From positions 3,410,001-3,474,000 of the forward strand of contig JAQGEQ010000071.1 of assembly GCA_034620365.1 (NCBI GenBank): a stretch of DNA of 64,000 nucleotides, read 5' to 3'. Positions 1 to 64,000 of the stretch are shown one piece after another. The stretch comes from Pegea sp. RAD2-039. Its lineage: Eukaryota > Chordata > Thaliacea > Salpida > Salpidae. Each line of letters opens with the position of its first letter. The first letter of the stretch is position 1. Below the pieces are notes generated by a model. The model was not told the origin of the DNA, ran no database searches, and saw nothing but the letters and a program-made list of their open reading frames with translations. Made by a program: the position numbers and the translations under genes.

Positions 1-52
1 GAAATCTAATATATTATAGAACAAATTAGAAAGCAATTTAGTTTGAACTCAC

Positions 53-350
53 GTTCTTGTTGGGTCTATATCTTTTCTAAAGAAATCTTCAACAGCTTCA
101 GCAGTCTCAAATTTGTTTTCTTTCAGAACCTTAAAACAATTTTTTCATTTAATGACTTTTTAGAGATTATATCTTCAAAAAATTCTGATAAAAAGCATCA
201 AAATATGGTTTCATTGTTATTGTACACAGTTAAAACAAAAATTTATGTACAAAACATAATCACAAACCTTAAAAACTGCATAACCAGCTGCACTACGACT
301 TAAAATCAGCATATTGATAACTTACCAGTCAAAATCAACTATTTTTGTAT
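53..350 (-). CDS. Exons of an unidentified gene running off the left edge
   Basis: Three short exons on the minus strand fit together by phase. Exon about 344-326 follows a TTTTAG acceptor and reads WNTKIVDFD with a donor GTAAGT. A second exon, about 290-270, gives SRSAAGYAVFK-like residues. The third, 129-53, gives VLKENKFETAEAVEDFF and RKDIDPTR before a GTGAGT donor. The join phases (2, 0, 2) are mutually consistent and the acidic/aromatic composition differs from surrounding AT-rich noise. I do not recognise the family. Upstream exons (higher coordinates) were not found with confidence and downstream exons lie outside the window. The boundaries of the middle exon are the least certain. Confidence 0.45.
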
Positions 351-519
351 TCCACTAAAATATAATAAGTTAAAAAAATTTGAATAAATAAAATAGAGAT
401 AAGAAAGTTCAGAGAAATTTAAAAACACAAATGAATTAAAATAAAATCATAAAATAACATAATTATGTATATTAAATAATCCATCTCATAAAGTAGAACA
501 TTTAATTAATATTATGAGG

Positions 520-660
520 TTATTATGCTAGATAAAAAGTCACATAAGGTTGTAAAATATAAACCATGGTTAACAAAGAACTTTAAAGTCCAATTAATAA
601 AAGTAAAAAATAAAATATTTGAGAGGTTTATGAAATATGATTGAAAATTATTCCTTAAGA
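520..660 (+). pseudogene. Possible LINE inter-domain fragment
   Basis: A short plus-strand stretch reads KPWLTKNFKVQLIKVKNKIF. It resembles the linker between the endonuclease and reverse transcriptase of non-LTR retrotransposons, where a K-P-W-x(n)-K-x-N-x-hydrophobic pattern is common. It is broken by stops on both sides and is too short to place in a family. It could be chance in AT-rich DNA. Confidence 0.2.
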
Positions 661-1164
661 TAATAAAATTTATTTTTCCGCGAATAAACTTTTAAGTTGC
701 TTATATACAAATTTGATTTTTAATGGTTTTTAATACAGATAGAATATTGGCGGCCTATGATTGTAAAAAATTTATAGATAACAATAAAACTTTGAAAATC
801 AGTTGAGCAGTGATAAAAAGGTAAAAAATTTATAAGGAAACTCAAACACAAAAAGTTAACTCAATAATATAAGCTTACTAAAAAAGAGCATTTACACAAA
901 ATTAACTAGGTTCTAAAGATTGAGCCATGTGTTGGAGCCCAGAAATTAAAAGCCATGAAAAGTGTTTACAGACAAAAAATATATACTTTGTTAAAATTAT
1001 TTAATTGAAAACTTTTAATATAAAAATTATTAGTTTTATATTTCATTCACAAGAAATTAATATTTTATAAATTTTACTCCAGTTCTTACATCGTAATTTT
1101 AATATCGGAAAAAAATATTTTCAAATTTCTCATCCACTGACTTTGCTAAGAAAAACAATAAAAA

Positions 1165-1862
1165 GGATATTACGAGAATAATTAATTTCAATCTTTTGAA
1201 AGAACTGTATGAATCTTGAAGTTCTTATTAACCTTTCTACTGACAAAGCTCGTTGAGAAACCGGTATCAATGAGTGCCCTAAATTCCATATCCTTAGTAG
1301 AGACATCTACCATCACGTGGTTCAATTTCCTGAAAAATCAAGTAAATTCCAGTACGTTATACCTTTGGATTGTCACTGTAGTAATCTCATTCCTTATTTT
1401 TTCTTAGATTTCTTGGAAGAGCTTTTCTGAAGATGACAGGTCCGACTAAAACGCCCCTTTTTCCACATTTAAAACACATACTTGATCCAGCCTGGCATTT
1501 TTTCAATCATGAGGTTTGCTACATCCCTATTGAAAACGAATTCCCTTCATGATCGCTAATGTTGTCCCTACTTGGTACTTATCCTTAAGTTCTTTTAAAT
1601 TTACTTCTTCTTCTGCAGTATCGACCGATATTCCAGCACCGAAGTATTGGCTGTTCCGGCGTCCTCAAGTATGACCGCTCGGTGAAAGGCTCTTCTAATC
1701 TTAAAATCTTATGATCAAATAACTGTTGCCTTATCTCTGATGAGGATAATCCATCTATAAATAGATCCCTGATCACACTATTTGTGTTTTCTATTGAAAA
1801 ATATTACTTATAAATTTCTCTTACTTATAGCCGGGCCTGTCATTTTCAGAAGAGGTCTCCCA
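1165..1862 (-). pseudogene. Decayed Ty3/gypsy-like gag-protease remnant
   Basis: On the minus strand three pieces appear in gag-to-pol order. Positions 1795-1600 read a gag C-terminal stretch (DLFIDGLSSSEIRQQL). Positions 1481-1450 read a zinc-knuckle start (CFKCGKRG) whose His and last Cys are lost. Positions 1330-1216 read an aspartic-protease start (EFRALIDTGFSTSFVSRK) with the catalytic D-T-G intact. Frames differ between pieces and stops interrupt them, so it is dead. No reverse transcriptase, integrase or LTRs were found. GC content is higher than in the flanks. A 30-base inverted repeat (1415-1445 against 1831-1860) brackets the gag part. Confidence 0.6.
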
Positions 1863-4105
1863 AAAAACAGCTCTATCGTCGTTTATTTAGTCGTTAATCG
1901 CCGCTATTATTAGCCAGATTTTTCAATTGAATAAATTGTAATCAAAATAACTCTTGAAAAAAGCTTTTTCAATACACTTACTTAAGTAGTCTAAAGTCAG
2001 AATTGTTTGTCTTGTCTTAAATCTTAAACAATATGAAAATGAAATAATCACATTAAAATGTTTATTAAATAGGTCTTAAAATAACTTCAATCTTTTGTGT
2101 AAAATATCATAATAAAGTACGTTTGAAAGCGTTTAATAAATTTCAATAGAAGGGTTACAAAAAACATACTTTAAAAAGTCTTGTCAACCCGGACCATATA
2201 ATCTGACGTTATAAATTATTAAAATAAGAATAAACTTCATCTAAGGTTGGAGCAGAGATTAACAGAAAATAGCCTATAATTCTAAAATTTTTCATTTAAC
2301 AATCTTTATTTTGATAAAAAAATAAGTCTTGTAAGAAGATGCTTTTTCATTTATTTATTTGATATGTTGCTGAGAGTTACAAATAGCACAGTTCTTATAG
2401 TGAACAAAAACCAAATACTAAAAGCAAATATAATTGAAAGGTGTTAGGTATCAAGTTTTAAAAACATTTCTACAGGTAACTTCTCGCTCAAGATTGAATC
2501 AATTTATCCCATATTATTGTAGATTACTTTTAACCTTATTTTACTTTTAATTTTCATTAATATTCATTTTATAATACCTTAATGTAGTATAGGTTATTTA
2601 TATAAGTAGGATAAATTTGTTCTACACTGTAACCGTTTTTTATTTGACTTCAACAAAACTTTGATACTTAATAGATACTTTATCATCTCTTCCAATTGGT
2701 TACGAAGAAATAAAACGTTTACAATTAAAACTACAAATAAAAATTACAATGTTTTCAAACTACCGTCTGCTAGTAATCTTTACTTAGAGTTTACTTGATC
2801 AATATGCTTAACAAGATTAGAAATAATCATTTAATTGTCATTTATTTATGTTTTAGTTAAATATGAGTTTTGGTGGTCAGTTTCAACCAGCTATTTTAGT
2901 TCCTATACTATTAGATAATTAGTTTCTTTAATTTTCAATTGGAGTTGGAGTAATGGTACTACTTTTCAATTTGATCTCTTGAACCCCCCTTGTTATAGTT
3001 TGTTTTTTCTGTTTTAATATGAGTTTATGATGTTTTATTCAAAATTTACAAAATCTAGATTATGTATACTATTCATAATTTCATGGGTTAACAAAATGAT
3101 AAAACAGTCGTAAACAATTGTGTTAAAAATCTTACAGAACATCAAAACTTGTGGTGAGATTCTCATAGATGTAAGATACAAATTATTTGAGATAGTAATA
3201 GCTTATAGCTTTACTTTAAATAAAAAATATAAGATTTAAACCTCTAATACATCTGACTAAAACTTGTGTCAATGTAACATGGCAAAAGTATTTGGTAATA
3301 CTTAAAGCTACAGCTCCTAATGAAAAATACATATATTTGTGTCATAATAGAATTATATGATTTCAACTGTTCAAATTTCTGAATTGTACTGCTTACAACT
3401 CAGTCATTGTCTATTTAAAAAGTTATCTTTAGAAAAATAGATGGAATAAAGCAATTTGAGCAACTTTAAATTTCGCCACTTTAGTTGAAATGGTTGAATT
3501 TTTTATCAGTATTCAAATTAAAGATAAGTTCATATTTTTATTTATCTAAAATGCTCTTATTAAACGATGAATACAATTAGTTTCTGTTTATTCTAAACTA
3601 ATTACAAACTTTCCTTTTTCCTTTGCTAAATTTTTCAAAAAATCTTTTTAGTAACAATTTATTTGTAGTAATATTAGCTAACAGTATTCTTTTAGTTTGT
3701 CATTAAACTTTTAAATGTATATCATAAAATAAAAGTTTCAGAGAATTTTATAAAATTACTGAAGATTAAAGTAATTGAATTTTATGTTGAACAATTTTTT
3801 AACTGTAAATTTATCATTTTTTAAAAAGTTTTTTTAATTTGGTTAACTTATTTATTCAGCAATATAACTATTTTTTACATTATTTATACTAAATTTTTTA
3901 ATCTATTTAGTTTCAATTATTTGATTTAATCAGAGTTTATACAAAGTTAATTACTTAAAATATTTTCTTTGTTGGTGAGTTATTGGTTTATGATATATCC
4001 ACATTCCTTGAGTTTGATGTTTATGTGAAACTAAATCATACAATATTAATCTAATATATTTTAAGGAAAGAAATTTATCAATTCAGTTTTGATTAACTTT
4101 AAAAT
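1863..4105. other. Intergenic, AT-rich
   Basis: Low-complexity AT-rich DNA before APC10. I see no exon-like segment, RNA gene or repeat that I can support. The APC10 promoter and 5' leader must lie near its right end. Confidence 0.6.
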
Positions 4106-5540
4106 ATGGGAGAAAATTCTGCCCAAGACCTAGGTTATGTTGTTTCTCATGATATTTCAACTTTGATAAAATTAAAAGCTTTGAAAGAAATTGGGCTACA
4201 AGCTGTATGGTCAGTTTCTACTTGTAAACCTGGTAAGTTTTGTTACTTAAAAATATAATTTATAAAATATTATACATCTGTAAAGCTTCTTGTCCAACAA
4301 AACCAAACTTTTATTAAAGAAAACCTTTATCATAAGAACCTTTGTAAAGTTTTTATATTACTTATGTTGACCTGTAGTACTTGAGACCTTTTCCTTATTT
4401 CTCTGCAATCATGTTCTGTTATGTTCACTTTAAGAGCTGTATATTTTGTCATCTGTAGCCATGTGTTAGATAAATAAATGGATATCTGTTTTATAGACAT
4501 TTTTTCTGGATTTGTTCAAGTTTCTATGACTTGCTTAATTCTAGTAACAAACTACCCTGACTGGTAGTGAATAGCTTTTACTTTTTTACATTCATACATA
4601 CATGCTTTCCTTTTTACATTTTTTTGAGTTGTAATAGATATAGAAGCTAAATATGGTTTTATTAATTTGATAAAATTACTGTTTTCTTTTTCATTTGAGT
4701 TTACAATAATTTGACAAAATTATCTAAGTTTTTTTCAAATTGCTTCTATAATATATCCTATAGATAGAATTAAAAGTCCTAGTTTAAGATTTTCTAGTCT
4801 AATTATTGTTTTTCCTTTCTTGTAGGTTATGGTGTTAGCATGCTGAGAGACAGTAAATCTGATACTTATTGGCAATCAGATGGTTATCAACCTCATATGG
4901 TTAACATTCAATTTAGGTGTTTATTTCTTCATTAATTTATTTAAATAATTCAGATTTGATGAGTTAAGGCTTTTAGTTTATTGCTACAAACTTGTAATTC
5001 AATTCCTGAATATCTAGTAATTTCATTTAAATAATTTTATTTTTTTAAGGAAAAAGACTACAGTCCACAGTATTGCAATCAATGTTGATTATAAATCAGA
5101 TGAGAGTTACACTCCTAGTAAAATATCTATTAGAATTGGAAGTGACTTTAATGATTTAAAAGAAATTGAAGTATTCTTGTATTGTTTTTCTCACAAAATT
5201 ATCCTTAAATATATTTTTTTCTGTAGAAGTTTCCACTAAATGAACCTTCTGGTTGGATTTGGTTTCGGATTAAAGATAGGCCACAGGCAAAACCAGTTCG
5301 AACTTTTATGATTCAAATTGCAATTTTGCAGGTAAATAATTAAATCGTTTTATTATTCTAAAACTAATTTCTTATTTTTGATTATTTTAGAATCACCAAA
5401 ATGGTCGTGACACACATCTGCGCCAGATAAAGATCTTTTCAGCCGAGAAGGAAGAATCACATTGGAATAATATCTTAGCTGGACAGAAATTTCCTATTTT
5501 TAAAAGCGTTGAATTATCACAATACTGTTCTATTCGTTAA
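4106..5540 (+). CDS. ANAPC10: Anaphase-promoting complex subunit 10 (APC10/DOC1)
   Basis: Five exons: 4106-4232, 4826-4916, 5050-5170, 5227-5331, 5391-5540; 594 nt, 197 residues (human protein 185). APC10 is the DOC-domain subunit of the APC/C ubiquitin ligase. With the co-activator it forms the D-box receptor for mitotic substrates. The whole product is one DOC jelly-roll domain. Visible family signatures include [20 protein letters not shown]-type residues in exon 2, GWIWFRI in exon 4 and [16 protein letters not shown] in exon 5. The protein ends in Ile-Arg, the conserved IR tail that docks on the TPR subunit CDC27. All introns are GT-AG. The start ATG follows an A-rich leader (AAAATATG). 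The next gene starts 89 bp after the stop on the same strand. Confidence 0.95.
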
Positions 5541-5564
5541 ATGATATTTTTCTTTCTAACTGTA

Positions 5565-5586
5565 ACCTTGGTTTTGTATTTCGCAG
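5565..5586 (+). promoter_or_regulatory. Splice-acceptor-like site between APC10 and CCDC134
   Basis: A T-rich run ends in TTTCGCAG at 5579-5586, in the 89-bp gap between the APC10 stop (5540) and the CCDC134 ATG (5630). There is no room for a separate promoter and no AATAAA in the gap. The site could be a trans-splice acceptor for a spliced leader on a two-gene operon. It could also be an ordinary acceptor for a CCDC134 5' UTR exon located inside or upstream of APC10. Confidence 0.5.
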
Positions 5587-5629
5587 GTTTTTAAATAATT
5601 AATCATCCCCTTCCTTTAACACTTTTCAA

Positions 5630-6571
5630 ATGAATTTTATTTATTCATGTCTGTTAGTTATACTTGCACAAAGTTTTGTTACCAAACTCATTGTAGCTAG
5701 TGATGTATCTGGTGCTGAAATTAAACCTGCTGATAGCAATCATTTGATGATCTATAGAAATTTATTTAAAGTAAAAAGAAAGGAACATTTGGCGGCAGTC
5801 CAAAAACTCTTACTTAATCCAGACATTGCTAAGAAGTCGGCTCTTATAAAGATCATGTTGACAGCAATCATCAAAGTAAATGTGCAAAATTGAATTCAAT
5901 TTCTTGACAAGAAATCTTTCAGACCATCAAAAGTACATTTGATAAATTAGAAGATTTGAGTTTAAACTATGAAGAAGATTTTCCTTCTGATATGACTGCT
6001 AAAGATGGTAACTTCATTTACTTCAACTCTTTCTTCTCTCATCAAAACCATTTTCAGTATTTTCCCAAATATTGGAGAACACTGCCCTGTTTACTGACAT
6101 CATTATTCGCTTTCCGCATATTTCTCGACCTATTTATCAAAAGAGCAAGAAGTCTTGGAAGCCTGTGATGCGACAAGCGATAGAATTTTGTAATCAAAGT
6201 CCAGTCTTTGACGGTGACTATCAAGTGCTTCTTCACAATGTGAGTCTTTGTCGAGTAATCTTTTTATATCAAATTGTTGACAAAGATTCAATGAGAGATT
6301 TCGAAAATTTCTTTTTTGTAGCTTCGACAAGAGCTAGAAATCGGAGTTCCTGATGTAGCGTATCAGAATCCATTCGAAGAGCAAGATGGACGCGAAGAAG
6401 TTCGAAATTATTCAAAGATTTCACAATTTTTTAACTATGATTGAAAATTTTTAGGAGTTATCTTCTGAAGAACGAAAACTTTTATATAAAGAAGCAAAAC
6501 GAAAGAAAAAAGTTAAAGATTCGACCAAAAAGAGATCTGCTCCCAAAGTATCTTCTCGAGTAGAACTGTGA
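5630..6571 (+). CDS. CCDC134: CCDC134 homologue, secretory-pathway protein
   Basis: Five exons: 5630-5875, 5923-6007, 6058-6239, 6322-6399, 6455-6571; 708 nt, 235 residues (human 229). The first 24 residues are a hydrophobic signal peptide (NFIYSCLLVILAQSFVTKLI). The core carries the family blocks YRNLFKVKRKEHLAAVQKLL, LENTALFTDIIIRFP and AIEFCNQSPVF. A lysine-rich tail follows and the last four residues are RVEL, a KDEL-type ER-retrieval signal; the human protein ends similarly (QSEL). CCDC134 is known as an ER/secreted protein affecting MAPK signalling and bone. The exon-4 donor (GTTCGA) is weak, and reading through would end the protein early. The close spacing behind APC10 suggests co-transcription. 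Confidence 0.9.
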
Positions 6572-7276
6572 CTGCTTGTATTAGAACTTTCTATTTATTT
6601 TGTGTCTGCTTATAAGTGTGTTTCTATGTGATCAATACAACCTGATATGATTGTTAATTTGGATATATTTATTGGTTTGGTGAAAAATTATAAATATTCG
6701 AAAGCAAAGTAAATACACAAGATATTATTCAGTTAGATTATTGTCTTCTACAGGACGGAAACTTTAAATTGAAAACCGAAGAGTTATTAATGAAATATTT
6801 GAAAGACAGACACACATTTAGCGCGGAGTGAAACTTCTACGATACAACTACATTAAATAGCGTGATAAAATATTACAACTAAGCAAATAAGTAGAATATG
6901 ACAAAAAGCTTGCTACAATGCTTTAGGGACCTAAGTCCTATTTAACTTATTAAACAACAGACATTAGATTTTGAGAAAAATATGAAGGAATTATACTTCA
7001 ATGGAATACGACATCAATAAAACAGCGTATACTTAGCAAGTAGCGAAATTAAAGGTCAAATCTATACACAAATACATATTAAACGGAATGTGCTCATCTG
7101 AAAACCCAATCAAATTAAACACTATGCATCAGGAAACTAAATCAATTGAAAGAGAGATAAGAAGATATTATCTAAATTTGTACAATCTTGACATTTTATA
7201 TAGATTGGATTTGCTTCTAACAACATGCATAACTTTGCAGATATTAGTAAGTTTCAGGAGCAAAGTCAGACATGTT
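6572..7276. other. Intergenic between two convergent genes
   Basis: The 3' ends of CCDC134 (+) and arfaptin (-) face each other here. The stretch should hold both 3' UTRs. I see no other gene. A 71-codon open stretch at 7088-7303 has no recognisable content and overlaps the arfaptin end. Confidence 0.6.
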
Positions 7277-10200
7277 TCAAGGTTCAGCACCATTCTTTTC
7301 TAACCAAGACGGTCGGTTTGAAGCAGCCTGGTTGTTGATACTGAATTGTTTGAGAGTAGCTGCCAGTTGCTGTTGATTACCAGCAAAGTAAGCTGTTATT
7401 GCATTGTGAAAAAGTAGTAGTTGTTTTTGCATCACTTTCACCTGTAAATCAGATCAGCTGTATTTGATTGAAAGTAGTGGGATTATCAAAGATAAAAGAT
7501 GATTTAATTATTGATAATTATAAATTATAATTGTGAAAAGTTTTAACAGAAATACTGAATCTCAACTAACTCTGTTTTCATCAAGAAATTGAAGTTTAAC
7601 ACCAACATCTGACCGTAATCTTTCATATATCTGTTTATGTTTGCTGAAATTTAGTTGAGCTTGTGCTTGTCTATTTAAGTTCGATTCTGTACGTGGTGCC
7701 AACTTCAAACTATCTAGTTCAACGCGGTAAGCATCATATTCAACTCTGTAGAAACATAAAAACTCCCGTTACTAATCAATCAAACTCTTCAAGCAATCAG
7801 TGAGAAGTGGGGTACACACCGCGCGTTCTCATAGCGTTTGATGGTCGTCAAAGTATCATCCATCGTCTTACTGCACAAAGTATTCATCCCGCTGACGAAG
7901 AAATTGACAGCAGCTAACAAGTTCTCGCCATTCTTCGATAACACAAATTGTGTTTCACCGTTAAACTGAAATTCTTCCTGAGAATTTAAACAAGTGAAGA
8001 TTAGATTGATGTAAGGATTTTAACATTCCAATCTCAATTGAGATTTGATGCAAGTTGTAAAGGTATATTTATTCTATTTTGTTGTCAGGTCTTTTTACAA
8101 ATATTTCTTTTTTATACTTTTTACAAAAGCAGTTTATGAGGAAGTTTAAGAAACAAACGACGCGAAGAATACATTTATCAAAACACCAGATGATTTTTAA
8201 GGGTTTTAATGAAGCTTATTAGATAAAATACGAGTTTGAATATAAAATAATCTCTTATTCACAAAAAAATTAATAATTTTAAGAAGAATTTTGAACAACT
8301 GAAATGATGATTACTAAAAGATATCATCTGAATGAAAAACTGATATCTAATCGAACAATAAAAAGATTTGAAACATGAAACAGAACAAAAGCTAACTTGA
8401 AGGTCTTGTGATTTGCCAGCAAGCTCTCCAAACGCTTCTCCAAGGACTTTTTGAGTCTGACACATCATCGAAAAATGTTCAGCAAATACTTTCATCAAAG
8501 CAACTATATTCTCATATCTATAAATGTAATAAAGTCTGAAGTCTAGAGACGATCTTTAGATAACTCTACATCAGTTTTCACAGTTTAATTAAAAGTCATT
8601 CACACTCACTTCTGCTTTGTGTCTCTCAAGACCTCAACTCTTGCTTCTAATTCCAAATCAACCGTTCTAGTCCCTCTCCCCATTTTTTCAGAGATCAGTT
8701 GCCGAGTGCACTGAAATGAAATCATCAAATAAGTTGAAGACCGACTCAGTAGAGGTAGTGGGTTTACTCTATAAGCTTTTACACTCCAAAGTTTAAAGTT
8801 TTCTGCCTTGACAGCTGCTACTTGCTGTACTTCTTGTAAAGTCATTTTAGTGGGAGCAGGTTTTGGTACTGTGTTTCCGAAGCCTAAAAGAAATAATGTT
8901 TAGAAGATGAAGGCTGAATTTGGTGGCAATTCACTGCAATTTTCTAATTGAAAATATAAACAAACACATGCTAGTTGACATAAAGTCAATAGACAAGAAA
9001 ATCTTTCGTTAAATCATCAATCAAACGCATTTCGAAATAAAAATCAGTGAAAATGATCTTATGGCTGCAAAAATCTTCTTTTATTTCAGTAATTAACCAA
9101 AGAACTAAGAAGTTATAAAACTTGTCTATCTGCTCATGCCTTAAACAGTTTTAGATACGAACTTGGTAGTAGAGATTGACTTGAATCTAGTTCCGTTTCT
9201 AAACAATATTGACAAAAACAGTTGAAGTCTTTTACAGAGATAAGAAAAGGAATAATTTAGATGGAAAAATCAATCAAATCATTTTTGAATGGAAATTTTA
9301 TCAGAAAATTCTTCATTTTAAATATAATTACTCTTCTAACCATGTTGCTACAGAAATATTCTTGTAAAATTTATTCAAGATATTATCTTTAATTATTCAT
9401 AAATTTTTAAAATTTATATACTTTTGATAGATAAGATTTTAAAGTAAATGATAAAACTATTTTTATCGAAAAAGTTCAGACTACAAATTAGAATAAACAA
9501 ATATTAGCTGAGTTTTAAAACCGAAATTATTAATGTGAAAGCGAGAGGAAATAAACGAATGAATGTAAAGGATGTTGTTGCAGTTCGCTTTAAACAAAAT
9601 CAGCTTTTTTAGTAATAACTAACAAGATGATATTTTGTCCAAATCAAAGTAGTTTATTAAAATCCTTAAAAAAAGTTTCTAAAGATTTTAATTGAAATAA
9701 ATTGAGATTTTTTCGTTAAAAAATACCAAAATTATCTCAGAAAAAGTCACTGAGATGTTTTTTATTTGAATCTGTAACAATGATGCTTTGTGTAAAATAT
9801 AAACATTTGTCTCAAAGTAAACTAAACGAAGCTTAAAGTATTCATTTGAAATTGAATTAGTCATTTATTGAAGGATAAAGACCAAACAAAACAAAAGTTA
9901 AGAGTTTCTACAATAATATGAAATATTCTCGACTTTTATCAACAAATATTCTATGATGCCAGCTACAAGCAGTTCTAAATAAAACCTGTAGGAGTTGCTG
10001 ATCTTTTATAAAATGAGGAATACTCCGCAGAGTTTCTCGAGTCTGAGAACATATTATCAGCCACAAGTTTCAAGAAAAACAAAAATGATTTCTTTAAAAA
10101 GTAGTTTTAATAAATCTAATCAATAATTAGTCGAAGAACCAATTTTCTACACAAAATTTATTTTAAACAAATAAACAGAAAAGTAAGAACAGATGGTTGA

Positions 10201-13200
10201 GATGATGATGAAGGTATTAAAGTAACTTAACAACAGTTAAACCAACTTTGAGAACAGGTGTTAAATAAAACCACTAACCCATTGTTGATTTCATTGAAGA
10301 TGACCTTGAAAGACCAGGGTCAGCGGGTTCAACTGGTCTTGAGCTGCTCAATCGTGCACCAGTCCCGTCACCAGCAAGCCTACTACCGATTGAATCATCA
10401 CCAGCTAGCCGACTACCAACTGAAGAGCTGTTCCCACTGAAGTAGCTTTGATTGCCTGCTCGAAAGTAAACCAGTTTAGAAAACGGATCAGTAAATATCT
10501 CCAACCTTTTTCTGATATCAAACTATCTCAAAATTCATTTAAAGTAGAAAATGCTGAACAAATGCTCACTTACAATTTACTTGCTTATTATCAAGAAACC
10601 CAGAAGAAATCTTAACCATAATTCAATAGGAGTTTTTAAACTTCCGAAAAAATAAAACCTCTAACTTAATCAATCACTAGAAACTAGATGCAATGCAAAA
10701 ATAGTAAATAATAAACTAAATACTGGCAGAAATAAATGATTTAAGCTCACAACAGAGTCATTTAGCTGACTTTAATTGTATTTACTCAGTCAAAACGTTT
10801 CCTTCCTGTGTGTGATATATACCACGGTTAAAAACTATCTACTAATTTTCAAAAAGACTTAATTAAAAATCTGATAATACTTTTGAAGTAATTTTAAGGT
10901 AGTAATTGAAAAAAGAGGCATAACAATGAATTATTGTTTAATTAATTTCAAAAAAGTTTACAAATAAAATTTATCTTCATTGAATACTTTTTGTTTTTTT
11001 GTAAGTTTATAATAATATCATTAAACATTTAATATAGAATATCACTTCTTAATCATCAATTTAAATCAATATGCTTCACAGTTTTAACAGCAAAAAAATA
11101 CTTTTTACTTCAAAGCTTATTCTTATAACAGACACTAAGATAATATTTTTTCAGTGAAATAAAATTTAGATCAAAATTTGGCACATTAAAAAAACAGTAA
11201 AAATTATAAAAAAACTATGGTCAATGAAAGTTATAGGGTTTAAAATCACAAAAACTATTTCACCTTCTCACCTAAAGCTCTTGATATATGATTCAAATCC
11301 ATTCTTGTATTCATTATTTACGATCAATAATTTTTTTAAACAAGTGCAGAATTGGCAACAAAAAATACATAAGCTAAGCTAACCTATATTAAATCAAACT
11401 TTTTTGATAAAACTTCAAGTTTTGGTCTCATTTGTAAATAACTTATATTTATCTTAAAGTTTTATGAAGTTTTTAAACAAATTTTGATTAACTACAACTA
11501 CGAATTCAAAGTAAGTTTTGATGGTTAACAAAAATAGTCTCAACTCTAACAAAAGTACAAGCAACAAAATAAGTTAAAACATGGGTGGGTTGAATATTAT
11601 CTCAACTTCAAAATTCATTTATGATAGCTAAACAACAAGCATCTAACATCAACTTATTGTTTTTTGAAAGCTCTTACACATAAGTGGATGAAATCAATGA
11701 GTATTTTGATGCTTTGTATAAAACTGCTAATTATTTTTAAACATTTTATTCTGAAACGCAGTAGAAGTACATAAATCAACTTATTGCAGTAGATTTTTAT
11801 CTTTACATATAGAAGCTTTAGAGAAGGTAGTAAAAACTGTAAGAAAAAATGTTATCAGCAGAAAAGTAAAACTATAAGAAATGTTGCAACAATAAAAATA
11901 GAAAAGATATTGATTTTTAAGTGCAACTACAGATTATAATTAGCCTATCTCTAGCAAATTAGTTTTTAGTCTATTTTTGTAAAATATTTTAAATTTTATT
12001 GTTTAAAAGACTAATTTAATAGAAGTTATTTTACTTATCTAAAAAATGACAGTTTATCTATTTCAACCATAAACCTAGAATAATTGTATAATGAAAAGGA
12101 CTGAATATTGAATTAAAACTACTCATTTGTAAATATCAATAATTTTATAATAGTTATGTTACTAATCAAGGCTTATTAGTGGTACTAAAGATGGATAAAA
12201 CTTGTCCTACTCATCTAGTTAATAAAATATGATAAGTATAAAGTATTGATTAACAGTTTTCAAATATAAAAAATAATAAAGCAGAAAAAATTATTAAAAA
12301 ATTATCATAGAAATCTAAATATACTAAGTTTATAAATAAATTTATTTTTAAAAGTATCATAACATCAATATGTTTTATATGAGTAAATATATAGATTCAA
12401 AAATAAAAAGAATTAACAAAATCCTAAGCAGTCAGACTATTAAACTAATGTAAGAGTATTTTATACAATGTTCTGATTTATAACTGTTTGAAAATCATCA
12501 GTATCACTACCATTCCTCTTTTAACTACTTTCAAATGTGACTTTATAGCTAAGTCAGGGTTTAAAAAATAAATTAAATTTTAATCAAAATGAGTTTTATT
12601 GTTTATAAAAGAAAAACTTTGAACAAATATAATTTTTATTAAGCTGATTATTTAATTATTTATATTTTTTCTGAATAAGAGAATAAATACGTTTCAGCTC
12701 TAGGCTACTATTGTATTTAAAAAAGTTTTTCAGATGAAAATCATGTTTAACAATAATTATAAGTAGACTTACCAGTTGAAGATGCATGTCCTAAAACTTC
12801 TTTTGCAGTCTAGAAAAATTAATTTTTTAGTAAAAAATGTAAAGTTTAAGTATGAAATAAAATTTTAAATTAAATAAACTTACATGAATTAAATTTAAAT
12901 AAAAAATTATTTTTATAGAACTATTTTTTTATCAAACTTTTTTTTTTTAGATTATGACTCATTTCTTAAGAATTTTATTATTAAGACTTTTTAAAAAGAT
13001 TGAGCAATAAGCTACTTGAACTAGGCTGCTCTTAAAGTTTTTAGTTTTATAAATAATCAATTTATTAAGTTTTTACTAAAATCAAAGCTAAATTCAGTTT
13101 TCATCAAATAATAGCATATTATAACTAAAGTTTTAGAAAAACATGAAACATTAGATATGTTTTACAACAAATACTAAAACTTCAATCAGTTTACATTTAA

Positions 13201-13441
13201 AGTAAAAGTTTAATTGTTGAAACCATTTAGTTTTAATTAAAGTTTATGAATGAAAATCTTAACTTTAAAATAAAGGGTTTAAAAATAATGGTTAGATATA
13301 TAATACTAATAAGAACAAACATTTGAAATTGTAAAAATCTAAAATTGATATCAAAGACATAATTAAGTTTAGACTTACATCTCTTGTTGATTCAGACATT
13401 TCTAAAGGAATTTCTGTTGTTGCCGGAGGGATTTCAGCCAT
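7277..13441 (-). CDS. ARFIP: Arfaptin (Arf/Arl1/Rac-binding BAR protein)
   Basis: Nine exons in transcript order: 13441-13379, 12809-12773, 10455-10279, 8883-8768, 8710-8610, 8517-8397, 7977-7820, 7745-7571, 7441-7277; 1113 nt, 370 residues (human ARFIP1 373, ARFIP2 341). Arfaptins are banana-shaped dimers that bind Arl1 and PI4P at the trans-Golgi. The N-terminal 95 residues are low-complexity, with a GSRLAGD repeat. The AH/BAR domain follows: [20 protein letters not shown], then [42 protein letters not shown] and [17 protein letters not shown]. The C-terminus RPSWLEKN matches the family end. The exon-3 acceptor was chosen at 10456 because the next AG (at CAGTGGG) breaks the frame. Introns 1-3 are the long ones; intron 2 is 2.3 kb. 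No stops interrupt the frame. Confidence 0.93.
10280..12772. other. Arfaptin intron 2 and part of exon 3 region, AT-rich
   Basis: Apart from the 177-nt exon at 10279-10455, this stretch is AT-rich intronic sequence. I could support no nested gene, RNA or mobile element in it. Confidence 0.5.
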
Positions 13442-14689
13442 TTGTTTAGCTTATTCAAAACAAACTATAAATTAAACAAACTAATTTTTACAATAAAATC
13501 AATTTAATCCTATTATTTAAGAAATTTTAATAACTTTTCAAACAATTTCTTTAAAGTATACTTTACATAAATATCAATGACTAAAAATTAGAGAAATTTT
13601 ACAGTATAAATCTGTAACTAAATGCGTAGGCTTTTAATTATTATTACTCAACACAAGTTTTAAGGATATCAATATAAAGGAAAAAATTACTAAAAAATAC
13701 AATACTACAGATAAAAAATAAATGCTAATGTATATGTTGAGTAAAAGTACATTTATGCCAGGTATCAATAAATTAAAAATTCTATAATAAAACAAGTAAA
13801 AAACTATTTTGTAAAGAGTTTCAAACAAAACATTGAAATTTGTATATATAATTTAATAACAAAAATTTGGAACAACACTTTAAAGAAATTTCGTTTATAA
13901 CAAGTTTATATTTAAACTAAAACAACGAAAGTGTCTAGAATTGTTTTTAAATCTTTAGTAAATAGTAGTAAAATATTTACTGAATTTATTGTATAACGAT
14001 AAATTAAAAACACTATTTGTCGAAATCATACAAGCTTGAATAGCTAAAATTGAAGAAGTTTAAATTATGTTTACTTTAAGAGAACTAAAACTTGAAACAA
14101 AATTGTAAGCTTTTGAAGTTTAGGGAGAATATGTCTACTTAATAATTATATTTCCATTATTCATTTATTATATTGTTCATTTCTTATAAGAGTTAAGTGT
14201 ACGAAAGACAGCAAAATTTTAAAAACATGTAAGAAAATGTAAATTACTGAAATTAAGTAAATACACAATACTGATTTCGTATTTCTAAAATCACCTTTTG
14301 GGAGCATTTTTTTGATCGTATTTTCTGCTATCAAAGGGGAAGAACTTAAAAAGAAATTCATAGTTATTCTCAGTTATGAAATTAGAACAATTTACAAGAC
14401 CACTATAATCTTATTTCTGTTGGCTATTGAGATTTATTTATAGATATGTCAATTTGTGTTTTATAGCTGTTATTAAATTTTTGTTGTATAGGTGAAAATC
14501 GAGTCAACTGTCCCAGTGCTATAGGCCAATTTAAACAAAGTTAAATATTAAAAATATAAAAGAGACTTTTAAGATAAACCAATGCTAAAAAATCAAGTTA
14601 GATCACTATCAATAAAAGCTTTGTAACAAATTTTACTCAAACTATGTTTATGACTTTTTGGTAATCTTAACTGCAATACTCTTTAGTAA
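13442..14689. other. Intergenic upstream of arfaptin
   Basis: Upstream region of arfaptin, expected to contain its promoter. It is AT-rich and the open stretches are low-complexity. I see no supported feature. Confidence 0.5.
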
Positions 14690-15120
14690 CTTAAGAATCT
14701 TGGCAAACTCTAATCTGGCAACAAAAACATTTCAAAAAGGTGCAAGTAGAATCCTCTTCAAAAAATTAGATGCACAACGCTCTCCATAGACTTTCAGCAG
14801 ATTGTGCAGAATGGAAAAAGCTATCAATGGTTCATCTACAAACTTTGTGAATCAAGTTAGAGTCTACGGTGCAAATAAAAAACAGTGATAGAAAGACGGT
14901 CACAAAACAATCTCTGTAAAAAATGCAGCCAAGTGTGCCTTTCAAGAAGTGGCTTAATTAGTGACGTACATGCCTACCAAAAAGAAAAGTGTGATTCCAT
15001 CTTTATATCACGCATTTTTGTTGTGTTAGCTTATAATTCCTTTTCTGACATGTCATATGCTCTATTTTCGTCTCCAAACTTTCCTTTGGTGTATGAACAG
15101 TCAACTAAATATTTCTGATA
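14690..15120 (+). pseudogene. 3' tail of a LINE open reading frame
   Basis: Plus-strand fragments in shifted frames resemble the region after the reverse transcriptase of many animal LINEs. Around 14768-14830 the reading is LHRLSADCAEWKKL, like the usual A-x-D-R-x-x-W-R motif. At 14915-14990 it reads CKKCSQVCLSRSGLISD followed by VHAYQKEKC, a C-x2-C...H-x5-C zinc motif typical of LINE C-termini (C-x2-C-x3-C-x-S-R-x-G-L). Frames are broken. It lies between arfaptin and the IL-1R-like gene. Confidence 0.5.
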
Positions 15121-15840
15121 TGTTGGTTGAGACATTATTAATTAGTAAGTAAAGTTACCGAAATGTTTTCACTAAAGAAGAGTTATGATGATAACCTAAT
15201 GTTCAAATTTTTTTTTTTGAGATTTTAGATTTCTAAAGTTGTTTAATGTTAGACAATAAAGTTCTAAGTATAAAACTAACAGTGCTTATAAAATTCTGGA
15301 TAATATAAACTTAAAGAGAACAAATGGTAAAAGACTTGCAAAAATTATTTAGGTAATAAGACTATAAAAATAACTTGCAACGTAGAACTAATACAAGATT
15401 TTTGTAGTTTTGTTACAAGTATAGGAGCTTTTGGTAATGATAGCCTTATTACAAATACCGTCAACACATTACATTTTTTTCATTACATTTCAAATCTAAT
15501 TAGTACTGAATTAAAAGCTTTTAATCTTAAACAATTAGCATCATAAAATTTGCTGATTAAATCAAGAAGCATTACAATGAGAACCAAAAAGCTTCAACTT
15601 TTCTTACTTTCAATCAGTTTTACTAAGATGGCAAATGTAGTTTTACAGATGTAATGATACTGCTTTGTAAAATTTATGAACTTTTCAAATATTTGATATA
15701 ATTGGTTTGAAACAACTTTTTTAGATACTTGTAGAAATAATTGTAAGCGATATATGTTCTTTATTTTATTATACTTATATAAAAAATTCACAAAAATTTA
15801 CTTGGCTGTTAAAAAAACAAAAAATAATTTCAAATTCTCT
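15121..15840. other. Intergenic, 3' flank of the IL-1R-like gene
   Basis: AT-rich DNA, presumably with the 3' UTR of the minus-strand receptor gene. No other supported feature. Confidence 0.5.
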
Positions 15841-18800
15841 TTAAATGGACACCGGAGTCTCAGAACCTTAAAAAATAAAAGTTATAAATAATACAATAAA
15901 ATTATTTGTTGATTTTGTTGTTCCTTTAAAAATGTCTTACTTCTTTCAAAGCCAACATCTTCCAGTGATGCATTGTAGATAACTTTACTATTAGTAGTTT
16001 TACGATCTAAATTAGGTAAAGCGTAATCCAGCATTTCAAAAAACTTCTGCTGAGTCATCCCTTCTTTGAATTTGATGTTCCGGACGGCCTGAAAAAAATT
16101 CTATCTCAGAAACCATATCAAAACATTTTTTTGGGGTTTTCTATTATATCTACTAACAAAAGTTAAAGTTGGAGACAGTCATATTCTATTTGAGAGTTTG
16201 TAGTTTAATAAATAAATTACCTTAACAGCCTTTTGCAAATCATTTTTAAATTTAATATTCTTGCTAGAATAAAGAGCTTGCTTCGCACCATCACAGCAGA
16301 TGAAAATTATCTTAGTTTTATTTTTCAACATATTCTCCAGTGCCTGATGAAACATATTTGTAAAAGACCAAAACGGTTGATACAGCAATCATGTTTAGTA
16401 ATGAAAATAACTCTTATTAACGTTTAATTCCATTAAAAAAGCAGCTAATAACGACGGTTTGCAACAACTGAACAAGCGACTACAGACTAAACTAGTATTG
16501 CGGAAGGCGCCATAATAACTAGACAACACATTTACATGTGCGGTAAAATAATTTTCTGATATACATTTCAAACATATCACAGTTATTCTAAAACATTCTT
16601 TTTAAAGATGAAACCATTTATATAGACTAATTCATATAAAAACTATTTATTTAGATGAAAATAATTGATAAACTTGCTTGAGAAGTTTCAAATCTTGCTT
16701 TTGCTTCTTTCACATATTCTGTTGTTAGAAGAACTATCATCCGATGTGAACGTTCGAGATTTCTGATGAATGTTTCCACCCAAGCTACACAATCATATAA
16801 ACAAAGTTTTCAGAAATATAAACAAGCAGCTATAATAGAATTAAATGAAGATACAAAAAGCACTTTAAGAGAAGTTCCATTAATTAGATACTAAGTTAAA
16901 CCAGTTCAAAATCAATTTTAGAGACTTATTTAAACTTAAGACTTCTTTGTTGGTAAAATATAAATGTTGAACGACTAAAAATCAAACTACTAACGTCCTA
17001 ACTCCATGTGTTGATGTTCATCATAATAAGAATATTGTTTCTTATCAAGCAAACATTTTATCCATTTAACTACTTTAGCAGTTGTTTGAAACGACTTTTG
17101 ATGAGTTGGAACAACATACGATATCATTGCTACATATTCTTTGTTATCTGAAATAATAGATGACATTAAACAGTTTTATTATGTGAATTTAAAATCAAAC
17201 TTGTTAAATAACATTTCTTGTCAAGATAGAATCAACAACTATTTTGATGTAAACAGAAAGGTACAAGTTAAATTGATTCATTACTTATCAATCTATAAAT
17301 ACTCAATAAAACTGACCATCATCATATTTTCCCATATGTCTTCGAATAAATAATTTAATTTGGATGTGAAATTGCCAATAAACTAAAACTAAGGTAACTC
17401 CAAGTAAAATAAAACTCAAACAAACAGACAAAGCAATAGCTAGAATAGCTAGCTCATAACTGTGATTGTATTCAAGTAAAATGGTTTGAACAGTTGAAGA
17501 TTTTCCGTAGTGATGTAGTTGAACATAGATTACACCAGCATCACTTTTGTGCAAATTTCTGTGAATAATCAGCCGATGAATATTTATAAGAACAGTTTAT
17601 AGAGTCTTACTTTAGAGAAAGGATAATTTCTGGTGTCAGAAAGGGTGATTGCTCTTCAAGCTCTGCCACTGACGGTACATGATAAAAACAAACTTTTGGA
17701 ATACTTTTAGATCTTTTCCTGATTACAAAATAATGTTTTAAACTTATTGTTATCTTTCGTTTTTAATTATCTTGAAGAGTAAAGAAAATTTGTTATTTTT
17801 TTCCACAAAAAAATAATCATTGACATTTTAAAAGTTCAGAAAATGTTTTAAAATACAAGATGTACAAAGAAAATATTCTCACATTCTACATCTCACATCC
17901 TCATCTTTTGCAAATAAAACTGTTGATTGGTGATTTTTACAAAGAGTTTCATTGCTATCATCATTCAAATTTTTCTGCATTCAATTTAATTACTTTTTTA
18001 CAAATTATTTTATGTAAAATTCATGAAAAATTTCTAACTTTTGAATTAAGTATTTTAAAATACAAATGAAACTAAAAGATGATAATAAGTTTAAAAATTA
18101 AATAGTTTTTGTTCATAACCTTTCAATAAGATTTAAACTAACTTTGAACCAGGTAACATTGATTTGATTTTCATTAATTAAAGAGCTGTCTATTTGAGCC
18201 GTACAAGCAATATTGATATTAGATCCAGCGCTAAAAGTGATATTTTTGTTGCATATTATTGTAGGTTTAATTCGATCTGAAGATTCTGTAAATTGTAAGC
18301 AAAATTATAACACTAAAATCCAACTAATAAAAGTTAATTAAAATTAAAAAAATTCTAATTAAAAAAAATTATAATTGCTAAATAACAAATTTTGAAGAGT
18401 ATTATACCTTAAGTAATATTAAACATTTTGTTATGGTAAATGTATTAAACTATTAAAATAATATTATATAATTTCTTTTTAGTACTGAAAATACACGTTT
18501 CCGTAGTGTAGCGGTTATCACGTTCGCCTAACACGCGAAAGGTCCCCGGTTCGAGCCCGGGCGGAAACAATTTTTTTCTAAAAGTCTTCTAGCAAAGGCG
18601 AACAAGATACAAAAGAAATAGGTCCTTGCTTTTTGCCGTTTACGCAGCAATTGTTGCACATTCAGCAAAAAGACTACAGATGTTGTTGGACGGATTTTCT
18701 TTAGCTTATAGGGATTTTGGAATTAAAATCAGTCAAAAAAGATAAAAGCTCTTAGCCAAGGTGTTAACGTCCTATCAACATCGATGGCTGTGACGCTAGG

Positions 18801-21800
18801 GCTGTAGATAACTTTGTCTATTTCGACCCAAGAATAACATCATCAGTATCAATAGAAGCCGAGATCAACAACCGCATCGGTAAAGCATCTGGTACATTTG
18901 CACGGCTTACCTCCAGAGTCTGAGATTATCCAAAGAAATTTGTCGAAGGTTAACGAAAGTAAATTCATGACTTTCATTCCCGTTGTCTTTGTCGTATATT
19001 ATGTTTAAGATGGCAGCAAAAGGCCTCAAACAAGAAAGTCTTGAAACGCACTGACCTAACAACAATGTACAGCTAAGCAAGCAAATTGATGACGGACTAA
19101 TCTCAAAGGATCTGTTGTTTGGAGATCTATCTAAAGGTAAACTTAACATCAGCCCTCCCTGTTTCTATTTTTAAGATAATTACAAACGCGATAGGAAATC
19201 GCTTAACATCAATGCCAGCAATTGAGAAGATATCAAAGCAGATCGCTCCAAATGGTGCTCTCTACTCCACAAACAACTGAAGAAGAGAAGAAAAACCAGC
19301 TTTAAATAAAAGGAAGAAATCCTAAAAAATTGTCTTCTGTAAATTACTGTGTCTTGCTTTGTTTTTAACAACACTTGTAGAGCACAAACCGGTTCTTGAG
19401 TCCGCTTCTTGACCGAAGCAGACCATTCTTGTTATCATTAAAATATTAATCTTTCGAATATCAATCTTTAAGACGGCAAATAACTCAACATGATATGTTG
19501 TAATTGTTCGTTGCAAAAATGTTTTGATATTTAAGTGAGTTCATAACAAAATTTTAATAATAAGTTAATTTAAATAACTTATCATATATTTAATAAGAAT
19601 ATCTAAATAAAGGTTAAATAAAATATTACTTTGTATCAAAATTTATAGTAAACAATATTTTGTAAAACTTATTTATTAGCCTGTATATGACGCAATTACA
19701 CAAATTGCATTAGTTAAGCTTAATAGCAATAGAATAACGAACGTAAGGAAATTTACCTCTGACACATACTTGTGTATGAGAAGTGTATAAAACAACTCCA
19801 TTTAACTTGACAGCGCAAGTGTATAACCCAGGATGATAAAAATTGATTGAGAACTAACAAATAAGTAAATTAAAATATTGAGGTTGAAATTAACAAATAT
19901 TTCAATTAATTGAGAAAATAACTGATTTATAATTTATATAACACTTCGCAATAATTATTTTCAAAATTTATTTTAAAGAAGAAAATAATAAAAACTAAAT
20001 CCCCTTAAAAACTGACCATCAAAGAAGTTCCATCTAAATCCAAAGACTCATACCACGGATAACCAAGCAACTCAGAGGTATTGTACAAAGTCAAGTTTTT
20101 ATACATTTTTGTATAAAACCAATCAAATTTCCAATTACCTTCAGGAAAGTAAGTTGATGAAGATTCTATAAAGAACAAAGTTTTTTATTTATCGAAAGAT
20201 TTACTTTCATCTTCTGGAGGATGTAGATAATGATACAAAATGTAAATATTGAATATTCTGTTACAAGTCTCTTTAAAAAGAAAGATACTATACACAATTT
20301 TGTTATTCTGTAACTTAAAAAAAAGAAAATGATTTCATCATTCACTGATAAATGTCAAATTAATAAAAGTTTTTTACTTACTATCAATACAATGGATAGT
20401 TTTGTGATCAGAAAATTGTGATGATAAATCAAAGTATTTATTAGATACCATATCCTTATGAAGACGACCATCTTGTGAAGGAGTGAGATTATATATTAGC
20501 CTTGGTTGTATTACAACAGTTAATTTCTTACATATAAACCCACTAGTCTGAAGAAAACAATAAAGGAATAAATAAAAGTAGTAACCAAAGATTAATAACT
20601 GAAGTAATTCATTTAATTAAATTAATTTTATTATAAAATTAGATTATGTGAAATGAAGAAACACTCTTGAATATTTATTCATAATATATAAATTCATATA
20701 AAACCTTTTAAAAGTTTAAGTTCAACTTTTTTAAGCTTTTTGAATACTATAACCCATTTTTGCTACCTATACTTAATTCAACAATTTGTCTTAAAAACAT
20801 AAATATTATATAATAATTAAAGTATTCTAATCAGTAATCAGCTTTTATTAGCGATTAAGAGCTTTAAAACTCTAAAGTAGTTTTTAATCAAGATTTAATA
20901 AGATTTTAACAATCTGTAAATGAACTTTAAATTTAAAGGATAATTAGTTTAAAAGACTTATCAAAACATAATACAGATTTTAAAACAAATGAAATTATCT
21001 AAAAATAACTTATAAGAAAGCAACCGATCAAAATGATATGATTTTTTAATAATATTTCAAAAGTATGAAACATAAAAGGTCGCCTAAATTAAAAAATTAT
21101 TTATCTAAATCTTTTGAAATAAACTCATCTAAATATATAACTTATTTCTAATACAAATTGATAAAAAATCTCATAATTCATTATTACCATAAAAATAAAA
21201 GGGATAATTGAAAAGAGAAAAAATATATATCATATTATTTATTTGTTTGTTTATTTTGTATAATGTCTAATTAAAATTTTTCTAAAAAAAAACAGCAAAA
21301 ATTATCAAGTAATTATTTTGTTTCCAGAGACCCACTCAAACATCACTAACAATAAAACTATCTTTTATAAAAGTAACACTTTTATAATTCTTCCTTTCTA
21401 TATAAAATCATGTTTAGAAGACTCACCATAGTTAGATTATATTTGATGAGCTTCTCTGGCAATTTTTTAAGGTCAATAACAAAAGATTCATTATAAGCAT
21501 GATTCCCATCACTAATAATACACTACAAAGAAATGTTAGAGTTAAAAAATGATATTTGTAATTACAAAAAAAATATACAAAATTTAAAGCATTACTTCAA
21601 ATTTTAAAATCTGGAAAGTAAATTTGAAAAAGAAAATAATAAATAGCAAACCTTAAATGGTTTTGAATAATTATTGAATAATTTTGAACATGATAATTTG
21701 TAGGGCCATTTAACATAAATAGTTAAATTTCTATCCAGCATTTGCTTGCACACTTCAGAGCTTTCTGCAAAACAAATAAAAGTTTTTATTTTCTGATTTT

Positions 21801-21988
21801 TCCTTAACTAAAATTCAATTTAATCATGCCTTGAGTAAAACATAAATTTGTTTACATTTTTATGAACTCTGCTTCAAACTTACATTTGAAAGAACAACTT
21901 ATCTAACAAATTTAAAAAATTAAAAATATTGCTTACCACACATACAGAAAATAGGTAAAAAAATAATCAAAAAAATGTAATTGCACAT
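15841..21988 (-). CDS. IL-1 receptor-like protein: Ig ectodomain, one TM, TIR
   Basis: Fifteen exons in transcript order: 21988-21937, 21764-21652, 21522-21427, 20547-20382, 20165-20017, 19853-19757, 18285-18143, 17974-17883, 17718-17611, 17558-17317, 17147-16995, 16784-16678, 16343-16221, 16088-15941, 15866-15841; 1815 nt, 604 residues. A 17-residue signal peptide is followed by about three Ig-like domains. The second is clearest (NWKFDWF... FYHPGLYTCAV) and the third has INIACTAQ, NVTWFK and DAGVIYVQL. N-glycosylation sequons are frequent. One TM helix (LAILAIALSVCLSFILLGVT) precedes a TIR domain: box 1 YVAMISYV, a diverged box 2 HMELGPW, RMIVLLTTEYV, KIIFICCDG and box 3 KFFEMLDYALP, where IL-1R proteins have FW. 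This order defines the IL-1R/IL-18R/SIGIRR family. Ligand unknown. Intron 12 is GC-AG (donor at 16677). A tRNA and a LINE sit in intron 6. Confidence 0.85.
18497..18569 (+). tRNA. tRNA-Val (AAC)
   Basis: Full cloverleaf of 73 nt without intron. The acceptor stem GTTTCCG pairs with CGGAAAC, with A as discriminator base. The D arm contains GTGTAGCGGTTATCAC. The anticodon stem TTCGC/GCGAA has the loop CTAACAC with anticodon AAC. The T arm is CCCGG-TTCGAGC-CCGGG. The internal A and B boxes look functional and a TTTTTTT run at 18571 can terminate Pol III. It lies antisense inside intron 6 of the IL-1R-like gene. Confidence 0.96.
18630..19312 (+). pseudogene. Decayed LINE reverse transcriptase, C-terminal half
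   Basis: Plus-strand pieces in order match the thumb and tail of a non-LTR retrotransposon RT. 18638 onward reads FAVYAAIVAHSAKRLQMLL, where the family has the catalytic F/Y-A-D-D; here it is YAAI, so dead. Then come AYRDFGIKIS, SVSIEAEINNRIGKASGTFA with RLTSRV, KVLKRTDLTTM, and finally IKADRSKWCSLL. Several stops and shifts interrupt it. GC content is clearly above the flanks. It lies antisense in intron 6 of the IL-1R-like gene, just after the tRNA. Confidence 0.7.
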
Positions 21989-24157
21989 TTAAGAATTTTC
22001 AATTTTCCATTCTAATCTCATTAAATCTGAAAGTTAGTTGTTTAGAATAAAATTCTTATAGTATAAAAGCCAATCTATAAATAACTTAGTATTACCAACT
22101 TAAAAAAAAGAAATTTTAGCAAAAAAACTTGTTCAATTGAATACTAGCAAAAAGAGCACTTAATAAAATTGATCGAACAATTATTACTTATAAAATATTA
22201 ATTATCATACATTTATTATATAAATAAGTAGTGATTATTATATATGATCGTTTAGAGTACTTTTACTACTAATGTAAGCATAAAAAGTAAAAAAAACAAG
22301 ATAATTTGTACGAAATTGTACTTTGATTAATATGCCCCAATAAATTCCTTTAAAAATAAAAATATCCCGCTTATAACAAGAAATTAATAGAAATTATTGA
22401 AATCCAATTGTTTCAAGAAAATTTTGCAAAGCTGATCAATATTCCAAGACACTGTATGAAGGATTTAAATGTTACACTATACTATTAGAGATAATATAAA
22501 CAAATTATCATTCTTTGTATGATTTAAATATCGTTGTATAAAACCTTTACAACACTATAATAAAGATCACTTTAAATTAATAAAAATGTAAAACATATCT
22601 TAACATGCTCTGGCGTTTCAAGATGTTGAATCCTGAAAAAAACCTTGAGACGGAAAGCTTACTGGTTTGATTTATTACATCGACTTCAAAAACTTAAGCC
22701 AGAAACTGCTAATATTTTGATAGATATTGTGCTTGGCGATGAAAAAGACTTTAAAAGCTCACAAAAAAGTAAATACTTTAGTACAGTTAATATTATATTA
22801 CTATTATAAGTAGATGAAGGCTATAAAAATATTTTGAATCTCTAAAAAAGTTTGACATCTATTAGTATGTAAAAAATTTCTAACCATGCATAAAAAGCAA
22901 AATCTTGTCTTATAAATTTTCCCAATGATGGTTTGGTATTTCTGTATTATATAGTTTCATGGTCAATAACAAACCGTTTTGTAGGTAAACATTCAAACAT
23001 GGAACAAGCTTTATTCAAATTTAATGAAATGATAGTTATAGTAGATATATAACAATATAAGACATGTATCATTTATATATAGAATTTTACAATGGTAAAG
23101 TATTCCTGTATACTTTTTTATGTAGCTTTTAGGTGGTATTTGTAAATATATAGTGATTGAATAAAAATAAATACTAGCTTAATAATTTTGTTCAAAAAAT
23201 TTTTTAATGACAGCTATATTATAATACTTTTATTTTTAACTTTTTCTTGTTTTTGTAAATAAAGGAAGTATTTAAAATTTTGTATAGTATTTTCAATTGT
23301 TATTTTATTCTTTATATGAAATAAAACTGTTTTATAAAATTAGAAATAGCATTAAATAAATGAAAAATGACAAAGAAAAATTGATACAAAATCTAAACAA
23401 AGTTTGTCATATATAGTATATGGATAAAAGAACCTTAAAATATTCAAAATAGAGACCGTAATAATTATTGGTGTATAATAAAATGTAATTAAAAGAACAA
23501 AGTATCATATTTTACACTAAATTTTCAACCTCAAATTCTCATAAACAGTTGGTTAAATAGTCGGAACTAGGTAAAATTTCATAAGAGCTAAGTTTGTTAG
23601 ATTCTTTTTTTTAAGTAATTTAACAGGTTTAGCAGAATATTACAGATTTTTTATAAAACCTAATGCACAATTGATAATGTTAAAGTATATATACGTATAT
23701 ATTTGCTAAGGTGCTTTAGTTTGCAAAATTGTAGTAAGCCATAATAGTATTTTCATGTTGATGCTATTAAGAAACTCTTCACTAGCTCTAAACCTAAACT
23801 TATTTTAGATTTTAGTGAGTCTTAAATTTTTAGCTATCTTTAACTGAATAAATTATTCTTTAAGTTATTGTTTCTCATAATAATTCGTTTATTAATATAG
23901 ATTTAATATTTTGTATGTAATTATCATTTTTGAATAATTGTAATTTAAGTTGTATTTTTAACTATCTGAAAAAGCGACGCTTGATACTTTAGTTTTTAAT
24001 TCTTGAGGTTTCTTGGTTTCATCAATGATTTTTAAAATTTATTTTAATAATAGATTGATTAAGTTTTAATTTATTAAAATTATTTATATATATTTGCCAT
24101 TGAATAATAATACAATTTTAATTGTTATTTTCATTCAGTTTTATTTTTCACTTCAAA
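21989..24157. other. Intergenic between divergent IL-1R-like and MCTS1 genes
   Basis: Both 5' ends point into this 2.2 kb AT-rich stretch, so two promoters are expected here. The only coding-like content is the orphan segment at 22650-22768. No RNA gene or transposon fragment was recognised. Confidence 0.55.
22650..22768 (+). other. Possible orphan exon
   Basis: A plus-strand segment, between an AG at 22648-22649 and a donor-like GTAAAT at 22769, reads KAYWFDLLHRLQKLKPETA then NILIDIVLGDEKDF. Its composition (W, D, P, H) is unlike the surrounding AT noise. I found no partner exon in phase and no start codon, and I do not recognise the sequence. It could be a 5' exon of MCTS1 transcripts, a relic, or chance. 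Confidence 0.25.
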
Positions 24158-25624
24158 ATGTTCAAAAAGTGAGTATAAGTATTTGACTTATTTAAAATAT
24201 TTATATTAAAAGCAAATTATCTTTAATTTTTATTTCAATGGTTTTAAAGTGTTTAGTTTTACCTTATAAAGATTTGTCTTTTAATATAAATCATTTATAT
24301 AATACAACTGGTAAATAACAAATAAAAATAAAAAGCTTTATCAGTTTAAGATTAGCATCATATGTGTTGTAAACCCATGAAATTTGTATTTATTTTAGAT
24401 TCGTTGAAAGTGAACATGTTTCATCCACTAATTTATTAAAGTCTTCAGTTCAACGCCAGATCAGATCAAAGCTTATCGAACAAATGCCAAAATTTAGTGA
24501 TTACTTATTAGATGTTTGGCCAAAAAAGGAAAATGCAAAAATTATTAAATGGTTTGTTTAATTCAACTAATTTAAAGAAATACTTAATTGTAAAGTTTTT
24601 CAGGTTGTATTAATGTTTTTAAAAGATTAAAAGTAATTTCTAAACCAAATTTAAATTCTGTTTTTATTTTATCAAACTTGCCAAGTGTGACATATCTTTT
24701 TTGAGGTTTTTTATGTCTTACAGTCATGATCATATTGAAATTCTCTTAATTGGTGAAACTCCAACTTTTTTTAAGCAACGTGACAGTCCATGGTTTCCAA
24801 CTCTTAAGCTGTTGCATCAATGTAAGCTTGTCAACATTTATTTTCAGTTTTTTTGGTTTCTCTATTATTAGATTAAATTAAATGTTGATTTCAACTATAA
24901 GTAATTTTTTATGAATTAACATTTTATTTAATTTTTTCTGCAATTATGTAATATTATTTTAAGTAAACAATAAATTGTATAAATCCATCTACAGTTTCTT
25001 CATTTATATTCATAAAACAATTTTTGTATCTTTATCATTCGAAAATGTTTTAGTCAAACAAGATTATTTTTTCTTTCATTAAAAATTGTAGGAATCTAGA
25101 AATTATATTTCTATTTTATGAATATCTTTCTAGACCCATTTATTTTGCCCAAGCAGCAAGTTGACAGAGGTGCCATCAAGTTTGTTCTAAGTGGTGCTAA
25201 TATTATGTGTCCAGGTTTAACTTCAAAGGGAGCTAATTTAAACCTAGAAACTTCAGCTCGTTCAGTTGTTGTAGGTTTGTCTATCAACTTTTAATCCACT
25301 TGACGTTTTCATCTTTGTAGGCTGTACATGCTGAAGATAAGGAGATGGCATTAGCGATTGGGTTGATGAAGATGTCTCCAGATGAGATGTAAGTTGATTT
25401 CATAAATAGATTATCAAATATTATAATTGAATGGTTGTGGTATAAATAGTTTGGCCATAAGAGCTTGTGACTAGACTTTCAATTTTGACTACTTTAAAAA
25501 ACTACATTTGTTTATATTTTTTCTAATTTTTACTTTTTCTAATAGACAATCAGTGAATAAAGGAGTAGGAATTGATACAATTCATTATTTGAATGATGGC
25601 TTGTGGCATTTGAAGATAAAATAA
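24158..25624 (+). CDS. MCTS1: MCTS1 (density-regulated re-initiation factor, PUA domain)
   Basis: Six exons: 24158-24168, 24399-24551, 24724-24821, 25134-25270, 25321-25388, 25546-25624; 546 nt, 181 residues, the same length as human MCTS1. With DENR, MCTS1 acts on the 40S subunit in recycling and in translation re-initiation after short upstream ORFs. The first coding exon is 11 nt (M-F-K-K-). The N-terminal domain includes [11 protein letters not shown] and [18 protein letters not shown]. The PUA domain has [18 protein letters not shown] and [18 protein letters not shown]. All introns are GT-AG. A poly(A) signal AATAAA is at 25637. The frame is intact. Confidence 0.97.
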
Positions 25625-25636
25625 TAATCAATATTT

Positions 25637-25642
25637 AATAAA
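25637..25642 (+). terminator. Poly(A) signal of MCTS1
   Basis: AATAAA 13 bases after the MCTS1 stop codon, followed by a T-rich stretch. Confidence 0.6.
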
Positions 25643-26121
25643 GTTTGATTTTTGAAGATTTGTACTGCATTGAAAAGATATTATTTTATTGGTTCTGTAC
25701 TTCTATATATATCTGAACTGACTAGGGAAATGCTTGAAAAAAGCTTATACAATAAATGAATTCATTGTTTGAATAAACTAAAAAAATATAGATGTGATGA
25801 TGACTCCTATTCATTTAACTTTAAATATCTTCTTATTAATCTGAAAATTAATCCTTGTTTCTATTAACCACATTGAGATGTATTTTATATATTTTAATAT
25901 AATTATAACAAAATAAAAAGTATATTAAACTGGATAATTTTGTTTTAATAGTAATTACATGATTCTAAAGTCTCACAATTTCAAGATACTTTACAAAAAA
26001 TGAACAATAAGGCGATATATAATTTGATTAATGTTTTAAACAAGTTAGGTAGTAATGTGAAGATGTCTTCATTGTTTATAAGATCACAGTGATCGTTTTT
26101 AAGAACATATTAAAAGATACT
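25643..26121. other. Intergenic between convergent MCTS1 and EFCAB5-like genes
   Basis: AT-rich; holds the two 3' ends. Nothing else supported. Confidence 0.6.
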
Positions 26122-29100
26122 TTAACAAGGATCCTCTGATCTATTTGCATGTGCAAAAACTGGCCCATAATTTTTATGTACTTCAGTCACTTGTTGTGTA
26201 ATCAGACAAATAATTTGTAACCAATCAACAAGAATTTCCTCTTCAGGTGAAGTGCTGCCTGTTAGTTCTTTCTTAAGAGTCTGAAACTATTCAACGAGCT
26301 TATTCGTTACAATAAGTTAAAATATATAAATTCAAAATAATGTTTATCGTTACTGGCAAAAATATAAAAACTAATTCAGATTACTTATAGGAGTTAATCT
26401 AGTTACATTAGTGTAGAGGACTTAAGTTTTATAGAATACAACCTGAGTATGAGGTTCATCAAACATATTTTCCGAGGATGATGGATCGTATAGTATAATT
26501 TTCTCCAAAAAGTTATCACCAATCATCTAGAATACATCTGATTACTGATTGATACAAAACGTCTTGACATAAGAAACAGTTTTATTGAAGAAAAGGCTTG
26601 CAAAAATCAATTTGAAGTAAAAAATGTCTTAGTTAAATAAAACGCAATTAAAAGCTTAGATTAACTGAGAAATATTAAACTATCAGTTTGTAGAAACCAA
26701 CTACTGGCTGTTTTCTATATTTCTTGATAATCAAACTTTTCAATATTCTTAAAATTAATGAAGATTAAAGCTAAAAGTTTATGAATAGAATTTTTTAAAA
26801 CAAATAAGAATCGGTTGCCGATTATAATTTTGAACAATAGTAAGCTTATTAGCCTAATTACGAGTCACATTTTTCAAAGTATCAAATTTCTTAGCTGAAT
26901 TTCTTAACATTTTCATTACTTTTTACAAGCAATTTTTATTTTACAAAACTTATATATACACTTAAACTAAATGTAATAATTATAAGAGAACCTGCTTAAA
27001 AGTCAAACGGTGATTGTTGCTTGTTGTATCTTCAGTAGAAACTTCAGAAGATTCTTCTTTAATCTCATTTGTAGTAATTGATTTTTGAGACTGCATGCTT
27101 GAATCTTCTAGTTCATCCAGATCAATACGATAAAGAAGAAGATAGACCATTTTTAAGATCAGATATATATTTTTTGAAAAAGTATTCTGAAATATAGTTT
27201 TTCGATGTATTAAACATATAACAGCACAATAATTTGTAAGCTTGCAAAAAATAAATAATTTTCTAATTATGTTCAGTAATAGTTCAAATATGTAAATCAG
27301 CACCTCATTTTGGTCTGGTAGAAGAGTTTGAATATTTATTTGTCGAATATCTTTATGTAGAGTTCTTAATACGATTCGATAAAACATCAATTCAGTTCTT
27401 ATTTCGTCGTTACCTTTCACTTCAAGTTCTTAAAAACAGTTTTAAAATTAAATAAAGTTTCTCACTTATCAAGTAAATTATTTTAAGTTGAAAAAATGTA
27501 ATTCTACGAATACTCAATTACCAAGAAAAGCTTTTTTATTTCCTTTATTCAATTCGTCACTTATTTCATGATTTGATTCTTGCCAAGCTCTCAAAATTGA
27601 TAAAAACTTTTCATCTGATTCAATTTTATCATATGTCGAAAGATCAAGTAAACACTGTAGATTAAATCAAAAAGAAACAAACTTATAGAAATCATAGAGA
27701 AATTATATAGTTTAATCTTGTAACAGTAACTAATGGGATGTTTATATCAGAGTACTTCTTGGTTTGCCCAAAATATTTAAGCTGAAATTCACCTGACAAC
27801 CACCTAAAGGGTTTCGTAAAGGGAAAACTATGTGGTTTACTCCCAAGACACTTGTTGTTGTAGTTACAGAAGCTTCCACACAATCAAATAGATAGTCTTG
27901 GAAAGGATCTTTTTGAACAATTTCTTCTTTACAATTACTTTTGATTTCGCCTAAAGATTAAAATAAAAATAATCTTTATTTATTGGGTAATCAACCTTTT
28001 CAAATTCTAAAAATTTATGCTTTATCAGATAAGATAAAGTTTTCTTTTCTAATAATAGTATTTAGAATAAAAGTGAAACTCAAAATAAGAAAAGTTGTTT
28101 AGTTAAAAATACATATTGATTGTTAAATAAGTGAATCGTAATGTTTTAAAGTTGTAAACAAAAATATTTTATCGGAAATCAAGCAACTTATCCGACCTTT
28201 GTCAAAAACTAAAGCTTTACACAATGAAAATGATTCAGTAGACTCTTCAGAAGTAGGTTGGACAAAATACATTGTAAGATTGAAGACAGATGGAACATTT
28301 TCCTTTAGCCAGAATAAGCTACTTTCAACAACGCGACACAGTTTTCTTCGGGAATCAATAATATGGAAAGCTTGTGAAAATGTTGCTGCAACTCCCTGAG
28401 TTTAAAGCTTGAAATCAAATAGTATTTAAATATCTACAAATTTATTTGTTAGAAACTTAAACATTTAAAGATAAGATAATATTTTTAAATATAATTGATA
28501 AAAAGATATTAAATATAAATACCTCAAAGTATTCAATTTCATGTTGAACAAAATAATTTATTTCATCTTTGCAATAAGTATCCACAACAAGTAACCCAAA
28601 AGTTCGACCTTGTACATCTTGTAAGGGAAGAAATATTATAGACCCATCATATTCACAATTATCCTCACTCCAAGGGAACCTTTCATCTTCATCTATCACA
28701 CTTGGAAGATACAAGGGTTTACCTCTTCTCGCAACTTCCAAGCTGAAATTGAAGTTGGGTTGTTTTGGTTGTTGAGTTTAATTAATTAGTTTCAATCATT
28801 TTTATGGTAAAAATTTGAAAATAAATTTTTTAGCAATCAGAACCTTTACTTAAGATGAGTAAACTTTCTATGATTTGTTGCGAAATAAATTTATTTAAAA
28901 TATAAAACTTGATTTGATTCAAGAATATAAATTACAGAAAGAGCTAAAAAGGAATTACTTAATTTACAAAATCTTTAAATAAACGATTTTTAAATGAAAC
29001 AAACATCGGACGAGTTAGTAATCAGTATCAGTGATCACCTAATCTCGTTCATGTCATCATACACAACTTTGCCAATTATAAGAGATGAAATATTTGAAGT

Positions 29101-32100
29101 TGAAGCAACAAAGCGAAGAAGAATAGAACCTCTTTCAGTTTCATCAATATTACTTTCTAGTAATCCGATGTAAGCATTTAGTTTTTTGTTGCAACCATGA
29201 AGTTCTGCATCCTAATTATTAATACAAAAGATTTTAAACAATTAGAAAAGCTTCTTAATTTATAATAAATAAAGTTATATTTTAGTTTAATAACTTGAGC
29301 TACTAAATAAATAGTTATCAAATCTTAGAAATATTTTTTTAGCTTTTCACTTTTTCTATAGCATCAAATAATGCATCATAACATAATTTGATATCAACTC
29401 CGCTTGTTATAGCTGATGTCATTATTTTATTGATCAATTTTCTTCTAGCTTTGCCCCTGATTCGTTCAGCAAACGGAAGCTTAATTACTGACAAAGCGAA
29501 GGAGAGAAAGTTGTCAAGTTCCTAAATAAGTAAGTATAAATTTACTTTAAAAAGTTAATGATGCATATTTTAAATTATACCATAAAACTTGTCATCGTGT
29601 ATATACAACAAGTTTTATAAAATCAAATTTAGGGAATAGTTTAAACGTATTATACATAGATAGTAGAACTTTTTGGTAATAAGTCATTATATTATAATGA
29701 CAAAAAAAGTTATTTAAAAAGTGTTCAACAAACTATCTTTTATGATTTTGTGACAAATTTTTGTACAAGTTGTAAACAATTTATCGAAACTGTTTTATGA
29801 AAACTGTTCAGAAGCAAGCTCACATTTTCTTCATCAGATAGTCCGGAAGCTAGAGCAATGACATAGATTGCAAACTCATCTTTATTAAGTCTTTCTTGTT
29901 CACTTAGCAAACTTTTTTCCTTCAAATGTAATAAAGCATCTTTTGCTATTTGTATACAACGTTTTGTGTCCATGCCATTTTTATATCTAATATATTCAAT
30001 AAGTATACATTTATTTCTATACTTTGATAAAAATTCAAACTATTATTTCTAATAGTTGTTAAACGATTATAATATTTGAAAAGTTATTCATCGACTACTA
30101 ATCTAAAAGAGAATTTTTCTTAAATAATAAATATTTAATCTCTGTTGTCTTCAAATCAAAAATTTAGTTCAAATTCGATGCCTTAATTCTAGCACAAGAT
30201 ACTAACTTAACAGCAATTGAGTTGATTTTGTTGACACCCACAAATCCACTTTTCTCATTATCCATTTTTTCAAATAAACTTTCAACAAGCAAATTTTGTT
30301 TCTGTCGAATTTTTTGTATTCTTTTCTGAAAATTTAAAATGATAAGCTTTAATATGTGGTTAAGTTAAGAATAATAAAATGCTGCTTATATATAACTTTG
30401 CTTTTTTTCATTTCATTCTAACACAATGTCAAGTAGTTTTTATTTAAACTAACTTCTTCTAGATTAAAAAGTTTTTCCTCTTCTGACAACAAATAATTTG
30501 AATGGAAAAAGTTAATAATTTCTTCAATTATTTGTATTTGATATTCGTTGTTCAAAAATTTTTTCAACATTAAATTGAAAGTAGAAAATGATAACTTTTT
30601 CGAATTAAAATTGTGAAGAATTCTGTCAATTATATTAGTTAAAGATAAAGACGATATTAAGATGGTGAATTTTACCTTTTGTTAGAATTAACTAACAGTG
30701 AAGATGAATAAAAATCAGAAATATTGATAAGATCTGATGATATCGTAACGTTTAAGTAGGTATCATCATTTGAAGAGAGTTCTGCAAAGAAATTTACACT
30801 TATGTGAAGATGATAGAAAACATTTTGGTTTTGAGACATACTTGTAGATTCAGTTTCCTCAGAAGTCTTTTCTTTTTCCCCTGAAATCTCTGATTTATTT
30901 TCAGTTTCAGTTGAAACTTGTTCAGCATGATCTTCAAACTTTGCCTCGTTTTTTACACTATCATCTTTTTTCTCACTATTTGTATTTACTGTTGAAAATA
31001 GAAAGTTTAATTTGTCATTTATAAATTGAGGCTTTAATAGTTTTAAAAGATAATTAACAATTTAAGTTTGATATAGCAGCTCATAACATTGCATTTGTAG
31101 TTATAAAAAATTGTGTTTAATAATTACTTTGTAAAGATGACAAATTATCATCTGACTTCTTGATCAAATCTTCCTCCTTAACGTGACCGTCAGACACATT
31201 TGTTGTTTCTCTGTGGCAAGTAATCTGATGCTTTTCACAATCACCTGTTTTCTCATTTTGAAAAACTTCATTTTCGACACAAGCTTCATCAACTCTTATT
31301 TCGCTTTTGCAGCTATCTAATCCACTCTTGCTTATATCATTACTTTCACTATCAACTTCACTTTCTATTGTTTTTCTTGAACCATCTGTACATCCATTAA
31401 ATTCATCTTCATTCTTGCCTTCATCACTTTTATCCTGTTTGACTTCGATGTGATCTGCTTCTTCAGATTTAGTTTCATTCTCAGAACTGATCTTGTTTTC
31501 ATTCACGAGATCAACACAGCTGTCATTTTTATTATGACTTTCTTTCTGATTGTCTTTCTGATTGTTTTTTTGATTGTTTTTTTCATTTTTTGTTTCAATT
31601 TTATTTCCAGTAAAAGCATCCAAATCATTTTCATCAACCTCTGCTTTTTTTGAATCAGTGTCGTCAATTTGAATCTCTTTGTTCGCTTCAGAATTTGTTT
31701 GATTAAAAATTTCTAATGAAGAATAATAAATCTTCATTATGATTTTATACACAAGATACGATTTTTATACAATTTGTTAATACCAAACTTTTGATACAAG
31801 TTTGTCTTAGAAAAACTAATGGTTTAGTAATTAAATGCTCAGAACAAAAATAAACATTTTTATTTTCTTAGTAAGATTTATTGCGTTTAAAAACTGTTTA
31901 AGAAACTTTTTAAGGTTTGTGAAAAATGTTATTCAAAAAAAAATTGTAAAAATGCTAAAATATATAGATTATTTTTGAAGTACCTTTAGAAGTTTCAACT
32001 TCTACAATCTGAGAATTGACTTTATCATTTTCTTCAACTTCCAGTTGGTTAATTTCTGTTATAATTTTAAAGTTATCCATTTCAGTAAGTTCTGCCATTG

Positions 32101-34250
32101 GCCCTTTGAGTTTAAAACCGAAGAAAAATTAAAAAATACAAAAAGAATTTGTTTATTTAGCTTAAACATAATACATTGTGATTTAAAATAATTTCATAAT
32201 TTAGAACATTTCTTTTTTTAATTTGTTTGATTTTTTTTTTACATTTAGTTGGATTCTTTAAGTTCCTTTTTGTTGCTTCTTTTGTTTGATTCCAAAATGA
32301 CTGCATCAAATAGAAAACTCTTTCACGGTCTAAATAATCCAGTTTTTCTGCATCCAAGGCCAAAAAGAGCTGAAAATCGAAATATAGAACTTAATGTAAT
32401 TAACAGCTTAGTTTTATTTTTTCTAATTTTATGTAATTCTAAATCGAAATTATAGCCAGTTATTCAACAGTATAAATCCAAAATCTCTTGAATTTATTAT
32501 AATAGAAAAAAAGTATTTCAAAAATTTGATAAAAATATATTATTACTTTATAGAATATTTTATTTAATATTTCATCTTTGAATCTTTTTTTATAATCTTC
32601 TGCATATAGATCAAGATGTCGAATAAGTTCTGAGCAGTTAATTGGTTCTATTTCATCGAGAAAATCTTGAAGTAACTAAAAACAAATTATCGATAAAGAA
32701 GTAGAAAAAAGTAAATTTCTACAAATATAATTTATTAACTTCGTTAAACTTTCTTTCATCAACATATACTTCATCATCCGTTCCAGTGATGAGCTTTAAA
32801 AGTGCTGTGCCTAGAATTGAAAACATTCTTTTAATTGGTTTGATAAGATCATAATATTAATAAAGATTTTAATAAACATAAATTGTTATTTGAATTTATT
32901 AAAACTTTCAATTTACTTTCAACTTGTTTAACTTGGCAATAGCTACTGATTCCGCAAAGAAGAGAACTTAATTGAACAGTTTCCATATTTTTTGGCAACC
33001 AATTAGAAAATTGATCCTGAATTTTCAATTTTTTTTAAACCTTCTAACTTTTTATAATATTATTTTGTTAATTTACAAATATTTTTTTAATAACTTAATC
33101 ATTCTAATATAAAAGTAGAACAAATTTTGTGGCATCAGAATTACTTTGAATACAAATTACCTTGAGAAGATTTTGTAGTTCATTTTTGGTAGATTCCTTT
33201 TCTTGGTTTTCTTTTTGAATTTTCATTCGTTGAATCTCTACTTTATGTTTCACTTGTGCAAGTCTACAATACAATTTTATAACAAAATAACTTCTAAAGC
33301 TTTAAAATAATATAAATAATTATTGACCCTTTATTTAAATAAAAACTTAATTATTGTTTTTTACAAATGTTTACTGTTTAGTACAATCCCTGGAAAACTT
33401 TAAAAGCTTTATTTTGTAAGTAAGGTTAATAATTTAAAGTTCAGTATTTATTTATGTCTGTTGTCACTTAATTCATGACTTTTCATTTGATGAAAGAATT
33501 AACTTCAGAAGTTCTTACTTATTTATTTCAATATTATAAACACTTCTTTTGATTTTTTCAGAGACTTCTCTTAAACCTCTAATATAAGGGGAAGCTTCTG
33601 GAAAGTTACTATGTCTTGGGTTGTTCCTCAGTAAATATTGAGCCAAATAAGTGAGGGGTTGGAAACTTCTTTCTATCGTTGTGTTTTTGTCATAGCTTGC
33701 CAGCATATTTTTCCTACTTACTTCACAAAGCATCTTGAAAATATTTAAAGATGAGAAGATTATAAGAAAATATGTTGTAAGAAAGCTAGTGAGGGATTCA
33801 ATAAACAGAAAACATTAAATCATTAGCAAGATTTTTCTTTAGTCTTATGTCATCTTTAAGAATAATTAATTACTTGTATCAGTTATTTGTTAAAACTTAC
33901 TTTCTCTAATCCCATTAATAAAGTAGGTAGTAAGTTATCAATCAAATAAACTCTAACTTCTCCGCTTAAACAGTTATCATTTAACCATTCTTTAGCGAGT
34001 GCATCCATAGGAAGCTTCAATATAAAAAATATAATTTATATTCATTGGGAAAAACATTATATTAATCTTTTATCTAATTGAACACCTTTCTTTCCAAGTT
34101 TATTAAATCTTCATTATGTCCTCGTATCTTTAATTTTCTTTCAATTTGTTTTTCCGAAAGTTTATTCTCTAAACACTTTCTCTGACTTTCAATCCATTGT
34201 TGAAATTCTTCACTTCCATTTTCGGGAATATTTTTGCCACAAATATTCAT
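26122..34250 (-). CDS. EFCAB5: EFCAB5-like protein with EF-hand and GAF-like domains
   Basis: Twenty-five exons, first 34250-34086 and last 26280-26122, 4107 nt, 1368 residues; the others are 34014-33901, 33733-33519, 33263-33161, 33016-32917, 32810-32740, 32675-32547, 32369-32243, 32103-31984, 31712-31128, 30988-30842, 30781-30676, 30622-30454, 30325-30207, 29986-29767, 29521-29351, 29211-29039, 28742-28523, 28395-28197, 27950-27793, 27654-27522, 27428-27304, 27186-26992, 26526-26443. All phases agree. N-terminal blocks include KEWLNDNCLSGEVRVYLIDN and PLTYLAQYLLRNNPRHSNF. An acidic, Glu/Ser/Lys-rich segment (31712-30842) follows. Next is an EF-hand-like loop (LFEKMDNEKSGFVGVNKI), then GAF-like sequence (GSIIFLPLQDVQGRTFGLLV, VNHIVFPLRNPLGGCQ). 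This order and size fit EFCAB5 (human 1503 residues), a poorly known protein of ciliated cells. The assignment rests on architecture, so another EF-hand/GAF protein is possible. Extra 5' exons cannot be excluded. Confidence 0.7.
31128..31712 (-). other. Acidic low-complexity exon of the EFCAB5-like gene
   Basis: A 585-nt exon, far larger than its neighbours (70-220 nt). It encodes mostly E, D, K, S and N. It includes a short degenerate tandem repeat (KNNQKNNQKDNQKE, DNA around 31545-31590) and no recognisable domain, so it is likely a disordered linker. Confidence 0.75.
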
Positions 34251-35135
34251 TGACAACTTTTAATTTTTCAATGTTGACAAACAACTCATTTAACTTAAAA
34301 ACAAGTTTTTTATTTATGATAGTCAATTCAACATGAAACTTGCAATAATTAAATCGGCTCCATATGATATATATAATGATCTAATTGAAAGTCATTAATG
34401 AATTCTGTAGCAATTTAATTATGTAAAGTATCAAACTAATTATGTTACAAAAACAAACTGTGGAAACTTTGAATAGTCTTTTTAATTACTAAACTTTACA
34501 ATCTGGACTAAATTATATTTTTTTTTCTTAATTTAAAAAAGAGAAATTTACAATTAATCAAAGCTTATAAAAAAACAACTTTTTCAAGCTAAGCTAAATA
34601 TTATTGTTAATGAATGTAGCGTTCTTGGAAACGCGTTCCGCACATAGATACAAAGCGCGAAGCTACAACAAGCTAATCTGCTCAAAAAAAGTTTGGTTTT
34701 ATATTTTAATCAATAATATATTAGTCTCAACTTTAAAGTTTTCATATACATGGAATATTTCGTAGACATGCACTATTGATATTTATGATTATTAATAATT
34801 ATTTATAATAACTTAATTCTATTATTATTAAAAATTTATCCTAAAAGTAGAGATTTATATACTTTAAAGCCAGGAGATTAATGGTAATGATTCTACTTAA
34901 ATCATTAATTGGATTTCAGTTTCAATAATAATTTTAACTATTTTGTTTTTCATTTGATGACTTAATAATCACATCAAAGAACTTTTGCTAATTTGTTTGA
35001 ATGCAAGCCTTAATGCATGTAAAACTGACTGGCAGTCACATGTCTGATGTCAAGTCACAAGGTTAATTACTAAAACTTTCTTAAACAACCTTCTGAATTT
35101 GCGAATACATAATAATAGCTAAAACTCTTTTAGCG
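34251..35135. other. 5' flank of the EFCAB5-like gene
   Basis: AT-rich apart from a GC-rich block at 34617-34668. That block holds GTTCTTGGAAAC, two half-sites resembling an RFX X-box without spacer, and the palindrome AACGCGTT, 370-420 bp upstream of the EFCAB5-like start. A promoter role is a guess. Confidence 0.3.
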
Positions 35136-35139
35136 AAGA

Positions 35140-35800
35140 AATATAGTCTTTATGGATGATTTTTTCACGGATCTTGACATTTTTAATGCCGTCCACAATT
35201 TTAAGGACAAACTAACTCATACACCTGAAAAAATTCCTTCCTATTTCATTATCTTTCTATTCTATAATACAATCAGTATTACATGTTTTTAATTCTTCCT
35301 TATGCTCCAGTTATGTTCCTTCCCAATTAAAGACTTAAAATGCGTTCACCATGTAACTAATTTGAAAGTATTATTAAACATTTTAGAACTTTTCAGAATT
35401 GGTTCATCGAATTCATACTAAATTCACAAATCTCTTCAGACTAGAAATATTTGGACGCTCTAAAAACTTTATTTAATCCATCCCAAATTAAACTCCTTCA
35501 TATGGAGTTCTCATTATAAAAAAGGTATTATATAGCTTGAGTCCATTTAAAGATCAGCAAAGCTTTCTTAGATGTGGAACCCTTCTTCATACAGAGGTCA
35601 TCTCTATAAGCTTAATATTAAATCCCTGCAATATCGACATCTTTTTTTCAGACTTTATTCAACCATATAAAATTGTTATTGGTTTCTGCCATTTTAATTT
35701 TTATGATTTTTCAAAGATCTTAATCTTTAATATGTTCTCAAAGTCCGTTCATTCAACATTAGCCCGTTTAAAATCTTCAGTAACACCTTTCTTGTAATTT
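35140..35800 (+). pseudogene. Internally deleted LINE copy
   Basis: Plus strand reads an RT entry segment (FNAVHNFKDKLTHTPEKIPS, 35180-35245). About 300 bp later comes the RT thumb region (RLESIQ-like, then SLQYRHLFFRL at 35610-35660). It is the same family as the minus-strand element at 57250-58560: the two align over both ends but this copy lacks about 500 bp including the catalytic motifs. Many stops; dead. Confidence 0.55.
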
Positions 35801-38800
35801 GTAAATTTGAATATATTTGAATATTATAAATTAAACTGCCGCATTAACTATAAAAATAAAAATGAAATCTAATTTTCATAATTTCTTTAATAAAGTTTTT
35901 ATCTGTTTTTAATTAAATTTATAAAAAATATATAAAATTCTTTCAAGCTTTACTTAAGTATAATCAACCAAAATCAAATTTGTAAAAAGCTTTGCAGGAA
36001 ATCATGTGTTAAGCAGGTTATTATCAGCTATACGGAAAATTAATTTTTGATCTGATAAGAATAACAAGCCTTTTTCTCATTTAAATAAAATTCCTTAATC
36101 ATTGTTGACAAAGTCTCAGATATTTAATCTGCTGATGTATTTTTCATTAAATGTCTGAAACAAATGAAGTGTAAAGTATTTGAAATGTAATTAAGATAAC
36201 CTAAAAATTATTTTGAGTGATTATTAAAAACGATAAAATTGAAAATCATTTTCTAAAGTATTGATTATCTTATAAATTTGAAAAACCTTTTGGTTATGCT
36301 TTCAACATTTACATGGTATTTATTAGTAAGATAGTCTATCACGAAAAATACAATTTTTGATTTCCAAGTTTCTCTATACAAATTTTTAAAAGTTGTAAAA
36401 GCTTTTTTTACCTCCAAAAACATGTTTAATTGATTAACTAAAGGTTAATATAATTTCCTGAAATTTGTATTGAAGAGCATTTAGTTTCAGATCCTTAAAG
36501 CATTACATATTTTGAATGAAATCAATAACTACATAAAGAAAAACTTGACATAATCCAAAATGTTGTTTGATACTTACTTTTCATCAAGACAATCTGAATT
36601 CAGAAAGTGTAATATTTGACATTTATATTTGAGACAAATTATTTTTAATAAATATACTTTTTTCAAAAATTTTGATTGCAAGATGGTAACATTGTTAATA
36701 CCTTTGTTATATTTTATGCTTGTTTTAATAACAAATGATTTTAAATTTAGATAAAAGTTTTATTTGAGACTTTAAAATGCTGTCAAAGTAATCTATCCTG
36801 TTATAAAACAACTGTAGAAAATAATATAATGAAAATTGCTTGAATTTGGAATATTAATTGAAATTAGTTTCTTAAAAAACCTAATTAATTTGTTATTCTC
36901 CAAAGAACACTTAGAATTTTATAATTGAGTGTTTGGTCTTATATTTGGCTTTATCAATTGGAATGCCTTTCTTTTATTTAGTTTATAATAGTAAGCGTTA
37001 TATATCTTTGCACGAAGTAAATATGAAACGATATCTTCCATTCTACAATAGATGGCAAATATCGAAAGTTTAATTTTTAACTGATAAAAGAAATTCTCAA
37101 TTCTCTACCAGCTTGTTAATTTCTATTTACAAGGTTTTCACTGATGGATAAATTGAAAATCTAAGAATGAATAAATAATCAAACTACAAACACAACCTTT
37201 AAATAAAACTAATAAACTATTTGGAATAATACTTTACATTTTTGACATTTACTTTTCTAAGTTTATCATTTATTTGATGTTTGTGAACTTGTATAAATTA
37301 AATGTTGGTTTATGTAACGTTTTTAATTTTATTATTTAGTTTATTTTCAAAAAATGTTAGCATTCTAAATCTTTAAAAATTATATTTTTCCAACTAAGAT
37401 AGCTTTCATTTAGGAAGTCGCACAAAAACTTTTTAAAATAATTTTACTTTTCTGTTTACAAAGAATTTTAATTATGAAAAAGTTATTTGGACAAAAACTG
37501 ATATTCCTGAAAATTTTGAATAATTTTTTAAAATAAAATCCACAAATTTATTTAATTTTCTAAAAATATTTAATTTAATTAATTTTCGAAAAAATTTCAC
37601 TTAATTTAATAAATGTCAAAAAGGAAAAAACATTTCAAAATAAAGAAAATTAGTTTAAAACCTTCCACCCAAGCTTTATTTTAGTTTCTTGTTTGAGTGT
37701 TTTTAATGAAAATGTTTCAAAGCTTGCTAAATATTAAACTGACAACTATTTGCTAAGTCCTGCTTTTACATCCACCCTTTTATTAAATACTTTTGAATGA
37801 TTAAACGACTTACAATATTTAGATAATTAAATTATTCTTCTTAAAATCCTTGTATGAATTCTTTTAAAAATTGTTTTTTAATTTTATCTTTCAATGGTTA
37901 TGTAAGATGAAAACGTTTGATTATGATTTGCAATTATATAAGAAAGTTTATGCTTGCTATAAAATATACTATAATAAAAGTAAACTGAAAAGCAAGAGGA
38001 TATTTAATCACGTTTGACAGATTCTAAAATCTTTAGTTAATTCTGAGTTTAAATTAATCTACTTAAACTCGGAAAAAATAATGTTTAAAATCAAGAATGA
38101 ACATTTAAACTTAAAAATTGCAGAATAATCAAATAGTCTGAAACAGGAGTTGACGTTTCCGGAAATTAAAAGCAATTAAAAGTTACATGATTTTATAAAA
38201 ATCATTTGGAAGCCTTCAGTTTCGAACATCTTTAATTTTTGGACAAAGATGATACTGTAGTAGCAAAATCGTTATAATCATTAACTACATTCAAAATAAG
38301 TTTTGAAAATAACTTATTTGCAGAAGGTGGTCAAGCAAATGTTCAATTAAATAAATGTTCAATTAATAAATCGTTTAACCTATGATTTTTGATTGATAAT
38401 GAATAACTAAAATAAATTAAATAGGCACGTCCATTTGTTTGTAATATCTATTGACCTTTTGGCACAAGCTGTTCAACGGCATAGCGTCCTAGCTCTTCGC
38501 CAAGGTAGTATAATATTGACTTTTTAAGCTTTACTAACAAAAGTAAATACAATTCCAATTTACTAATTTAAGTTGAAAATTTCACTCATAATTTGATGTA
38601 ACATGTTGTAGTTTTCCTGTTCAAAACTAATAGTTTCTTGTTTTTAATTCAATTTTTGATGGAAATGTTTTTTAAAAGACTTACTAAATAGTTGCATTTC
38701 TTTTGTCACCGAAATAAAATATTATATAACAAATTCAAAATTTTAGTTTCTATGAAATATTTGAATAAATGGTTTAACATGACTCATTCCAAACATCGAA

Positions 38801-41800
38801 AATATTTTAATAATATAATAAACCTTAGTTCGATAAGGCTGATGGTTCTAAACAGTAGTTTGTTGCGTAACTCGGAAAATAATGTCTTTTAAATGCCTTT
38901 AGAAAATGAATGAACTAATTTCAGCATGAAGTTTTTCAAAATAGAATTTGAATTTAAGTCGTTTGTTGTCTTTTGTTTGAATTTTTAGTGGTATTTATAA
39001 AAGATTATATTTCTTATAAATCACATAAACTTATCAATAGAATTTTTTAGAAATCCTCAAAATGTCAAAATTTGTTATTGATAATCGATTTACATAAAAA
39101 ATCAGTTTATGAAAATTACTTGAAACACATATAAGACTCAAGAAATTTATAACTAACATCTTTTATGTAAACTCAACAAATGTAGTTTTAGAAGTTCAAT
39201 CAATTAGAAATAGAAACTTGGCAGCCTAATTTAAACAGAACTGAAATAATTTTAGTTGTAATATGTCTTTAGAATTGGAACCCAAAAGTTTCTTATATAA
39301 AATGGATGTACTTTTTTGATTTTATATTCAAAGTTATTAAATAAGATTAAAAACTATAAAAGTATCTCAATAAACTTCAAGCTTACAAAGAAAGCTCGAA
39401 GTTCTATCTTTTTTTAAAGACAAGACCGTCTTGCAACTAAAACTCCTGCCTATCTACATTTACAAAAAGAAAAAGAAGAAAGCAAACAAGACATGGGAAG
39501 AAATTAAAGGATGCGTTTATGACATTACAAGTTCAAGTGATTAATAATTATGAAATAGATTAAATTTAAATATCATTTTAATACATATAAAACACTTGAA
39601 TCAGTAGAAAGTACCAAACTTCGATTTGAGAGAAGAAAATCGATTTAAGGAATTTTCTTCAGCTGTCCAACATTAGATATGAGCTTGATGTAAATGTTTT
39701 TAATATTTACAAGAAAGTTCAATGGAAAATATTTAATACTTTAAAGTGTATCAAGCCATCGAAACATTTAACTTTATATCATGAATATAATATCACTAAA
39801 ATGATAGGAAATCAAATATGTACAATGCTCTCTACATCCTGTTCACACCACATAAGAAATTTTGAAATCTTTTTAATACATTACTTTTTTTACTTTAGGA
39901 ATTTCTGATTAATCAAAAGTTTTTACTGAAAAAAATTTCAACTAAATGAAGATTGTTGAGAGGTTTCTTATTACAAGCAAAAATTGCATCATATTACTTT
40001 GGAATAAAACAATCTTAAAAAACTACCAAATATTTGCTCTTTGTAATAAAAGTTTCTAAAGAATTATTTAAAGATCTTGAGTATCTTCTTAACTTTGTGA
40101 AACGATAATATTGTCTCTTCTGACAACATTTCTTGATCTTTTTGTATTTTTGGATAACTTTTCATTTAATTATTAAGATTGATTGCATCACTGTATAATC
40201 ATTGACTTTGCTTAAGATTTGAAAATATTTTTCTTTGAAGTATAGATAATTTTTTAAAGAATTTTTTTCAATTTTATATGTAATTTACTACGTAAATATT
40301 GTTGTGATGATAGTCGTTGCTAGTAATATTTATCTTTAATTGTAAGCTCCAGTTTTTGAATAGTCTAAAGCATTTAGCAAATAAGTATATGAAAAGTTCT
40401 TTTTTATTAACGGAAACACGTATTTCGATTTTATCATTATATTAGTCGTCATCTTAGTTTCCGATGTTTTTTTTTTGCATTCTTTAACTGGTCTACTGAA
40501 GAATATTCTTCGAAAAATTATCATAAAAAACATCTGCGTCATCAACAAATAAAGAATTAAATTATGATTTATGTCAGAGCTGTTTTACATAGAAATTTAA
40601 AATAGAAAATGTTTTCATCAACATTAAAAAAAATTTTTCTAAACATTCGAAAATGTAGGTGTCTTTTAATTGATAAAATTAATTTTCTAAATTAAGCACA
40701 CCTATAAATACTTTCTGCTTAAAATATTAATTATTTAATTTAGTTCATAGAGATTATGTTAATGACAAGAGTTTTTTTGATACATTGACTTACAAGGAAG
40801 CTAACTTAAAACATTGTTCAATTCATATTATCATTGTTAATATGATTCATCTATTATTATATCTATTACACCAAGCATCATCATAAATTTACAGATTAAA
40901 ATAAACAAATTCTTCTACGTGAAATTCAAACCAAAACCTATTGATTAAAGATTTTATTATGTAAACTTGACTAGAAATGATTTACTTCAAAAAAGAATTT
41001 CTTAAAGATTTTTTGTAATTGTTATTTATTTTGTTCAACGCATGGCTGCCAGTGACAAATTCTACAGCTCTTATAGCAAAAAAAACAATATGAGCAGAAA
41101 GATAATTAAAAGGTCTTTTGTATCACAAATTAGCATAATTAATATAAAAAGAATAGGAACACTGCACAGGCATATATGATGAATAAATTGAAAATGAAAA
41201 TATCAGTGAAAAAAATTTAAACATTTTTGTTTCTGATTTTATTCAGATCTTAAAATAATCAGAATAAATTTTCACTTCATGACGGTATTTTTACTAAAAC
41301 TTTTGTTAAGAGATAATATTATATGTAGAAAGCTATTTTTGTTATGATAGATATCTAGAGTAATAATTTTTTTCTTTAATAAACTTAAGTCCATTGTAAT
41401 CAAGCCAATAAAAGCCATTAATTCTGTAACGATATAATTCCGTGATATATTAGTAGCAAGGATGTGTGATCATTATGTCTTTTTTACAATTGTTTCAAAT
41501 GTTTCAAATGAAATACTGTTAGTTTTTTGTTTATTGAGCCAAATTAAGAAAATAAAGTTTAAAAAGAAAACTTGTTTCATTTTGACTTTCTCAAAGTCGT
41601 CTCTTTGTAATCTCTAACCAGTTTCACCCATTTACAAACAAAACTATCGAACCAAGTAAAATATTTCGACTACTGGTTGTACTTTTTCTTTATTTATTTA
41701 ATGTATCATAAAATACCGTTGTTTGCATAAAACCAGATGTTTTAAAATCCTCAATTTTAAACAATCAAAGTATGAAATAAATAAAGTAGATTTGAAATGA

Positions 41801-43232
41801 AATTTGTATGTGGAGAAAGAGGTAAACTTATTTCAATAAATCGAAGATTGATGTTAATATTGAATAATTATCATTAAAAACTTATAAATTCAAAGCTAGA
41901 TATTCTGTTAAATATAACTTACACCCTATTGTCTACATTAAGTTTTTTACTCAAAATCTTTCAAAATCTGTAAAAACAAACTACTTTTTTTGGCTAAGCC
42001 TTGTACGCCAAAGCAGCAGATAGAATAACATTTATGCTTCCTTCCTGCTTATACAAGGGAGTGTATTATAGAAGAATATAGCGCGTGTTGATCAAGTTTT
42101 CAGTGACGTAATCCAGTGAGCTGATAAATTATTACTTTTTATGATTTATAAATAAATGAATACTAGTTCACAAACTACTGATATAATAAGAACGACTTCA
42201 ATAGATCTAATTAATGTTGATAGTTGAAGAAGATGTTTCAATGACCATTGAATTTAACTTTCTCCTCAATAATCAAACAAATTTTCAATTTACTGAAGAT
42301 GCTTTTTGATAGAATTTACAGAAAACCAGAACTTTTCATCAATAAGCCGCTCCCTTTTTTCGTTGCTTTTTTTCTTTTTTGGAAAATTCTATATAAGCTG
42401 TGTTGTAATGAATGTAGAGGAGAGCAATAAAAGTAGTGGCTTGTAGAGATCAGTCATCATCATGCTACTTGCCGATTGCTTCAAACTCTTTTATATGTGA
42501 TTAAGACTTAGATGATTTTTTGCTGATATTGACACTTTGTCAATGATTTTAAACTGATTGTAAACAATTTTTCGTTTTTTTAATGATTTTTATAAATAAA
42601 TTTTCATATGCTATCTTAAATAGTAAAATGCTGGTCACTAGAGTTGTTCAAATGTTCTATTTGGTCAATTTATTTAGTTGTTAAGTGTATGCTAACATTT
42701 ACAATCGAATTTATCAAGTAAAAAGATTTCTATATTTCACTTGCTTAGAAAAACTTTAAAAACTTTTTCATTACAATTTTATTTTGAAATATAGAAATGC
42801 TTTTAGTTTTTTATTTCTTATTTTGAACCTAAAAGCAGAATTTAGATTAAATTTTTGATTGTAGAAAGTTAAAAAGTATATTTAGAAAGGGAGTAGTCCT
42901 CTGTAGTCTACTAAAATCTTATAAATAAATATTTAATCTGAGTAAATTTTAATTATGCTTTCATGCACATTCAGAATTGTATGAAATGTCAAATCGCCAA
43001 TTTTGAGTGCCAATTAAATTTCTATGTTTATAATCTGCTAATTACTGTGTATGTATCTTACCACTACCAGTTGGTTTTAACTTATTGTTTATTTCTTTCG
43101 GCGATCTTTAAATTACTGGAAGAATACAACAACAATTGTTTAATCTTATTTTGAATTTTACATTATTATATCTGTAAATCTTATCTTATATTTTTTTAGT
43201 TTCTTCAGACTTGTTAATTCCTTCTAAATAAG
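35801..43232. other. Gene-poor AT-rich stretch
   Basis: Over 7 kb without a gene I can support. Two short coding-like islands were noticed. Minus strand 38510-38450 reads YLGEELGRYAVEQLVPKGQ then stop. Plus strand 39470-39545 reads KTWEEIKGCVYDIT, faintly like a cytochrome b5 fold. Neither has partner exons. The right end should hold the promoter of the intermediate filament gene; a TGACGTAA site lies at 42104. Confidence 0.5.
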
Positions 43233-46200
43233 ATGGCTCAAAGAAAATCAGCTTATCACCGTGACTACACCGTCCAAACTAGTACTACTAGTTACTCTTT
43301 TGATGGGTAAGTGCAATCACCAACCTATACTTTTAAGAGAATTAATAATTAGTTAGAAATAATTAACCTTAAGGCTGTTTTAGTACTTCAGTTAACGTAA
43401 AACAAAGTTACACTGCAGTCAATACGACATTGACTAGAAAACTATAACTATGTTATATCTTTGGCTTTCTATATTTTTGACTAAATAGATGTTATTTGTG
43501 AGAATGTTTGTTAGCGAGAGGTGCTCTCTATAGGTACCCTCCTTCGCATTCATTGTAATAAATAAATAAATAATGTTGTTTTAAAAAAAACTTGTTATCT
43601 AAACAAGATTTCACAAAAATCAAAAGACTGAATACAATGATAAAATTAACGATAAACTTTCGAAACAAATATTATTTTTATTTTATATAAAAGCATTAAG
43701 ATCACTTTTTTTATAAATTAATGTTTATTATTTGTTAACTTTTTAGAAGCGTTAAAACGATGAAAGAAAAGGAAAAGGAACAACTGAAAACATTGAACAA
43801 TAGTTTAGTTAACTATATTGACAAAGTACATGACTTAGAAATGATGATTAAACGATTGTCTGCTGAAAATTTCAAGTTGAGAAAGAGTAGTAAGACCAAG
43901 GTACAAGTTGATGTGAGCTCACTTTTTGAAGTGGAATTAAAGGTGAATTTTTCATAGATTATTTTGGTTCACTAAATTAATTAAAATTGAAACTTTTTTA
44001 TAACAGAGGTTAAGATTACGAGTTCAAGAACTAGAAGCACAAAATGTGGAAATTTCAATTAAGCTTGAAAATAAAGGATATGAATTTGAAGAAAATATTT
44101 CAAAGTATGATCATTTACTATAAATATGCTTTTACAACTAAAATATTTACTGCTAGACGCTTTAACGAACCTGATTTCCATTTTTTTGCAAACTCTAATG
44201 TTTGAATATATGCTGAAATAGTAGAGAGTCAATATTAGAAAAATTTTGTGATTTCTCAAAGTCTCTGAGTTTAAATTTAGAAATATTCTAAAACTTATTA
44301 AACTATCCGAAAAAGTATTTGATTTTTCAATTTAAATTATCCAGCAATGTAACCAACAAAATCAAAAATTTAAATACTGTTAGAGGCAGCATAATTAATA
44401 ATAAATTTTACAAATAATTATTTTGGTAATCTCAACAGCTAAATCAGGAATTAATTTTATGTCGAATTAATTTATAAATCTAAAAGACGATAAATTGCTT
44501 TTCAGATCTACAGAAACTATAACAAAACTTGCTAACTATGAGCGAGAAGTTATTGGTCTTAGAAAGGTAAGGAAATTATCAACAAGTTGTACAAATTCGT
44601 CGCAACAAATTTACTAATTACCTTGTTTTATGTTATTAGTAGGTCTCTTAATGAAAAGACGATTTATAAATTTTGTTCTGAAACGTAATTAGTCTATAAA
44701 ATAATCAATGTAACAATGTTGGTTAATTTTTCTTAAATATATTTTTAATTCAACAAATTTTTAACTAAATACGAACAAATCTAGGATGTTGATGATGCCA
44801 CTATTGACCGGGCAAAAATGGAAGGAAGAATTGAATCTTTGGTTGAGCAGCTTGCCCTTGAAAGGAAGGTTCACGAAGCTGTGAGTTGAAATATGCCACT
44901 GAGCCTCGTCGACAATTAATCAACTTTTTGATACTTTGAATTTAAGGAGCTTCAAAATCTCCAAGCACAAATCGTTCCTGTTGATACTCAAGTACAATTC
45001 ACGGAAGTTGAACAATCCCGATTCGTTCTTACTGATTTAACTGAAGCTATTGCTAACATTCGAAAAGAATATGAGGCCTTCAATGCTAAATCACTTGAAG
45101 ATCTTGATAGATTCTACAAAGAAAAGGTAAAAGTTGTAAAATGGATACTGTAAAATATTTTTGCTTCAAATGAACAGATCATAAAATATTTCGAAATTTA
45201 AGTTGACATTTAATCGGTTTTTTAAGAAAATATTTTGAGATAACTTTCAAAATGAACGATTATGGCTTTTAGGTTGAGAGCCTGAACAAGCAATTAAAAA
45301 CATTGCAAATTGAAATCCGTGATGTAAAAATAGACAACACTGAAAAACGAAGACGTGTTCATACTCTTGAATTGGAATTGGAAACCATTCGCCAAAAGGT
45401 TTTTAGTTGTTTCAATTCACGGTTAATTGAGCGAAACCCAAACTAAAAATGTCAAATTGCTATTCAATATCATTTTCAAGAAAAACATTTCATTTCAATT
45501 AAACTCAAAGCTGAAAAATGTAGAAGTAACATTGAAGCTAATGTATCAAAATTTGTAGAAAATTACTTTGGAGAAAACCATTGTGGCTTTGGAGGCAAGA
45601 ATTGCTGAATTGGAGAGCAGTAAAGATGCTCAGTTGGTTGAAATGCGAGCTCAACTTCTCAACACTAAACAAGTTAGCTTGGAAACTTAAATAATTTTTA
45701 TATTTTAAGATTTAAACTCAAAATTGTTTCTTGTATTTTCAGGATCTTGGCAAGTATCTGAGACAATATCAAGAGTTGAATGCTCTTAAGTTGAGTTTAG
45801 ATCAAGAGATCTCAATCTATAGAAAATTGATAACTGGCGAAGAAGTCCGGTATGATATATCGATATATTTTCAGTCGAGTTATTTATTATTTATTGAGTT
45901 GATTTAAAAATAAAGAATTTATTTCAAATCAATCTAAAATTTTCATATTATACCTCAGGATCTCAGAGGTTGACACAAGTTTTCAACAAATCAGAAGCAG
46001 AAGTAGCTCAAGCTCTAGCTCAAGCTCAAGCTCCAGATCTGCTTCAATTGAACGTAGCCAAATATCTGTCACAAAGAAAAGGCAACCACAAATTGTTGAA
46101 GAGATGATGCAGACTACTACTACAACTACAACTGAAACTTCAAATGTCGTGATGAAAGGTGGCCAAGTCCAGGGAAGTCAAGTCCAAACAACTATTAAAT

Positions 46201-49200
46201 CTCAATCAACTCCAAAAGGAAAAGGTGGAAAAGGAGTGAAGCAAACTGATGTAAGTGATTTTTATACCTAAGCTGCTGTTGTGGTTTTTCAACTGATTTT
46301 TCTTAAAACTGAAGTGCTGCTTTGCTAGTGATTGAAATTTTATTTGTTTCAACTTGTAATAAGCTTAACTAACATTGATGAGGCTGTTGGAAATCGCTGC
46401 AATTATTTTTACTTTTCAAAGTTGTATCTTTAATCTCACACAAATTAGTTTATTATATTAATACTTTAACAAGTTTTATAAATCGAAATAACCATGAAAT
46501 GGGATGTAATAATTTGACTTGAATAAGATAAACAACATCGATTCATCAAATCTCATTGTATAACAGGCTTGAAGTTTAATCAGGGAGCGATCAAAGCTTA
46601 CAAGCTGATCTTCAACGGGCTTTTAATCATTTAAATCACTATATATGTAATCAAAAATATAATCACAAATGTAATAAATGAATTTTTATAATATTTTTCT
46701 TTAACCTATAAATTCTAACCCTACCTGGTAAAATGCCTTTTAATTTTCTCATATAATTTGCCTATATACAATTTCTTGATGTATGTATGTAAATCTTATA
46801 GCAAGCTCGCAAATAAAACAAGCTGTTTAAAGATCTTTTGTTGTCACTTTTCAAAAGCTTTATTTGTTAACATTTTACAAACAGTTAGCAAACAAAAGTT
46901 TTTTTAGGGTTAAATTCAGGTACAGTTAAAGGTAAATATTCTTTTTAAGTTTACTTTTTTTCTTCAACAAAGTCTTTTGCAAAATTTTTCTTTTTCATAT
47001 CGGGCGGCAAAGAAAGCCAAATTAGTTTTTATTTACTTTAACTATAATAAAGTGTTGTACTAAATATTTGTTCAGGAAGTTATATCGGTTAGTTGGAAAA
47101 TTAAGGGTGGTACAGTCAGAACAAAGACCCCTTTTGATCCTGATGAAGATGCTGAAGCTTTACATAAGGCCATGAAGGGACTTGGTGAGATATTAAACTA
47201 CTATCAATAAGTTTTAAGTTAACACATCAGCTACAATTACATTATACTTTTAGCTCCATTGTAACTAAATTATTTAAAAAATGTTTAAGATTAGATATAC
47301 AGTTGTTGAAAAATAACGTGATATTTTTTAGCTTTTTTTCATTCTTATGAATCAAGAATATTTCATTTCTTTTTAAGCAGAAAGAATAAAAAATCTTCCA
47401 AAATTCAGTATTTTTCTTAAAAATATTTTTCAAGCATTTCTTTTACAAAATATTTGATAAAATTTTTCTCATTACAAATATAGGAACAGATGAAGATACT
47501 ATCATTGCTATTCTAACCAAGCGAACTAAAGTTCAACGAAACAAAATTGAGGAAAGATACCTTGCTAAATACAAAAAGGTATTTCGTCATTATTGTAATG
47601 AAATAAGAGAAAACATTTTTTAAAGCATTCTTTCATTAATTTTCTATCGTGAAAAAATTATGGAAAACTACTTTTAAACATCTATTTACATATACTATAT
47701 CTGTTTATTCAAATGGCAATAAAATACACTCTTGTATATCATCAAAACGTCAAAAAACAATTCATTTTAATTTTTTATTTTTCTCAGGATCTTTTGAAAG
47801 ATTTGGAGGGTGAATTGAGTGGCAATCTGTTAACAACTGTCCAACATTTGATGTGGAAAAAGAGCGTTTTGGACGCCCAAGCTCTAAGAAAAGCCATCAA
47901 AGGATTTGGAACTGATGAAGCAGTCTTAATTGAGATTTTATGCACTCAATCAAGCCTAGAGATTAACGATATTAAAAAGGATTATCAAACATGTGAGTAG
48001 ATATAGCTTTGAAATATTTAGTGTTGATAATTTTGTTTGATTTTTTAGTGTTCAAGCGTGATCTTGTGAACGACGTAAAAAATGATACATCGAGTGGATT
48101 CAGAGATTTTCTTGTTAATATCTTAAAGGGCTTGAGACACCCTGATAATGGAACAGTTGTTGCTGAAGAAGCAGAAGCTGATGCAAAAGTAATTTGATCT
48201 GAAATCATTCATTTACAGCAAACTGAACAATTTATGTTTCAGCAACTTTTCGCCATTCAAGTGAAAAACTGGAATCCCAGCAACCCGACATTCTTGAAAA
48301 TATTTACTCAGCGAAGTTATCAGCACCTGTGGTATCTGTTTAAAGAATGCTGGCCCAAGCATTCTAAAGAAAATTTGATTGAGACAATTGATAAGCAATG
48401 CAAGAGTGATCTACGCCGTGGTCTTCGAACTATTGGTAAGAATAAATTTATTAGAAGCTATTAAACTGAACATAAGTATTCCATAATCAAGTTGCTGAAT
48501 AAACAATATTTTATTTAATTTTTTACAAGTCTAAACGCACAAAGAACTCTTAATAAAAACGCTGTGTTTGTTTTTCAGTTCGATTTTCTACTTTGGTTCC
48601 ACCTAAGTATTATGCTTTCCAAGCATATGATGCACTGTCTGTAAGTTAAATAATTTTGTATAGAATTTTTTTCATACGTGTATCCTTTTTGAGCATTTGT
48701 TTACATTTTGAGCTGATGACGTTTGTTAAACTTCATGCTCTATTAACTATCTAGATCAATGACAAAGTCTCTTATTTGTTCTTTTTTATGAATAATGTTT
48801 ATTAATCATTTTTAATTCATATTTTATTCATTCTTTTATCTATAAACAACTCCTTCTATATCTATAATATTGATAAATTTGTCTTTAATTTAAACTTTGT
48901 AACCAAAGTATACAATCAAAATATACTTTTTATAGACTAAAGGAGTTGAAGATAAACAACTTATCTATATACTGACTCTAAGAAGTGAAGTTGATTTGAT
49001 TGATGTCAAGGAAGAATACGAAAGAACTTTCAATAAGAGTTTACTGAAGCATCTAGAGGTACAAAACATTAAGTTGCTTTATAAAAATATTCTAAAACAT
49101 TTTAGAAAATCATTTTGTCCTAATCATACTTTTTTAACCACACATGACAATGTTATCTTATGTAGGATGCTACAAAAGGAAAGTATCAGAAAATTCTCTT

Positions 49201-49216
49201 ATCCTTGTGCAAATAA
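43233..49216 (+). CDS. Intermediate filament-annexin fusion protein (copy 1)
   Basis: Exons: 43233-43306, 43747-43942, 44007-44104, 44506-44566, 44785-44880, 44947-45126, 45273-45398, 45559-45672, 45743-45849, 45959-46250, microexon 46920-46931, 47076-47184, 47484-47578, 47788-47992, 48049-48188, 48243-48435, 48579-48640, 48936-49058, 49166-49216; 2334 nt, 777 residues. Residues 1-30 are a head. Residues 30-351 are an intermediate filament rod with the helix-initiation ([16 protein letters not shown]) and termination ([18 protein letters not shown]) motifs and a short coil 1B. Then come a Ser-rich tail and a Gly/Lys linker without lamin-tail domain. From about 465 there are four annexin repeats. 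Repeats 1 and 2 have type-II Ca2+ loops (KGLGTDE, KGFGTDE); repeat 3 (KNWNPSN) and 4 (TKGVEDK) have lost them. The annexin part has no ATG of its own before the first repeat. Every junction keeps phase. A filament-only isoform is possible. Fusion needs RNA proof. Confidence 0.75.
45959..46250 (+). other. Ser-rich filament tail exon
   Basis: Exon 10 of the fusion gene encodes the end of the rod and the whole tail. Hexamer repeats of AGCTCA type make a run of ten serines after [11 protein letters not shown] and a [10 protein letters not shown] block follow, then [12 protein letters not shown]. It ends in phase 0, which allows either the annexin exons or the short terminal exon at 46567 to follow. 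Confidence 0.75.
46567..46817 (+). other. Alternative last exon and poly(A) signal for a filament-only form
   Basis: After the acceptor ATAACAG (ends 46566) the sequence reads GCT TGA in phase with exon 10, adding one Ala and a stop. AATAAA at 46812-46817 could end the transcript before the annexin exons. The same site, stop and AATAAA (as TTTATT, minus strand) are kept in the inverted copy near 63305-63050. Confidence 0.4.
46920..46931 (+). other. 12-nt microexon joining filament and annexin parts
   Basis: Bounded by AAATTCAG and GTAAAT, it encodes V-Q-L-K in phase 0. It is unchanged in the inverted copy (62950-62939). Skipping it keeps the frame. Confidence 0.45.
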
Positions 49217-49640
49217 GCTCGTTTTAAACGTTCGGAGTTTTGAAGTATTAATGGAGCTTAGCTATAAGATGAAGTTTCAGACATACATCAATATATATAT
49301 AGCCTTGTATACTCTCTTATGTATCCCACTGTATATATTTTCATATAAGTGCTTTCCTGGATTTCGATCGCTGGCATCTAGCCCTATATTCATTTACGGT
49401 TCAAAAATCAGATTGTGGTCGTGTTTAATCACCTTCCAGAGCTTACAAAAACCTAAATTATGTTTGTAACCGGATTAAACCGGGTCTCTGGGTTTCAAGT
49501 AATTTCCTAGCCGTTAGAGGAATATATATTTTTCCTTTAAAATTATTTTTAAAAAAGATTTTATTTTAAGTATTTCCTATATACTAAATGTACCAGTTTT
49601 GAAATAAGTTTTGAAATGTATTCGGAAGCAATAAAAGAAA
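49217..49640 (+). other. 3' UTR of the fusion gene
   Basis: Follows the annexin stop; poly(A) signal AATAAA at 49630-49635. Around 49488-49535 it contains a roughly 50-bp sequence that is repeated at 58768-58812 in the spacer and in the other arm (60335-60385). Confidence 0.55.
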
Positions 49641-51240
49641 TTATCTAATGTTGTTTGTTATAATTTTATTTTAACGTTCACTGCTAACCACTGTGGTTAA
49701 ACTTCACCTTTAATTCTAAAACCTGCCAAGTTTTAATCAACTATCTTTTCAAAAGTATTCATGCCTGAAAATTTCAGACCTTGTAATGCTTATGAGTTAC
49801 AAAAGGATTTCATGGACGAATAACTTTGCACAAAACATTTTCAAACAATTGTGCAATAGTAGCTCAATAATATTTATCTTATACAGCCTCAAAAAACAAC
49901 CTTTCCTCACATTAATATAAAACTGTATTAAAATTGTATTATCTACAAATGTATCATACCAGCGAATTGTATAAGATCTAAAAAGTCTCTTTGCTTGATT
50001 TATGTGCTTGGTAAATACACATTAGCTCTCATACACTCGCAGCACAATGAATTTATATTAGAAATTTAGTAATTCAAACACATTTAAACTTTAAAATAAA
50101 AATATTGATGATAAAAAATTTATCTTCAACGGTTACGAAGAAATAAATCTGTATAAATAGCACTACAGCATAGAATTAAAATTTTAAAAAATAGACTATA
50201 GCTAATTAAAATTTAATTATATCAATGATTAAACCTTGAATTAAACCTACATAATATTTTCACTAAGTTAGCAATTTACCTTTTTATTCATAGTAGGATT
50301 GGCTGATTTTTTTGTAAACAAGTATTTATTTAAACTTGTTACGGTAAAAGTCGTTAAGTTAAATCTAAGTATTCAATGAAATAGTATCATTCAACAGCTT
50401 TTGTGTCCTATAAACTGGTCTTTTGGCTTTAATTACTATCTTAGCTGCTGATGAACTGAATATAACGCTTTCAAAATTGTTGTATTTTTGTTTGAGTTTT
50501 ACATGTAAACAAAATATATCATTTTATGTCAATAACAATTAAAGTAACAATAAAAAATTTCAACCAAAGTTTTTCTATTTGCATAAAAAGTTACAAACAA
50601 TAAACTATTGATTCAATAAAATGTTTTCCAAACTAAGTATGCAGAATTGACTGAGTTACAAAATTACTGATACAGTTATGAGTACGGTTTCCAAAATAAA
50701 TTTAAAGAGCTTAATCATCCTTCTACAAGAGATTAAAACCTAAAAGTTTAAATTTTGGTGACAATTTTGGTAAGCTATAATTTAGGTTTTAATAGTTAAG
50801 CTAAAAATGCGATAAAAGCCGCATTGATTTCCTTTTGATAATATAAATGTCTGAAAACTTATAGTTTGCTCTAGAAGAAAATATTTCAAGGTAGAATGGT
50901 TTTGAGCGAAACAACTTTACATTATTGCAGCACTTGAAGTAAAAGATTTTTAAGATGTTTTGTTACTAAATCAACAATTAAGTATTAACTGCTAAAAAAG
51001 TAGTTGAAGAATAAAATAATTCCTTTTACAATTTATCTAATTAATTTATAATAATCTCTGATTGCATTTTATTAATGGAGACAATTTTTTATCTTAGTAC
51101 CATAAACAATTTGCTTTATTGCCTTACGATAATATTCAATCTATATCTTTTATAATAAGCTAATTGCTGGTAGCAAGGTTAAGTTTTATCTTATATTAGG
51201 CATAAACTTTAAATATAATTTTCTTTTTAATGTAAACACT
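49641..51240. other. Arm flank beyond the annexin exons
   Basis: AT-rich and non-coding as far as I can see; contains the 265-bp segment missing from the right arm. No gene. Confidence 0.6.
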
Positions 51241-53199
51241 GATAAAAATATTGAATTTAGCTCACATCGGTTAAACTCTGAGCAAAACTTGAAATAATAC
51301 TAAAGAGCTTAGTTTGAAAAATAAATTGTTTTGATTGTAAGTTTATTCATACTCATATGCGTTACCTCTATGAGTTTGTATTAAACACATTTATAAAAAC
51401 TACAATTTTCATATAACCTATAAGTCTATTCTTATTATGAAAGCTATTAAAATAATGAAATTAAACAATTTAAGTCATAGATTCTTTTTTCAGTCATAAC
51501 GTTTAAAGAAATAGCTCACACAGCTTCTTGAGTAAACTCTCTTTGAAATTTTTCCTACTCTTTCGATTACAAATAATGGAAAGCGTTGAACATATACGCA
51601 TTATTTTGTTTAAATTATATTCAACTACATTTAAAACTAGAATTCAATTAATCTTTGAAATTGTTAATTTGATCTTTTTCCTAATATCTACAATTAGTTT
51701 AGATTCACTAAATGTAAGAGCTCTCAACTACTCCAAAATTCAAAGCGATTTTGTGAGTAATAAAATTCATGTATTAGTTTTTGGAATTGATTTAGGCTGT
51801 GAGAGCAGACAGCTTGAAACCAGTCTTAGTATTCTTTATACGTTTAAAAAAGCTTTTACTATTCAAACAAAAGCAATAAAAAGTTCATTTTTTTCACATT
51901 ACAAAACTATTTGTTGATTTTATGATTAATACTGTTTCTTTATTTGTTCGATTGACTGTTTCTTTAAATTCCTACATTTTTCTTACAATATGTTGTATAA
52001 AGCTAATACATATGCTTTTAAATAAACTTAAATTTTGTGTAAAAATATTTTAGATGTTTTAGAAAGAAACGACTTTTAGGTGAAAGGGTATGAATGTTAT
52101 ACTTGGAAGCAATCTGTTATTAATTAAGCATATTGTTTATTAAATTAATACAGAAATTGTGCAAATATTGTTAGATAGAAAAGTTGATCTTCTATTCTGT
52201 ATAAATTTATTATTATGACTGAATTTTAAAAAAATTCAAAAAAACTGAAAAAATAACCGCAAAATTATATTAAATTTTATTATTATTTTTTGTCTTTTGA
52301 AACTAAATTTAATGTTGACTGATTGACATGAATTGTTTAGAAATTTAATAAAACTTGTTATCGCTAGAATATGTTTAAGTCGTTTAATTTTAAGTTAACA
52401 TTTTAAATCTGAAAATTTTGTTAAATGACAATAAACGTCTGAATACTTCCCAGCAATTGTTGTGTTTGCTTTCATAAACCCTGGTATTAACTTGTTACTT
52501 TGTTAGTTTAACTTAAATAGAAAACTATTTACAAATAGCAATAAGCTAAAATAAGCATGAATCTCTATTCTATAATCCTTATTTTCATATAAATTTCTTT
52601 TTAGAAAAAATTCAAGCTAATATAACTTTGATCAAATATTTTCTGCCAAGGGTCGATACCCTCTCTTCAAATCGCTGATTTTGCATTATATCATGTTTTT
52701 ACTATTTACTTTGTAACATCTGTGTTTTATCTATATAATAAAAATTAATTATTATTAATTCTATAAGTTTCTGAGGTTACCATTAATATTTATTAACAGC
52801 TTAAAAATAATCTCAAAAGATGTTTTACTACGTTGATCAAGTCATAAATACCATTTATGACACATAAAGATGTAAGGTTACTTTTCTGATGAGTAAAAAA
52901 CTTCATTAGAAATTATAGGATGATTTCTATAAAAAACTTGTGAGATGAATGAATGATTTAAGCTAGATTTATGAAATTTAGAATAAAATCACATTTAAAA
53001 TCAACTTTTTGAGTGAACAAAGATGGGCGTTATATGCTTAGCAACTCAATTATACACGCTTGAGTTAACTTTCAAGTCTGTTCAGAGAAAGAGCCATTCA
53101 GAGAATATCTTGGCTTGATATTTCTCTATTTGATAAATGTTTTTCAATCTATTATATTCATTATCTTGTTCTAAAATCTATTTTTGTTAAACAAAAACC

Positions 53200-53429
53200 G
53201 TCTGAACAAAATTTTCCCAAAAACTTACAATTTGTTGAAAGAATCATATTATTAATATAAAACTTTAGAGGTTATATGTTTACTTGCAGATAACTTTTCA
53301 TATAAACCTGTACGGTCTGAACAAAACTTTCCCAAAAACTTACAATTTGTTGAAAGAATCATATTACTAATATAAAAATTTAGAGGTTATATGTTTACTT
53401 GCAGATAACTTTTCATATAAACCTGTACG
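53200..53429. repeat. Tandem duplication, two 115-bp units
   Basis: Units 53200-53314 and 53315-53429 differ at only a few positions, starting at GTCTGAACAAAA and ending at CCTGTACG. No coding content. Confidence 0.92.
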
Positions 53430-56400
53430 GTAATACATTGTTTGGAAAATAAATTATTTAAGCTTTTTGTTTGTTAGCTTAAACTAGAAATAAAATAAAT
53501 TATGTCGGTAGTTTTACGAGTATTTATCAAAAACTTCTCTTTTGCTAACGGTTTTTATCACTGGAAGTTTTCATATTTGAAATGTTTCATGAAATTTTGT
53601 TGAATGAGAATCATTTCATGAAGTGAAGAGTCCATAAGAGTCATCGACATCTCAATCAATCTTTTTATTATGCGTCTGCAGCATTATATTCTTAATAACT
53701 GACACATTTCAGATTGAAAGCTTTATGCGATTTTAAGATTCAGTTATTTGGTAAAATAAACAACTGTATCTTCATGAATGCCAACTAAAGACACAAATGT
53801 GAAGTTGTTTAGAGTCAATAAAGAAGAACAATCCAACAAAGCTAAAAAGCAGAACGATAAGATTTCAACAAACTGTAGACTTGAGAGTTTTATTAAGTTG
53901 GCTCGGTCTCATGTATCATGATGATTATTTCAGAAACAAATTTTCTATTTAATATTTTTCTAAATTAGGTTATTCTAAAATAACTGTAATTCATTGATGC
54001 GTAAATTTTAGAAAAGATTTTTGAGCTAAATCCGAGATAATAAATTGATCTGGTGATTCAGTTGTTCCATAGAATTTATGGAAAAAATATTGAAATAAAA
54101 ACTCTAAAAAGAATTCTAATTTAACAAAAAAGTTTTAGTTCTTGAAATCTCATATTTAAGAAAATCTATGGTTATAATTTGCAAGCTCATTTTATATACT
54201 TTTTAGAGTTTAACGTGTTCAGTACCTCCTTAATGTAATACAACTCATAGTTAAGCTTTGTCTGAATTGTTTGCCAAGTGTAGTACAAAGACTTAAACAT
54301 TAAATTTTTAATAATTCTTTTAAGCCAATTTTGCAGAGACCATTTGCTTCAATAATTTTGAATGATATTGTGAAGGATAATTTGAATTCGAGTAAGAAGT
54401 ATGAAAAATATTTTAGCAGAATCAAAATTCCTTTTTAAACAGATATTTGAACTCAAAATGTAAATATTTAAACTTAAATGATTAATATTTTTATGATATT
54501 AAGCTTTTTATAACTGAATGACGCAATTTTAGAAAATATACATCATTTTTATGAGCAAACCCACAACAAAAATTTTAATTAACTTTTATTATCAATTGCT
54601 CAAAACTGTTTTTTGAAAAATGTTTAAGAATTATCTGAAAACTGATAAATAATTTTAAAATTGAATTTATATTTTATTAAATCTATAAGATATACAATTT
54701 TGTCAACTCTGCATCTGTAATTATCCAAATGTGTTAGTTAACAAAAATTATAAAATGATTTTTTGATTTATAAACAAATTCCAAAGAATATTTCAAATCA
54801 TTACAACAATTTTGATGTAAACTTTTCTGAATTAAGTCATTTTATAAGAAATAAAAAATAAACTTTTTGTGCAAACACTTAATATGAATGAAGGCATTAA
54901 ATAAGTTAGCTTGTGAAAATATTTTTATGTAATTGAATATGTTCCTATTAAATTATTTATTATATACAATCTTCATTCCCAAAAATAATTTGAAAATTTA
55001 TCAAATGGCTTACTAGCATCTATAATTATATAAAATAAATTTATCTCCTGAATATATAAGATATCATAAATAGATTTCGATAAAATATTATGTTTTCGTT
55101 AAACAAGTTTGTGAATAACAATTAAAAAGATATGAAAATATCCCAAAACATCAAATTCAATATTAGTGAAAATTTTTAGAATATTTGTTTAAATATTAAA
55201 CCGAAAACTCAAACCTTCGCACAGAAAACATAAAAAAGCTAATTGCAAATTCGATAAGCTATTCCAATAAATTAACCATCCAAATTTCTTAGACAATAAG
55301 ACTAAGCCACAAATATGATATTAATATATGAATCATAGGCTAAGTATTTTAAAAGGTTTTAAGAAACCCGTTTCTGGAAGCATTTTCCTCAATAATAATG
55401 TTTATTCTCCTCAACAAACCCAAACCTGAAACAATTCAAACTTTTGAAGGTGGAGTCCTGTTCATTTAACAACTTGTATTTAATATATTTGCTTATTCAA
55501 TGATTATGACGACAAAAATGAAAAAGTCATTCAAAGTTTGAGCAGATCTCATAGTTTAAACCAGAAATTGGTTTTTAATATAGTAATTAAAATATATTTT
55601 GCTTATTTTATTTTCATAAACTATTATTGATTAATGGAGTATTTTAGACTATTAATTTAAAATTAATTGTGTCTATATAATGTTCATTAGGACGTTTTTT
55701 ATCAAATAAAATAATTTCCTTATTTTCAGATCTTAGAATAATAGCACCAAAGAAGTTTTCCAAACTAACTTTATATCAACATCTGACGGAATTTTTATCA
55801 ATTCATTCAAATATAAACTAAACTCATTCAGAACAAGACACACGAAGTGATTTTTCAGTTATAATTGTCAACCAAATTTCTTCATGAAAAACTCTTCAGG
55901 ATCTGATACAAGAGCGCCAACAAAAAACAAGAACTTTCCGTATAAATCTTATGAAGTCTTACTTTTGATCACATTATTCACATTTCGGATTGCAAAAGTT
56001 TCTAGTTTATTAGTGTCAAAAGGCTAATTCAGAATTATTAAAATAAATTAAAAAAGTTTCAGTTTAGATTTCTTTATACAATTGTTCAAATCTTTATTTT
56101 TGCCAAAGGGATATAGCACAGAAAAATCTATCAAAACTTATTATTATTTTATTTTGAGCATATTATCATCATATATAGAGGTTAGAAGAAGTTCTTCAAT
56201 CATCAAGAAAAAAACTTGCTTGTATTACAAGATAAATTTTATTATTTAAGTTATTCAAAATTTTGATTAAATTTAATTAATTTAAATATTTTAGTTATTC
56301 AAAAATACAGAATAGAGTTTCCAATTAGTACAAAATAGCATTTGTAAGAGTCACACTCTAATTTGATTCTATTTCAACGAGATCATTTTGAACGTTTTCT

Positions 56401-56956
56401 ACTTCCACAGCTTTTATGTTCATTGACAGGTAGTTTTTGTGAAATTATTTAAAATTAAACTAATACTTATCTGTTGCAGCTTTTCAGACTTTAAAGATTC
56501 GGTTTTATTAAACATAATAAGTTTGTAAAAAAAGAAGAAGATGATATCATAATTGAGTTTCGTTTAATAATTTTTATAACTTATTTTAAGTTTTGATTTT
56601 TTAATTGTAATCAGAAAGTGTTGACAATAAATAAAAGGTTGTCAATTGATTATACTCAAATGTTGTTTTTGTATATTGCAATATACGTCAAATTTTATTC
56701 AAAATAAATATATACAGACGTATATAGATAGTTGTCAATATAGATTTATTGTATTTGATTAAAATCTTATTTTTATGCATCCAAATGTTAGCTTGAAATA
56801 TAACTGACTCGGAAAAATGATTTTTTTTATAAATTATTCTAACTTTATTCATTTATTCAACGCATGGAATTACAATTTATGATTGATACAAAAATAAAAG
56901 AAACACTGTAGAAGCAGAGGTAAGACGTAAATTATGAATCAAAATATGGTATGGAA

Positions 56957-56985
56957 AAATAGAAGAAGAAGAAGAAGAAGATGAG
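56957..56985 (+). repeat. AGA trinucleotide microsatellite
   Basis: About seven AGA/GAA units. Confidence 0.8.
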
Positions 56986-57249
56986 GTAACTGGTAGTGTT
57001 AAATATCACTCGGAAACTACTTAAAGTTTGTCTTTCTAGCATAACTTTACAAATGTTAAAGATTACCCTATTTAAAAAGATGCTACTCCACTGGGTGCTA
57101 AGACTTATTGAGCGGTTTAATTTTGATTAAAGAGCCTCTGAGAACGTATGGGAGATTGGTATATTTAAAGTATTCTAAGAAGTTAAAATGGAAAAAAATC
57201 ATTAAAAATTTTAAATAGTGGTATAAGGACAAAAAATAGGCGTCGATAA

Positions 57250-58560
57250 TGAAAGGATTTAACATTTAGATTATAGAATCAGTCTTCGTATGAGAAAAAA
57301 GGGTATTCCACATCTAAAGAAAGCTTTTCTAGTGAATGATCTTTGGACGGATTCAAGATTTGTGATATCTCTTATAAGGTGAGGACTCAATACGGAAGAG
57401 TTGAACTGTAATTTAGAAAGGGTGGACATGGTATAGAGTTTTATCAGTATCGAGATATTTCTTGTCTTAAATTATTTTAGAATTTGGCATTAAGTTAATG
57501 AACTAATTCTGAACAAATAGTTTACATGGTGAGTCCATTCTAAGTTTTGAGAGATGAAGATTTACTGGTTGATGACCTTACATCGTAAAAATTTATTGTT
57601 GCCTAAATAAAATAAGTTAAATATTAAGCTGGAGCTGAAAGTTTTACTTATTGACAGGTAGAAAGATCTGTCGGTGGAAAGCTTGAGTTGCCTCGATTGA
57701 ATCCATAGATCAGTGGATTTCAAAGGAATTTGAAGAGCAACCAGTTTAGAACTAACTAAAGAGCTTGGCATCGTCGGCAAAAGCATTTAGTTTCCAAAAC
57801 AATTTAGTGATGTAGTCATTGATATAAATATTGAAAAGAAGAGATCCAATAATGCTGGCATAGGGAGCACCACTGGAAATATCACGAACACCTGATGAAG
57901 TATTATTAATGATGACTTGTTGTTATCTATCATTAAGAAATTGTTCAATCCAAGGGATAATAGTGGAGTAATGTTAAATTGTCTAAATATTTTTACCAAT
58001 ATTGAATGTGAAGCTGAGTTAAAGGCTTTGTGAATGTCTGTATAAATGATATTGGTTATTAAACTACTAAGGATAATGAAGAATTAAAGACATGTAATTC
58101 AGGTTTTACTGTAAATTAGATAAGTCTCTATTAAAAGTAGGAAGAAACTTTTTCAGGTGTACGAGTTAATTTGTTCTTCAGGTTGTGCACGGCGGTGGAA
58201 ATGTCAAACTCAGTGATAAGAAAGACCTTTTGTTGAAATATTCACCTTTTAAGATCACTGACATACAAATTTTAATTTTCATCAATAAGGAGTGGTGATC
58301 TGCAGTTTAATTTTGATTTAACAAATTTACGTGATGAGCACAAACTTTACTTTCCTTATAGTCGTGCCACTTTTTGACTTCAATTTCTTATATTTAAGTT
58401 TGTATTTTGCTTTGTAGGAGTTTTCTACTCTAGATTTTTTGTATAAGAGATGCTTTTCAGTTAACAAACTTTTAATGTGTGGTGGAGGATTAATACAATT
58501 GAAATAGGAGAGAGCTTTTAGTGGAACAAATATTTGAATAGAATTGTTCAAAACTCATTG
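57250..58560 (-). pseudogene. LINE reverse transcriptase fragment
   Basis: On the minus strand the sequence runs from a pre-RT segment (INPPPHIKSLLTEKHLLYKK, about 58500-58420) through the RT palm. At 57880-57815 it reads SSGAPYASIIGSLLFNIYIN, matching the S-G-V-P-Q-G-S-x-L-G-P-L-L-F motif, and at 57781-57770 the catalytic FADD is intact. RQLKLSTDR and a thumb region follow. Stops and shifts break the frame into pieces. Same family as 35140-35800 and similar to CR1/jockey-type LINEs. Confidence 0.75.
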
Positions 58561-58880
58561 AAATTATCGTTAAATCATTGTAAGAATAACTCATTATTAA
58601 TTATTCATTTTCAGTTAGAAGATGAGGTATAGGTGTTTATCTTGTTAAGTTAGCTCTATAGATGAATTAAACTGAACTTGAAAAGTGATATCAAAATGGT
58701 CGCAGATGGAAGAAAAGATAGAATTAACTGATCAGATGAGAAGTCCATTCTAAGTTTTAAAGGAAAAATATTCACTCCTCCAACAGCTGTGAAATTACTT
58801 GAAACCCAGATTTTTAGGCAGGAATACTTTTGAAAAAGTAGTTGATTTAGTAGCTGTGAGCTTAATTCATTATTTATATA
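58561..58880. other. Spacer next to the right arm
   Basis: Contains the roughly 50-bp sequence shared with the annexin 3' UTRs (58768-58812) and a copy of GTCCATTCTAAGTTTT, also at 57533. Possibly further LINE sequence. No gene. Confidence 0.45.
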
Positions 58881-61800
58881 AGTGTTTACATTAAAAAGAA
58901 AATTATATTTAAAGTTTGTGCCTAATATAAGATAAAACTTAACCTTGCTACCAACAATTAGCTTATTATAAAAGATATAGATTGAATATTATCGTAAGGC
59001 AATAAAGCAAATTGTTTATGGTACTAAAATAAGAAAATTGTCTCCATTAATAAAATGCAATCAGAGATTATTATAAATTAATTAGATAAATTGTAAAAGG
59101 AATTATTTTATTCTTCAACTACTTTTTTAGCAGTTAATACTTAAATGTTGATTTAGTAACAAAACATCTTAAAAATCTTTTACTTCAAGTGCTGCAATAC
59201 TGTAAAGTTGTTTTGCTCAAAACCATTCTACCTTGAAATATTTTCTTCTAGAGCAAACTATAAGTTTTCAGACATTTATATTATCAAAAGGAAATCAATG
59301 CGGGTTTTATCGCATTTTTAGCTTAACTATTAAAACCTAAATTATAGCTTACCAAATTTGTCACCAAAATTTAAACTTTTAGGTTTTAATCTCTTGTAGA
59401 AGGATGATTAAGCTCTTTAAATTTATTTTGGAAACCGTACTCATAACTGTATCAGTAATTTTGTAACTCAGTCAATTCTGCATACTTAGTTTGGAAAACA
59501 TTTTATTGAATCAATAGTTTATTGTTTGTAACTTTTTATGTAAATAGAAAAACTTTGGTTGAAATTTTTTATTGTTACTTTAATTGTTATTGAAATAAAA
59601 TGATATATTTTGTTTACATGTAAAACTCAAACGAAAATACAACAATTTTGAAAGCGTTATATTCAATTCATCAGCAGCTAAGATAGTAATTAAAGCCAAA
59701 AGACCAGTTTATAGGACACAAAAGCTGTTGAATGATACTATTTCATTGAATACTTAGATTTAACTTAACGACTTTTACCGTAACAAGTTTAAATAAATAC
59801 TTGTTTACAAAAAAATCAGCCAATCCTACTATGAATAAAAAGGTAAATTGCTAACTTAGTGAAAATATTATGTAGGTTTAATTCAAGGTTTAATCATTGA
59901 TATAATTAAATTTTAATTAGCTATAGTCTATTTTTCTAAATTTTAATTCTATGCTGTAGTGCTATTTATACAGATTTATTTCTTCGTAACCGTTAAAGAT
60001 AAAGTTTTTATCATCAATATTTTTATTTTAAAGTTTAAATGTGTTTGAATTACTTAATTTCTAATATAAATTCATTGTGCTGCGAGTGTATGAGAGCTAA
60101 TGTGTGTTTACCAAGCTAGTTTAGTTTAGTTGATCAAAACTTGGCAGGTTTTTGGAATTAAAGGTGAACTTTAACCACAGTGGTTAGCAGTGAACGTTAA
60201 AATAAAATTATAACAAATAACATTAGATAATTTCTTTTATTGCTTCCAAGTATATTTCGAAACTTATTTCAAAACTGGTACATATAGTATATAGGAAATA
60301 CTTAAACTAAAATGTTTTTTAAAAATAATTTTAAAGGAAAAATATATATTCCTCTAACGGCTAGGAAATTACTTGAAACCCAGAGACCCGGTTTAATCTG
60401 GTTACAAACATAATTTAGGTTTTTGTAAGCTCTGGAAGGTGGTTAAACACGACCACAATCTGATTTTTGAACCGTAAATGAATATAGGGCTAGATGCCAG
60501 CGATCGAAATCCAGAAAAGCACTTATATGAAAATATATACAGTGGGATACATAAGAGAGTATACAAGGCTATATATATATTGATGTATGTCTGAAACTTC
60601 ATCTTATAGCTAAGCTCCATTAATACTTCAAAACTCCGAACGTTTAAAACGAGCTTATTTGCACAAGGATAAGAGAATTTTCTGATACTTTCCTTTTGTA
60701 GCATCCTACATAAGATAACATTGTCATGTGTGGTTAAAAAAGTATGATTAGGACAACATGATTCTCTAAAATGTTTTAGAATATTTTTATAAAGCAACTT
60801 AATGTTTTGTACCTCTAGATGCTTCAGTAAACTCTTATTGAAAGTTCTTTCGTATTCTTCCTTGACATCAATCAAATCAACTTCACTTCTTAGAGTCAGT
60901 ATATAGATAAGTTGTTTATCTTCAACTCCATTAGTCTATAAGAAGTATATTTTGATTGTATACTTTGGTTACAAAGTTTAAATTAAAGACAAATTTATCA
61001 ATATTATAGATATAGAAGGAGTTGTTTATAGATAAAAGAATGAATAAAATATGAATTAAAAAGGATTAATAAACATTTTTCATAAAAAAGAACAAATAAG
61101 AGACTTTGTCATTGATCTAGATAGTTAATAGAGCATGAAGTTTATCAAACGTCATCAGCTCAAAATGTAACCAAATGCTCAAAAAGGATACACGTGTGAA
61201 AAAAAATTCTATACAAAATTATTTAACTTACAGACAGTGCATCATATGCTTGGAAAGCATAATACTTAGGTGGAACCAAAGTAGAAAATCGAACTGAAAA
61301 ACAAACACAGCGTTTTTATTAAGAGTTCTTTGTGCGTTCAGACTTGTTAAAAATTAAATAAAATATTGTTCATTCAGCAACTTGATTATGGAATACTTAT
61401 GTTCAGTTTAATAGCTTCTAATAAATTTATTCTTACCAATAGTTCGAAGACCACGGTGTAGATCACTCTTGCATTGCTTATCAATTGTCTCAATCAAATT
61501 TTCTTTAGAATGCTTGGGCCAGCATTCTTTAAACAGATACCACAGGTGCTGATAACTTCGCTGAGTAAATATTTTCAAGAATGTCGGGTTGCTGGGATTC
61601 CAGTTTTTCACTTGAATGGCGAAAAGTTGCTGAAACATAAATTGTTCAGTTTGCTGTAAATGAATGATTTCAGATCAAATTACTTTTGCATCAGCTTCTG
61701 CTTCTTCAGCAACAACTGTTCCATTATCAGGGTGTCTCAAGCCCTTTAAGATATTAACAAGAAAATCTCTGAATCCACTCGATGTATCATTTTTTACGTC

Positions 61801-64000
61801 GTTCACAAGATCACGCTTGAACACTAAAAAATCAAACAAAATTATCAACACTAAATATTTCAAAGCTATATCTACTCACATGTTTGATAATCCTTTTTAA
61901 TATCGTTAATCTCTAGGCTTGATTGAGTGCATAAAATCTCAATTAAGACTGCTTCATCAGTTCCAAATCCTTTGATGGCTTTTCTTAGAGCTTGGGCGTC
62001 CAAAACGCTCTTTTTCCACATCAAATGTTGGACAGTTGTTAACAAATTGCCACTCAATTCACCCTCCAAATCTTTCAAAAGATCCTGAGAAAAATAAAAA
62101 ATTAAAATAAATTGTTTTTTGACGTTTTGATGATATACAAGAGTGTATTTTATTGCCATTTGAATAAACAGATATAGTATATGTAAATAGATGTTTAAAA
62201 GTAGTTTTCCATAATTTTTTCACGATAGAAAATTAATGAAAGAATGCTTTAAAAAATGTTTTCTCTTATTTCATTACAATAATGACGAAATACCTTTTTG
62301 TATTTAGCAAGGTATCTTTCCTCAATTTTGTTTCGTTGAACTTTAGTTCGCTTGGTTAGAATAGCAATGATGGTATCTTCATCTGTTCCTATATTTGTAA
62401 TGAGAAAAATTTTATCAAATATTTTGTAAAAGAAATGCTTGAAAAATATTTTTAAGAAAAATACTGAATTTTGGAAGATTTTTATTCTTTCTGCTTAAAA
62501 AGAAATGAAATATTCTTGATTGATAAGAATGACAAAAGCTAAAAATTATCACGCTATTTTTAAACAACTGTATATCTATTCTTAAACATTTTTTAAATAA
62601 TTTAGTTACAATGGAGCTAAAAGTATAATGTAATTGTAGCTGATGTGTTAACTTAAAACTTATTGATAGTAGTTTAATATCTCACCAAGTCCCTTCATGG
62701 CCTTATGTAAAGCTTCAGCATCTTCATCAGGATCAAAATGGGTCTTTGTTCTGACTGTACCACCCTTAATTTTCCAACTAACCGATATAACTTCCTGAAC
62801 AAATATTTAGTACAACACTTTATTATAGTTAAAGTAAATAAAAACTAATTTGGCTTTCTTTGCCGCCCGATATGAAAAAGAAAAATTTTGCAAAAGACTT
62901 TGTTGAAGAAAAAAAGTAAACTTAAAAAGAATATTTACCTTTAACTGTACCTGAATTTAACCCTAAAAAAACTTTTGTTTGCTAACTGTTTGTAAAATGT
63001 TAACAAATAAAGCTTTTGAAAAGTGACAACAAAAGATCTTTAAACAGCTTGTTTTATTTGCGAGCTTGCTATAAGATTTACATACATACATCAAGAAATT
63101 GTATATAGGCAAATTATATGAGAAAGTTAAAAGGCATTTTACCAGGTAGGGTTAGAATTTAAAAGTTAAAGAAAAATATTATAAAAATTCATTTATTACA
63201 TTTGTGATTATATTTTTGATTACATATATAGTGATTTAAATGATTAAAAGACCGTTGAAGATCAGCTTGTAAGCTTTGATCGCTCCCTGATTAAACTTCA
63301 AGCCTGTTATACAATGAGATTTGATGAATCGATGTTGTTTATCTTATTCAAGTCAAATTATTACATCCCATTTCATGGTTATTTCGATTTATAAAACTTG
63401 TTAAAGTATTAATATAATAAACTAATTTGTGTGAGATTAAAGATACAACTTTGAAAAGTAAAAATAATTGCAGCGATTTCCAACAGCCTCATCAATGTTA
63501 GTTAAGCTTATTACAAGTTGAAACAAATAAAAATTCAATCACTAGCAAAGCAGCACTTCAGTTTTAAGAAAAATCAGTTGAAAAACCACAACAGCAGCTT
63601 AGGTATAAAAATCACTTACATCAGTTTGCTTCACTCCTTTTCCACCTTTTCCTTTTGGAGTTGATTGAGATTTAATAGTTGTTTGGACTTGACTTCCCTG
63701 GACTTGGCCACCTTTCATCACGACATTTGAAGTTTCAGTTGTAGTTGTAGTAGTAGTCTGCATCATCTCTTCAACAATTTGTGGTCGGCTTTTCTTTGTG
63801 ACAGATATTTGGCTACGTTCAATTGAAGCAGATCTGGAGCTTGAGCTTGAGCTAGAGCTTGAGCTACTTCTGCTTCTGATTTGTTGAAATCTTGTGTCAA
63901 CCTCTGAGATCCTGAGGTGTAATATGAAATTTTTAGATTAATTTGAAATAAATTCTTTATTTTTAAATCAATTCAATAAATAATAAATAACTCGACTGAA
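58881..64000 (-). repeat. Right arm of the inverted duplication
   Basis: Reverse-oriented copy of 45870-51240, cut by the window end, so the true arm is longer. Exon lengths are all conserved. Compared with the left arm it lacks about 265 bp near 60118. Confidence 0.93.
60655..63911 (-). CDS. Intermediate filament tail-annexin, inverted copy 2 (5' part outside window)
   Basis: Exons in transcript order: 63911-63620 (filament tail), 62950-62939 (microexon), 62794-62686, 62388-62294, 62084-61880, 61823-61684, 61629-61437, 61293-61232, 60935-60813, 60705-60655. All exon lengths equal copy 1 and the frame is open to the same stop. I see five residue changes: RQ to SR in the tail, P to H before annexin repeat 1, R to H in repeat 3 and K to N in repeat 4. 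Poly(A) signal at 60241-60236 (minus). The rod exons should lie beyond 64000 if this copy is complete. The intact frame suggests a functional or very young copy. Confidence 0.75.

Follow-up and report, generated by a model that had tools for sequence, protein, structure and literature searches.

A predicted intermediate filament–annexin fusion gene, of a kind named in Ciona, and its inverted duplicate in another tunicate genome

Among described proteins, the closest to the product of the locus analysed here comes from Ciona intestinalis, for which a fusion of an intermediate filament (IF) protein to an annexin is named in the title of a 2004 paper in Gene by Karabinos, Zimek and Weber, a title cited in turn in PMC3542361, PMC5603733, and PMC3942430. 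By that title, the likeness is one of kind, both being tunicate fusions of a cytoplasmic IF protein with an annexin. The original prediction for this locus knew of no described example and proposed a new type of cytoskeletal protein, a claim overturned by the Ciona fusion reported in 2004, as the cited title has it. At the level of sequence, the fusion described herein is real and its kind is already known; what this analysis adds is the fusion in one more tunicate, whose genome is A+T-rich, together with a recent inverted duplication and a case against the objection from spliced leaders. With the Ciona side compared by its title alone, the differences are that the fusion gene is duplicated here and that it belongs to a different, A+T-rich genome.

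The other relatives resemble the fusion in one of its halves. Vimentin and the keratins likewise have an IF rod without a long insert in coil 1B, where an extra length of 42 residues is the mark of lamins and protostome IFs, and they have no membrane domain, whereas the protein analysed here carries an annexin after its tail. Annexin A6 and the other four-repeat annexins have the four-repeat core in common with the fusion, whereas the latter has a filament rod N-terminal to that core and the calcium motif in two of its four repeats. Our preferred reading, held jointly at a probability of roughly 0.88, is that the locus is an IF–annexin fusion gene and is most probably orthologous to the one in Ciona (whose protein we take to be that named IF-F), that its transcript would be cis-spliced into one mRNA encoding a calcium-gated tether, and that it was probably duplicated recently.

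The window, that is, the whole stretch of 64 kb that was analysed, carries on its + strand (43233–49216) a single open frame of 773 amino acids built from 18 exons, the borders of which were placed by hand. The filament half (43233–46250, aa 1–448) encodes a head, a short rod of about 316 aa, and a tail, and comprises exons 1–5 (43233–43306, 43747–43942, 44007–44104, 44506–44566, 44785–44880) and exons 6–10 (44947–45126, 45273–45398, 45559–45672, 45743–45849, 45959–46250). The annexin half (47076–49216, aa 449–773) encodes four repeats and comprises exons 11–14 (47076–47184, 47484–47578, 47788–47992, 48049–48188) and exons 15–18 (48243–48435, 48579–48640, 48936–49058, and 49166–49216, the last including the stop). 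All 17 introns are of the GT–AG type. The junction intron between the two halves (46251–47075, + strand) spans 825 bp in phase 0, reads GTAAGT...TTGTTCAG, and is longer than any other intron in this copy of the gene, hereafter copy A. The original prediction had ten filament exons ending in phase 0 and in-phase annexin exons following them, which agrees with the 10 + 8 exons in one frame found here, and its gene start and end (43233 and 49216) were exact to the base; its product size of about 87 kDa was near, though computation gives 88.9 kDa and a pI of 8.9. Elsewhere in the window, a tRNA-Val (anticodon AAC) lies on the + strand at 18497–18569.

The filament half matched the Pfam Filament model completely (positions 1–313 of 313, at aa 33–351; E 6.5e-55), and the rod carries both conserved IF motifs, the rod end reading YRKLITGEE in copy A. 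A PDB search with this half matched 25 distinct sequences, among which vimentin was the best match and the sole near-full-length chain; query positions 26–399 (374 aa) aligned to vimentin 95–457 (363 aa) at E 2.1e-39, with no long insert. Compared with vimentin, in a set from which a full-length lamin was absent, coil 1B of the fusion rod is without the 42-residue extra length. A complete rod with its start and end motifs and no extra length in coil 1B fits a cytoplasmic IF protein of the chordate type. Between the rod and the annexin, at about aa 352–458, the protein is rich in Ser, Thr, and Lys.

The annexin half matched Pfam Annexin (PF00191) in four stretches (E 4.1e-67), and in the PDB search the four-repeat annexin core was matched over its whole length (aa 457–772). 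Annexin A6 ranked first among the best 60 of 101 matches, followed by A2, A5, A4, A1, and others. The type II calcium motif of annexins consists of GxGT and, about 40 positions later, an acidic residue. Repeat 1 keeps it with E and repeat 2 with D, in both cases 40 positions past the last glycine of GxGT; the same motif was looked for in repeats 3 and 4 and found to be absent there, which counts against the preferred reading. Two such calcium sites should permit Ca2+-dependent lipid binding by annexins, and IF rods should assemble into filaments. Because of these general properties of the two families, the most likely role of the product would be to attach filaments to acidic membranes in a Ca2+-dependent manner, via repeats 1 and 2. 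Specifically, we infer that the primary transcript would be cis-spliced through all 18 exons into one mRNA and one protein, that the rod would, like others of its family, form 10-nm filaments alone or by co-assembly, and that the annexin tail would, again by family resemblance, bind acidic phospholipid through repeats 1 and 2 when Ca2+ rises; calcium-gated tethering of filaments to membranes would then follow. The fusion offers a way to test whether a filament of the cytoskeleton can come with a Ca2+-dependent membrane anchor of its own. Moreover, its presence in another tunicate genome would speak for the IF–annexin protein of Ciona being conserved and functional rather than the oddity of one species.

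Read from genomic DNA, the frame, the splice sites, and the domains fit an IF rod followed by a four-repeat annexin, as expected of a fusion of the Ciona type, and they predict that the annexin is fused to the filament rod in one gene. To score the splice sites, we built models of donors and acceptors from the 17 introns of the gene itself, holding out each site when it was scored. On this thin training set of only 17 sites, the junction donor GAT|GTAAGT scored 7.96 bits, the top of the 17 donors (next 7.79), and the junction acceptor, at 6.62, was sixth of 17. Read unspliced past 46250, the frame continues with VSDFYT and then meets a stop (46271). This stop could mark the end of a filament gene, in which case there would be two genes, with a separate annexin mRNA starting in the 825-bp interval, from its own promoter or by trans-splicing, and a short ATG exon (e.g., 46779–46784) spliced to 47076. 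The interval does contain six ATG-to-GT candidate first exons of fitting phase, the best of which by donor score (6.57) encodes just Met-Tyr. Two genes would, however, leave the top-scoring donor of the gene unused, six codons before the stop, a place where GTAAGT is unlikely to stand by chance because the whole + strand of the 64-kb window has only 15 copies of it, including those at donors of the fusion gene. Nor does the AATAAA at 46812 provide evidence of an end of the filament gene, since the three occurrences of this signal in the interval are close to the approximately 2.8 expected from the 216 that the window carries on its + strand.

The absence of an ATG ahead of the first annexin repeat, as originally predicted, was borne out: there is no in-frame ATG between 47076 and repeat 1, and the first one, at 47172, lies inside that repeat. 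As a control, we examined the first-repeat region in four of the five other annexin loci (L016 was left out), using open frames that may include intron bases; an ATG precedes the repeat in L011, L014, and L015, and the open frame of L013 has none. Because L013 shows none either, the missing ATG is, by itself, weak evidence for the fusion.

Spliced-leader units, which a separate annexin mRNA could draw upon, do exist in this genome. The 16-nt leader ATTCTATTTGAATAAG, given in exactly this form for Ciona according to PMC7986045, had 681 genome matches at ≤1 mismatch versus 29 for the reversed pattern, with places listed for at least 100 of the 681. On C4, leader units repeat about every 199 bp, and four of four units in 700 bases are followed by GTAAGT (L048, C4:1135000–1136500), as are both of the two units on C11 (L049, C11:16500–17200); the units in these two tandem arrays, of about 199 bp, carry the exact Ciona leader followed by GTAAGTG. 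A search for the leader, GTAAG, and the Ciona Sm site AGCTTTGG within 20 bases returned no match genome-wide, so the body of the leader RNA differs from that of Ciona, while exon and donor agree. Additionally, Rfam gave only two sub-threshold matches on the leader array, both to unrelated families, and the bdelloid leader had no genome match at ≤3 mismatches. A start codon supplied by a spliced leader had been named at the outset as one route by which the fusion could be refuted; the leader is present in the genome but contains no ATG, and its joining to 47076 creates none. Satou et al. (PMC2760879) describe Ciona operon genes as often wrongly modelled as fused, which would favour two genes here as well, but most operon genes in Ciona, as characterized in PMC7986045 and PMC2760879, abut without intercistronic DNA, whereas 825 bp separate exon 10 from exon 11 at this locus. 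Given also that an IF–annexin fusion is published for Ciona, going by its title, we consider the existence of two genes very improbable and retain the single, cis-spliced fusion gene as the likelier reading.

Alternatively, the locus might yield two products: splicing at 46250 would give the fusion, whereas retention of the junction intron would give an isoform of the filament alone, with six extra residues before the stop. The short in-frame end reached by reading through the donor would suit such an isoform, but in A+T-rich DNA any retained intron soon meets a stop. The length of the junction intron and its similarity between the two copies of the gene (5 differences in 825 positions versus 34 in 2386 in the other introns) also speak for it, but five differences are too few for claiming constraint. 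Intron 1 (43307–43746) was excluded from this comparison of rates because its alignment with copy B is poor, with 129 differences in 440 positions, 152 extra bases in copy B, and a repeat-like translation. On balance, a second, filament-only product appears unlikely, and we keep to the fusion protein as the probable sole product of the gene.

The fusion gene lies within an inverted, tail-to-tail duplication with arms of approximately 9 kb, the first at 42354–51266 on the + strand and the second at about 58855–67658 on the − strand, which are 97.9–98.3% identical in three main blocks. The part of copy B within the window covers 58855–64000 (− strand), and its arm extends past the window end; the original prediction made no mention of this copy. 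Gene B runs on the − strand from 66780 down to about 60655 and has an open frame of 773 aa with 20 amino-acid differences; both copies keep the 773-codon frame and the junction splice sites. GT was seen at 16 of the 17 donors of copy B, and at the donor of intron 6, where the alignment gap sits, the translation QRKGKMDTV fits AAG|GTAAAA. A recent inverted duplication would have left two genes with open frames in this arrangement. Pieces of a segment beside the arms (52605–55087) recur at 94–97% identity at 3477656–3487214 on C1, the contig with both copies, and one short match was found beyond it (C121, 89%); because the segment recurs nearby, it points to recent local amplification around the arms. 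An assembly error, for example a second haplotype joined in reverse, would reduce the pair to a single gene, and identity of about 98% could also be seen between two alleles of an ascidian. Both copies, however, lie on a single contig in a tail-to-tail arrangement, and the neighbouring segment recurs several times locally, though misassembly could yield that too. We regard such an error as improbable and treat the copies as two genes produced by duplication.

Copies A and B differ in 28 codons, with 23 of these falling within the 1344 bases that encode the filament half and 5 within the 977 bases of the annexin half. Because 20 of these differences replace the amino acid and 8 are silent, there appears to have been no strong constraint since the duplication, a point against the preferred reading. 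The rod-end motif is altered in copy B, from LITGEE to LITVEE, and because the new form departs from the usual one, copy B may be losing filament function. The tail-to-tail duplicate offers a natural way of testing which of the halves is constrained. A bolder proposal would have the built-in calcium-gated anchor stable in ascidians and present in two forms, a tethered fusion and a filament-only product of intron retention, with the duplicates dividing roles and copy B dropping filament function while keeping its annexin; we judge this combination to be distinctly unlikely.

Finally, we searched the genome with Pfam models, exon by exon, such that the locus counts are lower bounds. Filament exons are present on at least C1 (two copies), C8, C21, C29, and C44. 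Annexin exons were located on at least C1 (two copies), C6, C8, C15, C49, and C265. In this exon-wise search the two occur together only on C1, in the two copies, and the filament and annexin exons on C8 are about 267 kb apart. No relatives of the fusion protein were found in viral_contigs. The lamin tail domain had no match in the genome at E 1e-3 in the exon-wise search, which could miss it, and the Ciona lamin is reportedly also without this domain. Lamin-like exons, as yet unjoined, were seen on the − strand of C29 (L039, C29:1054000–1063999) together with RARAKRKRKR, which resembles a nuclear signal. An open frame beside them ends in CIIM, a CaaX motif, and presumably belongs to the same lamin-like gene. 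The rotifer lamins examined in PMC10125929 are described there as having no CaaX motif. A+T richness and a size of about 105.7 Mb had suggested a monogonont rotifer as the source of the genome, and with it an idea concerning the rotifer intracytoplasmic lamina; this reading was rejected in view of the CaaX end, the absence of the bdelloid leader, and the abundance of the tunicate one. The Ciona leader, the rod with no long coil-1B insert, and the CaaX end near the lamin-like exons together mark the genome as that of a tunicate, most likely an ascidian, with the missing Sm site as the point against. Another annexin gene lies on C8 (L011, C8:888000–897999, at about 7515–8337 of that stretch), preceded by an open frame in which YAPQPG repeats abound. 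We take this frame to resemble the N-terminus of annexins A7 and A11.
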